NCBI RefSeq assembly: GCF_004293625.1
Contig: NZ_CP033040.1
Span: forward strand, 806,001 to 870,000
Length of the DNA stretch: 64,000 nt
Direction of reading: 5' to 3'
Source of the DNA: Thiomicrorhabdus indica
GTDB lineage: Bacteria > Pseudomonadota > Gammaproteobacteria > Thiomicrospirales > Thiomicrospiraceae
The position numbers and the translations under genes were made by a program. Each line of letters begins with the position of its first letter. Position 1 is the stretch's first letter. Positions 1-64,000 of this stretch are shown piece after piece. A model generated the notes under the pieces. It was not told the DNA's origin. It worked only from the letters and a program-made list of their open reading frames with translations, and searched no databases.

Positions 1-1
1 T

Positions 2-613
2 CCGCGCGAGTTTACGCATGACCGCCACAAAACGGTAGACGATCGGCCTTATGGTGGTGGACCAGGAATGGTGATGATGTACCAGCCGTTGAAAGATACG
101 ATTGATGCTATTCAAAGCCAAAGCCAAAGCCAAAGCCAGGATGTTGGTGATAAGAAATCTAAAGTGATTTATCTGTCCCCTCAGGGAAGACCTCTGACCC
201 AAGCAAAAGCCAAACAACTATCAAAGCTGGATAATATTACTTTGCTTTGTGGTCGTTACGAAGGTATTGATGAGCGACTTTTGGAAACGGAAGTTGACGA
301 AGAAATTTCGATTGGTGACTTTGTGGTTAGTGGTGGTGAATTGCCTGCGATGATGTTGATGGATGCAGTGATTCGTTTGTTGCCTGGGGCTTTAGGTCAT
401 AATCAGTCCGCTGAGCAAGACTCGTTTTCAGATGGGTTATTGGATTGTCCGCATTACACTCGGCCAGAAGAAGTCGCAGGTATGAAAGTCCCAACGGTGT
501 TGTTAGAGGGTAATCATGCAAAGATTGATGCATGGCGACAAATTCAAAAAGAACAACGTACTCAAGAACGTCGTCCTGATTTGTGGCAGGCGGTTCAAGT
601 GCAAGAAAGGTAG
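2..613 (+). CDS. trmD: tRNA (guanine-N1)-methyltransferase TrmD, 5' end cut off
   Basis: The reading frame is open from base 2, so the start lies before the window; internal ATGs near base 68 are not the start. TrmD methylates G37 next to the anticodon, using SAM held in a trefoil knot. The visible part has the SAM-pocket motif [11 protein letters not shown] and the following [12 protein letters not shown] segment typical of the family. A serine/glutamine run encoded by a hexanucleotide repeat (113-136) sits in a loop that varies among homologues. rplS follows about 190 bases downstream, the usual trmD-rplS order of the rpsP-rimM-trmD-rplS operon. Confidence 0.96.
113..136 (+). repeat. Four tandem CAAAGC hexamers inside trmD
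   Basis: CAAAGC is repeated four times without interruption and encodes alternating Gln-Ser. A change of one unit would add or remove two residues and keep the frame, so slippage would be tolerated. The repeat lies in a loop upstream of the SAM-binding CGRYEG motif. Variation between strains is inferred, not seen. Confidence 0.8.
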
Positions 614-804
614 TTTTAAAGATTTTTTTGTTGAATAGCCTTGGCGATTCAGCCCTGAGTGAGCGAGGTATAGCTACAACAATTCGGATTCAACCTCTGG
701 CGTCACCAAATTTTTGGTAATGGCGTTATTAAAGTTGGATAAAGTTAACAGAGGCAAAACCTCTGAGGTTCAAATAAAATGAACCGCTAATGGAGAAGCT
801 TAAA
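614..804 (+). promoter_or_regulatory. trmD-rplS intergenic leader with small hairpins
   Basis: This 191-base spacer holds no convincing gene. It contains a short hairpin (ACCAAATTTTTGGT, about 707-720) and a second one (CAGAGG-CAAAA-CCTCTG, about 749-765) just before the rplS ribosome-binding site. These could be processing or regulatory structures in the leader of the L19 gene. I do not recognise a described ribosomal-protein leader motif. Confidence 0.35.
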
Positions 805-1149
805 ATGAGCGATATCATTAAAAAGATTGAAGCTGAACAAATGACAAAAGAAATCCCTGCGTTTAACCCAGGGGATACAGTTGTTGTTCAGGTTAAGGTT
901 GTTGAAGGTAAAAACGAGCGTCTACAGGCGTACGAAGGTGTGGTAATCGCGAAGAAAAACCGTGGTTTAAACTCTAACTTCATCGTTCGCAAAATCTCTC
1001 ACGGTGTGGGTGTTGAGCGTACTTTCCAAACTTACAGCCCATTGGTTGACAGCATCACTGTTAAGCGTCGTGGTGCGGTACGTCGTGCGAAGTTGTACTA
1101 TCTTCGTGACCTATCTGGTAAAGCGGCACGTATCAAAGAAAAAGTATAA
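805..1149 (+). CDS. rplS: 50S ribosomal protein L19
   Basis: A 114-residue protein matching L19 along its whole length: N-terminus [13 protein letters not shown], central [14 protein letters not shown], and the basic segment [20 protein letters not shown]19 sits at the 30S-50S interface. An in-frame ATG at 790 exists, but its own bases contain the GGAG Shine-Dalgarno that serves ATG 805, and homologues start at MS(D/N)IIK, so 805 is chosen. It is the last gene of the rpsP-rimM-trmD-rplS arrangement and is followed at once by a terminator. Confidence 0.97.
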
Positions 1150-1174
1150 TTTTACTTTTTGCTTTGCAAAGAAA

Positions 1175-1206
1175 ACTCCCTTGGTTTTGGCCTTGGGAGT
1201 TTTTTT
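1175..1206 (+). terminator. Rho-independent terminator after rplS
   Basis: ACTCCC pairs with GGGAGT, with a GG/CC inner pair and a small TT/TT internal loop, followed by seven T residues. It lies 25 bases after the rplS stop. Confidence 0.8.
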
Positions 1207-1270
1207 ATGTCTAAATTTTACGCTTATCAAAAAGCCTCGGACTATACTGTTCACTTTATGATTTTAAAGA

Positions 1271-2167
1271 ATGATTATGTTTGCGTCCTTTCAAAAAGAT
1301 TTTCTTCAAGATTTAGCCTTTGTGGAAGGTTTAAGTCCAAATACCATTAGTGCCTACCGCCAGGATTTGAAGTTATTGGCCAAGTGGATGGAAAGACAAG
1401 ATATTTCGGATGTATTCACTGTTAATACACAGCAGCTTGAAGATTTTTTATGGGAACTGACAAAGGCTGGACGTAAACCTAAATCTATTGCGCGTTTAAT
1501 CTCGTCTTTAAAACGGTTTTATTTGTGGGCGATTGAGCAACAACATACCGATTTAGACCCGGCCGGTGTTTTAAAGTCGCCAAAGCTCGATGCAAAGTTG
1601 CCTGTAGTGTTAACCGAAGAACAAGTGGAGCGGTTATTAAATGCACCAGATTTAACTACGGCGTTAGGTATTCGTGATCGGGCGATTTTAGAGTTGATGT
1701 ATGCAAGTGGTTTGCGTGTTTCTGAAGTTGTGAATTTGCCCTTTGAACAAATCAACTTGTCAGTTGGAATGGTTCAAGTCGTTGGGAAAGGCTCAAAAGA
1801 GCGTGTGGTTCCTATTGGAGAGCAGGCCATTGAAGCTGTTGAGCAGTATTTAACGGCGAGTCGTCCCATTTTAGTGGGGAATAAAATGGTCTCCACTTTA
1901 TTTGTGTCGCGTTTAGCTCGTCCAATGACTCGTCAAACCCTTTGGCACCGTGTTAAAAATCTGGCAGCATCGGTTGATATACAAGGAGATTTATCCCCGC
2001 ATGGATTACGCCATGCGTTTGCGACTCATTTATTGAATCATGGTGCCGATTTGCGAAGTGTGCAGTTACTTTTAGGGCATAGTGATTTGTCGACGACGCA
2101 GATTTATACACATGTGGCTAAAGCAAGACTACAGTCGATTCATCAACAACATCATCCTCGTGGTTAA
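1271..2167 (+). CDS. xerD: Site-specific tyrosine recombinase XerD
   Basis: A 298-residue tyrosine recombinase, the same length as E. coli XerD. It acts with XerC at dif to resolve chromosome dimers. The N-terminal SAM-like core-binding domain covers about 1-90. The catalytic domain has the active-site Arg in GLRVSEV, the Lys in GKGSKER, the HGLRHAFATHLL box, LLGHSDLSTTQ, and the Tyr nucleophile in TQIYTHV. The C-terminal QQHHPRG matches XerD rather than XerC. Two ATGs (1271 and 1277) are possible starts. In many gammaproteobacteria xerD is followed directly by dsbC; here two minus-strand genes lie between them. Confidence 0.95.
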   Translation: MIMFASFQKDFLQDLAFVEGLSPNTISAYRQDLKLLAKWMERQDISDVFTVNTQQLEDFLWELTKAGRKPKSIARLISSLKRFYLWAIEQQHTDLDPAGVLKSPKLDAKLPVVLTEEQVERLLNAPDLTTALGIRDRAILELMYASGLRVSEVVNLPFEQINLSVGMVQVVGKGSKERVVPIGEQAIEAVEQYLTASRPILVGNKMVSTLFVSRLARPMTRQTLWHRVKNLAASVDIQGDLSPHGLRHAFATHLLNHGADLRSVQLLLGHSDLSTTQIYTHVAKARLQSIHQQHHPRG

Positions 2168-2192
2168 GTTTTGGCAAGACCGATTCAGATAT

Positions 2193-4520
2193 TTAATGAG
2201 TGTTTTTTAAAGGGTGCAGGTGTTGATTTAAAATTTTAGTCAACTCTCCCATGTTGACCGGTTTGCTTAGATAATCATCCATTCCAGCATTAATGAATCG
2301 CTCTCTATCACCGCTCATGCTATTTGCTGTTAATGCAACAATTGGAATATGCACGCCACTCGATTTTTCAGATTCTCGGATTTGTTTGGTGGCTTCTATG
2401 CCATTCAGGTTTGGCATATTTTCGTCCATTAAAACGAGGTCGTATGTTTTTTGTTGAATGGCTTCAATTGCTTCAAGGCCATCATTCGCAACGTCAAATT
2501 CAATTTGTAATTTTTTGAAAATAGCACTCATGAGAAGTTGATTGGTTTTGTTGTCTTCAACAAGTAATAGGCTGCCATCAAATTTCGTTGAAGAAAGTGA
2601 CAGAGTTTGCGTATTTTTCTTTTCTTGAAGGGCGACTTCTTTTACAGGAATGGTAAAGAAGAATTCGCTACCTTTTCCTAGTTCGGAAATGACTTCAATT
2701 TTTCCACCCATCATAGCAATGAGCTTGGAGCTAATTGTTAGACCAAGGCCAGTTCCTCCGTATTTACGAGTGGTTGAGCCTTCTGCTTGGGAGAAAGCTT
2801 CAAAGATTTTTTTCTGAGCAGATTTGCTCATGCCAATACCTTCGTCAATTACTCGGATTGTTAGGTTGCCCTTTGTATAGCTGACTTTAAATTCAATCTG
2901 GTGGCCTGGTTCTGTGAATTTGATGGCGTTTGATAACAGATTAGCAATGACTTGTTTTAAACGTAACATATCCGTATTGATACCGGCCGGTAACTTCTCA
3001 TCTAAATCAATAATCAAGTTTAGATGTTTCTCACTGCAACGAGCTTTGAAAAGGTCGCTGATATTGGTTAATTCTCTTCGGGGGTTAAAATCCACTAAGT
3101 CTAGATCAAGTTTTCCACTTTCGATTTTACTTAAATCGAGGATGTCATTAATGATGCCTAAAAGAGAGTGGCTGGAACTATCGATTGTTTCCAGGTAATT
3201 CATGGTTTCTGAATCATGTGGTTTCTCTTTGAGTAGGCTAATGAATCCCAAAATTGCATTCAGTGGCGTGCGGATTTCATGAGACATATTCGCCAAGAAT
3301 TCACCTTTTGAGCGAGTCGCCTCAATGGCAATATTGCGTTCGCTTTCTAAGTCCTGACGAACTTTCTCAAGAGCTGTGATGTCGAACATACTGATAATGA
3401 ATCGACGATACTGTTTGGATTGATTAATACGTAGTTGGAATATTGTTGTTTTACCTTTATAGGAAATTTTGACGCGGTGGGCGATTTCTGGATGTTCCAG
3501 AACATATTCAATCCAGTTTTTATCTTCAAACTTGCAGACATAGCCTTCTTCTTTGACGAATAAATCGCAGATGCATTGAAAGTCTTTCTGGAAGGCTTCG
3601 ATAGAGGGATAATCGGGGAAAAACTCAAAGAAACCACCACTGGCATCAATAATTTCTTTTCCGTTGTTTACAATAATAATATTGCTTTGTGAATCAAGAA
3701 TATCTTGAGTGTAGCTTTTTGACTCTTCAATTTCTTCAGTCGACTTATTGATGTTATGACTGAGGCGCCAGAATGCCGTCATACCAATGATTAGTAGCGC
3801 TAGCGTAAAGGCGAGTTGCAATTGGTAATAATGATTTTTTTGCTGTTCAACTTCACTACGAATCTTTTGAAAATTCAGCTTGTTGTGATAAAAAATTCGG
3901 TTGGCATTTTCTTTCACTCTATGGAAGATGGGTTTAAGAAGTTTTAACTCCAATTTTAAAGATTCAATGGTACTGAATAACCTTGGATCAAGGTCTTTAC
4001 GGTATCGTTCAAGTGTTTCAAAACCAGAATTCAAAGTGGCGAATTTCTCATTTAGAATCGAAATTTTTGGCAGAATATCTGCACGAGCAAAGCTGAATGT
4101 ATTGTTAATAAAAGGCTCATAAAACAAAATTTCATACTGTTCTTCGGTATTCGGCAGATTTAAATCAATTCGATGTTTGTATGTGCCACCCTGATTTAAA
4201 ATGTCGAGCACATGAACGAGCTCTTCTTCACTTTCTTCAATGGATGCCTTGATAATCTTTCGTAAATGCTGGTTCGGAAAAGTTGAGAGTTCGTAAAAAG
4301 CCGTTTCAATTTTGTATATTTCTAAAATTACCTGTTGGCCTAATAAGTTCTCAACTTCGGCATTACGCACTTTGTTATCTAAAACTGAAATATAACTTTC
4401 GACTTTTAGATTGATGCTGGCTTGAATTCCTAGTCCTGAGACAAAAATAACCAGTAGTAAAAATAAATTTCTCGGAGTGGCATTTCGTGCGGTTTTAGAA
4501 ATAAAATTGGATCGAATCAT
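2193..4520 (-). CDS. Hybrid sensor histidine kinase/response regulator
   Basis: A 775-residue inner-membrane kinase. TM1 is at about 18-36 and TM2 at about 234-252, enclosing a mostly helical periplasmic domain with no motif I recognise. A PAS-like region (about 270-385) follows, then HisKA with phospho-accepting His414 (NMSHEIRTPLNA), HATPase_c (N box NLLSNAIKF, G boxes DEGIGMS and GGTGLGLTIS), and a receiver domain with Asp699 in LVLMDENMP and Lys753. No HPt domain or separate response regulator is nearby, so the phosphorelay partner is unknown. It lies 10 bases after the binding lipoprotein gene on the same strand, suggesting that protein presents the signal. The ligand cannot be read from sequence. 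Confidence 0.9.
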   Translation of the reverse strand: MIRSNFISKTARNATPRNLFLLLVIFVSGLGIQASINLKVESYISVLDNKVRNAEVENLLGQQVILEIYKIETAFYELSTFPNQHLRKIIKASIEESEEELVHVLDILNQGGTYKHRIDLNLPNTEEQYEILFYEPFINNTFSFARADILPKISILNEKFATLNSGFETLERYRKDLDPRLFSTIESLKLELKLLKPIFHRVKENANRIFYHNKLNFQKIRSEVEQQKNHYYQLQLAFTLALLIIGMTAFWRLSHNINKSTEEIEESKSYTQDILDSQSNIIIVNNGKEIIDASGGFFEFFPDYPSIEAFQKDFQCICDLFVKEEGYVCKFEDKNWIEYVLEHPEIAHRVKISYKGKTTIFQLRINQSKQYRRFIISMFDITALEKVRQDLESERNIAIEATRSKGEFLANMSHEIRTPLNAILGFISLLKEKPHDSETMNYLETIDSSSHSLLGIINDILDLSKIESGKLDLDLVDFNPRRELTNISDLFKARCSEKHLNLIIDLDEKLPAGINTDMLRLKQVIANLLSNAIKFTEPGHQIEFKVSYTKGNLTIRVIDEGIGMSKSAQKKIFEAFSQAEGSTTRKYGGTGLGLTISSKLIAMMGGKIEVISELGKGSEFFFTIPVKEVALQEKKNTQTLSLSSTKFDGSLLLVEDNKTNQLLMSAIFKKLQIEFDVANDGLEAIEAIQQKTYDLVLMDENMPNLNGIEATKQIRESEKSSGVHIPIVALTANSMSGDRERFINAGMDDYLSKPVNMGELTKILNQHLHPLKNTH
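2982..2991. repeat. ACCGGCCGGT palindrome (first of 30; all positions listed here)
   Basis: Exact copies start at 2982, 6440, 6463, 8670, 10241, 11388, 14553, 16983, 17138, 19791, 20588, 27800, 28069, 34569, 34656, 37584, 37604, 40679, 42307, 46245, 49806, 52143, 52379, 53045, 54050, 55008, 57754, 58654, 60605 and 62215. One-mismatch copies include those at 1558, 19881, 34634, 45260 and about 46809. The base before is T in 20 of 30 and the base after is A in 19 of 30, so the core tends towards TACCGGCCGGTA. Coding copies read as PAG (13), RPV (3) or TGR (2), so all reading phases are used. Twelve copies are non-coding. The count was made by eye and may miss a copy. Confidence 0.95.
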
Positions 4521-4530
4521 AATGGCTGGT

Positions 4531-5358
4531 CTACTCAGTGGTTTTGATGAGTGTTGCTAATTCATCAGGTAATAAAAAACCATAATCTGCGAAGGTTTTA
4601 AGGCCATGTTTTGAAGACGCATAGGCCATAAACTTTTTTGCCAATTCAGGATTTTTTGAAAACCTTAACAGGTTCAGTTCCAATCGACGTTTTTGTTGGA
4701 GGTGGTCGTGAAGTATAATTGCGTCTACCTTGTTAGCGTTTTCTTTCCAGACAGTTGATGCATACCAGTTCATGGTGATATCTGCATGGCCATTCTCAAG
4801 ACTTTTAAATAGACGGTGAGAGTCGGTTGTGAAGTAAGTGACGTTTTCAAAAACTTTCATGCAAATATTGGCGTCTTCTAAAGCAGTTTTGGTTGCTTTG
4901 CCGACAGCACTTGAATCGGGCGAAGCGAGTACCACTGAAATGTTTGGATTTAGTAACTGTCGAATATCTGAATTGAGGCTCTTAGGGTTTCCTTGCTGAA
5001 CCACAAAAGACAAACGATTAAAACCCACTAGAACTCGGTCTAAAAGAATGTTGTCTTCAGCGTGTTCAATTCGATAGGTTTCTGTTCCTGGAAAATAGAT
5101 ATCACCAGTTTTTTGAGAGCGAAGGGTGTGATACAGATAACCTGAAGCGCCTTGCACAATATGAATCTTGATTTGGTGGAGTCTTTCAAATTCATCTGCT
5201 AATACTTTCAAGGGTTTGACCATCGTGATACCTGAATAGATAACAAGATCCGCTTGAGTTTGGGTTTTCTCTGGTTGCTTGGCCTTCTCGCAGCCGGTTA
5301 ATGCGAAAAAGCTACAAATAAATGCTAACGAAGAAAGGAGAGAAATTATGCTTTTCAT
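4531..5358 (-). CDS. Periplasmic substrate-binding lipoprotein (ModA-like, type 2 fold)
   Basis: A 275-residue protein with a lipoprotein signal: hydrophobic segment then lipobox LTGC, so it is probably anchored in the periplasm. The body resembles type 2 periplasmic-binding proteins of the molybdate/anion group (VIYSGITMVKPLKVLADEF, then GASGYLYHTLRSQKTGD). The frame is open further upstream to 5445, but the lipoprotein signal begins at the ATG ending at 5358, so that start is chosen. No ABC permease or ATPase gene is adjacent. The downstream neighbour, 10 bases away, is a hybrid histidine kinase, so a role as its sensing partner (as in AioX-AioS) is more likely than transport. The ligand is unknown; an oxyanion is a guess from the fold. 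Confidence 0.82.
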   Translation of the reverse strand: MKSIISLLSSLAFICSFFALTGCEKAKQPEKTQTQADLVIYSGITMVKPLKVLADEFERLHQIKIHIVQGASGYLYHTLRSQKTGDIYFPGTETYRIEHAEDNILLDRVLVGFNRLSFVVQQGNPKSLNSDIRQLLNPNISVVLASPDSSAVGKATKTALEDANICMKVFENVTYFTTDSHRLFKSLENGHADITMNWYASTVWKENANKVDAIILHDHLQQKRRLELNLLRFSKNPELAKKFMAYASSKHGLKTFADYGFLLPDELATLIKTTE

Positions 5359-5617
5359 TTTTTTATTATCTCTAAAACATAGGGGCTTGTCATAGATTTT
5401 TTGGTGTTTAAGCCCTGAAGGAATTAATGATTTATCGATAAGCATTCAGTCTCTGTTTGGCTTCTATTATTTTCAAATTACCTTTAAGAGGGATTGCAAG
5501 GATTAATCCAAGAATTCGTCCCGAGAGTCGTGGTATAGTCCTTAGCGAAAATTTTATAGGTGAAGACTTGAGAGAAAAACTTCAAGGTTTTCACTGTCAT
5601 TAAATGAGGAGAGAAAC

Positions 5618-6406
5618 GTGTCTCGCAATTTATTTAATCGATTCTCTATGCGTCTTAAGTCTATGACTTTAGGGGGTGTAATGGTTTTTGCTGTCATCAG
5701 CACTCCTGTTGTTGTGCAGGCGGAAACTCAAGTGCCTGCTTCAGTTTCAACGGCCATTCAAAATCAGTTGTCCAAAGTTATTCCTGGTGCCCCAACAGCT
5801 GACATAGCGAAAACACCTGTTGATGGACTTTATCAAGTCACTGTCGGCTTAGGTATTATTTATATGAGTGCTGATGGCCAGTTTTTGTTGAATGGTTCTA
5901 TGATTAATTTGAAAACAGATGAGAACCTGACAAAGTCAGCCATGAGTGAGCTTCGCCAAACAGCGATGGCGAACATTCCTGTTGATAGCATGGTCGTTTA
6001 TCCAGGAAAAAATAGTGATAATGGGAAAAAAGGGCGCTTCATGACGGTATTTACCGATATTGATTGTCCTTATTGTGCAAAGCTTCATAATGAAATTCCC
6101 GCGTTGAATGAAGCAGGTGTTACCGTTCGATATTTGGCTTACCCACGCTCTGGTGTGAATACCAAATCTTACAATAAAGCGGTTTCTGTTTGGTGTTCGG
6201 ATGATCGTACGAAAACCATGGATTTGGCTATGAGCAAGAAAAAAATCGAGACGAAATCTTGTGAAAACCCTGTAAAAGGTCACATGATGCAGGCACAGCG
6301 TTTTGGTGTGAACGGCACGCCGAATATTGTGTTAGATAGTGGTGAATTACTGCCTGGTTATGTCCCTGCAGATGAATTATTGAAAATCTTCAATAATCCA
6401 TCTTAA
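5618..6406 (+). CDS. dsbC: Thiol:disulfide interchange protein DsbC
   Basis: A 262-residue periplasmic disulfide isomerase. It has a signal peptide (about 1-35, ending VVVQAE), an N-terminal dimerisation domain, and a thioredoxin-fold domain with the redox motif CPYC (in TDIDCPYCAKLH). The cis-Pro loop is NGTPNIV, and a second cysteine pair (WCSDD, KSCENP) is conserved in DsbC. The start is GTG at 5618, preceded by a strong AGGAGAG site. DsbC corrects wrongly paired disulfides and is kept reduced by DsbD. The gene is normally next to xerD; here the two are about 3.4 kb apart. A palindrome-built terminator follows. Confidence 0.93.
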   Translation: MSRNLFNRFSMRLKSMTLGGVMVFAVISTPVVVQAETQVPASVSTAIQNQLSKVIPGAPTADIAKTPVDGLYQVTVGLGIIYMSADGQFLLNGSMINLKTDENLTKSAMSELRQTAMANIPVDSMVVYPGKNSDNGKKGRFMTVFTDIDCPYCAKLHNEIPALNEAGVTVRYLAYPRSGVNTKSYNKAVSVWCSDDRTKTMDLAMSKKKIETKSCENPVKGHMMQAQRFGVNGTPNIVLDSGELLPGYVPADELLKIFNNPS

Positions 6407-6439
6407 TTCATAGAAATTCACTACTCGTAAAAAAACAAG

Positions 6440-6476
6440 ACCGGCCGGTAAGTTATATAGCTACCGGCCGGTTTTT
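6440..6476. terminator. Bidirectional terminator built from two ACCGGCCGGT copies
   Basis: Copies at 6440-6449 and 6463-6472, each extended by one complementary base, form an 11-bp stem (GGTA...TACC inside) with an 11-base loop, then TTTTT. A run of A before the left arm (about 6429-6435) gives a U tract on the other strand. It lies between convergent dsbC and the SH3-domain gene. Confidence 0.88.
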
Positions 6477-6520
6477 GTGTGCATTGATTGGGTTTAAATT
6501 ATTGAGTTATGGATTCAGGT

Positions 6521-7237
6521 TTATAACTCACCCCAGCGTCGTTTTTTTGAAGTTGGTCTAAAGAAGCGACCGACAAGTAAGCCAAGAAGTAATACGCCTG
6601 CTCCTGTTAAAAACCACTGTCGTTTTATGACATCTTCCGATTGGTCAATCTGTTCGCGCATAATGGCATTTTGATTTTCCAATTCATTCAAACGTGCTGA
6701 CATTTTTTGATTTTGTTCATCTAGTGCAACCGCATTGCTGGATACATCTTTCAGATGATTTAATTCTTGGGTAAGTTCGTATTTGTCTTGTTTGAAAGTT
6801 GCAAGCTCAGTGCTGGCAATTTCAAAGCGTTCTTTGATGGTGTCCAGTTCTTGCTTGATTGCCAAATATTGTTCTTCAACATTATTGGTTTTATCAATCT
6901 GAGTTTGCAAGCGTTCTGCTGCAATTGGCTGGTTTTGCAGTACGCTGGTCGGCATCCAGCCTGTACGAGTCTTGCCGCCGCGTGTGTATTCAATGTTTGC
7001 CCAACCTTCTTCGTCAACTTTTAGAATTTTGACGGGTGTGCCAGATTTGAGCATATTTTGAATTTTAAACTTGTAACCAGCGCCACGGCGAACTGGAACA
7101 TCCACCGAGTCGGTAACATAATTGGTGTAACCGGCTTGTGCTGCTTGAACGTTCGGAGTGCTAAGCGCCGCACCGCTTAAACCAGTAATAAGCGCGACGC
7201 TTAATGCTGTGTGTTTAAAGTTGTGAAATTTTTTCAT
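6521..7237 (-). CDS. SH3-domain envelope protein of the TIGR04211/YgiM type
   Basis: A 238-residue protein with a signal peptide ending VQAAQAG (about residue 35), a bacterial SH3-like domain (about 38-103; [17 protein letters not shown] then [19 protein letters not shown]), a long coiled coil (about 110-205) and one C-terminal membrane helix ([19 protein letters not shown]) before a basic tail. This order is that of the YgiM/TIGR04211 family, probably an envelope protein with its SH3 domain in the periplasm; its function is poorly defined. Its first bases overlap the 3' end of valS by 23 bp, so the two are probably co-transcribed and translationally linked. Confidence 0.85.
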
Positions 7238-9986
7238 ACTGAGCCTTAAGGTTGTTTAGGGCAGTTTCATAATCGGCAAGTTTTTCACGCTCTTTGGCAA
7301 CGACGGCTTCTGGCGCTTTAGCAACAAAACTTTCGTTGCTTAGCTTACCAGATAGGCGTTTGATTTCACCCTCAAGTTTACTAATTTCTTTATTTAAACG
7401 TGCTAACTCTGCATCCTTATCAATCAGTCCTGCCATTGGGATTAAAACCTTCATCTCACCCACGAGTGCAACAGCTGATTCAGGAGCATCATCTTCATTT
7501 TCTAGCACATCAATGGATTCAATTTTTGCAAGCGTTTGCAAGAATAGGCGATTGTTTTCAAGATAGTTTGTATCTTGTTTATTCAGGCCGGATAGCAATA
7601 CAGGTAACGGTTTGCTCGGTGCAATATCCATTTCAGAACGAATTTTACGCACGCCAACGATAAAGGCTTTTACCCATTCTAGTTCGGCAATCGCAGCTTC
7701 ATCGATTTTATCTTCATCTGCGAGAGGGTAGGGTTGCAACATAATGGTGTTACCCTCTTTCCCTGCTAAGGGTGCAACCGCCTGCCATGCTTCTTCGGTA
7801 ATGAATGGCATAATTGGATGCATCAATCGAAGTAAGGTTTCTAGAACGCGAACCAATGTTTTTCGAGTGCCACGTTTTGCTTCGTCACTTGAGTCTTTGT
7901 TGAGAATTGGTTTAGCCAATTCAAGATACCAGTCACAGTACTCATTCCATGTAAATTCATACAGTGCATTTGCGGCTAAATCGAAACGGTAATTGTCAAA
8001 GTGCTTGGCGACTTCCGCTTCAACTTGTTGTAGGCGAGAGGTGATCCAACGATCGGCAAGTGATAATTCACACGGTTGTGATTCATCGACGCCTGTATCA
8101 AAGCCTTCTGTATTCATTAATACATAGCGAGTAGCATTCCACAGCTTGTTGCAGAAGTTTCGGTAACCTTCAGCACGTTGCAGGTCAAAACGAATATCGC
8201 GACCGGTTGAGGCCAGAGAGGCAAAAGTAAAGCGGATTGCGTCGGTTCCGTATGGATCAATCCCATCAGGAAATTGACGACGTGTTGATTTTTCGATTTT
8301 CGCTGCTTTTTCAGGTTGCATCATGCCGTAAGTACGTTTTGCAACGAGGTCTTCAAGTTCAATACCGTCAATCAAGTCAATCGGGTCTAAAACATTCCCT
8401 TTTGACTTCGACATTTTTTGACCTTCGCCATCGCGGACTAGGCCGTGAACATAGACCTGTTTGAAAGGGACTTCGCCAGTGAATTTCAGAGTCATCATTA
8501 TCATGCGAGCGACCCAGAAAAAGATAATATCAAAGCCTGTTACCAGAACTGAACTTGGGTGGAAAGTTTCCAGTTCAGGTGTTTTTTCTGGCCAGCCAAG
8601 GGTTGAGAAGGTCCATAATGCTGAGCTGAACCAAGTGTCCAAAACATCATCGTCTTGTTTTAATTCGGTACCGGCCGGTAAATTATGTTGTTCGCGCACT
8701 TCGTTTTCGGTACGACCAACATAGACATTACCATCGTTATCGTACCAAGCTGGAATACGATGTCCCCACCAGATTTGACGTGAAATACACCAGTCTTGGA
8801 TATTGTTCATCCATTCAAAATAGGTGTTTTCCCAATTTTTCGGTACAAATTCGATATCGCCATTTTTGACGGCATCAATCGCCGGTTTCGCGAGTTCTTC
8901 AACGGCAACATACCATTGGTCGGTTAGGAAGGGTTCAATCACTGAGTGCGAACGGTCGCCACGTGGCACCATTAACGTGTGTGGCTTAATACTGTCGAGT
9001 AATCCCAGTTCTTCAAAGTCAGCAACAATTGCCTTACGCGCTTCGAAACGATCCATGCCACGGTATTTTTCAGGGGCTTCGTCGTTAATCGCTGCATCCA
9101 CCGTTAAGATGTTTAGCATTGGCAGGTTGTGGCGTTTACCCATTTCATAGTCGTTGAAGTCGTGAGCCGGCGTGATTTTCACACAACCCGTTCCAAATTC
9201 CATGTCGACATAGTCATCAGCGATAATTGGAATTTCACGACCAACCAACGGTAAGGTAATGGTTTTGCCCACTAAATCAGCATAGCGTTCATCGTCTGGG
9301 TGCACGGCAACGGCTTGGTCTCCAAGCATCGTTTCTGGGCGCGTGGTTGCAACCGTTAGATGGCCTGAGCCGTCAGTTAAAGGGTAGTTGAAGTGCCACA
9401 GATTGCCTTGCTCTTCTTCCGAAATAACTTCAAGGTCGGAGACGGCAGTATGAAGAACAGGATCCCAGTTGACCAAACGCTTGCCACGGTAAATTAATTC
9501 TTCTTCATACAGGCGAACAAATACTTCTTTTACGGCATCAGATAGGCCGTCATCCATTGTGAAACGCTCTCGCGACCAGTCAGGAGAAGCGCCCATTCGG
9601 CGAAGTTGCTTGGTAATTGTGCCACCAGATTCTTCTTTCCACTCCCAAACTTTTTCAATGAACTTTTCACGGCCAACATCGTGGCGAGAAAGTCCTTGTG
9701 ACGCTAATTGACGTTCAACAACCATTTGAGTCGCAATCCCGGCATGGTCGGTTCCTGGCTGCCAAAGTGTGTTCTTGCCGCGCATACGGTTAAAGCGAAT
9801 CAACGTATCCATAATCGTGTCTTGGAAAGCGTGACCCATATGCAATGAACCTGTAACATTTGGCGGAGGAATCATAATGCTGTAAGGGTCAGCGGAAGTG
9901 TCGTAGCTTGGTTTAAAGTAGCCTTGGTTTTCCCAAGTTTGGTACCACTTAGTTTCAATTGCGTTAGAGTCGAAATGCTTATCCAT
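7215..9986 (-). CDS. valS: Valyl-tRNA synthetase
   Basis: A 923-residue class Ia synthetase that charges tRNA-Val and edits mischarged Thr. It has the HIGH-type motif in [14 protein letters not shown], the tryptophan-rich [18 protein letters not shown] block, the KMSKS loop in [10 protein letters not shown], an anticodon-binding domain, and the C-terminal coiled-coil arm typical of ValRS. The frame is open to 10055, but homologues begin near [14 protein letters not shown], so the ATG ending at 9986 is used. The length is close to E. coli ValS (951). An ACCGGCCGGT copy at 8670 encodes part of NLPAGTE. The 3' end overlaps the downstream SH3-domain gene. Confidence 0.96.
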
Positions 9987-10394
9987 AGAATTGTGTAATC
10001 TGCGTTTGTAATTTGAAAAAAATAATCGCAAGATTATAGCAATCAAGACGTTCAATGTCTCAAGGAATTAGGGGGGACGAAAATTCCAAAATATAAAACT
10101 GCACTATCCCAATTTCTATAAAAAAATATGCTACGAGTTTATTGACTGGATGTGCTGAATTAGACGTTGCTTGGTCAGGAATGCTTTTTTGATGACTTAA
10201 CGCTGCCTGTTTGGTATTTTTAGTTTGCTTTAAAATGTCTACCGGCCGGTAAAAATAGAAAGATTTGAACGTCACGAGAGAGTGCTTTTTATTGGATGTT
10301 AAAAGACGTTTTTTAGATTTCTTGGTGATTTGTAGCGTATTTATGCGCTACGCAAATATTAAAGAAGCACTAAAACAGCAAAATGTTTTACGCT
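9987..10394. other. Non-coding spacer upstream of valS
   Basis: About 400 bases between the valS start and the 160-bp inverted-repeat element. A 71-codon minus-strand frame (10060-10275) has no recognisable domain, no clear ribosome-binding site and runs through the palindrome at 10241, so it is not called. The valS promoter should lie here, but I cannot place it with confidence. Confidence 0.5.
10241..10250. repeat. ACCGGCCGGT palindrome, intergenic
   Basis: Exact copy with T before and A after, in the valS upstream spacer. It is not paired with a second copy. Confidence 0.9.
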
Positions 10395-10554
10395 GAGAGC
10401 TTTGCACGAGTAAGAGTTAAATCATAAATTGTGAAAAAATTCTGTTGAGCTAGGCAAAAAGTGCAGGGAATAGCTAGATATTTGCAAGGTTTTTAACAAA
10501 GCTCGGTAGGATTTTAGCCAATTTTGGTTATTTATTATCTCGTGCAAAGCTCTC
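10395..10554. mobile_element. MITE-like element, copy 1 (160 bp)
   Basis: The ends are perfect 16-bp inverted repeats (GAGAGCTTTGCACGAG ... CTCGTGCAAAGCTCTC). A second copy of the same length lies at 53471-53630; by hand alignment they differ at about 26 of 160 positions without gaps. The inner flanks of the repeats also show imperfect complementarity, so the whole element may fold back. It has no coding capacity. Adjacent bases ACGCT and ACATT may be a decayed target duplication. It ends 16 bases past the flagellin stop, so it could also end or stabilise that transcript. Confidence 0.82.
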
Positions 10555-10570
10555 ACATTTTGGCGTTTGA

Positions 10571-11368
10571 TTAGCCATTCAACAATTGCAGAACACTGGC
10601 TTTTTGTTGGTTGCCTTGAGCTTGCATTGCAATTTGCGCTTGGCTCAAGATGTTTAGACGGTTTTGTTCGGTGATTGCTTGAGCAAAATCAGTGTCTTCA
10701 ATTTGACTTCGGCTGGCTTGAATATTGATGTTTTGGCTTTGAAGGTTGTCGTACGCACTCATTAAGCCGTTTTGCTGTGCGCCATATTCAGCACGGGTGC
10801 TAGCCAAGGTTTCCATTGCTTGATCAATTGCGTCAAGTGCGGTTGTCGCGCCTGAAGCGCTATTGATTGATAAGCTATCAATGGCTAAATTAGCGCCACT
10901 TAAGTTGGGCAAGGCTAATTCACTAGCCGATTCACCTACTTGGATATTCATCGAGGTTACATCCCCATTCATAAGGGCTTGACCATTAAATTTCGTGTTT
11001 TGAGATATGTCTTGCATGCCTTGATAAAGTTGCTGGAACTCTTGGTTTAACATGCCACGTTGGGCGTCATTCAAGGTACCGTTTTGAGCTTGCAAACTTA
11101 ATTCGCGCATGCGTTGAAGATTTTCCGTTAGGCCGGAAGCAGCTCCGTCGGCTGTCTGCAATAAAGAAATGCCCATTAACGCATTTTGACTGCCAACATC
11201 CATTGTTTGAGATTGGGTGTTCATGGCGTTTATAATCGCCAGTCCTGCTGCATTATCCGCCGCTCTGTTTACTTGACGACCGCTGGTCATGGACTCATTG
11301 ACACGGTTTGATTCGTATTGAGTAGTATAATTAGATGCGATATTTGAGCTGTAAGGGGTGATTGCCAT
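10571..11368 (-). CDS. Short flagellin (FliC-type)
   Basis: A 265-residue flagellin with the conserved D0/D1 ends and almost no variable centre. The N-terminal part has SGRQVNRAADNAAGLAI and QTADGAASGLTENLQRMREL; the C-terminal part has RAEYGAQQNGL, QIEDTDFAQAITEQNRLNIL and ends SVLQLLNG. It should be exported and polymerise into the filament. The frame is open to 11527, but flagellins begin near MAI, and the ATG ending at 11368 follows a GGGAG site. No other filament, hook or export gene is adjacent, so this is an orphan flagellin. A palindrome lies in its leader. Whether it is the main or an accessory filament protein is unknown. Confidence 0.93.
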   Translation of the reverse strand: MAITPYSSNIASNYTTQYESNRVNESMTSGRQVNRAADNAAGLAIINAMNTQSQTMDVGSQNALMGISLLQTADGAASGLTENLQRMRELSLQAQNGTLNDAQRGMLNQEFQQLYQGMQDISQNTKFNGQALMNGDVTSMNIQVGESASELALPNLSGANLAIDSLSINSASGATTALDAIDQAMETLASTRAEYGAQQNGLMSAYDNLQSQNINIQASRSQIEDTDFAQAITEQNRLNILSQAQIAMQAQGNQQKASVLQLLNG

Positions 11369-11387
11369 GGTGTGCTCCCAGGTTGAT

Positions 11388-11397
11388 ACCGGCCGGT
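11388..11397. repeat. ACCGGCCGGT palindrome in the flagellin leader
   Basis: Exact copy about 20 bases upstream of the flagellin start codon, just before its Shine-Dalgarno region. No sigma-28 promoter was recognised further upstream. Confidence 0.9.
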
Positions 11398-11511
11398 GAA
11401 ATTGTTTCGTTAGCGGTATGCGATTGTTTGCTTTGATAAGTTCATTGTAAAAAATATTTTGATTTACGCCAAGTAAAAACTGTGACGATTGTCGTTTTAA
11501 GAGAAGAAAAA

Positions 11512-11955
11512 ATGTCTTGTTGTTCAAAGGGTTATTGTGATTTTAAGTTTCCAGAAGGGCCGCCTCTCGTCGATAATTCGATTCAGAACCTTAATGCTAC
11601 CTACCAATTTTTGCCTTATGGCTCACTTTTACAAGAAGGTGAGGTGGTTCGTATTTGGATGGAATCGGGAAAAACTAAAACGGTGATTTTGGAACAAAAG
11701 CTGTCCTTGGAAGTTTTGGCTTATGGTTTTCGAGTCTTGGATGATACTTTTGAAAAAGACTTGCCTTGGCAACTTATCGCGTTTGACAGTGGTTTGGATT
11801 ATGAAGATATGATGCATTGGGGTACCCATCCACTTTTTAATGCGCAAATGTTACCTGTGGTTATGGTTTATCAACACCCAATTGAGCCGAAACCAATCTT
11901 AAAAGATCATTGGTTAAGTTTTCTCTACAAAATGCGCAATCTGGGGCGTTCATAA
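11512..11955 (+). CDS. Hypothetical protein with a cysteine-rich N-terminus
   Basis: I do not recognise this 147-residue protein. It begins MSCCSKGYC, so it has three cysteines in its first nine residues, followed by an acidic and aromatic body with no signal peptide or membrane segment. The frame is open from 11482, but ATG 11512 is preceded by GAGAAG at suitable spacing. It is divergent from the flagellin gene and shares a short promoter region with it. The N-terminal cysteines could bind metal or receive a modification; nothing else supports that. Confidence 0.65.
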   Translation: MSCCSKGYCDFKFPEGPPLVDNSIQNLNATYQFLPYGSLLQEGEVVRIWMESGKTKTVILEQKLSLEVLAYGFRVLDDTFEKDLPWQLIAFDSGLDYEDMMHWGTHPLFNAQMLPVVMVYQHPIEPKPILKDHWLSFLYKMRNLGRS

Positions 11956-12220
11956 CCTCCATTTCACAAGAATCAGTTTTTAAAATATTTCTTATCTACG
12001 ATTAGCAAAGGATCAAGATTTTTGTGGATAATAGTTATTATCTAGCAGAATAATTTTTGGTAACTTTTACTTTAAATCTCGCCCGAACGGGCTTAATCAA
12101 GTTCATCATGTTTGCGTCGCAGAATGACACAAACCCAAAACTTGCGTAGAACTTTGACGCTTTGAGGTGAAGTAGGGAGTTGCCAGAAATCCAACTGATG
12201 ACTTTATCAAAGGTTCCCTA
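11956..12220. other. Intergenic region upstream of the diguanylate cyclase
   Basis: 265 bases with a short G+C-rich hairpin (GCCCGAACGGGC, about 12082-12093). I looked for a c-di-GMP riboswitch here and did not recognise its conserved core. A promoter is expected but cannot be placed. Confidence 0.3.
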
Positions 12221-13876
12221 ATGGAAGAGCTCAGAATACCAGCGCATTCAAGTCTAAAGGTCTCCAGAGCTAAGTTGTTTTGGAAGTACTTTTTAGTGAT
12301 TTTTCTGAGTTTTAGTGTGTTGTTTTTAATAGGGTTTTCGAACTGGTATCAATTCAATGTCGCACAAGTTAAACAGACCAAAATCAGTCAATCTAGCGCC
12401 ATGCTTAAATCTCATGCCGATCTCATTCATAAAGAAATTGCTACGATTGTTGCGGATCTAAAAATCCTGTCATCACTGCCGCTGCTTGATGAATCTATGA
12501 GTCAAAAAGAGCAGAAGGAAGTGATTGAAGAGTTGGGTAGTACTTATCTTGTTTTTATGCGTTCTCGTGTTCTCTATGATCAATTACGTTTTATCGACTT
12601 GAATGGAAATGAGCGTGTTCGAGTCAATCGAGAGCCAAAAGGTGCTTTTGTTACTCCACCTCAGAATTTGCAAAACAAATCCAATCGTTACTATTTTCAA
12701 GAAATTCGGGAGTTGATGCCTGGAGAGGTTTATATTTCTCGACTTGATTTAAATATTGAAAGTGGTTTGGTTGAAATTCCGTTTAAGCCGATGATGCGCC
12801 TTGGGCTTATGTTGTATCGGTTGGATGATGATGGAATTAATCAGCCAAAAGGTATGATTGTGGTGAATTATCTAGCAGAAAAAATTTTGCGCTTGCTTGA
12901 ACACAAAAATGCACATGCTGTAGCAATGGAAGATCAAAATGATTTGATGATGGCGGATAGTTTTGGCTATTGGTTGCAAGGGCGGACTGTAGAACAAGAA
13001 TGGGGGTTTATGTTTAATCGTCCGAATCAAAATATTCAAGTTGAAACCCCAATGCTTTGGTCAGCAATGCAAAAGAGCAATCAAGGCTCGGTTGAAAACC
13101 ATGAGGGGGTTTACATTTTTCAATTTGTTCCGGCAACATTATTGACGTTAAATGTTGGCAAACAGCTTTTTGAGACATTTAGCCTGGTACCTAGCAAACA
13201 AGTTGGCAAAGAGTATGGGTGGTATTTGATCGACTTTTATTCGCATGACGTTTTCAGTAATGAGGCCAATAAAAATCTACTGCAAAACCAGATTGATTGG
13301 TTGCTGGCGTTTGTGATGGGGCTCTTATTGTCAGTGTTTATCGCTTTTTATGTATCAAACCGTCAATTGGTGGATCAAAGAATTCGATTTCTTGCCTATC
13401 ACGACGGTTTAACTGGAGTATATAGTCGGTCTGCGTGGAATCAGAAGCTTGTGCCCCAACTGAATGATTGGATAAAAAACTCTAAACCGTTTTCCGTTGC
13501 GTATTTGGATGTCAATGACTTTAAGTCGATCAATGATGAGCTCGGTCATGAGATAGGTGATGAGTTATTGAAAATCACCTCGCAGCGCTTACAGGGGGCG
13601 ATTCGTTCTGATGATAGTGTTGTGCGTTTGGGCGGTGATGAGTTTTTAGTGGTTTTTGCGAGTGATGATACTGTTCAAGATAGTCATTTTCTAATGATGA
13701 AATTGAAGTCGGTTTTTTCCAAGCCGATGAAAGTCAAGCAGCATACATTGCATGTAACGATGAGTGTTGGTATTGCCAGTGCGTCGGAAGAGGCTCTTAG
13801 TATTGATGCTTTGGTATCGAAAGCCGATGAACGAATGTATCACGATAAAATAGCTATGAAACAGGTGAATGAATAG
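12221..13876 (+). CDS. Membrane-bound diguanylate cyclase
   Basis: A 551-residue protein that should make c-di-GMP from two GTP. It has TM1 (about 20-42), a large periplasmic sensor region (about 45-355; Cache-like by its position and size), TM2 (about 360-380) and a C-terminal GGDEF domain. The active-site motif GGDEF is at 471-475, and an inhibitory-site RxxD (RSDD) lies five residues before it, so it should be active and product-inhibited. The domain opening YHDGLTGVYSR is also typical. It has no EAL domain. The input signal is unknown. It stands alone and is followed by a strong terminator. Confidence 0.93.
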   Translation: MEELRIPAHSSLKVSRAKLFWKYFLVIFLSFSVLFLIGFSNWYQFNVAQVKQTKISQSSAMLKSHADLIHKEIATIVADLKILSSLPLLDESMSQKEQKEVIEELGSTYLVFMRSRVLYDQLRFIDLNGNERVRVNREPKGAFVTPPQNLQNKSNRYYFQEIRELMPGEVYISRLDLNIESGLVEIPFKPMMRLGLMLYRLDDDGINQPKGMIVVNYLAEKILRLLEHKNAHAVAMEDQNDLMMADSFGYWLQGRTVEQEWGFMFNRPNQNIQVETPMLWSAMQKSNQGSVENHEGVYIFQFVPATLLTLNVGKQLFETFSLVPSKQVGKEYGWYLIDFYSHDVFSNEANKNLLQNQIDWLLAFVMGLLLSVFIAFYVSNRQLVDQRIRFLAYHDGLTGVYSRSAWNQKLVPQLNDWIKNSKPFSVAYLDVNDFKSINDELGHEIGDELLKITSQRLQGAIRSDDSVVRLGGDEFLVVFASDDTVQDSHFLMMKLKSVFSKPMKVKQHTLHVTMSVGIASASEEALSIDALVSKADERMYHDKIAMKQVNE

Positions 13877-13943
13877 TTCTTAGAGAGAGTTTTGAAGAAG
13901 GATATGATTCATGTAATCGGTTTTCGGTCGAGATAAAAATGAC

Positions 13944-13982
13944 AAGCCCATTTTGAAGCCAGAGTCAAAATGGGCTTTTTTG
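13944..13982 (+). terminator. Rho-independent terminator after the diguanylate cyclase
   Basis: A perfect 13-bp stem (AAGCCCATTTTGA with TCAAAATGGGCTT), an eight-base loop and a T run. It lies between convergent genes and may also limit read-through from the minus strand. Confidence 0.9.
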
Positions 13983-13999
13983 TGCTAACCAAAGATGGT

Positions 14000-14482
14000 T
14001 TATTGCATGACGAATCTTTCTAGGTAGACATCTTCCAATAGGTCAGGGAATAAGCGGTGTTCTTCTAAAATCGCTTTTGCTTCTTTGAGGATCTCCTTAC
14101 GAAGCTCATCTGGACCATCAGGCGTGTTGAGTTTGCTGAATGATTGATTTCTCAGTACACGGTCGATATTGTTTTTCAAAATAGGGCGAAGATGTTCCAT
14201 CTCAACTTCAACCAGCTGTGGATAGTAAGACATAAACTTGAAATCCACTGCTAAAAACTTTGCCTGGCCCTCGCCATTAAAATTAACCACATTTTTGTCC
14301 ATCGCAAAATACTTCGGTACTTTTTCTGCTGGCGGCTCAAATTGCTTATATTTGGGGGAATAACTCATAGGTTCGCTGTCTTCAGCTAATGCAGCGGTTG
14401 AATGTCCCATCAAGGCAATTGGTGTCATTAGGCTAGTGGCAATAATGGCGCGATGAAGCGCACGTCGAGCAGTTTGTTTCAT
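14000..14482 (-). CDS. FliL-like protein with a signal peptide
   Basis: A 160-residue protein whose body matches the FliL family: KYFAMDKNVVNFNGEGQAKF, an acidic helix with HLRPILKNNIDRVL, TPDGPDELRKEIL, and the terminal LERFVMQ. FliL supports flagellar stator function at the inner membrane. Here the N-terminus ends in an AALAED-type cleavage site after a hydrophobic stretch, so the product may be released to the periplasm rather than held by a membrane helix as in classical FliL. No flagellar operon surrounds it. The other flagellar gene in the window is the orphan flagellin, 2.6 kb away. Confidence 0.82.
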   Translation of the reverse strand: MKQTARRALHRAIIATSLMTPIALMGHSTAALAEDSEPMSYSPKYKQFEPPAEKVPKYFAMDKNVVNFNGEGQAKFLAVDFKFMSYYPQLVEVEMEHLRPILKNNIDRVLRNQSFSKLNTPDGPDELRKEILKEAKAILEEHRLFPDLLEDVYLERFVMQ

Positions 14483-14552
14483 AAAAGTAAAACCTTTTTA
14501 TTGTGTAGATTCTATTCTACTCAAAGGCTGGAGAATGCCTAGTCTTATCTTT

Positions 14553-14562
14553 ACCGGCCGGT
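14553..14562. repeat. ACCGGCCGGT palindrome upstream of the FliL-like gene
   Basis: Exact copy with T before and A after, about 70 bases upstream of the FliL-like start. The rest of the 315-base gap to amtB holds only the amtB terminator; no other gene was seen. Confidence 0.9.
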
Positions 14563-14725
14563 AAGGTTTTGTCGAATTGAATACGGATATTTTAGGAAAA
14601 CTTGCGTTCGAACAATCTTAAAAATAAATAGCTATTTGTGGTCATGTCTTTTAGCTTTCTGAGAAAAATAACGCTAAATTCAGGATGACAAAATGAAAAG
14701 GCAGGCGGTAAAGAATCTGTACACA

Positions 14726-14750
14726 TAAAAAAGCCCCGCGAGGGCGGGGC
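14726..14750 (-). terminator. Rho-independent terminator after amtB
   Basis: Read on the minus strand: a 7-bp G+C stem (GCCCCGC with GCGGGGC), four-base loop, then six T residues. It lies about 48 bases after the amtB stop. Confidence 0.9.
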
Positions 14751-14797
14751 AAGATTTGAGAGTCAAATCAGAGTTTGGAAGTTATTTTTGAGGAGCA

Positions 14798-16045
14798 TTA
14801 CTTCTTGAATTCTGGGTAAGCTTCCATTCCACATTCAGATTGGTCAGCACCTTCGTATTCTTGCTCTTCAGTGATTCGAATTCCCATCACTGCTTTAATG
14901 ATTGCCCATAGGATCAAGCTGGTTACGAATACCCATGCAAAGATCACTGCGATACCTGTTAACTGTGCGATCAATGACGCATCAGGGTTTGTGAAAGTTA
15001 CCGCAATTAGACCGAAGATACCAACAACACCGTGAACAGAGATTGCACCGACTGGATCATCAATTTTGAATGTTTTGTCGATGATTAGGATTGCTAGCAC
15101 AACAATCACACCACCTGCAAGACCAATAAATGTTGCTGCTAGAGGGCTTGGAGTTAATGGTTCCGCAGTAATCGCTACAAGACCAGCAAGTGCACCGTTC
15201 AACATCATTGTTAAATCTGCCTTACCGAATTTGATTTTTGACATGATAAGCGCACCGATGACACCACCCGCTGCTGCAAGTAGGGTGTTCACAAAGATTG
15301 CTGCAACCGCGTTTGCTTCATCGACGTTCGAGATTTTAAGTTCAGAACCACCATTGAATCCGAACCAGCCTAACCATAGGATAAATGTACCAAGTGTCGC
15401 TAGTGGTAAGTTTGCACCAGGGATTGCGCGAGATTCACCATTTGGACCGTATTTGCCTTTACGAGCGCCTAGAAGAATAACACCTGCTAAAGCTGCTGCT
15501 GCACCGGCCATGTGAACGATACCTGAACCAGCAAAGTCAAGGAAACCAAGCTCATCTAGGAAGCCACCACCCCATTTCCAATAACCTTGCATTGGATAAA
15601 TGAATGCAGTGAATACAATTGCGAAGGCAAAGAATGACATTAACTTCATACGTTCAGCAACGGCACCTGAAACAACTGACATAGCGGTCGCAACAAATAC
15701 AACTTGGAAGAAGAAGTCAGACATACCTGAATAGTAAGGCGCGTCATCACCACCAGCAATTACTGAGGCGACATCATTGTCAGCACCTAATAGGAAAGAA
15801 ATACCAGGGAAGAAGCTTGAGACTGCTTCACCTGGGTACATGATGTTATAACCTACAAGCATGTACATAATACATGCGATTGCGAAAAGACCAACGTTCT
15901 TAGCGAGAATTTCGGTCGTATTTTTAGCGCGGACCATACCGGCTTCTAGCATGGCAAAACCTGCTGCCATCCACATGACCAGAGCACCTGACATCAAGAA
16001 GTAGAAGGTGTCCAGCGCGTAACTGAGTTGTAATACTTGTTCCAT
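14798..16045 (-). CDS. amtB: Ammonium transporter AmtB
   Basis: A 415-residue Amt-family channel with about eleven membrane helices. The twin-histidine pore is visible in GIVHMAGA and SVHGVVG, and the family segment GTFILWLGWFGFNGGS is present. It conducts ammonium/ammonia across the inner membrane and is blocked by GlnK when nitrogen is plentiful. It lies 16 bases after glnK on the same strand, the classic glnK-amtB operon. Expression is probably driven by the sigma-54-type promoter upstream of glnK. Confidence 0.97.
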   Translation of the reverse strand: MEQVLQLSYALDTFYFLMSGALVMWMAAGFAMLEAGMVRAKNTTEILAKNVGLFAIACIMYMLVGYNIMYPGEAVSSFFPGISFLLGADNDVASVIAGGDDAPYYSGMSDFFFQVVFVATAMSVVSGAVAERMKLMSFFAFAIVFTAFIYPMQGYWKWGGGFLDELGFLDFAGSGIVHMAGAAAALAGVILLGARKGKYGPNGESRAIPGANLPLATLGTFILWLGWFGFNGGSELKISNVDEANAVAAIFVNTLLAAAGGVIGALIMSKIKFGKADLTMMLNGALAGLVAITAEPLTPSPLAATFIGLAGGVIVVLAILIIDKTFKIDDPVGAISVHGVVGIFGLIAVTFTNPDASLIAQLTGIAVIFAWVFVTSLILWAIIKAVMGIRITEEQEYEGADQSECGMEAYPEFKK

Positions 16046-16061
16046 AGTGACTATCCTCTCC

Positions 16062-16463
<402 letters not shown>

Positions 16464-16560
16464 TTTTTATAAATCACATTAAAAAACAATAAGATAGTTT
16501 TTGTTGGTGGTTTGTGTTTAAGGTGTTTTAAGAATGTCTTAAAGATATTTGTTTTTTTGT

Positions 16561-16587
16561 GGTGCACTTTTGATTATATTTGGTGCT
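16561..16587. promoter_or_regulatory. Candidate NtrC-type enhancer upstream of glnK
   Basis: GGTGCA at 16561-16566 and GGTGCT at 16582-16587, both in the same direction and 21 bases apart, joined by an A+T-rich stretch. A near-identical arrangement lies upstream of glnA (26708-26732). The half-sites resemble NtrC half-sites (GCAC/GGTGC), but the spacing is not the classical 17-bp palindrome. Confidence 0.4.
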
Positions 16588-16606
16588 TTTGTTGAAAAGG
16601 GTGAAA

Positions 16607-17482
16607 ATGCCTAAAATATTTCTCGCTTTATTCTTGCAGATGTTGAGTTTGTTAGGCTTGGCTGGGCTGGTTATGGTTGCTCCACAGTGGATTGAGCCGC
16701 CTTATAGTGCATTCTGGTTGGTTTTGGTGCATTCGGCTTTGGTGTTGAGTTTAACGATTGTGGTGCGAATGAATCGGTGGTGGTGGTTGATTCAAGTGTT
16801 ATTACCGTGGATGTGGTACTGGGCTTTAATGTTAAAGGTTGATCCTTGGATTAGTTTGGGGGTGTTTATTTTGGTGGTTTTGGTTTTTGCCAATGCGTTC
16901 TCCAATCGAGTGCCGCTTTACTTGTCGAATCATGTCACTCGCAAGGCATTAAAAAAAATGGTGGCTGAGAAGTTTGATTTATACCGGCCGGTCAGGTTTT
17001 TGGATATTGGCTCAGGTTTTGGTGGAAATGTATTTTATATGCATCAATTGCCGCAAGTATCTGAAAGTCATGGGGTTGAGACCGCGCCAATTCCTTACTT
17101 GGTTTCACGGGTGAGACAGTGGTTTCTGCAAACCTTTACCGGCCGGTTAAAACTAGATGTGAATGCCGCTTTAACAAAAGGTTCTCCTGAACAAGATGAT
17201 TTGACGCAAGCTTATGAAGAGAATAGGGTTTCTAGCCCAAAAATCTTGGCAAGAGACCTATGGAAATATCCGTTAATTGAGTATGATTTCGTCTACGCGT
17301 TTTTGTCGACGGAGCCGATGCCACGGCTCTGGGAGAAAGTGGTTGAAGAGATGCCTGTAGGAAGCTGGTTTGTCAGTAATAGTTTTCCGGTTCCTGGTGT
17401 TGAGCCAACAGAAATCTGGCAGCTAAGTGATCGGCGAGAAACTATTTTATATCTATATCAAATCGCCCCTAGTCATCTTTAA
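16607..17482 (+). CDS. Membrane-anchored SAM-methyltransferase-like protein
   Basis: A 291-residue protein with about three or four hydrophobic helices in residues 1-100, followed by a soluble domain with a class I methyltransferase motif I (RFLDIGSGFGGNVFYMHQL) and a following acidic residue in SHGVET. The substrate is unknown. The frame is open from 16580, but ATG 16607 is preceded by AAGGG and the earlier part overlaps the glnK control region. Two ACCGGCCGGT copies (16983, 17138), only 155 bases apart and in different reading phases, encode RPV and TGR. It is divergent from glnK and upstream of glnE, but a nitrogen-related role is not shown. Confidence 0.75.
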   Translation: MPKIFLALFLQMLSLLGLAGLVMVAPQWIEPPYSAFWLVLVHSALVLSLTIVVRMNRWWWLIQVLLPWMWYWALMLKVDPWISLGVFILVVLVFANAFSNRVPLYLSNHVTRKALKKMVAEKFDLYRPVRFLDIGSGFGGNVFYMHQLPQVSESHGVETAPIPYLVSRVRQWFLQTFTGRLKLDVNAALTKGSPEQDDLTQAYEENRVSSPKILARDLWKYPLIEYDFVYAFLSTEPMPRLWEKVVEEMPVGSWFVSNSFPVPGVEPTEIWQLSDRRETILYLYQIAPSHL

Positions 17483-17667
17483 GCGCTTTATTTTGAGTTT
17501 CGGCAAAAATCAGTGCACAAACAAACTTAAAAATTATATAATTCGCAAAAATTTTATTCGCTTGCTTTTTTCTGTAGGTGCCAGTTAGTACGTATTTTCA
17601 CATATTTATAGTCTTTCAGGCTGTTCTGCTTGATGATCTATAAGTGATGATGGTGTGAAAATGGGAA

Positions 17668-20502
17668 GTGAATAGTTTTTTAAATTACTTGTTATCAAGC
17701 ACAAACAGGCCAGCTATGACCCACTCTCTAGAAACGCTTCAGCAATGGAGCTTGTACCTTCGCAAAAACCTCTCTAAGTTTGAAGAGTTAAATTCGCCTG
17801 AAAATTGGCAAGCTCCATTGTCTGATGGTGAGCTTTACCGAAGTGTTTATGAGTCGGTGAAAGTGGCACAAAGTGATGAAGAGTTGCGAAAACTGCAAAG
17901 ATATAACCGCAATTATCAAATGTGTCGAATTGCATTACGTGATTTATCTGGTTTGGCTGAGCTTGAAGAAACCATGCGAGATTGTTCTGAGCTGGCGGAT
18001 GCGCTGGTGGCAGCATCTCTTGATTGGCAGTATCAAAAACTGAATGAGCGTTTTGGTGTTCCTATCGGGGAGCATTCTGGAAAACCCCAGAAAATGCTGG
18101 TAATCGGCATGGGAAAACTGGGTGGTCAGGAATTGAATTTTTCATCAGACATTGATTTGATTTTTGCGTATGACGAGCCTGGACGAACAGAAGGTGGGCG
18201 AAAGTCGGTTTCCAATGAAGAGTTTTTTACTCGGCTTGGTCAAGCGTTGAATAAATCGTTGGTCGATTTTACTGAAGATGGTTTTGTTTATCGTGTAGAT
18301 ATGCGTTTACGTCCGTTTGGGGATAGCGGACCATTGGTATCGAGTTTTTCTGCGCTTGAACATTATTATGAAATTCATGGTCGTGCTTGGGAGCGATATG
18401 CCCTGGTGAAAGCGCGAATGATGGCTGGGGATTTTGAGCTGGCCAATGATCTGTTTGATGTGCTAAGACCCTTTGTTTATCGCAGATATGTCGATTTTAC
18501 CGCAATGGATTCTTTACGTGATTTGAAGCAGATGATTTCTGCTCAAGTGGTCAAGAAGGGGATGCAAAATAACTTGAAACTTGGACCTGGTGGAATTCGT
18601 GAAATTGAATTTATTGTTCAAGCGTTTCAGCTGGTTCATGGTGGCCGGGATAAGCAATTGCAAGGTCGTCAATTATTGCCGACATTGCATTATCTGTTGG
18701 AAAAAGGATTTATAGAACTACCTCAATATGAAGGATTGAAAGCGGCTTATTATTTTCTGCGCCGTTGTGAAAATCGAGTGCAAGAGTGGAATGATCAACA
18801 GGTTCATGATTTGCCACAAGACCCCGATCAGCAACTTTTCCTTGCGCAATCTATGGGGTTCGAAAGTTATGGGTCATTTTTAGAGTCGTTGAATGTTCAC
18901 AGGGATTTGGTTCAAAAAGAGTTTTCGGCACTGTTTGCTGAGGATGAAATTAGTGAACAAGCCAGTGCAATGTCAAAGGTTTGGATGTCGAATTTTGATG
19001 ATGAAGAAGCGCTTGATGATGCATTGAGTGAAGAAATTCTAGAAAAAATTCCTGCCGATCAGCGCGATTTCTTTACGAAATTGATTCGCGATTTTAAACA
19101 GAGTCGATCAGTGATTCATTTGAGTGCAAATGGTGTCGAGCGTTTGAATGCTTTGATGCCATTGTTGCTTGAAGCAATGTTTGAAAATGGTTATTCACAA
19201 ATTGCGTTAACGCGTATTTTAAGTGTGCTGGAAAATATAGTGCAACGCAGCGTTTATCTTGTGTTGCTAAAGGAAAATCCTCAATCTTTAAAGCATTTGG
19301 TGAAGCTGGCTCAGGTCAGTCCGTGGTTGACGGATATGTTGGCAAAATACCCAGCATTATTAGATCAGTTGTTGGATGAGCGAAGCTTGTATGCGCCGCT
19401 TAAGCTAAATGCGTTAATTGACGAAGTGGAGCATTTATTGCAACAAGTTGGTGATGATGAAGAGATGTTTATGCAGGAAATTCGTCACTGGCGTCATGCT
19501 CAGGTGTTTCGAGTGGCCGCAACCGATGTGACTGGAAATGTGCACGTCATGCATGTTAGTGATTATTTGACGTGGATTGCGGAAGCGGTACTGCACGCAG
19601 TTGTGAAGTTTGCATGGCAATTAATGTTGAAAAAAAATGGCGTGCCAGGTGGATTGGATATCGAAAACCCGCGTAATCCGTTTTTGATTTTGGGTTATGG
19701 AAAACTTGGAGGTATTGAGCTTGGCTATGGTTCGGATTTGGATATTGTCATGCTTTATCAAGGTGTCAGTCCAAGTGATGTCGCCACGCTACCGGCCGGT
19801 AAAAATGGACGACAATTAGAGAACTCTCTGTTTTTTGTGCGTATGGGGCAGAAAATCATTTCTTTGATGACCACAATGATGCCGGCCGGTATTGTTTACG
19901 AAGTTGATACGCGGTTGCGTCCAAATGGTGCGTCTGGTTTGATGGTCACCGATTTTGAAGCCTATAGAAACTACATTGAAAATAAAGCTTGGAATTGGGA
20001 GCATCAAGCGATGACTCGTGCTCGTGCAGTCGTTGGTGATAATCAAGCGCGCTCGGCATTTGAAGAGTTTAGAAAGTCCTATCTACAGCGACCTCGAGAT
20101 ATTGAAACGGTACGTCTGGAAGTGGTTGAAATGCGTCAAAAAATGAAAGATTCCTTGGATAAAAGTGACGAGCACTTGTTTGATTTAAAGCAGGGGAGTG
20201 GTGGCATTGTGGATATTGAATTCATGATGCAGTTTTTGGTTTTAGCTTACGCAAACCGAGTTCCAGAGCTCGTCATGTTTAGTGACAATATGCGAATTTT
20301 AGAATCGGTATCTAAAGCCGGGTTGTTAACCGAGCAACAGGTAGAGCAATTACAGTCTGCTTACCAAGTTTACCGCTCAAAATATCATCGGGTTGCTTTG
20401 CAAAATGAGAAACCTTTGGTTGAGCAAACCTGTTATCAACAGGAGCGTGAATCTGTAAAAATGGTTTGGGAGCAGTTAATGCAGCCGGGGCAAGTGGGAT
20501 GA
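17668..20502 (+). CDS. glnE: Bifunctional glutamine synthetase adenylyltransferase/deadenylase
   Basis: A 944-residue enzyme, close to E. coli GlnE (946). It has two nucleotidyltransferase domains: the first with GMGKLGGQELNFSSDIDLIF (about 147-166), the second with GYGKLGGIELGYGSDLDIVM (about 675-694). It attaches AMP to, and removes it from, a tyrosine of glutamine synthetase under PII control; the target GlnA with Tyr397 is encoded 4.6 kb downstream. The start is GTG at 17668 after GGGAA; ATG 17716 is an alternative. The stop overlaps the start of the next gene (ATGA), so the two are translationally coupled. Palindrome copies occur at 19791 and, imperfectly, at 19881. Confidence 0.95.
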   Translation: MNSFLNYLLSSTNRPAMTHSLETLQQWSLYLRKNLSKFEELNSPENWQAPLSDGELYRSVYESVKVAQSDEELRKLQRYNRNYQMCRIALRDLSGLAELEETMRDCSELADALVAASLDWQYQKLNERFGVPIGEHSGKPQKMLVIGMGKLGGQELNFSSDIDLIFAYDEPGRTEGGRKSVSNEEFFTRLGQALNKSLVDFTEDGFVYRVDMRLRPFGDSGPLVSSFSALEHYYEIHGRAWERYALVKARMMAGDFELANDLFDVLRPFVYRRYVDFTAMDSLRDLKQMISAQVVKKGMQNNLKLGPGGIREIEFIVQAFQLVHGGRDKQLQGRQLLPTLHYLLEKGFIELPQYEGLKAAYYFLRRCENRVQEWNDQQVHDLPQDPDQQLFLAQSMGFESYGSFLESLNVHRDLVQKEFSALFAEDEISEQASAMSKVWMSNFDDEEALDDALSEEILEKIPADQRDFFTKLIRDFKQSRSVIHLSANGVERLNALMPLLLEAMFENGYSQIALTRILSVLENIVQRSVYLVLLKENPQSLKHLVKLAQVSPWLTDMLAKYPALLDQLLDERSLYAPLKLNALIDEVEHLLQQVGDDEEMFMQEIRHWRHAQVFRVAATDVTGNVHVMHVSDYLTWIAEAVLHAVVKFAWQLMLKKNGVPGGLDIENPRNPFLILGYGKLGGIELGYGSDLDIVMLYQGVSPSDVATLPAGKNGRQLENSLFFVRMGQKIISLMTTMMPAGIVYEVDTRLRPNGASGLMVTDFEAYRNYIENKAWNWEHQAMTRARAVVGDNQARSAFEEFRKSYLQRPRDIETVRLEVVEMRQKMKDSLDKSDEHLFDLKQGSGGIVDIEFMMQFLVLAYANRVPELVMFSDNMRILESVSKAGLLTEQQVEQLQSAYQVYRSKYHRVALQNEKPLVEQTCYQQERESVKMVWEQLMQPGQVG

Positions 20503-23500
20503 GAAAGCCTTTAAAACCTTGTCTTTGGTCAAATAGCCAACGTTTTCTAAATTGTGTTCAAAGTGTGTGTTTGTGTTTCCCAAAATTACCGGCCGGTAAC
20601 TTTTTCAATGTTCTGGTCTTAACGATATTTACCGTTATTGGAATATTCAATCCTGCTCAGGCAGTGCAAATTGATAGAGAGCCTATTGAGCCCGAATTGG
20701 TGCTTGGTGTTTATGAAAACCAAGATAAACCACAAATCTTGGTTCGTTATCAAGGGTTAGCAGATTTTTTGTCGGAACAAATCGATGGCGCGAATGTTCG
20801 TCTAGAGGTGCTGAATGCAAGTGAAATCCGTGAAGCAATGCGGCTGCATCGTCTCGATATGGTATTGCTCAACCCAAGTCTTTATGAAATTCTTCGCAAT
20901 GAAAACAAGTTGGGTGGTGTTTTAGCGACCGTTGAGACCATAAGTGAACAGGGGCATCAAAGCTCGGAGTTGGGCGGTGTGATTTTTACCCAGGCGACCA
21001 ATACAGAGGTTCTTAATCTAGAGGATATTGCGCATAAAAAAATTGCCATCCCAAATTTCGATTTTACGGGTGCTTATCGAGTGCCTTTATTTGAAGCGAT
21101 GGAGTCAGGAATTAAACGCAATGATTTAAAATTCGTTACCTTGGGTACTCAAGATGCGGTCGTTAATGCTGTTTTGAATCGTGAAGCGGAAGTAGGATTT
21201 GTTAGAACAGGGGTTTTGGAAAATTGGTTTGAAACACGAGGGTTGAATCCTAAATCGATTCGAATTATCAATGCAAAAAAAGACCCTAAGTTTCCCTATC
21301 TTTTATCAACTCGTCTCTATCCTGAGTGGCCTTTTATTGTAACCGATCGATTGGATTCAGATTTAGTGCGACAAGTTTCTGCCGCTTTATTTTCGCTTCA
21401 TAAGGCGCATCCAGCCGCGATTCAAGCAGGAATTGCAGGGTTTGTTCCCCCTAAAGATTATATTTCCTTGGAAACGTTGCTTCGGAAATTGCGCTTATCT
21501 CCTTATGATGAAGTGCCCGAGTTTTCATTTGTGGAAGCCGTTAAAGAACACCCAGCCGCTTTTATGATGGGGTTGGGGATGATTATTGTTTTGAGCATTG
21601 CCTTCACTGTATCCATGGTTTTGCGTGCAAGGGTTAAAGAAAAAACAAAACGTTTTGATGAGTTATTGGCTGCGACCGATGCTATGACTTGGGAATGGAA
21701 TTTGATCACGGGTGTTGTCGAAATCAATGATGGTTGGGCAGAGATTCTAGGTTTTTCTCTCGAGGAGTTATCGCCGTTCAACTCAAAAAAATGGTGGAAT
21801 TTAATGCACCCTGATGATCGTGCACATGTCGATAAAATGTTGAATGCTTATTTGCAAGGCGAAGTGGATTTTTATGAAGCAGAGTTTCGTTTGCGCCATA
21901 AATACAACTATTGGGTTTGGGTGATGGGTCGAGGTCAAGTTGTAGCGAGGGGAAAAGATGGCCGGCCACTTCGGATGTCTGGGTTTCATATAGACATTAA
22001 TGACTTGAAGCTGAAAGAGCTGAAGCTTGAGTTCAGGACAAAGCGCGATAAGGTTCTGCTCGACTTGCCGGCTTATGCAGATGAAATGAATGAAAAAGAT
22101 TTCATGCAGCATGCGCAAGCCTTGACGGAAGAATTAACTGACAGTCAAGTGTCATTTGTTCATGTTATGAATGACGATCAAGAGACAATCGAGTTGGTCG
22201 CTTGGTCAAAACGCACTATGGAAGACTACTGCAACGTGCCTGGGAGAGAGGCGCATTATCCGTTAAAAGATGCTGGAATTTGGGCGGACGCAGCCCGCAA
22301 TATGGAACCCGTTGTGGTTAATGATTATGCTTTGTTCCCAGATAAAAAAGGTTTACCGGACGGGCATGCGCCTTTAGAGCGTTTGGTTTCGGTGCCAGTG
22401 GTTGAAAATGGGCTTGTGGTCATGATCGCTGGGGTTGGGAATAAGTCTCAGGATTATACGGAGCAGGATGTTCAAACGGTGCAGTTAATCTCTAGTGAGA
22501 TTTGGCGTTTGGTACAGCGCAAGAGGATTCAGCAAACAATTATTGAGCAAACTACCCAATATCAGCGTTTGGTCAACGATCTTGGACCTGATCATGTCGT
22601 GTTCTCTTTTACGGGCAAAATGGGTGAATTGTTGTATGTCAGCGAAACTGTTGAGGGTGTTTTTGGTGTAAAGGCGCAAGACATTATTGGAAAAACTTGG
22701 GGGCAAGCCATTCAGTGGTTACCGGAGTCTTTGGAGTTGGCGTTAGGGTGTTTGAATAAGATTTTGTCAGGCCTTGAGGGGTATAACCAATTTGACATGC
22801 GTTTTATTCACCCTAAAACTCAAAATGAGTGCATTGTAAAAATTACCCAACATGCGGTATTTGATGAATTTGGCACTATTGTGAGCATTGATGGATTGGC
22901 AGTAAACGTGACGAGTCAAAAAGCTTCTGAGCGAAAGCTCGAAGAAGCGGCTCGAGTCTTTGAATATGCTCAAGAGGGAATTTTGATTGCCAGTCCTGAA
23001 GGAGCGATTGTCAATGTGAATGCCGCTTTTACCCGAATTACTGGATTTAAAAAATCGGATGTTTTAGGTAAAAACCCTAACATTCTCAGTTCGGGGAAGC
23101 AGTCAGCAAGTTTTTATAGTGCAATGTGGGAGCAGATTAATCAAACAGGGCATTGGTATGGTGAAATTTGGAATCGCCGTAAAAATGGAGAAATCTATCC
23201 GCAAAAAATTAATATCACGACAATTCGTTCTGAAGATGGAGAGATTCAGCAATATATCGCACTTTTTGCAGATATTTCGATTGAGAAACAGCAGCAGGCT
23301 GAATTGGAGTTTATCGCTCACTTTGATCCATTAACTGGATTGCCTAATCGCGTGTTGTTGACGGATCGACTAAATCAGGCTGTTGCATACAGCGAGCGAC
23401 ATAAAACTGAACTTGCCGTAGCTTTTATTGATTTGGATGGCTTTAAGGAAGTGAATGATACTCATGGACATAGTGCAGGTGATAAGTTATTGGAAACGCT

Positions 23501-24977
23501 TGCAAAGCGTTTTGATAAGGTTGTTCGAAAAGGTGATACTGTTTCGCGAATGGGGGGCGATGAATTTGTGGTGATTTTCCCTGAGTTGACATCGCGAGAG
23601 TCCTTGGCTCCAGTGTTGAATCGGATGTTGGACGAAGCTAAAAAGCCATTTGAGTTCCAAGGCTTATCTTTGAATGTTTCGGCTAGCATCGGTGTGGCGT
23701 TATACGATGGGATGGAAGAAAGTGTCTCTGCGGACTTGCTTCTCCGGTACGCGGACCAAGCAATGTATCAGGCTAAGATTGCTGGAAAAAATCAAATTGC
23801 ATTCTTTGAGAACTTTTCTTCTTTATCTGCATCGGATGTATCCATTCTTCGTCAAAAACTTGAGGAGATCGAGGCTGGGATGAATGCAAATGAGTTCGAG
23901 CTGTTTTATCAACCAAAGCTGCATGTTTATCACCAAGAAATTATCGAGCTGGAGGCCTTGATTCGTTGGCGCAAGTCTGATGGTTTGATTCCGCCTTATC
24001 AATTTTTACCCTATCTGGATGGCCAATCTCTTGGGTTGCGGTTGGGTTACTGGGTGATTGAAGAGGCAATTAAGTGTATTGCGCACTGTAAGCATGAGGG
24101 CGTGACGTGTTCGATTAGTGTTAATGTAGATGGTTTTCAATTTCAGCAGCCGGATTTTGTTGAGCAAGTTCAAGAAATTTTTAGCCGCTACCCAGAAGTT
24201 CAGCCCTCACAAATGACCATGGAGCTTTTAGAGAGTTCAGCCCTTGATGATATTGCTAGTGTGACTTCCATTATCAATCAATTGCGAGAGCTGGGGCTGC
24301 GTTTTGCAATTGATGATTTTGGAACAGGTTATGCCTCGCTAAACTATTTGAAGCGTTTGCCAGTTGATGAATTAAAGATTGACCAATCATTCATTAAAGA
24401 TATTTTTGAAGAGCCACAGGGAATGGTGATTCTAGAAAGTGTGGTAGCAATGGCTAAGGCATTTGATATGCAAGTGGTTGCAGAAGGTGTTGAAACCAAG
24501 GAGCATATAGATTTGCTATTGAAGCTTGGGCTTGAGGTTCTGCAGGGATATGCAATCAGCTACCCAATGGAAGCTTCAAAATTAATGGATTGGGTTGAGC
24601 AGCATCAGGACTCTAAGTCTTGGGATAGAGTCGATTCATTGAATCGCTCAGGTGTGATGAAAACTATCGCGTTGTTTGAGTTAAAAAAATGGATGGCGCA
24701 TGCACGCAATTGCATCAATGGTGAAGAGAGTTGTGAGCATTTGACGTTTCAATCGCCAGTAACCTGTGGGTTTGGAAGTTGGTTGTATGCGGATGGACGT
24801 GATTTGTTGAATTATAAGTTGTTCTCCAAGATAGAGAGTTATCATGACGAATTACATGACCTAGTTGAGACGGCAATTGCTTTAAAGACTGATGGTAAAA
24901 CTGCTGAAGCAAAAAAAGTTCTGAGCCAAGTGGCTCCGATTGAAAAGAAAGTACTTGAATTGGTTGAGTCGGATTAA
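20499..24977 (+). CDS. PBP-PAS-GAF-PAS-PAS-GGDEF-EAL-CZB c-di-GMP sensor protein
   Basis: A 1492-residue inner-membrane protein. In order: hydrophobic leader (about 35-54), PhnD-like type 2 binding domain in the periplasm (about 60-335), TM (about 352-375), PAS (about 394-515), GAF (about 520-680), two PAS domains (about 687-930), GGDEF (about 940-1100), EAL (about 1116-1350), and a C-terminal region like the zinc-binding CZB domain with CGFGSWLY and HDELH (about 1386-1490). The cyclase motif MGGDEF and an RxxD inhibitory site (RKGD) are intact. In the EAL domain, ELEALIRW, the DDFGTG motif, LKIDQSF and VAEGVET are kept, so both activities are possible. The start codon overlaps the glnE stop; an upstream frame to 20466 is not used. 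Confidence 0.9.
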   Translation: MRKPLKPCLWSNSQRFLNCVQSVCLCFPKLPAGNFFNVLVLTIFTVIGIFNPAQAVQIDREPIEPELVLGVYENQDKPQILVRYQGLADFLSEQIDGANVRLEVLNASEIREAMRLHRLDMVLLNPSLYEILRNENKLGGVLATVETISEQGHQSSELGGVIFTQATNTEVLNLEDIAHKKIAIPNFDFTGAYRVPLFEAMESGIKRNDLKFVTLGTQDAVVNAVLNREAEVGFVRTGVLENWFETRGLNPKSIRIINAKKDPKFPYLLSTRLYPEWPFIVTDRLDSDLVRQVSAALFSLHKAHPAAIQAGIAGFVPPKDYISLETLLRKLRLSPYDEVPEFSFVEAVKEHPAAFMMGLGMIIVLSIAFTVSMVLRARVKEKTKRFDELLAATDAMTWEWNLITGVVEINDGWAEILGFSLEELSPFNSKKWWNLMHPDDRAHVDKMLNAYLQGEVDFYEAEFRLRHKYNYWVWVMGRGQVVARGKDGRPLRMSGFHIDINDLKLKELKLEFRTKRDKVLLDLPAYADEMNEKDFMQHAQALTEELTDSQVSFVHVMNDDQETIELVAWSKRTMEDYCNVPGREAHYPLKDAGIWADAARNMEPVVVNDYALFPDKKGLPDGHAPLERLVSVPVVENGLVVMIAGVGNKSQDYTEQDVQTVQLISSEIWRLVQRKRIQQTIIEQTTQYQRLVNDLGPDHVVFSFTGKMGELLYVSETVEGVFGVKAQDIIGKTWGQAIQWLPESLELALGCLNKILSGLEGYNQFDMRFIHPKTQNECIVKITQHAVFDEFGTIVSIDGLAVNVTSQKASERKLEEAARVFEYAQEGILIASPEGAIVNVNAAFTRITGFKKSDVLGKNPNILSSGKQSASFYSAMWEQINQTGHWYGEIWNRRKNGEIYPQKINITTIRSEDGEIQQYIALFADISIEKQQQAELEFIAHFDPLTGLPNRVLLTDRLNQAVAYSERHKTELAVAFIDLDGFKEVNDTHGHSAGDKLLETLAKRFDKVVRKGDTVSRMGGDEFVVIFPELTSRESLAPVLNRMLDEAKKPFEFQGLSLNVSASIGVALYDGMEESVSADLLLRYADQAMYQAKIAGKNQIAFFENFSSLSASDVSILRQKLEEIEAGMNANEFELFYQPKLHVYHQEIIELEALIRWRKSDGLIPPYQFLPYLDGQSLGLRLGYWVIEEAIKCIAHCKHEGVTCSISVNVDGFQFQQPDFVEQVQEIFSRYPEVQPSQMTMELLESSALDDIASVTSIINQLRELGLRFAIDDFGTGYASLNYLKRLPVDELKIDQSFIKDIFEEPQGMVILESVVAMAKAFDMQVVAEGVETKEHIDLLLKLGLEVLQGYAISYPMEASKLMDWVEQHQDSKSWDRVDSLNRSGVMKTIALFELKKWMAHARNCINGEESCEHLTFQSPVTCGFGSWLYADGRDLLNYKLFSKIESYHDELHDLVETAIALKTDGKTAEAKKVLSQVAPIEKKVLELVESD

Positions 24978-25076
24978 GCTCAGGGTTAATAAGTCTTTCT
25001 GAGAGTGGGAGAGTTGTCTAAGAGGGTGTGTAAGTTTATTTTGATTTAAGTTGGATGTTGAAATTTTATTGGTAAT

Positions 25077-25106
25077 AAAAAACCCGCTTTGTAAGCGGGT
25101 TTTTTG
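25077..25106. terminator. Bidirectional terminator between the GGDEF/EAL gene and glnA
   Basis: A 9-bp stem (AACCCGCTT with AAGCGGGTT), three-base loop, with A residues before and T residues after, serving both convergent genes. Confidence 0.92.
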
Positions 25107-25128
25107 TTTCGAAGGACTACAGTTCTAA

Positions 25129-26535
25129 TTATAGAGAGTAGTACATGTCGAATTCAATTGGGTGAGTTGTTGCACGCATGCGTGTAACATCTTCCATCTT
25201 AAGCGCGATGTAAGAATCAATCGCTTCGTCAGAGAATACACCACCTGTTTTCAGGAAGTCGCGGTCTTTATCAAGTGCATCCAGTGCTTCTTCTAGAGAG
25301 GCACATACCGTGTTATAAGTCGCTTCTTCTTCTGGAGGAAGGTCATATAGATCTTTCTCTGAAGGCTCGCCTGGATCAATCTTGTTAAGGATACCGTCAA
25401 GGCCTGCCATCATTGATGCTGCAAATGTTAGGTATGGGTTAGCCGTTGGATCAGGGAAGCGTAGCTCAACACGACGTGAACGTTCAGAAGGTGCGTATGG
25501 AATACGGATCGATGCAGAACGGTTTGAACCAGAGTAAGCCAGTAGAATTGGTGCCTCAAAACCAGGGACTAGGCGTTTGTACGAGTTTGTACCAGGGTTT
25601 GTGAAAGCGTTCAATGCACGAGCATGCTTCATCAAACCACCAATGTACCAAATAGCTTCTTGAGAAAGGCCTGAGTAAACATCACCAGCAAAGATGTTTT
25701 TACCATCTTTAGAAAGAGACATGTTGATGTGCATACCAGAACCATTATCACCTACGATTGGCTTAGGCATGAAAGTCGCTGTTTTGCCTAGGGCATGACA
25801 TGTGTTATGTACAGCGTATTTAAGAATTTGGACTTCATCCGCTTTAGCAGTAAGCGTGTTCCCACCGACTGCTAGCTCACATTGACCACCGGCAGCAACT
25901 TCGTGGTGGTGAGCTTCAAGTTTTAGTCCCATCTCTTCTGCCATTGCACAGATGTCAGCACGAACTTCGTGAAGTTGGTCAACAGGAGGAACTGGGAAGT
26001 AGCCACCTTTTACCTTAGGGCGGTGACCAGTGTTACCGTCTGTGTATACTTTTTCAGTGTTCCATGCTGCTTCGTTACCGTCAATTTTAACAAAAGAGCC
26101 TGACATGTCTGCACCCCAGCGAACATCATCAAAGATGAAGAATTCAGGTTCAGGGCCAAAGAATGCTGAGTCTGCAACGCCTGTAGATTTTAAATAGGCT
26201 TCAGCTTTTTGCGCGATACCACGAGGGTCTTTTTCATAAGATTCCATTGTTGATGGCTCAACAATCATACAACGAATGATAAGGGTTGGGTCGTTGGTGA
26301 ACGGGTCCATGACATAGCCATCTGTTTGCGGCATAAGAATCATGTCAGAGTTGTTAATGCCTTTCCAGCCAGCGATAGAAGAACCGTCGAACGTTTCACC
26401 ATCTTCGAAAAAGTCTTCATCTACATTGGCAGCAGGAATGGTGACGTGTTGTTCTTTACCGATTGTGTCGGTAAAACGAAGGTCAACCCATTTGACGTCG
26501 TTTTCTTTAATGAAATCAAGAATTGCTTGTGGCAT
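25129..26535 (-). CDS. glnA: Glutamine synthetase, type I
   Basis: A 468-residue GSI-beta enzyme, the usual length, that condenses glutamate and ammonia using ATP. Visible signatures are the DGSSIAGW segment, the glutamate-rich [20 protein letters not shown], the NRSASIRIP block, and the adenylylation site Tyr397 in [10 protein letters not shown]. The presence of glnE in the same region supports control by adenylylation. A near-consensus sigma-54 promoter lies about 47 bases upstream of the start, with paired GGTGCA repeats above it, so expression is probably nitrogen-regulated through NtrC or a similar activator. Confidence 0.98.
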
Positions 26536-26581
26536 AGCTGTATGTCCTTTTAAGCGTAGTAAAAAATATCGATTGTAAAAT

Positions 26582-26599
26582 TAGCAAAACCTGTGCCAA
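26582..26599 (-). promoter_or_regulatory. Sigma-54 promoter of glnA
   Basis: The minus strand reads TTGGCACAGGTTTTGCTA: TGGCAC at -24, five bases, TTGC at -12, with ten bases between GG and GC. This is essentially the RpoN consensus. The expected transcription start is about 35 bases before the glnA ATG. Confidence 0.88.
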
Positions 26600-26707
26600 T
26601 TTTTAAAACTTGCCTTAAATATTTCTAAGTAAATGATTTTAGGGGGAATTCTGCATTGTTTCGTTTTTGTGTTCGAGGCGCGGAAATCCAAGTTGATTCT
26701 TCAAGGT

Positions 26708-26732
26708 GGTGCATTGGATTTAATTTGGTGCA
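26708..26732. promoter_or_regulatory. Candidate NtrC-type enhancer upstream of glnA
   Basis: GGTGCA at 26708-26713 and again at 26727-26732, 19 bases apart in the same direction, about 110-135 bases above the sigma-54 promoter, a normal enhancer distance. The same repeat type precedes glnK. Confidence 0.45.
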
Positions 26733-26859
26733 TCCGAATTTGAAGGTATCAATTGATTGTGTGGAAACTCTGTTGGACTGTCAAGTGTAAGCAGTAAAAA
26801 ATCTAATGTTACAGTTTTATTACAACTATGCCAGTAGTACGTATTTTTTTATGTTTCAA

Positions 26860-26877
26860 ATGAAATTTGATTGTCAC
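26860..26877 (+). promoter_or_regulatory. Candidate Pho box of the pstCAB-phoU-phoBR operon
   Basis: ATGAAAT-TTGA-TTGTCAC: two 7-base units 11 bases apart. The second fits the PhoB repeat (CTGTCAT type) well and the first only partly. A -10-like TATCCT (26888-26893) follows ten bases later, the geometry of PhoB-activated promoters. A second, reverse-strand arrangement (ACAG...ACAA, about 26810-26827) also resembles Pho repeats. Confidence 0.42.
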
Positions 26878-26924
26878 ATTGCATTGCTATCCTAGCCAAG
26901 GTTTTAAATTTACAAGGTCGAGCC

Positions 26925-29219
26925 ATGAGTAGTTCATCAGATAATACCGTTTCAAGTACGGTTGAAAGTCGGTTGGAGAATGCCTTGAGCGGACCCGCTT
27001 TTGAAAAGCGGATTCGTCGACGTAATCTTCGAGATAGTATTTCAAAATATGGAATTTCGGTAGGTGGTTTGAGCGTGATTGCGTCTGTACTGCTGATCAT
27101 GTTTTTCCTGTTTTATGTGGTTGTTCCGCTGTTTATGTCAGCGAGCATTGAACGAGATAAGGCTTACAATTTACCGGGCGGTAACAGTGAAACTTCGGTT
27201 TATTATGGTATTGATGAATATCAGGAATCGGCGATTCGTTTTACTGAATCAGGTAAAGGGATCGGGTTTGATGTGTTCACAGGCCAAATTTCAAATGAGA
27301 TTCAATTGCCATTAAATGGCCAGAAAGTCACCGCTTTTACCGTTATTAACGAGATGAAGAACGTCTTTGCTTATGGTTTAGAAGACGGGTCCATTCTAAT
27401 TGCTCAGTATGGTTACGATGTGACTTATCCGAATGATAAGCGAGTGATTGTTCCCAAAGTGACTTACCCCTTTGGAGAGGAGCCAATGATACTTGGTTCT
27501 CAAGCGATTTCGCACTTAGCCATTCGTGAGTCAGATTCTGAAGTGCGTATTGCATGGATGGAAAAGGGAACTCAGCAGGTTCAGATTCGCCAGTACTCGA
27601 AAGTTGAGTCGATGTTAACCGATGGTATTTCACTAGAAGAGGATTCTCAGGCTTCTATGGTGGCACAGTTTGCACCAAAGTGGTTGCTGTTGGATGCCAG
27701 TGGTCGTAACTTGTATACCGTAAACGAGCTTGGGAAAACTGAATATTTTAATATCAGTGACTACAACAATCCTTTCTCGATTGAAACTGTGGATTTAATA
27801 CCGGCCGGTCAAGAAGTGACAGCGCTTCGTTTCTTGTTGGGTGAATATTCAATTATGGCTGGAACCGATAAAGGTCAGGTTTTCCAATGGTTTCCTGTTC
27901 GACAGGCCGATAATACTTTCCGTTTACAGGAAATTCGTTCATTTGAGATTTCTTCGTCTCCAATTACCAATATTGCCGTTGAGAAAGGTCGAAAAGGTTT
28001 TGCAGCAGGGGATGCTCAAGGAGAATTTCACTTGTTGCATTCGACGGCACACCGCTACTTAGGTTCTGACCGGCCGGTAGAAAATCCATTAACGATGGTT
28101 GCTATGGCTCCACGTTCAAATGGTGCATTAGTCGAAACTTCAGACGGTCAATTAGTTCATTATGTGATAGAAAACGAACACCCTGATGTCTCGGTTGAGA
28201 GTTTATGGGGCAAAGTTTGGTATGAAGGTTATGAAGAGCCAAGTTTTACTTGGCAGTCATCTTCTGCGAGTAATGATTTTGAGCCTAAATTTTCTTTGAT
28301 GCCGCTAACTTGGGGGACGATCAAAGCAGCGTTTTATGCCATGTTGTTTGCTGTGCCAATTGCTGTTTTAGCCGCTATTTTTACAGCGTTCTTTATGGAT
28401 AAACAAACCCGTCAATGGGTAAAGCCTTCAGTTGAAATGATTGAAGCGCTGCCGACGGTAATCCTTGGTTTTCTGGCAGGTCTTTGGTTAGCACCATTCA
28501 TGGAAGCAAATCTACCCGGCTTCTTTGCCATATTTATAGTCGTGCCACTAGGGATTCTAGCGTTTGGTTACGGTTGGACTCGTCTTCCGAAGAAAATTCG
28601 CCAGAAAGTGCTGACGGGCCGTCGCGCAGTCTTAATGATTCCAGTGGTAATTTTCCTAGGTTGGTTGTCTTTGCAGCTAAGTTCGCCTCTTGAAAATGCA
28701 TTCTTTGGTGGTGATATGCGTAACTGGCTTACCAATGAAGCCGGCATTGATTTTGACCAACGTAACGCGATGGTTATCGGCTTTGCTATGGGGTTTGCCT
28801 TGATTCCTACGATTTTCTCTGTGGCTGAAGATGCGATATATAACGTCCCAAGCTACCTTGTTAATGGTTCTCTAGCATTAGGTGCTTCTGGTTGGCAAAC
28901 CTTAGTGGGTGTTGTTCTTCCAACCGCTTCACCAGGTATTTTCTCAGCCATTATGCTCGGTTTTGGTCGTGGTGTGGGTGAGACGATGATTGTCTTGATG
29001 GCATCGGGTAACACACCATTGATGGAGGCAAATATCTTTGAAGGAATGCGTACGCTATCTGCCAACTTGGCGGTTGAAATGCCAGAGGCCGAGGTGGATA
29101 GTTCGCATTACCGAGTTCTGTTCTTAGCGGGGCTGGTTCTGTTTATTTTCACTTTCCTATTCAATACCCTTGCGGAAGTGGTTCGTCAACGTATGCGTCG
29201 TAAATACGGTTCATTGTAG
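26925..29219 (+). CDS. pstC: Phosphate ABC transporter permease PstC, long form
   Basis: A 764-residue protein, more than twice the classical PstC (about 320). TM1 (about 50-72) is followed by a large periplasmic domain (about 75-455) rich in beta-strand-like repeats, then the permease domain of about six helices. The permease coupling loop is in LALGASGWQTLVGVVLP, and GVGETMIVLM follows. Long PstC/PstA pairs of this kind occur in other gammaproteobacteria. ATG 26925 after AAGG is chosen over 26871. It is the first gene of pstC-pstA-pstB-phoU-phoB-phoR. Palindrome copies at 27800 and 28069 encode IPAG and RPV in the extra domain. Confidence 0.92.
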   Translation: MSSSSDNTVSSTVESRLENALSGPAFEKRIRRRNLRDSISKYGISVGGLSVIASVLLIMFFLFYVVVPLFMSASIERDKAYNLPGGNSETSVYYGIDEYQESAIRFTESGKGIGFDVFTGQISNEIQLPLNGQKVTAFTVINEMKNVFAYGLEDGSILIAQYGYDVTYPNDKRVIVPKVTYPFGEEPMILGSQAISHLAIRESDSEVRIAWMEKGTQQVQIRQYSKVESMLTDGISLEEDSQASMVAQFAPKWLLLDASGRNLYTVNELGKTEYFNISDYNNPFSIETVDLIPAGQEVTALRFLLGEYSIMAGTDKGQVFQWFPVRQADNTFRLQEIRSFEISSSPITNIAVEKGRKGFAAGDAQGEFHLLHSTAHRYLGSDRPVENPLTMVAMAPRSNGALVETSDGQLVHYVIENEHPDVSVESLWGKVWYEGYEEPSFTWQSSSASNDFEPKFSLMPLTWGTIKAAFYAMLFAVPIAVLAAIFTAFFMDKQTRQWVKPSVEMIEALPTVILGFLAGLWLAPFMEANLPGFFAIFIVVPLGILAFGYGWTRLPKKIRQKVLTGRRAVLMIPVVIFLGWLSLQLSSPLENAFFGGDMRNWLTNEAGIDFDQRNAMVIGFAMGFALIPTIFSVAEDAIYNVPSYLVNGSLALGASGWQTLVGVVLPTASPGIFSAIMLGFGRGVGETMIVLMASGNTPLMEANIFEGMRTLSANLAVEMPEAEVDSSHYRVLFLAGLVLFIFTFLFNTLAEVVRQRMRRKYGSL

Positions 29220-29230
29220 GAGTGAGAGAA

Positions 29231-30865
29231 ATGAAAGAATGGTTTAATAAAGGCGAACACTGGATTTGGATGAGTTCAGCAACCGTTGCGATTAGTGTCG
29301 TGCTGGTATTTGGTCTATTTTTTATGATTGCTTACAAAGGTTTGGTTCACTTCTGGCCGCACACGGTCTATGAATATCAGATTAAGCAAGGTGATCAAAT
29401 TGCACCAATTGTCGGTGAGTTACGCGATACCAAAATAAAAGAGGTATTTAGCGATGATGGTCAGAAGTTAGAGATTCCTCAACATTTGATTAAAGTCGGG
29501 AACCGAGATATTTATGGTATTGACTTCCGTTGGATTAGTGAGGAAAACCTAGTATCAGTTGAACCAAAAGTGGTTCAAGGTGTGACTGTCGTTGAACGAT
29601 ATGAATATGGAAATGTTTATGGTTGGTATGAGTCTTTCAAACTAGCTGGCAAAGTATTCACTGGTGAAGCGGTTCATGAAACGCTCTTGGCGCAAGTTGC
29701 AGAAGGTAAGCGTTTACATGATGAAATTAAAACGATTGAAAAGCTCGACATCGGCGCGATTAACTACAAGCTTGAACAACTTCGTTTAGAAGAAAAACGT
29801 TTAAAAGCAGATGATGAGTGGAATGATCAAGAATCTGCTCGTTTAGAGGCTGAGCGTGCAGAGCTTCAAACTGAATTTAAGGAGCTGCAAGCGCAAACTA
29901 ATGTGCTTTATGCGCAACAAAAAGAGTTGGGTGAGCTGACCATGAGTGTCAGCGGTGGCCAGCAGTTAAATATTCCTGTTAAGAATATTGTGGACTTCTG
30001 GCAGCCAAATGATATGTCCGCAAGTGAAAAGACAGGGTTCTTCTTTCACGGAATCGGACGTTTCCTAACGGAAGACCCTCGTGAAGCAAATACTGAAGGG
30101 GGTATTTTCCCTGCAATGATCGGTACCATCACCATGGTATTGATTATGACGATCTTAGTGACCCCAATGGGGGTGATTGCAGCGATTTACATGCGCGAAT
30201 ATGCGAAAGATGGTCCTGTATTACGTATGGTTCGCATTTCAATCAATAACTTGGCAGGGGTTCCATCGATTGTTTTCGGGATTTTCGGTCTTGGTTTCTT
30301 TGTTTACATTATAGGGGGCTCAATCGATGAGCTGTTCTATAGTTATGCTTTACCAAGTCCAACTTTCGGTTCTCCCGGTCTGTTGTGGGCATCACTGACA
30401 ATGGCATTGTTAACTCTGCCAGTGGTGATTGTGTCAACTGAGGAAGGTTTGTCTCGTATTCCACGTTCATTGCGTGAGGGTGGATTGGCGCTAGGTGCAA
30501 CGAAAATCGAAGTGATTTCAAAAATAGTCTTACCGATGGCATTGCCTGCAATCATGACAGGTTTGATTCTAGCAATTGCTCGTGCAGCGGGTGAGGTTGC
30601 ACCATTGATGTTAGTGGGTGTAGTGAAGTTAGCTCCAGAGCTTCCTGTGGATTTAATTGCTCCATTTGTGCATTTGGATCGTAAGTTCATGCACCTTGGT
30701 TTCCATATCTATGATGTTGGTTTCCAAAGTCCAAACGTTGAGGCTTCTCAGCCATTGGTTTACGCCACATCATTGCTGTTAGTCCTGATTATCGTCGGTT
30801 TGAACTTAGGGGCTATCAGTATTCGTAACCGACTACGTGAAAAATATAAAGCTTTAGAGCATTAA
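29231..30865 (+). CDS. pstA: Phosphate ABC transporter permease PstA, long form
   Basis: A 544-residue permease, longer than classical PstA (about 300). TM1 is at about 15-37, followed by an extra periplasmic part with a coiled coil (about 155-240; charged Glu/Lys/Leu-rich), then the permease core. The coupling motif is ALGATKIEVISKIVLP, and AIARAAGEVAPLMLVG matches PstA. A GTG at 29222 is in frame, but AGGAG (29218-29222) is best placed for ATG 29231. It follows pstC with a short gap and should form the inner-membrane channel with it. Confidence 0.93.
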   Translation: MKEWFNKGEHWIWMSSATVAISVVLVFGLFFMIAYKGLVHFWPHTVYEYQIKQGDQIAPIVGELRDTKIKEVFSDDGQKLEIPQHLIKVGNRDIYGIDFRWISEENLVSVEPKVVQGVTVVERYEYGNVYGWYESFKLAGKVFTGEAVHETLLAQVAEGKRLHDEIKTIEKLDIGAINYKLEQLRLEEKRLKADDEWNDQESARLEAERAELQTEFKELQAQTNVLYAQQKELGELTMSVSGGQQLNIPVKNIVDFWQPNDMSASEKTGFFFHGIGRFLTEDPREANTEGGIFPAMIGTITMVLIMTILVTPMGVIAAIYMREYAKDGPVLRMVRISINNLAGVPSIVFGIFGLGFFVYIIGGSIDELFYSYALPSPTFGSPGLLWASLTMALLTLPVVIVSTEEGLSRIPRSLREGGLALGATKIEVISKIVLPMALPAIMTGLILAIARAAGEVAPLMLVGVVKLAPELPVDLIAPFVHLDRKFMHLGFHIYDVGFQSPNVEASQPLVYATSLLLVLIIVGLNLGAISIRNRLREKYKALEH

Positions 30866-30914
30866 GCCTTAGGCGTTTTAACTGCGAAAAAAGAATTTAC
30901 ATAGGTATTTAAAA

Positions 30915-31745
30915 ATGAATGAACAAACTATTAGTATTTCAGCGGCCAAAGGCGTACCTCAAGGCTTAGAAAAACTTTCATTGGAAAATGAAAAAATTGC
31001 GATTCAGGTAAAAGACTGGAACCTCTATTATGGTTCTAAGCAAGCCCTTAATGGCGTAACAATGGATCTTCCTGAAAACCGTGTCACAGCGTTTATTGGT
31101 CCATCGGGTTGTGGTAAATCGACTTTGCTGCGCTGCTTTAACCGAATGAATGATTTGATCGATATTGTAAGCGTTGAAGGTGAAATGACACTTCATGGTG
31201 ATGATATGTATGCCAAAGATATGGATGTGGCAGCATTACGGCGTCGAGTGGGAATGGTTTTCCAAAAACCGAATCCATTCCCAAAATCGATCTATGAAAA
31301 TGTTTGTTACGGGTTACGTTTACAAGGAATCACTGATAAAACCGTTTTGGATGAGTCGGTTGAATGGGCCTTAAAAGGCGCAGGCCTTTGGGAAGAGGTT
31401 AAGGACCGTCTTAACGAGAATGCACTTGGTATGTCGGGTGGTCAACAACAGCGTTTATGTATCGCTCGTGCGATTGCGATAAAACCAGAAGTTCTGTTGC
31501 TGGATGAACCAACTTCAGCCTTGGATCCAATCTCAACACTTGCAATTGAAGAGCTGATTTTTGAGTTGAAAAAAGATTTTACGATTTTGATTGTAACGCA
31601 CAATATGCAACAGGCTGCGCGTGTTTCAGACTATACGGCCTTTATGTATATGGGGGATTTGATTGAATATACCGATACGGATTCATTATTCACCAACCCA
31701 CAAGTTAAACGTACTGAAGATTATATTACTGGCCGTTACGGTTAA
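30915..31745 (+). CDS. pstB: Phosphate ABC transporter ATP-binding protein PstB
   Basis: A 276-residue ABC ATPase with Walker [10 protein letters not shown], the Q-loop region [17 protein letters not shown] typical of PstB, signature [14 protein letters not shown], Walker [14 protein letters not shown] and the switch His in IVTHNM. It powers phosphate import through PstCA, and with PhoU it links transport to PhoR control. A short N-terminal extension (about 30 residues) precedes the conserved core. Confidence 0.97.
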
Positions 31746-31766
31746 TGAAATAAAGAGGATTAAAGC

Positions 31767-32507
31767 ATGGAACGTGAAGAATTTAGCACGCATATCTCAG
31801 AGCAATTGAACCGTAACATTGAAGCTTTATTCAATGAAGTGGCCAGAATGGGAGGGCTAGTTGAGAGCCAATTGACAAATTTGCGTCAAGCCTTGGAAAC
31901 AGGAAACATTGATTTAGCCAAAGAGGCTTTAGCGACTGATGAGTTAATTAATCAGGAAGAGATGGAAATTGATCGCCTGAGTGCTGCGGTACTTGCTCGA
32001 CAGCAACCTACGGCATCGGATTTGCGCTTGATTGTTATGGCAATTCGTGTGGCGGTAGATTTAGAGCGCATGGGTGATGAAGCGGTTAAAATTGCTAAGC
32101 TAGCGATTCATCAATGTGAAGAGGAAGTCGGCTGTACTCGTTTACCTTGTTATAACGAGCTTTGTACATTGATGCAGTCTGGAGAAAAAATGATTCAGAA
32201 AACACTGAACGGTTTTTCACGTTTAGATATTTCAGACGTTCTTTGGGTTTATCAGGAAGAAGAACGTATGGACATGGTTTTAGCGGATGCATTAGTAACC
32301 GTACGTTCAAAATTGGCATCGGAGACGGATTTATCTCAAATTGATGTGTTAACAGATATGTTTATGTCTATTCGTGCAGCTGAGCGTGTGACGGATCATG
32401 CTTTGAATGTTGCTGAAAGTGTCGTATATTTAGTCAAAGGTATCGATATTCGTAAGATGGGTGAAGAAGAAATTGCCAAGCTTATTGAAGATGACAAGAA
32501 CTCCTAG
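31767..32507 (+). CDS. phoU: Phosphate signalling protein PhoU
   Basis: A 246-residue all-helical protein with two PhoU repeats, each with the family metal-site helix (DLERMGDEAVKIAK and AERVTDHALNVAE). It restrains PhoR when phosphate is plentiful and helps control PstSCAB. It lies 21 bases after pstB and 30 before phoB, within one operon. Confidence 0.96.
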   Translation: MEREEFSTHISEQLNRNIEALFNEVARMGGLVESQLTNLRQALETGNIDLAKEALATDELINQEEMEIDRLSAAVLARQQPTASDLRLIVMAIRVAVDLERMGDEAVKIAKLAIHQCEEEVGCTRLPCYNELCTLMQSGEKMIQKTLNGFSRLDISDVLWVYQEEERMDMVLADALVTVRSKLASETDLSQIDVLTDMFMSIRAAERVTDHALNVAESVVYLVKGIDIRKMGEEEIAKLIEDDKNS

Positions 32508-32537
32508 AGATAATCATTCGTTCCAAAAGGAAAAATT

Positions 32538-33251
32538 TTGAGTCAACAAACGACCAAGCCTCTAATATTAGTGGTCGAAGATGAGGCGGCTATTCGGGAT
32601 ATGCTGAAATTTACTCTGGATTCGTCAGGGTATAAGGTAATTGAAGCATCCAATGCTGAAGAAGGTATGCGTTTGGCTGAAGAGTCACAACCGGACTTAA
32701 TTCTGCTTGATTGGATGTTGCCTGGAATTTCAGGTGTGACTATGGCGAAGACCTTGCGCCAGAAGTCTTTTGGTAAAACGATTCCTATAATTATGTTGAC
32801 GGCTCGTGGTGAAGAGGAAGCTCAGGTTCAAGGCTTTGAATCAGGCGCAGACGACTATGTCGTCAAGCCTTTCTCACCTCGAGCCTTGACGGCTCGAATC
32901 AAAGCGTTGTTACGTCGTCAAACGGATGATAGTTCGCAAAGCAGTGATCAAATTATTGCGGGTCGAATGCGTTTGGATACCGTCAGCCATCGTTTTTATA
33001 TTGATGATGCGGAAGTCAAAGTTGGGCCAACGGAGTTTAAGTTAATTCTGTTTTTTCTATCGCATTCAAACCGAGTTTTTACGCGTTCGCAACTGCTTGA
33101 CCAGGTTTGGGGTGTCAATGTCGTCGTGGAAGAACGTACCGTTGATGTGCATATTCGACGACTTCGAAAAATCTTAGAGCCTTTAGGAGTTTCTAACTAT
33201 ATTCAGACGATTCGTGGCTCTGGTTACCGTTTTTCGGTAGTGGAGGGTTGA
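32538..33251 (+). CDS. phoB: Phosphate regulon response regulator PhoB
   Basis: A 237-residue OmpR-family regulator: receiver domain with acidic pocket VVEDEAA, phospho-accepting Asp58 (LILLDWMLPG) and Lys in VVKPFSP, then a winged-helix DNA-binding domain (TRSQLLDQVWG, EERTVDVHIRRLRKIL, IRGSGYRF). The start is TTG at 32538 after AAAAGGA. It should bind the Pho boxes seen upstream of pstS and, less clearly, pstC. Confidence 0.96.
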   Translation: MSQQTTKPLILVVEDEAAIRDMLKFTLDSSGYKVIEASNAEEGMRLAEESQPDLILLDWMLPGISGVTMAKTLRQKSFGKTIPIIMLTARGEEEAQVQGFESGADDYVVKPFSPRALTARIKALLRRQTDDSSQSSDQIIAGRMRLDTVSHRFYIDDAEVKVGPTEFKLILFFLSHSNRVFTRSQLLDQVWGVNVVVEERTVDVHIRRLRKILEPLGVSNYIQTIRGSGYRFSVVEG

Positions 33252-33257
33252 TCGAAT

Positions 33258-34535
33258 TTGTTAAGTGCTGGTGTTAAACGTGAACTCACTTGGATAATCA
33301 CCTTTATATGGGCCTTATTGTTTATAGGGTGGTTAATCGAGTGTTTTATTGGTCCTGCGATAGTATTCGTCGTGTTTTATATCGGTCGTCAACTATGGTC
33401 GACTTACAAATTTGAACAATGGATGAAAGGTGAGGGTGAAGTTAATCACCCCCCGGTTTCTGGTTTTTGGAGCGAGGTGTCCTACCAAGTTTCCAAAAAA
33501 CAACGTGCTCTAGAAAAGCATGCCGATTTATATCTTTACAAATCTGAGCAGTTTAAAGCTGCTTCTATGTTGATTCCAAGTGCGATTGTTTCACTGGATA
33601 GTGAAAATCATATTGAGTGGTTCAATGATCCTTCAAAAAAAATTCTTGGGCTGAGACGTTTAGATGTTGGAAGGCGGATTGAAGGCATTCTTCGTCAACC
33701 TGAATTTTTAAGGTATCTTCAAACAGAATTATTTGAAAACACGATTAAGTTGAGTTTGCAGCATGGCCGCATTTATGAAATTCGTGTCATTGAATATTTT
33801 GAAGATCATAAACTTATTATTGCGCAAGACATCACTGAACTTTACCAGTTGGCGCAGATTCGTCGAGATTTTGTGGCAAATGCTTCTCATGAATTACGCA
33901 CGCCGCTTACGGTTTTACACGGTTACCTTGAGTTGATGCAAGAGATGGCTGATGAGCCAACTTGGCAACAACCGCTGGAGCATATGCATAATCAAACTGT
34001 ACGCATGAGAACCATTATTGAAGATTTGTTGACCTTATCCACAATGGAAGCGGACTCCATTACCGCTGAAATTCAGTCGGTGGATGTGCCGGCCATTTTA
34101 AAAAGGCTTCAGCCTGAGGTTGCGCAATTAACGGATGGTCGTCATCACTTTGAATTTGAGATTGATGAAGGTTTGAAAATTCAAGGTTACCAAGAACCTT
34201 TAAAAAGTCTGTTTATGAATTTGCTTTCCAATGCGGTGCGCTATTCACCGGATGGCGGTAAGATTGTTGTTAAATGGCAACGTACTCGCAAAGGTGCAAG
34301 TTTTAGTGTCAAGGACCAAGGTATCGGTGTAAGTGCTGAACATATTCCTCGTTTAACTGAACGTTTTTATCGCGTTGATAAAGATCGATCTCGGGTAACA
34401 GGTGGCACAGGGCTTGGGCTTGCAATTGTGAAGCATGTGTTAGAAAAACATGATTCCCGATTACAGATTAAGAGTAACTATGGCAGAGGCAGTACTTTTA
34501 GTTGTACCTTTCCGTTAAATCGAATTTCCGAATAA
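33258..34535 (+). CDS. phoR: Phosphate regulon sensor kinase PhoR
   Basis: A 425-residue histidine kinase with two close N-terminal membrane helices (about 10-45) and no periplasmic sensor, as in E. coli PhoR. A PAS domain (about 90-195), HisKA with His at about 211 (NASHELRTPLTVLHG) and HATPase_c (NLLSNAVRYS, DQGIGVS, GGTGLGLAIV) follow. The start is TTG at 33258, preceded by GGAGGG. It senses phosphate supply through PstSCAB-PhoU and phosphorylates PhoB. phoB and phoR are separated by only six bases. Confidence 0.95.
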   Translation: MLSAGVKRELTWIITFIWALLFIGWLIECFIGPAIVFVVFYIGRQLWSTYKFEQWMKGEGEVNHPPVSGFWSEVSYQVSKKQRALEKHADLYLYKSEQFKAASMLIPSAIVSLDSENHIEWFNDPSKKILGLRRLDVGRRIEGILRQPEFLRYLQTELFENTIKLSLQHGRIYEIRVIEYFEDHKLIIAQDITELYQLAQIRRDFVANASHELRTPLTVLHGYLELMQEMADEPTWQQPLEHMHNQTVRMRTIIEDLLTLSTMEADSITAEIQSVDVPAILKRLQPEVAQLTDGRHHFEFEIDEGLKIQGYQEPLKSLFMNLLSNAVRYSPDGGKIVVKWQRTRKGASFSVKDQGIGVSAEHIPRLTERFYRVDKDRSRVTGGTGLGLAIVKHVLEKHDSRLQIKSNYGRGSTFSCTFPLNRISE

Positions 34536-34568
34536 GATTTTCGTACTTAATCCTATTTTGAATTTTGT

Positions 34569-34578
34569 ACCGGCCGGT
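34569..34578. repeat. ACCGGCCGGT palindrome after phoR
   Basis: Exact copy with T before and A after, 33 bases after the phoR stop and unpaired. Two more copies, one imperfect, form the hairpin 56 bases further on. Confidence 0.9.
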
Positions 34579-34633
34579 AAGGTTTGTTCGGTTTTATATT
34601 TTGAAACACTGGCGAACCGGATAACCAAACAAA

Positions 34634-34665
34634 AACGGCCGGTTAAGAAAACTTAACCGGCCGGT
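34634..34665 (-). terminator. Palindrome-built terminator between phoR and pit
   Basis: An imperfect copy (34634-34643, one mismatch) and an exact copy (34656-34665) form a perfect 12-bp stem, CGGCCGGTTAAG with CTTAACCGGCCG, around an AAAA loop. The minus strand then has a T run, so it fits best as the pit terminator; it could also slow phoR read-through. Confidence 0.85.
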
Positions 34666-34696
34666 AAATAACTTTGGTTTTGTAGCTAGAAATACT

Positions 34697-36268
34697 TTAC
34701 GGAAGCATCATGCCGCGAATGGCAAAGAAGATAATCGCCGCCAAAATGGCCGAGGCTGGAACCGTAATCACCCAGGCTGCCACAATCTTTAAAAATGCAG
34801 AACGCTTGACCAATTCTTTTTGGTAAACCTTGTTCAATGATTTACGCTCTTTCTTCGACAGTTCAATTTCGGCTTTTTTCTCTTTCAATTGCGCCAACAT
34901 GTATTTCTTTTCATCTAAAGAGGCTTTTGAGAAGCGGTTAATAAACTCGTTCACTTCGTGTTCATCTGCACCCTGATGATGTTCTTTGATTTCCTCTATG
35001 GCTTTTGCATAGTTACGTTTTAGGTATTCACGTAAGAAGCCGACCCCAAAAATCCCACCAACGGCAATATGGGTAGAGCTTACTGGCAGCCCTAGTTGAG
35101 AAGCGACGATGACGGTAATCGCTGCGGCCATAGCAATGGAAAATGCTCGCATTTGGTCAAGTTCGGTAATTTCTGAACCTACTGTACGAATCAGTTTTGG
35201 TCCAAAAAGAAGAAGCCCAAGTGAAATACCTATGGCACCAATTACCATAATCCAGATTGGAATTTCGGCTTTGCCGTGAATTTCATTACTTTGTAATGCA
35301 TCATGAATTGCTGCTAAAGGTCCAACGGCGTTGGCGACATCGTTTGCGCCGTGTGCAAAGCTTAATAATGCCGCAGCAAAGATTAACGGAATGGTAAACA
35401 AGGTGTTGATATTGGCTTTGGTACTTTGCATTTTCGCCGCTTGACGAGCAATCATCGGTTTGACACTTAAATAAACGATTGTGGCTATGGCTAAACCGAC
35501 CAAAAGAGCTGTCATGAAATCGGGTTTCCAAACTTTCTTCAAACCTTTTAAAATTAGGTAGGTTGAGAAGGCCCAAGCCATAATGGCAATCAATAGTGGC
35601 ACAGTTTTTTTAGCGGCTTCGACCATGTCCTCTTTATAGGTGATGGATCGCTTAATCCACATGAGGAAACCGGCGGCAATCATCCCTCCAATGACAGGCG
35701 ATATAATCCAACTAGCGGCAATTGCCCCCATTTTGTCCCAGTTAGCAATACTCCAACCAGCGGCTGCGATGCCCGCTCCCAAAACCCCTCCAACAATTGA
35801 GTGCGTTGTTGAGACAGGAGCACCTAGCGCCGTGGCTAAGTTTAGCCAGAGAGCCCCAGCGAGCAAGGCGGCCATCATTAGCCAAATAAAGGTTTGTGGA
35901 TCGCCAACCATTGCTGGATCAATGATGCCTTTTTTGATGGTGCTCACAACTTCACCACCGGCAATCAAGGCACCTGCCGATTCAAAAATAGCAGCCAGTA
36001 TGATTGCGCCAGTTAGAGTCAGTGCCTTTGAGCCAACTGCAGGACCTACATTGTTGGCAACGTCATTTGCACCAATGTTAAGAGCCATATAGCCGCCAAT
36101 CATGGCTGCTACAACAAGTTCAACGCTAACCGTGCCGGTTCCAATATTAATATTCGACGTGAATAGTAAGATTAAGACGATAAACAACATCGCCGTGCCA
36201 AACCGGAACATCTCTTTTCGACCTCTGGATGTGGCGTTTTCAAGCTCATTAATGTCTTTTAATTCCAT
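34697..36268 (-). CDS. pit: Inorganic phosphate transporter, PiT family
   Basis: A 523-residue inner-membrane carrier with about ten to twelve helices. The two inverted family signatures are clear: GANDVANNVGPAVGS near the N-terminus and GANDVANAVGPLAAI in the second half. A long soluble charged segment (about 425-490) separates the last helices. It imports phosphate with a cation, as a constitutive low-affinity route beside Pst. It is divergent from pstS and convergent with phoR, so the phosphate genes surround it. A short N-terminal cytoplasmic stretch precedes the first helix. Confidence 0.93.
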   Translation of the reverse strand: MELKDINELENATSRGRKEMFRFGTAMLFIVLILLFTSNINIGTGTVSVELVVAAMIGGYMALNIGANDVANNVGPAVGSKALTLTGAIILAAIFESAGALIAGGEVVSTIKKGIIDPAMVGDPQTFIWLMMAALLAGALWLNLATALGAPVSTTHSIVGGVLGAGIAAAGWSIANWDKMGAIAASWIISPVIGGMIAAGFLMWIKRSITYKEDMVEAAKKTVPLLIAIMAWAFSTYLILKGLKKVWKPDFMTALLVGLAIATIVYLSVKPMIARQAAKMQSTKANINTLFTIPLIFAAALLSFAHGANDVANAVGPLAAIHDALQSNEIHGKAEIPIWIMVIGAIGISLGLLLFGPKLIRTVGSEITELDQMRAFSIAMAAAITVIVASQLGLPVSSTHIAVGGIFGVGFLREYLKRNYAKAIEEIKEHHQGADEHEVNEFINRFSKASLDEKKYMLAQLKEKKAEIELSKKERKSLNKVYQKELVKRSAFLKIVAAWVITVPASAILAAIIFFAIRGMMLP

Positions 36269-36489
36269 TTTGATACTCTCATTTTCACTGACTCTGTCTT
36301 ACCAAGTCGAATCCTTTCCGGACTAAGTTGCTTGGCCTATTTTTACCGGCATTTTATAGAAATCCATTGGGTTTTGAGCCAAATGTTGCAGTTTTTTTAC
36401 TCTGGCGCAAGTTACAAAGAGTTTTTGGTGTTTAGTCTATTGAAATATAAAGAAAAAAATTTAGTGATAAGTATAACTAAGCACATTGC
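36269..36489. other. Divergent pit-pstS intergenic region
   Basis: This A+T-rich spacer must hold the pit promoter. No gene was seen. The Pho box of pstS lies at its right-hand end. Confidence 0.4.
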
Positions 36490-36518
36490 TTGTCATAATT
36501 TTGTCATCTAGATGTCAA
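36490..36518 (+). promoter_or_regulatory. Pho box of pstS (three repeats)
   Basis: TTGTCAT-AATT-TTGTCAT-CTAG-ATGTCAA: three 7-base PhoB repeats at 11-base intervals. A -10-like TATAGT follows at 36527-36532. The pstS start is 74 bases downstream. This is a textbook PhoB target. Confidence 0.85.
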
Positions 36519-36591
36519 GCCGTATTTATAGTTCATCCTTAATATAACCACCGTCATTTTTGTTTTCACTTTTATTTTTACGGGGAAATCC

Positions 36592-37554
36592 ATGAAAAAG
36601 TCGAACATCCTAGCTGCAATGGGCTTTGCTGCCGTTGCGACACTTGTAACTCCTGCTTATGCAGTTGAAGACCTTCCAGAATACAAAAAAGTTTCTGGTA
36701 TCTCGGGTAACCTTTCTTCAGTTGGTTCTGATACTTTGGCTAACCTAATGACGCTATGGGCTGAAGAGTTTAAGCGCATGTACCCGAATGTAAACATTCA
36801 AATCCAAGCAGCGGGTTCTTCTACTGCGCCTCCAGCTCTAACTGAGTCTACATCTAACATCGGTCCTATGAGCCGCATGATGAAAGACAAAGAAATTGCG
36901 ATGTTTGAAAAAGAGCACGGTTATAAGCCAACGCCTGTTGCGGTTGCAATCGATGCGCTAGCGGTTTATGTGCATAAAGATAACCCAATCAAAGGTTTAA
37001 CCATTCCTCAAGTTGATGCGATTTTCTCTTCAACTCGTAAATGTGGTGCGAAAGACGATATCGCTAACTGGGGTCAAGCAGGTGTTGATGGTCAACTAGC
37101 GAACCAAACAGTTCAGCTATATGGTCGAAACTCAGTTTCTGGTACTTACGGTTACTACAAGAAAAAAGCACTTTGTAAAGGTGACTACAAGTCTTCTGTA
37201 AACGAGCAACCAGGTTCTGCCTCTGTAGTTCAGTCGGTTTCTCAGTCTCTAAACGGTATTGGTTACTCTGGTATTGGTTATAAAACTGCCGGTGTTAAAG
37301 CGGTTCCACTAGCTAAGAAAGATGGTAAGCCATTTGTTGAAGCAAACCCTGAGAATGCTGTAAACGGTACTTACCCACTTTCTCGTCTACTTTACGTTTA
37401 CGTAAACAAAGCACCTAACAAAGCAATTGAGCCAGTAGTTGGTGAGTTCTTGAAGCTGGTACTTTCTAAGAAAGGTCAATCTGACGTAGAAAAAGATGGT
37501 TACATCGCTCTACCTAAGAAAGTTGTTGAGAAGCAACTAGCGAAAATCAACTAA
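36592..37554 (+). CDS. pstS: Phosphate-binding protein PstS
   Basis: A 320-residue periplasmic binding protein with a signal peptide ending TPAYAVED (about residue 24). The phosphate-contact segments are [20 protein letters not shown], and [15 protein letters not shown]. It delivers phosphate to PstCA. It is separate from pstCAB, with its own Pho box and a terminator made from the palindrome. Codon use looks more selective than in neighbours (many AAC, CTA, TCT, GGT codons), as expected of a highly made protein. Confidence 0.96.
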
Positions 37555-37581
37555 TTCGAAACGATTATTTGATACAAAAAG

Positions 37582-37620
37582 AAACCGGCCGGTAGAGTTT
37601 TCTACCGGCCGGTTTTTTTG
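37582..37620 (+). terminator. Palindrome-built terminator after pstS
   Basis: Copies at 37584-37593 and 37604-37613, extended by matching flanks, give a perfect 15-bp stem (AAACCGGCCGGTAGA with its complement) around GTTT, followed by seven T residues. Confidence 0.95.
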
Positions 37621-37975
37621 TTTTATGGAAAGTTCAACATTGCAATGGTGTTTTTAACAGTGCACTGATGACTTTTGATACTTTTAAAAAGCTTATTTTT
37701 CTTTTTAATATCGTTTTATACTTAAAAATCTATTGAAAAATGGATAGAATACCTTCCCGTCTTTGCTTGCCTAGCTAGAAAGTCTGTAAAAGCAATATCA
37801 CGTTTTCATTATTTGATCGCTTAGCTTTTTTGAAGCGAGAGCCTGCAACAATTGTTTTAAGTTAAAAGCCTATCGATTTTCAACGATTTTTCTTGAAGCG
37901 TATAATTAAAAAAACTACTATCAAAAGAATGTATAAACAAGCTGTCATGCTTGAATCGCTCAATCTGGAGGCCTA
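37621..37975. other. Intergenic region upstream of the chemoreceptor
   Basis: 355 bases with no gene seen. A TATAAT hexamer at 37901-37906 could be a -10 element, without a convincing -35. A GGAGG ribosome-binding site lies just before the next start. Confidence 0.35.
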
Positions 37976-40273
37976 ATGGAACAGGTAACATTTAATAAAC
38001 GGTCGGCAGGACAGAATCTATTGATTCTCTTATTTGTCTTTTTCATTATTAATTCTGTAGGCTTGGCTACGATTATTTTTTATCAAAATAAAGGCGAAGT
38101 GGAGCAAAATAGACTGCAAGCGCAGTTCGCTGAAAAAATGCGTACCTTTTCCGAAATTCAAGCGCACTTAGGTTATGGTCAAATGATCCATAACTTCAAA
38201 AACTTTGTTATTCGCGGCGATCAGGACTACCGTTCTTCAAGCTATATCCAAGCTTTCGAAAATAACATCAATACATTGAAGGCAGCAAAATCTCATTATC
38301 TGCAATTGGAAGGCATTGTAGATATCGAGAAAAACAGCTTGCAAACAATTGAAGCGGTTTATCAAGAATATGCCAAGAAATTTGAGCTGGCTAAACAGCT
38401 CAAGTCGCAGGGACTTACTCCAAATGAGATTGATAAACAGGTGCTCGTGGATGATCGCCCTGCTATGAAAGCATTACAAGAATTAGCAATACATATTGAA
38501 ACGGCCTGTTCAAACGAGCTGACAGCGAAACAAGCAGAGGTAGCGCAAACCATTGTTTGGGTTACGGCTTTGGAGTTTGTGGCGGTCTTTTTATTAGTAT
38601 TGCTCTCTTTTGAATTGTTGGTTCGACGTCAGATTATTGCACCGGTCAAAAGAATGCGTGATGAAATTAAAAACATCTGCGATTCTGCAAGCATATTGAA
38701 TGCCGAAAAACATATCCGTATCGAAGGGGTTAAAGAAACTCAGCAGCTGGCGTGCTATATGCAAGGCATGTTGAGCAGAATCGGTAGCACCATGAATGAA
38801 ATGACCACGATTAAAACCACCGTCGACCAAAGTACGGCCAATATTATGATTGCGGACAATGATTTGAATATTGTTTATATGAATAGAGCCATCATTCAAA
38901 CGCTCGAGTCGGTAGAGAAAGAAATCCAGAAAATGCTGCCACACTTTTCAACTGAAAAACTCATTGGTGAGAATATTGATATATTTCATGTCAATCCTGC
39001 TCACCAAAGAAAATTGTTGGAGAATTTGCAGGATACTTATGTTGCCAAACTAACTTTAGGTGAATTGCATCTACAGATTATCGTTAACCCAATCACTAAT
39101 GATCATGGTGAAAAAACCGGTTTTGTGACTGAGTGGAAAGATGTGACGGAGTCAGTCAAGTTAGAAAAGATGCAGTCTGCTGTTGAACAAAATCTTAAAG
39201 TAATGGTTAACCGAGCAGCCAAGGGCCATATTGGTGAAGAAATCGATACTTCTTTATTGGATGGTTTTATCCGAGACTTAGGTGATCAAATTAACTTTAT
39301 GTCTCGTTCAATCCATCAGGCGAATGAGTCGATTGCAACAGTCATTGACTCCATGTCAAGTGGTGATTTGACGGTAAGGGTTAATGGTGACTATGAAGGT
39401 GATTTAGGACATATGCAGTCCGCCATCAATAGCTCTCTGGATAGCCTGTCGAAAACAATGGCGCAAGTCAAAGAAGGTGCAAACCGTATCGGCGACGATA
39501 TGAAAAGGCTTTCAGAAGGCAATCAACAGATTACAGGGCGAATCCGTCATCAAGCAAGTTCACTGGAACAAACCGCGGCAACGATGGAAGAGATTACCGC
39601 GGCTGTTCGTAATAATGCTGAAAATGCGAAACATGCAAATGAGCTAACGATTGATGCAAGTCGCACCACGGAAGAGGGGGCGAAAGTGATGCGTCTAACG
39701 ATCGAGTCCATGCAACAGATTAAAGAGTCGAGCGGTCAAATTGAGCAAATTATTGGTTTAATCGACTCCATTGCTTTCCAAACAAACTTATTAGCGTTGA
39801 ATGCTGCGGTTGAGGCTGCGAGGGCAGGAGAACATGGACGAGGTTTTGCAGTTGTTGCCGGGGAAGTGCGCAATCTTGCTGGGAAATCTGCAGACGCTGC
39901 AAAAGAGATTAAAACGTTGATTGAACGCTCTGTGGAACAAGTGACAGAGGGTACTCGATTGGCTGAAGAGTCTGGTAATGCTCTACAGCAGATTAGCGAT
40001 TCTATTACTCAAGTCACTGGAATGGTCGGCGAGATAGCGAGCAGTTCATTTGAGCAATCTCAAGGCATTGATCAGTTGAATCAAGCTATCATCGACTTGG
40101 ACAAAAACACTCAAGAAAATGCGCATTTAGTCGAGGCTTCGGCTGAAACGGCTCAAAGTACCGCTGATGCATCTACTCACCTTGTAGAGAGTGTGAACCA
40201 GTTCAAGGTAAGAGAGCAAGGGACTGGGACTCCTCGTGCAGAGAACCGTGGATTAGGTCTGCCAAAAAAATAG
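37976..40273 (+). CDS. Methyl-accepting chemotaxis protein with PAS domain
   Basis: A 765-residue chemoreceptor. TM1 (about 13-35), a helical periplasmic sensor (about 36-185), TM2 (about 190-212), a PAS-like domain (about 275-395), a HAMP-like stretch ([17 protein letters not shown], about 455) and the signalling hairpin with [20 protein letters not shown] and [15 protein letters not shown]. Gln/Glu-rich helices on either side hold likely methylation sites. The C-terminus is GLGLPKK, without the NWETF tail that recruits CheR/CheB. No che genes are nearby. The ligand is unknown. Confidence 0.94.
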
Positions 40274-40284
40274 TGGGAGAGGGT

Positions 40285-40316
40285 GCCTCAAATTTTGAGG
40301 CTTTCCTGACTTTTTA
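40285..40316 (+). terminator. Weak terminator candidate after the chemoreceptor
   Basis: GCCTCAAA pairs with TTTGAGGC almost without a loop; the following T run is broken (CTTTCCTGACTTTTT). Confidence 0.4.
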
Positions 40317-40336
40317 GAGGATCTTGATTTTGGAGC

Positions 40337-40588
40337 TTAAACTAATTCAATAGTGATGTCTGTCAAAGGGATAACGCTGCAAGTCAAGATGTGACCTTTA
40401 TCCGCTTCATAAACCGGTGATTGGATTTCTTCCACATCGCCGGCAACCAACTTCACCAGACAGGCACCACAATTACCGCCACGGCAGCTGTAAGGCATAT
40501 CAAATCCATTCTCATCAAGAGCTTCAAGCAATGAAAATTGGCCATCAAAATCACACTCTCCTTGGCCGATTACGGTTATCTTCGCCAT
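40337..40588 (-). CDS. Plant-type [2Fe-2S] ferredoxin
   Basis: An 83-residue electron carrier with the ligand pattern of plant-type ferredoxins: CRGGNCGAC, with the last Cys in HILTCSVIP. Unlike stand-alone Isc ferredoxin it is short and not near isc genes. Its partner enzyme is unknown. A good AGGAGAAAC site precedes the start. Confidence 0.93.
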   Translation of the reverse strand: MAKITVIGQGECDFDGQFSLLEALDENGFDMPYSCRGGNCGACLVKLVAGDVEEIQSPVYEADKGHILTCSVIPLTDITIELV

Positions 40589-40678
40589 AGTGTTTCTCCT
40601 TTTATCGTATGCATTAAAAAATTTTATTTTAACAACTTAGTGTAAAATTTTTTGCAGTAAAATACCGCCGAAATTTCC

Positions 40679-40688
40679 ACCGGCCGGT
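40679..40688. repeat. ACCGGCCGGT palindrome upstream of the ion channel
   Basis: Exact copy, here within the longer palindrome CCACCGGCCGGTGG, between the divergent ferredoxin and channel genes and 44 bases before the channel start. Confidence 0.9.
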
Positions 40689-40731
40689 GGATATTGAAAA
40701 CTTCTCAATATTTGCGTTTTTAAAGAGTGCT

Positions 40732-41574
40732 ATGAGTATGACCTGGAATGATTTTCAAACCCGTTTTCAAATGATTCGCGATAACAAAATTTTTGAAGTA
40801 TTTGTTATTACCATCATTATTTTATCTTCATTGATGATAGGTATTCGTACCTACAACCTGCATCCGACATTTGAATCGATTTTGATTATTTTGGATTATG
40901 GCGTTACTTTGTTTTTCTTAATGGAAATCATGATTCGCATGGCGGCAGAAGATCGTTTGCGAGACTTCTTTAAAAAAGGTTGGAATGTTTTTGACTTCAC
41001 CATTGTGGTCATCAGTCTGATTCCATTGGACGATTCACAGTATGCATTGATTGCACGAATGTTACGTTTATTCCGTGTGATGCGTTTGATTTCTTTTATT
41101 CCGGAACTGCGCGTTTTGGTGACTGCGTTAATTACTGCTTTGCCAAGAATGGGGTATGTAGCGCTGTTAATGTTTATTATTTTCTATTTGTATGCAGTCA
41201 TCGGTAACTTGTTGTTTGCACACATCAACCCAGTTTTATGGGGAGATTTAGGGATTTCATTATTGACTCTGTTCCGTGTTGCGACGTTTGAGGACTGGAC
41301 AGATGTTATGTATGAAACGATGGCGGTCTACAAACTGAGTTGGATGTATTACATCACGTTTATTTTCTTCTCTGCATTTGTGTTTTTAAATATGATGATT
41401 GGTATTGTGGTCGATGTTTTGGCTGAGGAGCATAAAAAAATGGAGGCTGAAAAAATGGGCGTCAGTTTAGAGGAGCATGAATCTTTTGAAACGCATATCA
41501 ATGATGAAATTAAAGCGCTCCATACAAAGTTAGATCAGTTATTGGCTATGCAACAACAGCAAAATAAACCATAA
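40732..41574 (+). CDS. Voltage-gated cation channel, NaChBac-type, Asp-rich filter
   Basis: A 280-residue six-helix channel subunit, expected to form tetramers in the inner membrane. S4 carries four arginines three residues apart (Arg109, 112, 115, 118; RMLRLFRVMR). The pore loop aligns with NavAb: TLFRVATFEDWTD against TLFQVMTLESWSM, giving the filter TFEDWTD (185-191). The two added aspartates are at the positions that make the engineered CavAb (TLDDWSD) calcium-selective, so calcium permeation is possible. S6 ends NMMIGIVVDVLAEE, and a C-terminal coiled coil follows. GTG 40687 is in frame, but ATG 40732 has a better ribosome-binding site (AAAGAG). Confidence 0.92.
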   Translation: MSMTWNDFQTRFQMIRDNKIFEVFVITIIILSSLMIGIRTYNLHPTFESILIILDYGVTLFFLMEIMIRMAAEDRLRDFFKKGWNVFDFTIVVISLIPLDDSQYALIARMLRLFRVMRLISFIPELRVLVTALITALPRMGYVALLMFIIFYLYAVIGNLLFAHINPVLWGDLGISLLTLFRVATFEDWTDVMYETMAVYKLSWMYYITFIFFSAFVFLNMMIGIVVDVLAEEHKKMEAEKMGVSLEEHESFETHINDEIKALHTKLDQLLAMQQQQNKP

Positions 41575-41644
41575 AGCGCTTGCTATTAAACAGTGTCACT
41601 ACGACCACACGTCGTTATGGGTAGTCGTCGATAGATTGTGATGT

Positions 41645-41677
41645 AAAGCCCAGTGCCGACTTGAGCACTGGGTTTTT
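41645..41677. terminator. Terminator after the channel gene
   Basis: CCCAGTGC pairs with GCACTGGG, eight-base loop, T run after and A run before, serving convergent genes. Confidence 0.88.
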
Positions 41678-41686
41678 AGTTTGTCA

Positions 41687-42205
41687 TTACCAGACCAGTA
41701 ATTTGTAACCTTCTTCTTGCAGTTCCATCAACGCTGCGGCACCCACTTCCGAGTATTCTGCAAAAGGGCGCATGTCTGAATCTGTCCAATGAATAGTATT
41801 CATAGTGTTACCACAAGCAATCCAACGAACATTGTAATCTTTAGCAAAACTGCCCACGCGTTCATAGGTTAATGGATCGACTTTTCTCTGTGGTTCCTTG
41901 GCCAGCACATGTAAGCCAGGACCAATGGCAACCACAGCAATTTCTACATTGTCGCCATATTTTTTAATCATTGCTTGAATCGAGTTTAAAATTCCTAGCT
42001 GATAATCTGGATCGGCTTTGTTCCACATATAGACCGCTTTATGTTCCGCTGGATCACCAGGAAAACGATCGCTTGGAGGATCTTGCAACTCTGGAACCGG
42101 TTTAAGTTTGAATCCATCGGATGTTTTGCTTGCATCAGCTGCATTTGCATTGAGGCTTAAGCCAAGTACTAATCCGGCGATAGCAAATTTTTTCCAAGTT
42201 TTCAT
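41687..42205 (-). CDS. Exported DsrE-family protein
   Basis: A 172-residue protein with a signal peptide (AADASK after LSLNANA) and a DsrE/DsrF-like domain: MWNKADPDYQLGILNSIQAM, then EIAVVAIGPGLHVLA, and a single cysteine in RWIACGNTM at the usual position. DsrE-like proteins act in sulfur transfer in sulfur oxidisers, but exported single-domain members have no settled role. No other sulfur-oxidation gene is in the window. Confidence 0.82.
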   Translation of the reverse strand: MKTWKKFAIAGLVLGLSLNANAADASKTSDGFKLKPVPELQDPPSDRFPGDPAEHKAVYMWNKADPDYQLGILNSIQAMIKKYGDNVEIAVVAIGPGLHVLAKEPQRKVDPLTYERVGSFAKDYNVRWIACGNTMNTIHWTDSDMRPFAEYSEVGAAALMELQEEGYKLLVW

Positions 42206-42306
42206 AAAGTATCCTTTGTTTAGAGAGCGATTCTTTCGATTACATTTCCATATTATTCTGACCCATTATACTGATCTAAACTCTGACTTTGCAGTGACTG
42301 TTTTGT

Positions 42307-42316
42307 ACCGGCCGGT
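42307..42316. repeat. ACCGGCCGGT palindrome upstream of bolA
   Basis: Exact copy with T before and A after, in the divergent DsrE-BolA gap, 62 bases before the bolA start. Confidence 0.9.
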
Positions 42317-42377
42317 ATAAATTTTCTCAGCAGTCTTTATAATTACAGAAAAATTAATCTTGTTATTGGAGAATTTT

Positions 42378-42680
42378 ATGAGTATTAAAGGTCAGATTGA
42401 ATCTGTTATTCAGGCGGAGTTTTCACCACTGGAAATGCAGGTTATAAATGAAAGCCACATGCATTCAGGGCCTGCAACTGACTCACATTTTAAGTTGGTT
42501 TTAGTTTCTGAAACGTTTGACGGCTTAAATAAGGTTAAACGTCAGCAAGCGGTATATCGTGCCTTAGCCGAAATTATGCCGCAGATTCATGCGCTGGGGC
42601 TGCATACTTACACACAGGATGAATGGCAATCGATTCACCAACAAGCGCCGGCTTCCCCAAAGTGTGGTGGAGGCCATTGA
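42378..42680 (+). CDS. bolA: BolA-family protein
   Basis: A 100-residue BolA-type protein with the family core: INESHMHSGPATDSHFKLVLVS, FDGLNKVKRQQAVYRAL, and the conserved HALGLHTYT. BolA proteins bind monothiol glutaredoxins and [2Fe-2S] clusters or act as regulators. ATG 42378 follows GGAG; an upstream ATG at 42360 is less likely. The C-terminal SPKCGGGH tail adds a Cys and His. Confidence 0.93.
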   Translation: MSIKGQIESVIQAEFSPLEMQVINESHMHSGPATDSHFKLVLVSETFDGLNKVKRQQAVYRALAEIMPQIHALGLHTYTQDEWQSIHQQAPASPKCGGGH

Positions 42681-42728
42681 TTCGTTATTTGTGATTAGCG
42701 CTCTTCATTTCTAGTCTAATGTTGAGTC

Positions 42729-43397
42729 CTAATGTTTTTTCGATTTATGAGGTTTGTTGGGTTTATTGGGTTTATGTGAAGTTTGGGGCTCTTCTTGTTC
42801 TGTTTCCTCTGGTAACGTTTCTGTCGCTGCAAATTGCGGATATTTCAATTGCCAAATATGTATAAATTTTTCATCTACTAATTTAGTTTGTAGCAGGTGA
42901 ACCGCTTGAATGTACTGTTCAATGTACTGATAGTTACCCTTTTTAAGGGATTGCCAGAGATGTCGATAACGCTGAGGAAGAAAGTGTTTGAAGTGGGGTA
43001 TCAACCCAAAATCGCCTTCGGTATTTTTAATGCGTTCAATCACTACATTGTGTGCTTCAAATCGAAGGTTTTGGTCTTTTGCATCAATCATCCGGCTAAT
43101 CCAAAACAGTAAGAGTGCACCAATGATAAACCCTATTATGGGTTGATCAAATATTAGGCCGCCCAAGGTGAAAAGTGCCAAGGTAATGACTGTAATAGGA
43201 ATGGTCATAGCCGAAATCCAAATATACTTGCCTTTCAGTTCTTGGAAAATAGCTTCAGAGTCATATTGTTGCAAATCAACCGAGTGCAAGCGGGCTAACA
43301 TCTCTTCAGGGCTTGGAATCGAAGAATCAAAATCTTGCGGCATCAAGTCCGCAGGGATGTTCGGTGACTGGTTTTCGGGTAAAGTTTGGTCTGACAT
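42729..43397 (-). CDS. Hypothetical membrane protein with two helices
   Basis: I do not recognise this 222-residue protein. An acidic N-terminus (about 1-55), two hydrophobic helices (about 58-82 and 86-102; WISAMTIPITVITLALFTLG and IIGFIIGALLLFWI), a soluble C-terminal part, and a Lys/Pro/Asn-rich tail (NKPNKPHKSKKH) are visible. Genes on both sides are unrelated. It may be a small inner-membrane protein. Confidence 0.65.
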   Translation of the reverse strand: MSDQTLPENQSPNIPADLMPQDFDSSIPSPEEMLARLHSVDLQQYDSEAIFQELKGKYIWISAMTIPITVITLALFTLGGLIFDQPIIGFIIGALLLFWISRMIDAKDQNLRFEAHNVVIERIKNTEGDFGLIPHFKHFLPQRYRHLWQSLKKGNYQYIEQYIQAVHLLQTKLVDEKFIHIWQLKYPQFAATETLPEETEQEEPQTSHKPNKPNKPHKSKKH

Positions 43398-43502
43398 GTA
43401 ATGGTCTCTATAAAAACGGTGTCGTTTTTAGTATTTTAAAAAATACTTATACTTAGTCTTATCATAAAGCTTTCAATGATTAGTTCATTCAGACTCGACT
43501 AT

Positions 43503-44417
43503 TTACATATTTTTAGGTTTCGGTTTTTTTACCTTTGGTTTGCGTTGCTGAGGGCAATCAATGCAATGGCGTTTTTTGCTTTCCAGCTCATATGCAGTCA
43601 ATTGTCCGCCCCATAAACATCCGGTATCGGTTGCATGAATGCCATAGCCGTCGATGGCGCCCAGCGTTGACCAATGGCCAAAGAAAATCTGCGTGTCTCG
43701 ATTTTTTCGGGTATTCCACAAAAACCAAGGTTGCATAGTGTCTGAAATTTTTAAATCTGCTGCTGTGACCGCTTGGTGCTTACGCATTTTTTTCAAATAC
43801 TTCTCTGGACTACTCTTTTGCTGAAAGTCGAGTTTACCTTCGGCGTCACAATAACGCATGCGTACAAATGCGTTGACGATGTAGCGAATTCTTTGCCAAC
43901 CTTGCAAACTTTCGCACCAACGATCCGCTTGATTACCAAATAGGTGCTCTCGTAGGAAGGTTTGCCAGTCGTCATTTTGTAAATGATACTCTGCTTCTTT
44001 TGCATAAGCTTTTGCTTGATCAATGCTCCATTGTGGCGGGATACCAGCATGTACCATCACAGCATCATACACTTCATGACTCACTAATAAAGGTTGCATT
44101 CGGAGCCAATTTACTAGCTCGTCAACATCATCGGACTCTAGAATCGGCATGATGGTATCGGATTTAGATAGATATTTTTCAAGTCCAGCGTATGCGGCTA
44201 AAAGATGGAAGTCATGGTTACCCAACACCATTTGAGCATGGTCATTTTCACACGCGTGTTTGACGAAACGAAGACATTCTAGAGATTTCGGGCCGCGATT
44301 AATGACATCGCCAACAAACCATAATTGATCTTGCCCTGGTCGGTAATCAATGTGATTCAGTAATCGTTCAAGTTCATCAAAACAACCTTGTAGGTCACCA
44401 ATAATGTAGGTAGCCAT
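43503..44417 (-). CDS. apaH: Bis(5'-nucleosyl)-tetraphosphatase, symmetrical (ApaH)
   Basis: A 304-residue metallophosphoesterase that splits Ap4A into two ADP. The phosphatase motifs are GDLQGCFDEL, FVGDVINRGPKSLE and LGNHDFHLLA. It is slightly longer than E. coli ApaH (280), with a basic proline/lysine tail. It is the last gene of the lptD-surA-pdxA-rsmA-apaH cluster, 11 bases after rsmA. Confidence 0.95.
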   Translation of the reverse strand: MATYIIGDLQGCFDELERLLNHIDYRPGQDQLWFVGDVINRGPKSLECLRFVKHACENDHAQMVLGNHDFHLLAAYAGLEKYLSKSDTIMPILESDDVDELVNWLRMQPLLVSHEVYDAVMVHAGIPPQWSIDQAKAYAKEAEYHLQNDDWQTFLREHLFGNQADRWCESLQGWQRIRYIVNAFVRMRYCDAEGKLDFQQKSSPEKYLKKMRKHQAVTAADLKISDTMQPWFLWNTRKNRDTQIFFGHWSTLGAIDGYGIHATDTGCLWGGQLTAYELESKKRHCIDCPQQRKPKVKKPKPKNM

Positions 44418-44428
44418 TTCGATTTTCC

Positions 44429-45286
44429 TTAGCGATTTTTTATTTCATAAAGTTTATTTGCCAGTGCGACAAACGCGCTGACTGGCAGTTGTTCTGCACG
44501 AACCGATGGATTAATGCCACAACTTTCAATTTGATTGGCATCTAGCCAGCCTTTTAGATTGTTGCGTAAGGTTTTACGTTTCAGGCTAAAGGATTGGCGA
44601 ACCAAGTCTGCAAATAGTGCTTCATCGTATGCCACAATAGGTTTTTGTTTGTAAGGGATTAGTCGAACGATAGCGGAATCCACTTTGGGTGGTGGTGTGA
44701 AGTTTTCGGGTCCGACATCAAACAGGTGTTCGGTTTGACAAAAATACTGCATCATGACGCTTAACCGCCCGAAGGTTTTTGAACCTGGTTCGGCGCAAAT
44801 GCGTTCAACGACTTCTTTTTGCAGCATAAAATGCATGTCGTGAATGTTTGCAGCGTGTTCAATCAGTTTAAACATCAGTGGGCTGGATATATTGTAAGGA
44901 AGGTTACCAACTACCCGGAGTTGCTCATCGGCTGAGTCCAATAAGGTGTTGTAATCAAACTTTAATGCGTCGGTGTGATGCAAATTAAATGCAGGCAGAC
45001 TGGCAAATTTAATTTTCAAAGGTGCAATTAAATCATTATCTATTTCTATGATTTCGAGTTTCTTCACCACGTGAATAATTGGGTCAGTCAGAGCTGCTTC
45101 ACCGGGGCCAATTTCAACCATGTGATCCTCAGCTTGAGGACGAATGCTCATGACAATTTGGTCAATGACTCTCTGATTATTCAGAAAGTTCTGTCCAAAT
45201 TGTTTTTTGTGTTGGTGTCCGCTATTGCCTCGGTGTTTATTGGCAGGGTTTGCGTTTCGGCCGGCCGGTGAACGTTTTTCTCTCAT
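44429..45286 (-). CDS. rsmA: 16S rRNA adenine dimethyltransferase RsmA (KsgA)
   Basis: A 285-residue enzyme that dimethylates A1518 and A1519 of 16S rRNA in late 30S assembly. It has KKQFGQNFLNN, the SAM motif MVEIGPGEAALTD, and the catalytic NLPYNISSPL. The first 25 or so residues are a basic, Asn/His-rich extension before the family core. A near-palindrome copy at 45260 lies in that extension. It sits 13 bases after pdxA. Confidence 0.96.
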   Translation of the reverse strand: MREKRSPAGRNANPANKHRGNSGHQHKKQFGQNFLNNQRVIDQIVMSIRPQAEDHMVEIGPGEAALTDPIIHVVKKLEIIEIDNDLIAPLKIKFASLPAFNLHHTDALKFDYNTLLDSADEQLRVVGNLPYNISSPLMFKLIEHAANIHDMHFMLQKEVVERICAEPGSKTFGRLSVMMQYFCQTEHLFDVGPENFTPPPKVDSAIVRLIPYKQKPIVAYDEALFADLVRQSFSLKRKTLRNNLKGWLDANQIESCGINPSVRAEQLPVSAFVALANKLYEIKNR

Positions 45287-45299
45287 GATTGTGTCTCTT

Positions 45300-46286
45300 T
45301 TATTTTTGGTTTTGGCCAGCTAACATTTCTTGAGCGACTTCTAGTGCATAGAGAAAACTGCCGACATTGGCTTTACCGGTTCCTGCCAAGTCTAAGGCTG
45401 TACCGTGGTCGACAGATGTGCGAATAAATGGTAAACCCAGTGTAATATTGACGGCATTGCCAAAACCCATGTGCTTGAGAACAGGCAGGCCTTGGTCATG
45501 ATACATGGCAACCACAGCATCCGCTCTTTGCAGATACTTCGGTGTAAATAAGGTGTCCGCTGGTAAGGGGCCTTCGAGTTGCATGGAGCTACGTAGTTTC
45601 TCTAGTGTTGGCTCTATGACTTCAATTTCTTCACGCCCCATATACCCGCCTTCACCTGCATGAGGATTTAAGCCTGTGACTAAAATATTTGGGTTTTGAA
45701 TTCCAAACTGATTTTCGAGAGAGTTATGGGTAATTGTCAGAATTTCCGTGAGCAATTTGGGTGTGATGGCTTTAGGAACTTCAAGTAAGGGTAAATGCGT
45801 GGTGACTAGAGCGACTCGTAACCCTGGCGTTGCCAGCATCATAACCACTCGTTCAGTTCCCGAGTGTTCCGCTAAAAGTTCAGTGTGGCCACTGAATGGA
45901 ATGCCAGCTTCGTTAATTACGCCTTTATGAATTGGGCCGGTAATCATGGCGTCAAATTCATTATTCATGCAGCCATCAATGGCTCGCTTGAGCATTTCAA
46001 CAATGTATCCGCCATTTTTTGGGTTCAAGATGCCGGCCTCAACTTTAGCAGGGGTTGGCATGTGCAATAAGGTGAGTTCTCCTGAGCGACTTGCAGACGT
46101 AGTGTGTTCTGTTTTGTAGGGTTTTAAGGAGACTTTGATGCCAAGTTGCGCGGCGCGATTTTCTAACACGGTTTTATCTGCAATGACAACCAGTTCGTGA
46201 TCCCAATCTTGTTGGGCAAGCATTAAAACTAAATCTGGTCCGATACCGGCCGGTTCACCGGAAGTGATGACTAATCGTTTTGTCAT
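45300..46286 (-). CDS. pdxA: 4-hydroxythreonine-4-phosphate dehydrogenase PdxA
   Basis: A 328-residue NAD-dependent dehydrogenase of vitamin B6 biosynthesis. It has the N-terminal [11 protein letters not shown], a metal-binding His in [20 protein letters not shown], and the [15 protein letters not shown] segment. The ATG ending at 46286 is preferred over one four codons earlier because homologues begin near M(T/S)KRLVIT. A palindrome copy at 46245 encodes the catalytic-domain GEPAG. Confidence 0.95.
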
Positions 46287-46330
46287 GAAGTCTCTCAAAA
46301 AATATCAAAATTGATGCGAATGAAATGAAG

Positions 46331-47650
46331 TTAGGATTGAGTTGACTCATCCAGTTGAATTCGGATATAAGCCTCGTCTTTCAAACGTCTGAGCCAAACA
46401 TCAAACATTTCATTGGCTTTGCGCATGCGAACGGCTTGTATTGCTTGTTGTGATTGCAGTTGTTTATTTTGTGTTTGCAGACGTGTATCTTCCAAGAAGA
46501 CAATTAACCATCCTTGTTCATTGGCAAAAGGTCCAATTGCTTGACCAGGTTGTAGTCCTGTAACGATTTCAGCCAGTGCAGGTGGTAGTTGCCCAGCATT
46601 TAGCCAGCCTAAGTCGGAGTTGCGGTTAATTTCTTCTGGAATGTCTGCAAAGCGGTTGTTCAACGCTTTGAAGTCAGTAAGATTTTTAATAGATTGCGTG
46701 AGCGTTATTAGGCTTTGAGGCGGTTCATTGCTGGTAATGTTGTCACTTAACACCACAAACTGATGTAAATGATATTCCGTGACTTTTTGATTGGAACCAT
46801 CACTCTCACCGGCCAGTTGAATCAAGTGAAAACCACTAGGTGATTCAATGATTTGACTCGTTTCACCCACGTTTAATGTATTGGCTGCTTCACTAAAGAA
46901 AGTTGGGATTTCGCTGGGTTGCATCCAGCCTAAGTCTCCGCCTTGTAAAGCTTTGCTACCGTTTGAAAAGCGCACGGCTAATTGACTGAAGTCTTCCCCA
47001 GCGATAATACGTCTGCGCAGCGTTTGAGCTTCATCTAAAGCTGCTTGACGTTGGCTTGGGGTCGCTGATTCTGGAATAGAAATCAGAATGTGTTTTAGGT
47101 TTAATTTGGTTTGTGACAAGCTTTGTCGTGTCAGGTAATTGTTAATTTCACTTTCCGTGACTTGCGTGCGGCTAATCACTTCAGTTTCGCGAAGTTTTTG
47201 GATTGTTAGCTGTTTTTCAATCTCCGAGCGCAGCATTTTGAAGCCATTTGGTTTTTGTGCATCCATTTGTTGTTGCAGTTGTAATAGGTTTAAACCATTT
47301 TTTTGCGCAATTTTTTGCAACTGCTGGTTGATGGCTTCTTCTGTGACGCTGATGCCGGTTAGTTTGGCACGATTCAATTGCACTTTTTCTAGGATTAAAT
47401 TGTCTAGAACTTGTTGCGCTAATTCTTGAGTTGGCGGAAGTTGGATGTTCTGCGCTTGCAGTTTCATTGCCTGTTCTTGCATCTTAGCTTGCAGCTGACT
47501 TTGTAAGATAATGTCATCGTCAACCACGGCAACGACACGGTCAATAAGATTCGTTTCAGCCAATGCTTGGGTGCTGATTAGAGTGGCGCCGGAAAATGCC
47601 AACCAGCCAGTGAGAAGGGAGGCTGCAATAGGAGAATTAAATTGTTTCAT
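46331..47650 (-). CDS. surA: Periplasmic chaperone and peptidyl-prolyl isomerase SurA
   Basis: A 439-residue protein with a signal peptide ending ALAETN (about residue 32), the SurA N-terminal chaperone domain (DRVVAVVDDDIILQSQLQ; QQVLDNLILEKV), a first parvulin domain (about 180-285; LKHILISIP, GGDLGWMQPSEIPTFF) and a second parvulin-like domain (about 290-400; SDLGWLNAGQLPPAL). It escorts outer-membrane proteins, including LptD, encoded just upstream in the same operon. Confidence 0.95.
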   Translation of the reverse strand: MKQFNSPIAASLLTGWLAFSGATLISTQALAETNLIDRVVAVVDDDIILQSQLQAKMQEQAMKLQAQNIQLPPTQELAQQVLDNLILEKVQLNRAKLTGISVTEEAINQQLQKIAQKNGLNLLQLQQQMDAQKPNGFKMLRSEIEKQLTIQKLRETEVISRTQVTESEINNYLTRQSLSQTKLNLKHILISIPESATPSQRQAALDEAQTLRRRIIAGEDFSQLAVRFSNGSKALQGGDLGWMQPSEIPTFFSEAANTLNVGETSQIIESPSGFHLIQLAGESDGSNQKVTEYHLHQFVVLSDNITSNEPPQSLITLTQSIKNLTDFKALNNRFADIPEEINRNSDLGWLNAGQLPPALAEIVTGLQPGQAIGPFANEQGWLIVFLEDTRLQTQNKQLQSQQAIQAVRMRKANEMFDVWLRRLKDEAYIRIQLDESTQS

Positions 47651-47734
47651 TCACTCTGTCTCTTTTTTAATAGGAACGATGGAAATCCTTGCATGTCACA
47701 AATCATAAAGTCGTAATTAGTGTTGACGATTTCC

Positions 47735-50296
47735 TTAGTAATAAATGCGTTCCATAATTTCATTCTGGAATTTATTTGAGCTATTTTGGCTACTGAGTCC
47801 GTTGAATTCAAATAATAATTGTAATTTGGTGTCTGATAGGCCATTTTCAAACTCGCTGCGCTCAACCCCCATTTGCAGATTCCAACAACAACTTTGGTAA
47901 CGAAGCAGAAGTTGGTTGCTTTCATAAAGGTTGGTGAGCAGGTTGTATCGACTGTAAATACCTAACTGCGTACGTTCAGTAACCGGTGTATAACCGCCAA
48001 CACTCAAGTTTTCGTATTGATAGTCATCCTCACTTAAGCTGTACTGCACAAATAACGCTTGATTGGTTTGCGGTTGCCATTGCAAACGGCTGTTGGAAGC
48101 TAAGAAGCTGAAGTCATCTTTATCCAGTTTGGCGGTGTTGATCCAGTTGATGTGACCAAGATTAAAATTCGCTTTTGCAAAATATTCAGAAAAACGTTCA
48201 TTTTGAATGGTGTCCGTACCAAGTGTGACTTTACGATCTGAAAAATAACGGGTTTGTCCCAAACCGATATTTATAAGTTCTAGACCATCCTGTGCATAGA
48301 GTTTACTGCTTAAGGCGTAACTCAAATGATGCGTGTCGCCAATTCGGTCAACACCGTAAAAACGGTTGGTCATAAATAGATTATTGAAGTCTAAGCTTCG
48401 TCGGCTAGTGTCAAATAATGGGATCGCCTGCTGATTTCGATAGGGAATATAAACGTATTGCAGTTCAGGTTCTAAAGTTTGGGTATACCAATTCGTGTGA
48501 TTTGATAGAACAAGGTTTTCAGATGTAGATCCAAAAAAATCGCTGAAATGACGTTCAAACTTTAGGCTTCCATAAGCGCTGAATTCAGGAATACCAATAT
48601 TTTTATCCAACTCTGAAGTGTTTTGTGTGTGTTCAAGCTGATAAGAACGCTGATGGAATTTCGTATTCAGTTTCAAACGGCTAAAAATCGTATTGTGTTG
48701 ATAGCTCAGGGAGGGCGCAATATAACCACGGGCGCCTTCATAAGAGAGAGGCGTTATTTTTGCAAAGTCATTTTTAGCCACAAAATCGGTCGCCTTCAGA
48801 TCAATAGATGCCTTCCATTGAATGTTTTGCCAAGCTATCCAGTTCGCCCCAAGTTCAGGTCTTTTTTGGTAAAGGTTACGCTCTGTTCTCAATGGGGTGT
48901 AACTGAGTGTTTGTAAATAAGCATTAAAATTACTGGAGTTGTAGCGAAGCATTGCATTCTGACGGATTTCTGAAGCATCATCGTAGCGATCATCGAGTGG
49001 TAAATCACTATAAAAGCTTCCATCTGAAACGTCGTGCCATTGCAATTGTGATGACCAGCCTTGTCCCCAGTTTTGCGAGCTGTCTAAGTTAATTCTCCAG
49101 CGAGTGCCGTGAGGAGAGGCGTAGTCCAAAGAGCCATCGGAGGCAATCGTTGCTACTCCGTCTTTTTCGGCGAGAGAATCTCGCAAATATCCTGCCTGTA
49201 GATTGATTCGGTGCGTTTGACCATTCAGGCGAGTCAAGGCTCTAAATTCTCCATCCAGTAAAACACCTCGTTCAGTCATTGCGAGGGCTGTAAGGGTTGC
49301 ATCGTAGTTGGGTGCGAGGTTGAAGAAATAAGGCTGTTTGTAATAGGCCACCGACTGATTATTGGTAAGAGCTGAGTGAGTACCCAAACTCGGAAATAAG
49401 AGCCCAGATGCCCGATCATTCAGAGGGTAGTTAAAATATGGGGTGTAAAAAACAGGAATATCGCGGATTTTCAGCAGTGCATGTTTTCCTATGACTCGTT
49501 GTGCTTTTCGGTCAATTTTGAGCTCATCAAATTCTAAATGCCAGTCTTTATCCCCTTCACCATTAGGCAGTTCCGCAGGGCAAGTGCTTAGATCGGCATC
49601 GGTTAGAGTCAGTTGTTCTTTGCGCTGCTTAAAACGCATATTTTGTGCTTTACCGTAGGCTCGACTCGGAAAGAGTTGATATTTCGCAAAGTCAATTTCA
49701 AGCGTTTTATCGTTTTCTTGTTCGGAGTTTTGCTTTATTCGAAGTTGTTTGGCTTGAATACTTAACGATTTTTCAAACAGTGTGACGTTTCGCTTAGGAT
49801 TTGTTACCGGCCGGTCCGAGTTATTAACTATTTTGTTGGAACTCTGGTTAGGATTTTGTTCAGATAAGTCGCCCAAAAAAGCACTTTGTGCTGTTTGATC
49901 AATTCGAACATAGGGGCTAAAAATTAATAAACCCTCTTGCCAAAAACTGGTATTGCCTTGAAATTCATAAATATGCCCACCTGTTTGAGTAAATTGATTC
50001 GCTTGAATATTTAAATTCTGAGGAGATACTTGACCCAATGTCGGTGATGGTTGTCTGCCTGCAACGAATTCATTATCAGGGCTGTGCGTCAAAAAGAAAT
50101 CAAGCGGTCTTGGGGTAATCGTGTCAGGAAGGCATTCAGGCGTTGTCATCTGATTACCAAAAAAAACTTGGTACGCAGGCTGTTCGTTTAAGGGTGCTTG
50201 GTTTGCCAACACCAAATTCGGTGCTAAGCTGAGGAAAATTCCTTTGAGCAGTGCGGTTTTAGGAATTGGAATGATTGGCTGAGAGTTTATTTGCAT
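47735..50296 (-). CDS. lptD: LPS-assembly outer-membrane protein LptD
   Basis: An 853-residue protein with a signal-like N-terminus, an OstA-like domain (about 90-260) and a large C-terminal beta-barrel, marked by SGLLFPSLGTHSALTNN, the NYPLNDRASG region before it and the YQSCCWNLQMGVE cysteine pair near the end. It inserts LPS into the outer leaflet with LptE. It is a little longer than E. coli LptD (784), partly by a low-complexity stretch that includes the palindrome copy at 49806. Its divergent neighbour is amgK, as in Pseudomonas. Confidence 0.95.
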   Translation of the reverse strand: MQINSQPIIPIPKTALLKGIFLSLAPNLVLANQAPLNEQPAYQVFFGNQMTTPECLPDTITPRPLDFFLTHSPDNEFVAGRQPSPTLGQVSPQNLNIQANQFTQTGGHIYEFQGNTSFWQEGLLIFSPYVRIDQTAQSAFLGDLSEQNPNQSSNKIVNNSDRPVTNPKRNVTLFEKSLSIQAKQLRIKQNSEQENDKTLEIDFAKYQLFPSRAYGKAQNMRFKQRKEQLTLTDADLSTCPAELPNGEGDKDWHLEFDELKIDRKAQRVIGKHALLKIRDIPVFYTPYFNYPLNDRASGLLFPSLGTHSALTNNQSVAYYKQPYFFNLAPNYDATLTALAMTERGVLLDGEFRALTRLNGQTHRINLQAGYLRDSLAEKDGVATIASDGSLDYASPHGTRWRINLDSSQNWGQGWSSQLQWHDVSDGSFYSDLPLDDRYDDASEIRQNAMLRYNSSNFNAYLQTLSYTPLRTERNLYQKRPELGANWIAWQNIQWKASIDLKATDFVAKNDFAKITPLSYEGARGYIAPSLSYQHNTIFSRLKLNTKFHQRSYQLEHTQNTSELDKNIGIPEFSAYGSLKFERHFSDFFGSTSENLVLSNHTNWYTQTLEPELQYVYIPYRNQQAIPLFDTSRRSLDFNNLFMTNRFYGVDRIGDTHHLSYALSSKLYAQDGLELINIGLGQTRYFSDRKVTLGTDTIQNERFSEYFAKANFNLGHINWINTAKLDKDDFSFLASNSRLQWQPQTNQALFVQYSLSEDDYQYENLSVGGYTPVTERTQLGIYSRYNLLTNLYESNQLLLRYQSCCWNLQMGVERSEFENGLSDTKLQLLFEFNGLSSQNSSNKFQNEIMERIYY

Positions 50297-50578
50297 GAAA
50301 CGTGAATGGCCGGTATCAGGTTGTATGAGCGAGTTTAATTTTAAATTAGAGCGTTATTTTAACTGAGCACTAACAAGAGTCGAGATTAATTTCTAAAATT
50401 CGCCAGAGTACGCTTGGTTTCATCTGAAACTTTGGGGTGACTAATCCTGCAGCTGGAACAAATTTCGATTAAGATTGACGCCACTGTTCGCCTTGATGAA
50501 CAGCTTGATTTGTTCGCAAGGCGGAAACTATTATTGATTGATTTCACAAAACTCCGAGTTCATCGTAAAGGCATATTC
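50297..50578. other. Divergent lptD-amgK promoter region
   Basis: 282 bases between divergent genes. No further gene, and no clear sigma-E or other promoter that I can place. Confidence 0.35.
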
Positions 50579-51670
50579 ATGGATGCACGTTTTGAGCAAA
50601 TGCAGGCTTGGTTAAATGGCACATCGCAAACCTCAGGCATTTTACACACTTCCCGATATTTAAAAGATTCTTCGTTTACAACACCTGTTCCTGCGTCCAG
50701 TGACGCTAGCTTTCGTCGATATTTTAGAATTCATTCTAATAGTGATTCCAGCGCTGTTTCGAAATCATTTGTGGTTATGGATGCACCACCTGAGCATGAA
50801 GATTGCCGTCCTTTTATCGAAGTGTCGAATTCGCTCAATCAGATGGGGTTGTGGGTGCCGGAAGTGCTCGAACAAGATTTAGATCAGGGATTTTTGCTGT
50901 TGGGTGATTTGGGAACAGTGACCTATTTTTCTAAATTGCTGGAATTACGTGAGCAGGGTGGCAGTGAGTCCGAAGCACAAATTGATGAGATGTATATCCA
51001 AGCGCTTAAAGCCTTAGTGAATCTGCAGAAAAATGCCAAGGCGAGCCAAGCTGCTGAAAAACTGCCTCCCTACGACGCTCGTTTGCTCGATACAGAAATG
51101 AACCTGTTCACCGATTGGTTGTGTCAGGAGTATTTAGAGTTGCCACAAATGTCTTCATTACTTTGGGGTGAAACGAAATCTTTATTGAGCCACTCTGCGT
51201 TAACTCAGCCAAAAACCTATGTACATCGAGACTATCACAGTCGGAATATTATGTTTAACTCTGGCAAACCGCCAGGAATTTTAGACTTTCAAGACGCTGT
51301 GCATGGCGCTTTAACATACGATGCGGTGTCTTTACTGCGTGATTGTTATTTAGCTTGGCCGAAAGAGCAGGTTAGTGAATGGCAACAACGCTATTTTTAC
51401 GATTTGTGTGAGGTTGGAATTTGCCAAAAAAATGAATGGGCAGAATTTGCAAAATCAATGGATTTAATGGGCATTCAGCGTCACCTAAAAGCATCAGGAA
51501 TCTTTGCTCGTCTATTTCTGCGAGATGGAAAAGATGGGTATTTGCCTGACGTGCCGCAAACATTGCAATACATCGTGGATGTTGGCCAAAACTATTCAGA
51601 GTTGAATGCGTTAACAAGCTGGGTTGAAGACAAGGTTCAACCGGCATTTGCATCGTTGAAGCACTCTTGA
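50579..51670 (+). CDS. amgK: Amino-sugar (MurNAc/GlcNAc) anomeric kinase AmgK
   Basis: A 363-residue APH-fold kinase with the catalytic loop YVHRDYHSRNIMF and the metal site ILDFQDAVHG. AmgK phosphorylates MurNAc and GlcNAc at the anomeric position in the peptidoglycan recycling route that bypasses MurA; MurU, encoded next, uses the product. ATG 50579 after AAAGG is preferred over an upstream frame from 50510. The amgK-murU pair next to lptD is the known arrangement. Confidence 0.93.
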   Translation: MDARFEQMQAWLNGTSQTSGILHTSRYLKDSSFTTPVPASSDASFRRYFRIHSNSDSSAVSKSFVVMDAPPEHEDCRPFIEVSNSLNQMGLWVPEVLEQDLDQGFLLLGDLGTVTYFSKLLELREQGGSESEAQIDEMYIQALKALVNLQKNAKASQAAEKLPPYDARLLDTEMNLFTDWLCQEYLELPQMSSLLWGETKSLLSHSALTQPKTYVHRDYHSRNIMFNSGKPPGILDFQDAVHGALTYDAVSLLRDCYLAWPKEQVSEWQQRYFYDLCEVGICQKNEWAEFAKSMDLMGIQRHLKASGIFARLFLRDGKDGYLPDVPQTLQYIVDVGQNYSELNALTSWVEDKVQPAFASLKHS

Positions 51671-51681
51671 AAAGACATTGA

Positions 51682-52374
<693 letters not shown>

Positions 52375-52378
52375 ATGA

Positions 52379-52388
52379 ACCGGCCGGT
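52379..52388. repeat. ACCGGCCGGT palindrome in the RluF-like start region
   Basis: Exact copy between the murU stop and the TTG start at 52395, occupying the place where a Shine-Dalgarno would be expected. No AGGAG-like site is visible there. Confidence 0.9.
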
Positions 52389-52394
52389 ATAAAA

Positions 52395-53120
52395 TTGTCT
52401 TATCGAATTAACCATTTTTTGAGTAAATCTGGTGTTTGTTCACGTCGTGCGGCTGATCGATTGGTTCGTCAAGGCAGAGTACGGGTGAACCAACAACCTG
52501 CTCAGCTTGGTATGAAAGTCGCCGCTGAAGATGACGTTCGATTGGATGGTCACCCCGTTGTTTTAGTTGAAAACCAATATTTTTATCGACTTTATTACAA
52601 GCCCAGAGGTGTGGTCTGCACACAGAATTTAGCGGTTGATGGAAATTTGCTGACGGCAATCAAACCAATGCAAACCAGTACTTGGCCAAATTATTTTTTT
52701 GCAGTGGGGCGTTTGGATAAAGATTCTGAAGGCGCTTTGTTGCTGACCAATAACGGGACTCTTACGAATTGTTTGTTAAACGAAAATAAAACACTACCCA
52801 AACGTTATTTAGTGACAGTCACGCCTCAAGTGACGGATGAATTTTTAGAAAAAATGTCGGCAGGTGTGGAAATTCTTGATCAAGTCACTGAGCCTTGTCG
52901 TGTTTTTCGTTTGTCAGAGCAAATTATTCAAATTGAATTAACGCAAGGGTTGAATCGACAAATTCGACGCATGTGCCAAGCATTGGGTTATCAGGTTCAG
53001 CGATTGATTCGAATTGAGTTTGCAGGTTTGGGAATTAATCATTTACCGGCCGGTAACATTCGTTCACTGTGTGCGAATGAAATCGCTAAAATTGAATCAT
53101 TATCGAAAAATAAATCCTAA
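52395..53120 (+). CDS. RsuA/RluF-family pseudouridine synthase
   Basis: A 241-residue protein with an S4 RNA-binding domain (about 1-60; SKSGVCSRRAADRLV) and a synthase domain with catalytic Asp in GRLDKDSEGALLLTN, plus LNRQIRRMCQALGYQV. The overall match is closest to RluF of the RsuA group (23S rRNA), but the target cannot be fixed by reading; RsuA, RluB and RluE are alternatives. The start is TTG at 52395, with the palindrome where the ribosome-binding site should be. A second copy at 53045 reads HLPAGN. Confidence 0.88.
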   Translation: MSYRINHFLSKSGVCSRRAADRLVRQGRVRVNQQPAQLGMKVAAEDDVRLDGHPVVLVENQYFYRLYYKPRGVVCTQNLAVDGNLLTAIKPMQTSTWPNYFFAVGRLDKDSEGALLLTNNGTLTNCLLNENKTLPKRYLVTVTPQVTDEFLEKMSAGVEILDQVTEPCRVFRLSEQIIQIELTQGLNRQIRRMCQALGYQVQRLIRIEFAGLGINHLPAGNIRSLCANEIAKIESLSKNKS

Positions 53121-53166
53121 ACTCGTATTTTGTAATGAACAGTTGAACGATTTTTGAGGAGTCACT

Positions 53167-53433
53167 ATGAGCCAAAAGCATAAAGTCATTATTCAAAAAC
53201 TGTTTTCACATCCCATGCCGACTAATATTCAATGGAAAAAGTTGATGACGGCTTTGGAGCATTTCGGGATTCAGGTCGAAATTACCGCGGCCAACAAGGC
53301 GAAGTTAATCAAGGATGGACATGAAACCTTGCTGACACTTCCGCATCGCGGGCATGAATTCAATGATAAAACCGAAATCAGTCATCTAAAAACGTTTTTG
53401 GAAATGGTTTCCATAACACCTGAGACGATTTAA
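53167..53433 (+). CDS. HicA-like small protein, without a partner
   Basis: An 88-residue protein resembling HicA-fold proteins: FSHPMPTNIQWKKLMTAL, then a strand-rich core and HLKTFLEMV. Solitary HicA-like proteins of this pattern, with HPxxxNIxW, occur widely and are not proven toxins. No HicB-type antitoxin is adjacent: the next downstream gene is minC, after the inverted-repeat element. AGGAG precedes the start. Toxin function is not supported. Confidence 0.65.
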   Translation: MSQKHKVIIQKLFSHPMPTNIQWKKLMTALEHFGIQVEITAANKAKLIKDGHETLLTLPHRGHEFNDKTEISHLKTFLEMVSITPETI

Positions 53434-53470
53434 TTTAATTGATTCAGGTTTGAATTTTCAACGGTTTCTA

Positions 53471-53630
53471 GAGAGCTTTGCATGAGTTAGAGATAAGGCA
53501 TAAATTGAGAAAAAACTGAACTGAACTAGACGAAAATTGCAGGGAATAGCTGGCTATTTGCAAAATTTTTAACAACGTTCAGTACTGTTTTAGCCAATTT
53601 TGGTTATTTATCATCTCGTGCAAAGCTCTC
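53471..53630. mobile_element. MITE-like element, copy 2 (160 bp)
   Basis: Same length and about 84% identity to 10395-10554 by hand alignment, with no gaps. The left end GAGAGCTTTGCATGAG differs by one base from the complement of the right end. It is flanked directly by TTCTA on both sides (53466-53470 and 53631-53635), a likely 5-bp target duplication. It separates the HicA-like gene from minC; the minC promoter may lie in or beyond it. Confidence 0.88.
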
Positions 53631-53699
53631 TTCTAGTATTTTTTTCGAAAACTGCTTACAATTTCGGTTCATTTAAATCCTCAATAAATAAAGCATTCA

Positions 53700-54509
53700 A
53701 TGTCTCAAAAAATCATCGAACTTAAAGGTTCTATCCTCACTCTTTCCGTCTTAAAATTCTTTTCTGACGATTTTGCTCAAACGCAACAGGCTTTACGCGA
53801 AAAAGTAGATCAAGCACCGAGTTTTTTTGTTGGGATTCCGGTAGTTTTGGAGCCGCAAGTTGAACTGCAAGATCCAACTTTTTTGGCATTGATGGTTGAG
53901 TTTCTGCATCAGTTACAGATGATTCCGATTGGTGTACGAACCAAAGACGAAACCATTATTAATCAAGCGCAATATGCTGGATTGGCGGTGTTTCCACCGG
54001 AAGAAAAACGTGCTAAAGCAAAAAAAGAAGATCGTCAGCCGGAATCTTTACCGGCCGGTGACAAAGTGGTTGATATTGAAACGCAAGCGGTTGGTCATTC
54101 TGAAGTGGAATCGCAAAATTCAGAAGTGGCGAGTGCTGAAGTGGTTGAGGCTATTACGCCACCAGAACAGGTTGTGCAATCTGCCATGGTAATTAATCGT
54201 TCGATTCGTTCGGGTCAGCAGATTCACGCCCCTAATCAGGATGTCGTTATTACGGGGTCGGTAAATCCGGGGGCGGAAGTCATCGCAGATGGCAATATCA
54301 CGGTATTTGGTAAGGTATTAGGAAAGGTGATTGCTGGCGCGTCTGGCAATATGCAGGCGAAGGTATTTGCAACAGAGTTGAATCCAGAAATTGTCTGTAT
54401 CGCTGGGGTTTATCAGTTGTCAGATGATATTGATGAAAAATATAAAAAAGGTTTGGTGCAAGTAGAATTGCGACAAGAAAAGTTGGTTTTGTCTCCATTG
54501 ACGAAATAA
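53700..54509 (+). CDS. minC: Septum-site inhibitor MinC
   Basis: A 269-residue protein with the N-terminal FtsZ-antagonist domain (about 1-105; ELKGSILTLSVLKF) and the C-terminal beta-helix domain (about 165-269; RSGQQIHAPNQDVVITGSV, GNITVFGKVLGKVIAGASGN). The linker between them is Glu/Ala-rich and holds the palindrome copy at 54050. With MinD it blocks FtsZ rings away from mid-cell. Confidence 0.94.
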   Translation: MSQKIIELKGSILTLSVLKFFSDDFAQTQQALREKVDQAPSFFVGIPVVLEPQVELQDPTFLALMVEFLHQLQMIPIGVRTKDETIINQAQYAGLAVFPPEEKRAKAKKEDRQPESLPAGDKVVDIETQAVGHSEVESQNSEVASAEVVEAITPPEQVVQSAMVINRSIRSGQQIHAPNQDVVITGSVNPGAEVIADGNITVFGKVLGKVIAGASGNMQAKVFATELNPEIVCIAGVYQLSDDIDEKYKKGLVQVELRQEKLVLSPLTK

Positions 54510-54645
54510 CGCTAACGTATTGTCAATTGATCGTTTCTTGCTTAAGCGGTGAGTGAGAATTAAAAACGAAATACAAAAGACGATAATGCGGAATAATCCG
54601 CTAAAATTATCGAATAGAAATAATTGAAATTAGGAGAAGTAAAAC

Positions 54646-55455
54646 GTGTCTAGAGTGATTGTTGTCACCTCCGGGAAAGGTGGTGTTGGAAAGACGACAA
54701 CCAGTGCAAGTATTGCAGCAGGGTTGGCGCAAAAAGGATTTAAAACAGCAGTCATCGACTTTGATGTGGGTCTGCGTAATCTGGATTTGATTATGGGCTG
54801 TGAGCGACGTGTTGTGTATGACTTTGTGAACGTGGTTCAGGGTGAAGCAGCACTAAAGCAAGCGTTAATCAAAGACAAGCGTATTGAAAATCTTTACATC
54901 TTGGCGGCATCGCAAACTCGTGATAAAGATGCGTTAACCATTGAAGGTGTCGGTGCGGTTATCGAAGGCTTGAAAGAAGATGGTTTTGATTACATTATTT
55001 GTGATTCACCGGCCGGTATTGAAAAAGGTGCGCAGTTAGCACTTTACTATGCAGATGAAGCGATTGTTGTTACCAATCCAGAAGTTTCTTCTGTGCGTGA
55101 CTCAGACCGTATTTTGGGTATTTTACAAGCTAAGTCGAAAAAGTCTGAAGAGGGCGAAGCGATTGATGAATACTTAGTCTTGACTCGCTACAATCCTGAT
55201 CGTGTTGAAACGGGTGAAATGATGTCGGTTGAAGACGTGGTGGATTTGCTCAACATCAAACTTTTAGGGGTAGTCCCAGAATCGGAAGCGGTATTGAATG
55301 CTTCGAACTCGGGTGAGCCGGTGATTATGAATACGGATGCGGATGCAGCGCAAGCTTATTCAGATATTATTGAGCGTTTCTTGGGTGAAGAACGCGAGCA
55401 CCGTTTTATCACGCGTGAAAAGAAGAGTTTTTTGAAAAAATTGTTTGGGAAGTAA
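54646..55455 (+). CDS. minD: Septum-site ATPase MinD
   Basis: A 269-residue ParA/MinD ATPase with the deviant Walker A GKGGVGKTTT, Switch I/II residues (VIDFDVGLRNLD; ICDSPAGIEKGA) and the C-terminal amphipathic membrane helix (KKSFLKKLFGK). The start is GTG at 54646 after AGGAG. The palindrome copy at 55008 encodes the conserved DSPAGIE. minE follows after three bases. Confidence 0.97.
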   Translation: MSRVIVVTSGKGGVGKTTTSASIAAGLAQKGFKTAVIDFDVGLRNLDLIMGCERRVVYDFVNVVQGEAALKQALIKDKRIENLYILAASQTRDKDALTIEGVGAVIEGLKEDGFDYIICDSPAGIEKGAQLALYYADEAIVVTNPEVSSVRDSDRILGILQAKSKKSEEGEAIDEYLVLTRYNPDRVETGEMMSVEDVVDLLNIKLLGVVPESEAVLNASNSGEPVIMNTDADAAQAYSDIIERFLGEEREHRFITREKKSFLKKLFGK

Positions 55456-55458
55456 GTC

Positions 55459-55722
55459 ATGGCATTAATGGATTACTTGCTTGGCCAACGCAAGAAAAAA
55501 ACGGCCACCGCGGCACGCGATCGTTTGCATATTTTGCTCGCTCAAGAGCGCTCTGAGCGCAATGCACCGGATTATCTACCGCAGATGCGTAACGAGATTT
55601 TGGAAGTGATTTCAAAGTATGTCAATATCGACCAAGATCAACTGAAAATCTCAATTGATGAAGACAATGGAATGGAAGTATTGGAGTTGAATTTAGTGCT
55701 TCCTGATGGCGATAAAAAGTAA
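55459..55722 (+). CDS. minE: Cell division topological factor MinE
   Basis: An 87-residue protein with the MinD-binding N-terminal segment (AARDRLHILLAQERSERN) and a C-terminal dimerisation domain. It drives MinCD oscillation. It lies three bases after minD. Confidence 0.96.
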   Translation: MALMDYLLGQRKKKTATAARDRLHILLAQERSERNAPDYLPQMRNEILEVISKYVNIDQDQLKISIDEDNGMEVLELNLVLPDGDKK

Positions 55723-55746
55723 ATTGCTTCCTGTCTGATTGATTCC

Positions 55747-55771
55747 AAACCCGACGATTTAGTCGGGTTTT
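55747..55771 (+). terminator. Rho-independent terminator after minE
   Basis: AAACCCGAC pairs with GTCGGGTTT, six-base loop, short T run. Confidence 0.82.
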
Positions 55772-55805
55772 GTGTCTCTCACTATACTCGAAAAGGAGTT
55801 TGTTC

Positions 55806-56579
55806 ATGTTAATGGTTGTTTCCCCTGCAAAGTCTCTGGATGAAACCTCTCAAGTTCCAACGTCGGTGCAGACTGAATGTGCTTTTTTAAACCAAGCACA
55901 AACATTGATTAATCAGTTGCAGTCGCTTGAGCCAAATGCGATTGGAGACTTGATGTCGATTAGCGATAAGTTATCGCAACTTAATTATCAGCGTTTCCAA
56001 GATTGGCAATTGCCATTCGGTGACTCCGCCAAGCAGGCAGCTTGGCTGTTTAAAGGGGATGTGTACACAGGGTTGGATGCCTATTCACTAAATGATGAGC
56101 AAGTGAATTATTTGCAAAATCATTTCCGAATTCTGTCTGGACTTTATGGGTTGCTGAAGCCGTGTGATTTAATTTTGCCGTATCGTTTGGAAATGGGCAC
56201 AAAGTTCGCCAATGAAAAAGGCAAAAATTTATATGAATTTTGGGGCGATCAAATTACCGAATTATTGAACCAACAGTTTGCAGAATCAGGCAGTGCGACG
56301 TTGGTGAACTTGGCTTCCAATGAATATTTCAAAGCCGTAAAGCCGAAAAACTTAAAAGGTCAGGTGATTACACCGATCTTTAAAGATTGGAAAAATGGCC
56401 AATATAAAATCATCAGTTTTTACGCAAAGAAAGCGCGTGGTTTGATGGCGCGTTATGCAGCAGACAATCTTTTGGAAGAGGTTGAAGGTCTTAAGTATTT
56501 TGACTATGACGGCTATCAATTTGCCCCTGAACTTTCAAGTGAAAAGGATTGGGTCTTTACGCGTAAGTTAGAGGATTGA
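55806..56579 (+). CDS. yaaA: Peroxide stress protein YaaA
   Basis: A 257-residue protein, one shorter than E. coli YaaA. Family segments are [34 protein letters not shown] and the late [13 protein letters not shown]. YaaA limits free iron and damage during peroxide stress and has a DNA-binding fold. ATG 55806 follows AAGGAG; an earlier frame to 55770 overlaps the minE terminator. Confidence 0.95.
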
Positions 56580-56722
56580 TTTTTTTAATTACTTTTTTAA
56601 TGGCATTTCAGAGTGGAATAGGTTTATGACAGCATAGGGACTTGACAAGCCATGTATAATAAACCTCTTGTTCATCATTTAGGGAAACGTTCTGTGTTCC
56701 CGAGACTTTAGGAGAATAGTTG

Positions 56723-57358
56723 ATGTCATCTGATGTACCCGTCACAAAGCGTTCCGTTATGGTTCTTTTTACGGATTCAACCAACCCACTGGGGCACCGA
56801 ATTCGTCTTGTTGCTAAAGAGAAAGATATTCCTATGGACGTCATTATGACTGATCCTAATGATTTGCCTGAAGATCTATTGGAACTGAACCCTTACGGTA
56901 CTTTGCCAACTTTGGTCGATCGCGATTTAACGCTTTATGATCCACAGGTTATCTTGGAATATTTAGACGAGCGTTTTCCACATCCACCGCTTATGTCGGT
57001 TGACCCAATTTCAAAAGCACGTTCTCGTCAAATGCTTCGTCAAATTGAAACGGAGTGGTACCCGTTGGTCGATGTGATTATGGCAAACGAAAATGAAGGC
57101 GAAGTTCAGCAGGCGCGCCGTGAGTTACAAGAACGTTTGATTCAGTTAATTCCTGTCTTTGAACATAAAGATTTCTTTATGAGTGATGATTATTCGTTAG
57201 TTGATGTCAGCATGTCTGTGTTGCTTTGGCGTCTTCCTGTTTTAGGTATTGAGTTACCTAAGAGCGCGAAACCAATTTTCGATTACTGCGATAAGGTACT
57301 TGAGCGTGAATTATTCGCAGAAAGCCTGACGGATGACGAATTGGATATGAGAGATTAA
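56723..57358 (+). CDS. sspA: Stringent starvation protein A
   Basis: A 211-residue glutathione-transferase-like protein that binds RNA polymerase under starvation. It has VMVLFTDSTNPLGHRIRLV, the LNPYGTLPTLVDRDLTLYD segment and a helical C-terminal domain. It lacks the GST catalytic residue, as SspA proteins do. ATG 56723 follows AGGAG; a TTG at 56720 is also in frame. It is co-directional with sspB, three bases apart. Confidence 0.95.
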   Translation: MSSDVPVTKRSVMVLFTDSTNPLGHRIRLVAKEKDIPMDVIMTDPNDLPEDLLELNPYGTLPTLVDRDLTLYDPQVILEYLDERFPHPPLMSVDPISKARSRQMLRQIETEWYPLVDVIMANENEGEVQQARRELQERLIQLIPVFEHKDFFMSDDYSLVDVSMSVLLWRLPVLGIELPKSAKPIFDYCDKVLERELFAESLTDDELDMRD

Positions 57359-57361
57359 TCG

Positions 57362-57835
57362 ATGATTTCAAATCGTCCTTATTTAATTCGTGCTATTTAT
57401 GACTGGATTGTGGATAACGAGTGGACACCGCATATGCAGGTGGATGCTAATTATCCAGGGGTGGACGTTCCGGTGGAGCACATTCAAGAAGGTATCATCG
57501 TTTTGAATGTCAGTCCAACGGCGGTTGGGCATCTCAATTTAGAGAATGAGTTATTTTCATTCCGTGCGCGTTTTTCAGGTATTGAACGGAATTTACGTTT
57601 TCCGCCTGAAGCAGTCTTGGCTGTGTTTGCTCGCGAAAATGGGCATGGTATGCCGTTTCCGCCAGAACCGTACGAATCTGATGAGTCTCAAGAATCGTCG
57701 TCTGCACCGAAGTTAAGTGCCGTTGACGATACTGAGTCAAATTTGCACGATCTACCGGCCGGTGACAAATCTAAAGCACCTGTTAAGAAAAAGTCAAAGA
57801 AAGCGAAGAAACCAACGTTGTCTGTTGTGAAATAG
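57362..57835 (+). CDS. sspB: ClpXP adaptor SspB
   Basis: A 157-residue protein with the SspB substrate-binding domain (about 1-110; RPYLIRAIYDWIVDNEWTP, GIIVLNVSPTAV, ENELFSFRARFSG) and a disordered C-terminal tail ending in a Lys-rich stretch, which includes a hydrophobic ClpX-binding end (LSVVK). It delivers ssrA-tagged proteins to ClpXP. The palindrome copy at 57754 lies in the disordered tail. Confidence 0.94.
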   Translation: MISNRPYLIRAIYDWIVDNEWTPHMQVDANYPGVDVPVEHIQEGIIVLNVSPTAVGHLNLENELFSFRARFSGIERNLRFPPEAVLAVFARENGHGMPFPPEPYESDESQESSSAPKLSAVDDTESNLHDLPAGDKSKAPVKKKSKKAKKPTLSVVK

Positions 57836-57861
57836 ATAGCTCCTGTCTGGTTCAGTTCATG

Positions 57862-57885
57862 AAAGGCGCCAATCGGCGCCTTTTT
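57862..57885. terminator. Bidirectional terminator between sspB and mvaD
   Basis: AAGGCGCC pairs with GGCGCCTT, four-base loop, with A and T runs on the two sides; it separates convergent operons. Confidence 0.88.
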
Positions 57886-57897
57886 GGTTTTTGGCGT

Positions 57898-58929
57898 TTA
57901 ACCTTTGAAAGGCTGGATGAATTCAATCGGCCTATTTATTTCCTTAAATGCGTTTAAGACAGCTTGCTTATCTGTGTCGAGTAAAATCAATTTCAAGTTT
58001 GGGCCAGCATCCATTGTGAAATAGACTTCCACGCCATTTTCTCGTAATTGCCAAACCACATGCATTGCGGCCACAGATTCAGGTTGCCAGTAGACAATTG
58101 GAGGCCAAGTGGCAATCATGGTTGCGTGCATGGATAACGCATTGTGTTCAGCGGTTTTTCCCAGTGTGGTGAAGTCTTTATTTAGAATGGCTTGATGGAT
58201 ATTGTGAATGTCTCGTTCTGCTTGTTGCGGCCAGCTTTGATACAAGTCACAGGTTTCCACTGTTTGTTGCATACCCAACGTTGAGCCTATTGATTTTTCT
58301 TGGGTATCAACTTTGACTAAGCCAATCGTAAATTCTGGCCAGGTAACGTTGATTTCTTCTGCAAAGCTATCCAAGCCGTTATCCGAATCGCCTTTGTGCC
58401 AAATCGCAAATCCATCGTAGACTGAACGGCTAGCACTGCCACTGCCAAAGCGAGCCAGTAATGAGAGCTGTGATTTGCTCAATTGCCAACCAAATAAGTC
58501 GTCTAAGGCAAATACTAACGCAGCGTAGCCAGAGGCAGATGATGCAAGTCCCGCCGCAGTCGGGACTGAGTTTGTGGTATCAACTTTAAAAGCCGTGGTG
58601 CTACTTTTGCGAAACCAGCCTAAAAAAGCAGATAAGCGTTTGGCAAATTTATCACCGGCCGGTAAAGTTTTGCCATTCAGAGAAATCCAATCTTCATTGC
58701 CTTCAAAAACCGAGATTTGTGTTGTCGTCCCTAAGCCTGGCAAACTGATCGAAACAGAGCCATTAATCGGTAAATTTAATTCAGCATCACGTTTTCCCCA
58801 GTATTTACTCAAAGCAATATTGACGGGTGCTTGGCCATGCCCATTGGGTTTCACTATTGAAAGGGGGGCTGGGTTTGCACTGTTTTGTAAAACAGTGTGG
58901 ATAAAGCTTTGTGCTCGGCTGCTTGACAT
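57898..58929 (-). CDS. mvaD: Diphosphomevalonate decarboxylase
   Basis: A 343-residue GHMP-fold enzyme that turns mevalonate diphosphate into isopentenyl diphosphate. Segments ALSKYWGKRDAELNLPING, PTAAGLASSASGYAAL and GSGSASRSVYDGF are those of MVD. It is the last gene of the mevalonate operon; its start overlaps the upstream kinase stop by one base (TAATG). The palindrome copy at 58654 reads TLPAGDK. Confidence 0.95.
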   Translation of the reverse strand: MSSSRAQSFIHTVLQNSANPAPLSIVKPNGHGQAPVNIALSKYWGKRDAELNLPINGSVSISLPGLGTTTQISVFEGNEDWISLNGKTLPAGDKFAKRLSAFLGWFRKSSTTAFKVDTTNSVPTAAGLASSASGYAALVFALDDLFGWQLSKSQLSLLARFGSGSASRSVYDGFAIWHKGDSDNGLDSFAEEINVTWPEFTIGLVKVDTQEKSIGSTLGMQQTVETCDLYQSWPQQAERDIHNIHQAILNKDFTTLGKTAEHNALSMHATMIATWPPIVYWQPESVAAMHVVWQLRENGVEVYFTMDAGPNLKLILLDTDKQAVLNAFKEINRPIEFIQPFKG

Positions 58930-59945
58930 TAGTGTATGTCCTTTTTCATGGTGTGTATGAGGTGAGCGCCCTGATTTGAAATCGGCAGTTGTAGTTGAAG
59001 GTATTCGCTGAGTTCCGTTTTAATTGGGCAGTGAGTTAGCAGGTTATTGTCGTCTCGCTCTGGGAAAAACTCACCAATCCCCAGTGCGCAGTCTCCCAAT
59101 CCTGAGCCAGAAATTTTAGCCGCTTGAATATTTGGACAGTGGTTAAGTAAGTCAATGATTTTCTCAAGAGTGGCATCACTTACGCCAAGTTCACGCATAC
59201 ACGCTTGATATTGTTCAATGCAAAGAAAAAACACACTCAGTCGATTTTGCAGAAGGGCTTGGTAGGCATGTTGAGTAATGCTGCCCATCTTTTGGTAAAT
59301 TTTCGTCAGCTCTTGCGGTTTGCTTTGCCAATTTTGCGCAACTTGGGCGAGTACTTCTGCCGTAGCAGTCTTGTAACCGCAGTAAACCAAAATAAGGTTC
59401 AAGTTAGCTGAAATGGATTGTATTTTTAACCGCTGGTTTTTTGCGGGCGGTTGAAAAAAAACCAAACCACCAAAGAGACTTGCCGCCAAGTCTGTTGCTG
59501 AGCCTCGGCCTTGAATGTCGACAATAATCTTTTTGCCAATGTGCCAAAGTTCAGAAAAGTCTTGGTTTGTTCGGCACACATGATTTAAGCCAGCTAAACA
59601 AGCTGCCAGAACAGCGGCAGAGCTACCCAAACCGATAGTCGATGAAAATTCGCTATGCACCTTCAGCTGCCAGCCTTGCTGTTGAGAGGAAAGTTGTTTT
59701 TGAAATGCCTTAAGTGCATGACCAATAAATTTAAGTTTCGAATCAATTTGAATGTTATCGAGGTCGGTTTGAAATGAACCTAGTTCTGATTCGATTTCAA
59801 TGGTCGGTGTATGAATCGGTGTCCATTGAATTTCAATCCATTGTTCAAGACCGCAAGCAATAGCAGGTTGTCCGTACACAACGCTATGTTCGCCCAAAAT
59901 CATACTATTTGCGGGGGCGCGACTGACAAAATGGTTGGCTGTCAT
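58929..59945 (-). CDS. GHMP kinase, probable phosphomevalonate kinase
   Basis: A 338-residue GHMP kinase with the N-terminal APANSMILGEHSVVYGQPA, the ATP loop TIGLGSSAAVLAA, GRGSATDLAASLFGG and the C-terminal ISGSGLGDCALG. The GRGSATDLAAS stretch is closer to bacterial phosphomevalonate kinases, but reading alone does not separate it from mevalonate kinase. Between them, this gene and the next one upstream should carry out the two phosphorylations of mevalonate. It directly adjoins the neighbouring genes in one operon. Confidence 0.7.
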   Translation of the reverse strand: MTANHFVSRAPANSMILGEHSVVYGQPAIACGLEQWIEIQWTPIHTPTIEIESELGSFQTDLDNIQIDSKLKFIGHALKAFQKQLSSQQQGWQLKVHSEFSSTIGLGSSAAVLAACLAGLNHVCRTNQDFSELWHIGKKIIVDIQGRGSATDLAASLFGGLVFFQPPAKNQRLKIQSISANLNLILVYCGYKTATAEVLAQVAQNWQSKPQELTKIYQKMGSITQHAYQALLQNRLSVFFLCIEQYQACMRELGVSDATLEKIIDLLNHCPNIQAAKISGSGLGDCALGIGEFFPERDDNNLLTHCPIKTELSEYLQLQLPISNQGAHLIHTMKKDIH

Positions 59946-60977
59946 TTATAAATCCAATGCAAAAAAGGTAAGTTGATGTTTTTGGCAAAATTCTGCAGGA
60001 GAGTTTTCAGATAAAAATAACACGATTCCGGCGGAATCGCCTTCAATCGCTCCAGCACCGCAAACCTTTCCAACACCAGCAGTTTGTTGTTCAAGTTCTG
60101 TTAACCAAGTCTGAAGTGTTTTTGGAACCACGCCGATTTGACAAAGTAATTGTTGATTCGAATGAATGCATTTTAAAAGACTTTGAGCATTATTTGTTTG
60201 CCATGCAGTCAGTAACTGTTGTGTTGTATTGGAGAATTGTTGCCAAATGTCATGATGGGTTTTAAAGTGGTTGCGAACATGAGATACCGTATCGCCGGTT
60301 GAGCTTTTGGATTTACCAGAATCAATCAACCAAGCATTGAGCGGTTGGGGAAGCTTTCCAAGATTGAGTTCGGAAAATTTTTGATTTTGATAGATGAGCG
60401 GACGGTTTTGATAAATCGTTGTTGGATCTAAGCCGCTAGAGTTGCCGTGTTGATAGTTTTCTATGGCTTGTGCAAGGGAGAAAAAATTGTCGAGCAGTTT
60501 TGATTGGCTGACTTTTTCCAATGTTTTTAACAGGCTGACAATAATTGAGGCGGAAGAGCCGAGACCGCGTTCCAGAGGAATTTCTGAAGAAATTATTATT
60601 TGCCACCGGCCGGTAGGGATTTTGCAAAAATCGGAAAACTTTTTAAGAGTGATCAGGATTAAATCAAAGTCTGTCTTTAGTACTTGATCAATGGTTAAGG
60701 TATTGTCTTGGAAGTGTTTATAACGCATTTCAATGTTTGAAGTCAGTTGTTCAACATCTGCGAGTGAAAACTCTTGGCTTTGTGCCAAATCCGATAAAGC
60801 TATTTCAAAATGGGTTTTATCTGCTGCTGAGATGTTTATCTGACAGTGACTTAACAATGGGATAGGAATGCTAAGCGCGGGTTGGCCGTAAACGACAGCA
60901 TGTTCACCTGAGACAATCAATTTTGCAGGGGATTGGCTATGTGCGGTAATCGTTTGAGAGGTCGTTTGAAAATTCAT
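59946..60977 (-). CDS. GHMP kinase, probable mevalonate kinase
   Basis: A 343-residue GHMP kinase with SPAKLIVSGEHAVVYGQPA, the ATP loop LERGLGSSASIIV, the HGNSSGLDPTTIY segment (like the HGxPSGxD of mevalonate kinases) and the C-terminal CGAGAIEGDSAGIVL. On this basis it is more likely to be the mevalonate kinase of the pair. An in-frame TTG three codons earlier (60986) sits nearer an AGGGA site, so the start is uncertain. The palindrome copy at 60605 encodes PTGRW, in a different phase from most coding copies. Confidence 0.7.
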   Translation of the reverse strand: MNFQTTSQTITAHSQSPAKLIVSGEHAVVYGQPALSIPIPLLSHCQINISAADKTHFEIALSDLAQSQEFSLADVEQLTSNIEMRYKHFQDNTLTIDQVLKTDFDLILITLKKFSDFCKIPTGRWQIIISSEIPLERGLGSSASIIVSLLKTLEKVSQSKLLDNFFSLAQAIENYQHGNSSGLDPTTIYQNRPLIYQNQKFSELNLGKLPQPLNAWLIDSGKSKSSTGDTVSHVRNHFKTHHDIWQQFSNTTQQLLTAWQTNNAQSLLKCIHSNQQLLCQIGVVPKTLQTWLTELEQQTAGVGKVCGAGAIEGDSAGIVLFLSENSPAEFCQKHQLTFFALDL

Positions 60978-61015
60978 GTTTAACAACTTATCCCTAGCAA
61001 CGGATTTATTCAGTG

Positions 61016-62185
61016 CTAGGAGTTATTTGCAGTATAAATGCGTTTGTAATTTTCAATCGCCGATAGGCGGAACTTGCCTTTATTGATTTTCGGTAGCTCT
61101 AAGTTTTCTAAACTGTAATCAGTCTGATGATAAAACTTAAGATAGGTTGGGTAATCCAACTCTTGACGTTGTTCAATTTGTTGTTTGTGGCTTTGCGTCA
61201 TTAAAACTTTTTCATAGCCTTTTTGAATGATTCCGGTGAAAAATTCTGCAACACAACCCGAGCCGTAGCTAAAAAAACTGACTCGCTTATTTTCAAGACT
61301 AGGTTGAACATGATCTAGTAATGAAATAAACCCAACAAATAGTGATGCGCTGTAGCTATTGCCAACAATTCTGTTGTATAGCTGGCTAGGTAAGGTTTGA
61401 GTATCATGCTGTTCTTCTGAGAATTTTTTACCCACTTTTTTTACCAAGGTTTTGTGCGCTTTTTCGGCCATTTTGGTAAAAGGGATGTGGTAGCAAAAGT
61501 AATCAATATCTTCAAAGACTTTGCCTGTTTGTTGTTGGAAATGGCTCCAAGCTTCTTTCAGGCTGTTCAAATATACTTTGGTTGAGTATTTGCCATCAAC
61601 CAGCGCGGTTGAGCGATGATTCGGACGCCAGAAATCCATGACATCGTCGGTGAAATAGCCGGAACCCGGTTCGATTTCAATCACGCGAGGGGATTCTGTA
61701 ATCAGCATGGCAACAGCGCCACAGCCTTGTGTGGCTTCACCAGAAGTATCGACATCATAGCGTGCAATATCTGCAGCAATTACTAGGATCTTTTCTTTTG
61801 GATTCGCTCTAACCATGCTGGTCGCCATTTGAAGGCCAGCAGCGCCAGCGTAGCATGCGTGTTTGAGTTCGATTACGCGACAATGTTTGGAAAGGCCGAG
61901 TAAGCCGTGCAAAAATACGCCGGCTGATTTTGATTGGTCTACGGCTGTTTCTGTGGCAAACAGGATGGCTGTGATTTCATTTTTATCAATTTGTTCAAGG
62001 ATTGGAGCGGTTGCTTTAGCCGATAAAGTCACTACATCTTCATCTGGCGGAGCAATGGACATTTTTTCTTGGCCGATTCCCACAAAGTACTTATTTACAT
62101 CTGTGCCTTTTTCCTTGGCAAAAGTATCCAAGCCTAGGAAGTAGTCAGAGGTCGCAAAATGTAATAAATCAATGCCAACTTTCAT
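61016..62185 (-). CDS. mvaS: Hydroxymethylglutaryl-CoA synthase
   Basis: A 389-residue thiolase-fold enzyme that joins acetyl-CoA and acetoacetyl-CoA. It has the catalytic Cys in KHACYAGAAGL, a conserved His in CYHIPFTKMAEKAH, and YGSGCVAEFF. The start at 62185 (MKVGIDLLHF) matches homologues; an ATG three codons earlier is also possible. Neither has a clear Shine-Dalgarno, so coupling to fni, whose stop lies about 20 bases upstream, may help translation. Confidence 0.92.
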   Translation of the reverse strand: MKVGIDLLHFATSDYFLGLDTFAKEKGTDVNKYFVGIGQEKMSIAPPDEDVVTLSAKATAPILEQIDKNEITAILFATETAVDQSKSAGVFLHGLLGLSKHCRVIELKHACYAGAAGLQMATSMVRANPKEKILVIAADIARYDVDTSGEATQGCGAVAMLITESPRVIEIEPGSGYFTDDVMDFWRPNHRSTALVDGKYSTKVYLNSLKEAWSHFQQQTGKVFEDIDYFCYHIPFTKMAEKAHKTLVKKVGKKFSEEQHDTQTLPSQLYNRIVGNSYSASLFVGFISLLDHVQPSLENKRVSFFSYGSGCVAEFFTGIIQKGYEKVLMTQSHKQQIEQRQELDYPTYLKFYHQTDYSLENLELPKINKGKFRLSAIENYKRIYTANNS

Positions 62186-62208
62186 AAATGTCATTATCTG
62201 CGTATATG

Positions 62209-63273
62209 TTAATTACCGGCCGGTAAGAAGTCCGTTAAAATCAAATCTTGATTGCGTCTCAAACCTTGTAAATTTGCTTGACCAAGTAAGAATTGGGCAG
62301 TGGTAAACTCTTGTTTTAACTGCAAAATTTTATCAATAGTCGCTTGCGTAGAGTCGCTAGCAGGCCCCAATAATGGCGCTGCGACCCCACAAAATTGGGC
62401 GCCCATTATAACAGCTTTCGCCATTTCTATACCATTTCTGATGCCACCGCTGGCAATGAAGTTAGCACGGGACTGGTAGGCTTGTGAAATTCTTAGCGCT
62501 TGGACGGTTGTCAGCCCCCAGTCTTGAAATAAGATTCCCAGATCATTTTCAGAACGGTGTGCTTCAATTCTGCTCCAAGAGGTGCCTCCTCGCCCGGCTA
62601 AATCAAACCATTCAACGCCAGCTTGAATCCCTCGCTCAATATCCTGAGCACTCATACCACTGCCGACCTCTTTTAGGATAACAGGGACATCGAGTGCTTT
62701 AACAAGCTGTGCGATTTTGTCAAAAAGTTGGCTGAAATTTCGGTCACCTTCAGGTTGAATGATTTCTTGAAGTGGGTTTAGGTGCAGATAAAGTGCGTCA
62801 GCTTGAAGTGTATCAACGGCTTTTTGAATCAGCTCGTGGGTGACACCGTAATTTAATTGCACAGCGCCAATATTGGCAATCAGTGGTACATTGGGTGCAT
62901 ATTGTCTTAGCTTGAAACTTTTGGCCGCCTTTGGGTTTTCCAGCATGGCTCTTTGAGAACCTACAGCCATAGGAATACGAGTCGCCTCTGCTGCTTCAGC
63001 TAAATGAATATTGATTTTTTCTAGATTGGTAGCGCCACCGCCTGTCATGGAAGAAATGAGCAGTGGAAAGCTCATTGAATAACCAAGCCACTCGCAAGAG
63101 GTGTCTATTTTGTCATAGTCAAGTTCTGGCAGTGCGCGGTGCATCAGTTGAATTTGATCGAAGCCAGATTGTTGGCGCTCGACTTTTGGATCTTCTTGCA
63201 CGGCTTGAATATGATCTTGCTTGCGCTGAGTAATCAATTCTCTTTCGGTTGAGTGGGTAGGCGTTCGACTCAT
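62209..63273 (-). CDS. fni: Isopentenyl-diphosphate delta-isomerase, type 2 (FMN)
   Basis: A 354-residue FMN-dependent isomerase, distinct from the Idi-1 type. It has RKQDHIQAV, MSFPLLISSMTGG, VGSQRAML, the NIGAVQLNYG segment and the glycine-rich ASGGIRNGIEMAKAVIMGA. It interconverts IPP and DMAPP. Its start overlaps the mvaA stop by four bases (ATGA). The palindrome copy at 62215 encodes the last residues, LPAGN. Confidence 0.95.
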   Translation of the reverse strand: MSRTPTHSTERELITQRKQDHIQAVQEDPKVERQQSGFDQIQLMHRALPELDYDKIDTSCEWLGYSMSFPLLISSMTGGGATNLEKINIHLAEAAEATRIPMAVGSQRAMLENPKAAKSFKLRQYAPNVPLIANIGAVQLNYGVTHELIQKAVDTLQADALYLHLNPLQEIIQPEGDRNFSQLFDKIAQLVKALDVPVILKEVGSGMSAQDIERGIQAGVEWFDLAGRGGTSWSRIEAHRSENDLGILFQDWGLTTVQALRISQAYQSRANFIASGGIRNGIEMAKAVIMGAQFCGVAAPLLGPASDSTQATIDKILQLKQEFTTAQFLLGQANLQGLRRNQDLILTDFLPAGN

Positions 63274-64000
63274 TCTGCTTGTTCTGCCTGTTGCATTTGC
63301 TCCGAGGCTGCGCGTTCGAGTTTAATGTGCGCCTGCATCAATTCACCAGGATTGGTTTGCGCCGCCAGCAACGATAGCTCGCCACAAAATGCGGTAGCTC
63401 CGGCAATACAGGCTAGTCGCTGAGCGTTGACACCCGGTTCAACATTGGGATTACGACAGCCTAATAATTCCAAGTTTTCAAGTACAAAATCTAAGCCTTT
63501 ACCATTTCCAATCGTTCCTACAATTAGGTTGGGTAAAGTGGTTGAAAAATATAAGTCACCATCTGGGGTAACTTCTGCATGGTTAATCGCTTGAGAGCCT
63601 TCGACAATATTTGCAGCATCTTGACCTGTTGCAAGGTAAAACCCAAGGAGCATATTGGCTACATGTGCATTTGCTGTTCTTAATCCGCCTGACACAATAC
63701 TGCCAATCAAATCTTTTTTAATATGCAAATCAACTAAGGCTTGAGGAGTGGTTTTCAGAAAACGTTTGCAAAACTTGGCCGGAATCGTGCATTCACACAC
63801 TACATATTTTCCTCGTCCAAGAATTCCATTCACGGCAGAAACTTTTTTATCGGTGCAATAATTAGCGGAAATAGAGACATAGTCTAAGTCAGGGTAATTT
63901 TGCAAAATCCAAGGGATTAAGTTATCTGCGGCATTTGTCGCCATATTGTGACCGGAGGCATCGCCAGTTTTGAACTCTAAGCGAAGATAAATCAAGTTGC
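63270..64000 (-). CDS. mvaA: Hydroxymethylglutaryl-CoA reductase, 5' part cut off
   Basis: The minus-strand frame is open to the window edge; about 240 C-terminal residues are visible and the TTG near 63995 is not the start. It has the reductase signature GDASGHNMATNAADNLI (class signature DAxGxNM), CTDKKVSAVNGILGRGK and GGLRTANAHVANMLLGFYLATGQDAANIVEGSQAI, with the active-site Lys in CTDKK. It makes mevalonate from HMG-CoA and would be first, or near first, in this operon. The C-terminal tail is Gln/Glu-rich. Confidence 0.94.
   Translation of the reverse strand, partial: NLIYLRLEFKTGDASGHNMATNAADNLIPWILQNYPDLDYVSISANYCTDKKVSAVNGILGRGKYVVCECTIPAKFCKRFLKTTPQALVDLHIKKDLIGSIVSGGLRTANAHVANMLLGFYLATGQDAANIVEGSQAINHAEVTPDGDLYFSTTLPNLIVGTIGNGKGLDFVLENLELLGCRNPNVEPGVNAQRLACIAGATAFCGELSLLAAQTNPGELMQAHIKLERAASEQMQQAEQAE

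Follow-up and report, generated by a model that had tools for sequence, protein, structure and literature searches.

A 160-bp MITE of Thiomicrorhabdus indica with a conserved one-strand-fold core joined to several kinds of ends

We identified two segments of the analysed 64-kb stretch of DNA (hereafter the window) as copies of a MITE. The element is short and non-coding, and it has terminal inverted repeats, target duplications and dispersed mobile copies. We consider it likely that this MITE is mobilised in trans by IS5-family transposases and that its core is preserved as a one-strand fold, most likely RNA. The element is thus a MITE with a conserved one-strand-fold core independent of its ends.

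Results

Copy 1 (10395..10554) and copy 2 (53471..53630), both with the beta-first strand on the + strand, are 160 bp each and align without gaps at 134/160 identical positions (84%), as the initial annotation of this DNA had described. Within the genome, blastn gives the pair an E-value of 7.6e-44, and chance is thereby excluded. The 16-bp inverted ends noted earlier were also confirmed: those of copy 1, at 10395..10410 (+, GAGAGCTTTGCACGAG) and 10539..10554 (-), match at 16/16 positions, and those of copy 2, at 53471..53486 (+, one mismatch) and 53615..53630 (-), reading GAGAGCTTTGCATGAG / CTCGTGCAAAGCTCTC, match at 15/16. Copy 2 is bounded as claimed by TTCTA direct repeats, its left and right target-site duplications (53466..53470 and 53631..53635); copy 1 has no target duplication, with flanks ACGCT / ACATT. 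Neither copy contains an ORF of at least 100 aa, in agreement with the non-coding interior proposed before. The 20-bp block TAGCCAATTTTGGTTATTTA, reported as a central identical block, is indeed identical in both copies (10515-10534 and 53591-53610) and lies not in the centre but in the right third of the element. Copy 1 sits 16 bp past the stop codon of a flagellin gene (10571-11527, - strand), and copy 2 is 5' of a gene starting at 53700, whose product, judged by eye only, is MinC-like. At copy 2, neither a promoter nor a terminator signal exceeded chance.

The window also contains a palindrome, TACCGGCCGGTA, which occurs with at most one mismatch at 31 places against 0.03 expected. It is found both within and between genes, for example at 2981, 10240, 14552 and 53044; near several loci, relatives have ACCAGGCCTGGT in its place. 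This palindrome recalls the cyanobacterial HIP1 palindrome.

The element is repeated well beyond the window. The complete genome (2.83 Mb, one contig) holds about 12 full or partial places that match copy 1 well, with additional broken or longer matches beyond these, and ten places show 81-100% identity across almost the entire element. In a survey of the family, 44/63 genomes carried it. Thiomicrorhabdus sp. Milos-T2 (G016) has about 200 copies, with 206/203 end matches compared with 0/0 for a reversed control pattern. Among 134 extracted copies, 94 were 159 or 160 bp long, and exact flanking direct repeats measured 5 bp in 54, 4 bp in 8 and 6 bp in 1. One genome (G012) has four identical copies at four sites, three of them with exact 5-bp duplications that are all different. 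Conservation of both copies in place in distant relatives, with no other copies or matching transposase, had been named as grounds for giving up the transposon reading; copy 2 is missing upstream of the same gene in 14/14 relatives examined. An empty site with a single TTCTA could not be demonstrated in relatives because their intergenic DNA is too diverged. Almost all copies (60/61) are intergenic, at a median of ~76-79 bp from the neighbouring ORFs, and their orientation to neighbours is unbiased (of 61 copies, 14 with, 21 against, 9 convergent and 17 divergent).

Two further sites stood out among the copies. In the genome of T. indica (C1:1151984; L036, 1485-1515), GAGAGCTTTGGGTGCAAAGCTCTC amounts to two nearly back-to-back element tips, which may have been left by a deletion. 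In G043 and G036, an orthologous copy lies between purB-like and ycfD/roxA-like genes (L070 1440-1680 and L071 1440-1680), and its ends, GGCACCC / GGGTGCC and GGAATCC / GGGTTCC, are unlike those of all other copies and still pair. We take it for a fixed or founding copy.

We found an insertion sequence with matching ends, as had been anticipated, in relatives. The complete genome of T. indica lacks both a PF01609 transposase and any relative of the partner transposase, and its unpaired end-like sites were rejected as IS ends, since none belongs to an IS. Relatives carry an IS of 1244-1264 bp with ends GAGACCTTTGCACGA, whose transposase is of the IS5 family (NF033581, 'transpos_IS5_4', at 262 bits; PF05598 and PF01609). 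Three of its copies (L137, L157 and L162) are flanked by exact 5-bp duplications, AATAA, AAGAT and AAGCT; both the ends and the duplication length therefore match those of the MITE. The left end of copy 1 equals the end of this IS except for C/G at position 5. Together, the ~12 genome copies, the lack of a PF01609 transposase of its own and the matching IS in relatives support the earlier proposal of a non-autonomous element whose enzyme is encoded elsewhere, and IS5-family transposases would be the ones to move it in trans. Without a partner transposase and with 5-16% divergence between copies, the element looks dormant in the genome of T. indica.

Intact IS copies are a minority in the family. 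In G016 the partner IS5_4 transposase was not detectable despite the ~200 MITE copies, and there were 22 matches to other PF01609 transposases. The MITE-IS link therefore rests on relatives, and the MITE evidently outlives its partner. A derivation of the element by deletion from an IS of this family (NF033581) was rejected because its core is unlike the IS interior: when cores were aligned locally to five IS interiors, the scores stayed within the shuffle range save for single borderline values.

We found one common core, AGGC..AAA..GCA...AATAGC..GCTATT...AAG.TTT..AAC, combined with five or more kinds of ends (GAGACCTTTGCACGAG; GGAACCTCTGATTAATTC; TACCAATC...GATTGGTA; GTGTGGTGTTTCGCACA; AGAAGGTGTGAAT; and others). 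The second end type has its own IS5-family IS (L104) with the same ends, GGAACCTCTGAT, and is flanked by exact 4-bp duplications in 20/40 copies, mostly TTAA, CTAG, CTAA and TTAG, and by 5-bp duplications in none. A covariance model of the element matched in 56/369 genomes sampled across the class, and a second model, built from both main end types, matched in 68/398 genomes of the phylum, including families outside the class; in the genomes matched by these models the element is 157-162 bp long. By a DNA scan of named genomes, the core is present in Thiomicrorhabdus, Thiotrichales, Chromatiales, Lysobacterales, Sedimenticola, Ca. Thiodiazotropha and Methylophaga, and also in Comamonas, Acidovorax and Polaromonas. 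Its range takes in many Gammaproteobacteria, the Burkholderiales and one further class of the phylum. At the sensitivity used, viral contigs, plasmids and phages gave no match to the core; in two viral contigs only the end sequence matched, with no paired element in the stretch examined. One core match (L311) lies in a contig titled as a Campylobacterales MAG (JACXUN010000193.1), which could be bin contamination.

As a single strand, the element forms one long imperfect hairpin, with z-scores of -5.8 to -7.9. In 61 non-redundant family copies, compensatory double changes occur at 36/54 consensus pairs, counts that are not independent events because the copies are related. Paired cells make up 93.9%, compared with 39-48.5% when partners are slid, and double-change cells number 331, compared with 36-125. 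The top mutual-information pairs fall mostly on the antidiagonal expected of a full-length stem. Columns 38/121 show a covarying swap from C.T to T.C, that is, from G.A to A.G on the beta strand. A predominates in the unpaired columns, and the internal loops GC/AA and GCA/AA are almost invariant. The suggestion that folding matters was thus borne out, in that compensatory change preserves the fold of one strand.

That strand is the beta-first strand. In the first RNAalifold run the alpha-first strand had almost no structure (-3.7 kcal/mol), which led us to compare the strands: the beta-first strand reached -45.1 kcal/mol and its complement -2.0 kcal/mol. The beta strand was the more stable in 59/61 family copies and in 57/58 members of an independent set (28/29 in a first sample) of non-redundant elements outside the training set. 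The family covariance model scored the two window copies at 134 and 131 bits on the + strand, compared with 52 and 43 bits on the - strand. A DNA palindrome is expected to show equal counts of G·U and A·C. At Watson-Crick-consensus pairs, we counted 257:63 G·U to A·C cells in the family set (40:9 by columns) and 229:82 in the independent set (34:13 by columns). The consensus structure was inferred from the same sequences, and the asymmetry persists, at 213:80, with the structure inferred on the opposite strand. By region, the ratio was 165:17 in the core (positions 39-80) and 92:46 in the outer part. One-strand-specific pairing is at its strongest in the core hairpin (alignment positions 39-121), which corresponds approximately to 10434..10516 (+) in copy 1 and 53510..53592 (+) in copy 2. 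Orientation relative to the replication strand showed no significant bias (25:17 in G019 and 16:24 in G016).

In many copies, additional GC-rich hairpins at fixed positions lengthen the element to 179-260 bp. These modules are present or absent in many combinations, both in G016 (L073-L102) and in the genome of T. indica (L005, L008 and L011); one of them falls inside the terminal repeat (TTTATACCCTTTGGG), and for one hairpin module we counted 76 occurrences in G016 and two in T. indica. As judged by inspection only, the modules lie at or close to the main stem's internal loops, and one may regard them as side branches on an undisturbed stem.

Discussion

The comparisons above suggest how such an element could persist. 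IS5-family (NF033581) transposases would move, or would have moved, the MITE in trans, cutting at the common ~15-bp ends and duplicating 5 bp of the target. Two layers would be under different constraints. The ends may serve as DNA sites fitted to the local transposase, and the ~83-nt core, together with, less strongly, the entire 160 nt, would be kept as a fold of the beta-first strand (+ in the window). The folded strand would most likely be RNA produced by read-through transcription, which we assume because copy 2 has no promoter above chance. The fold may be maintained as an aid to the element's own propagation or tolerance. Since gene orientation is unbiased and the fold has persisted while ends and hosts changed, we think that it benefits the element and not particular host genes. 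The unbiased orientation to neighbouring genes lends no support to any particular RNA function.

The strand asymmetry also bears on an explanation by ordinary DNA palindromes, in which the arms would be matched by template-switch (quasi-palindrome) correction, or for cruciform formation, with no selection on one strand. Long palindromic MITEs are common, and template switching alters both arms together and could mimic compensatory change; yet such a palindrome predicts equal G·U and A·C counts, which neither the family set nor the independent set shows, and near-perfect arms, where we observed conserved mismatched internal loops as well as the covarying swap at columns 38/121. We therefore find this account quite improbable. 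Somewhat less so, and still unlikely in our judgement, is a fold acting as beta-strand single-stranded DNA, for example as a hairpin exposed in replication or transposition. G-T is also the best-tolerated DNA mismatch, so the asymmetry alone cannot separate RNA from single-stranded DNA, and a 2024 survey left the same choice open for its own mobile motif (PMC11109978). We prefer RNA because the target duplications, together with inverted ends that match, indicate double-strand transposition of the ordinary DDE kind and because there is no significant leading/lagging bias, unlike in single-strand-transposing elements; the asymmetry is, moreover, weakest at the ends and strongest in the core. 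Single-strand transposition of the IS200/IS605 type, which leaves no target duplication and is strand-biased with respect to replication, does not fit the 5-bp duplications and the lack of significant replication-strand bias.

A host regulatory element kept at each site, whether a 3' UTR hairpin, a terminator or a stability element, would fit the intergenic positions close to neighbouring ORFs and the orthologous copy in G043 and G036 with its still-pairing ends. We consider it very unlikely, given that copies show no orientation bias to their neighbours, that copy 2 is missing in 14 relatives and has no terminator-like site, and that exact duplications and identical copies show movement. The reading we favour remains a MITE mobilised in trans whose beta strand, we infer, acts as RNA. 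An extension of it, to which we give slightly less than even credence, is a mobile structured RNA: a ~160-nt strand-specific fold that would spread by wearing successive IS5-type ends, with an RNA function under selection such as host-protein binding or protection of the element. This would loosely resemble an RNA-derived SINE, but with a DNA transposase.

Several known systems resemble the element in part. Correia/NEMIS and ERIC are palindromic mobile repeats of ~100-160 bp with RNA-level effects; their ends and cores probably differ from those of the present element. A search of 15 loci with Rfam 15 (4227 covariance models) at permissive thresholds gave no meaningful match over the element; only L070 gave any hit, to a plant microRNA model and far below threshold. 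At another locus (L096, 2216-2632, -), a cspA thermoregulator RNA (RF01766, 81.5 bits) is apparently a normal gene neighbour.

Like other IS-mobilised bacterial MITEs, the element is short and ORF-less, with inverted ends and AT-rich target duplications, and it is intergenic and multicopy with an IS partner that has the same ends (PMC10969869). Accounts of bacterial MITEs generally derive them by deletion from a single IS within a single species (PMC10969869), whereas the present core occurs across many families with several end kinds and has only its ends in common with the IS; that 2024 review of prokaryotic MITEs makes no mention of covariation. Our literature search for described equivalents returned MRSC-65-2 and the QMITEs only, and no description of the present element. 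MRSC-65-2, a mobile/repeat sequence candidate (NAR 2024, PMC11109978), is likewise mobile, with a single long covarying stem and many copies per genome (dozens), and was left undecided between RNA and DNA. Its conserved UYCCGG repeat is missing here, with no TYCCGG in either window copy, and it is by this repeat that we set the two apart. The present element has instead the core AGGC..GCA..AATAGC..GCTATT..AAG..AAC, and its strand bias has been measured. Coxiella burnetii QMITE1 and QMITE2 (PMC5896051) are, as here, gammaproteobacterial MITEs; their transcripts fold, and they give rise to small RNAs. They differ from the present element in length (300-400 bp and 150-190 bp) and in their direct repeats (2-3 and 7-11 nt), QMITE1 is reported to have no orthologues in other genomes, and no covariation analysis was found in the passages covered.

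MITEs commonly pass for dead remnants of a parent transposon. The present core is unrelated to its parent, older and wider than any single set of ends, and has a strand-specific fold under compensatory change. If the mobile structured RNA reading is true, such an RNA would exist in Gammaproteobacteria (including Burkholderiales) and in a further class of the phylum. The G·U:A·C ratio in paired columns provides a simple test that distinguishes selection on one strand, whether as RNA or as single-stranded DNA, from DNA palindromes, and it lends itself to use on other mobile structured motifs left open as RNA or DNA. In copy-rich Thiomicrorhabdus, the role of MITE transcripts becomes directly testable.
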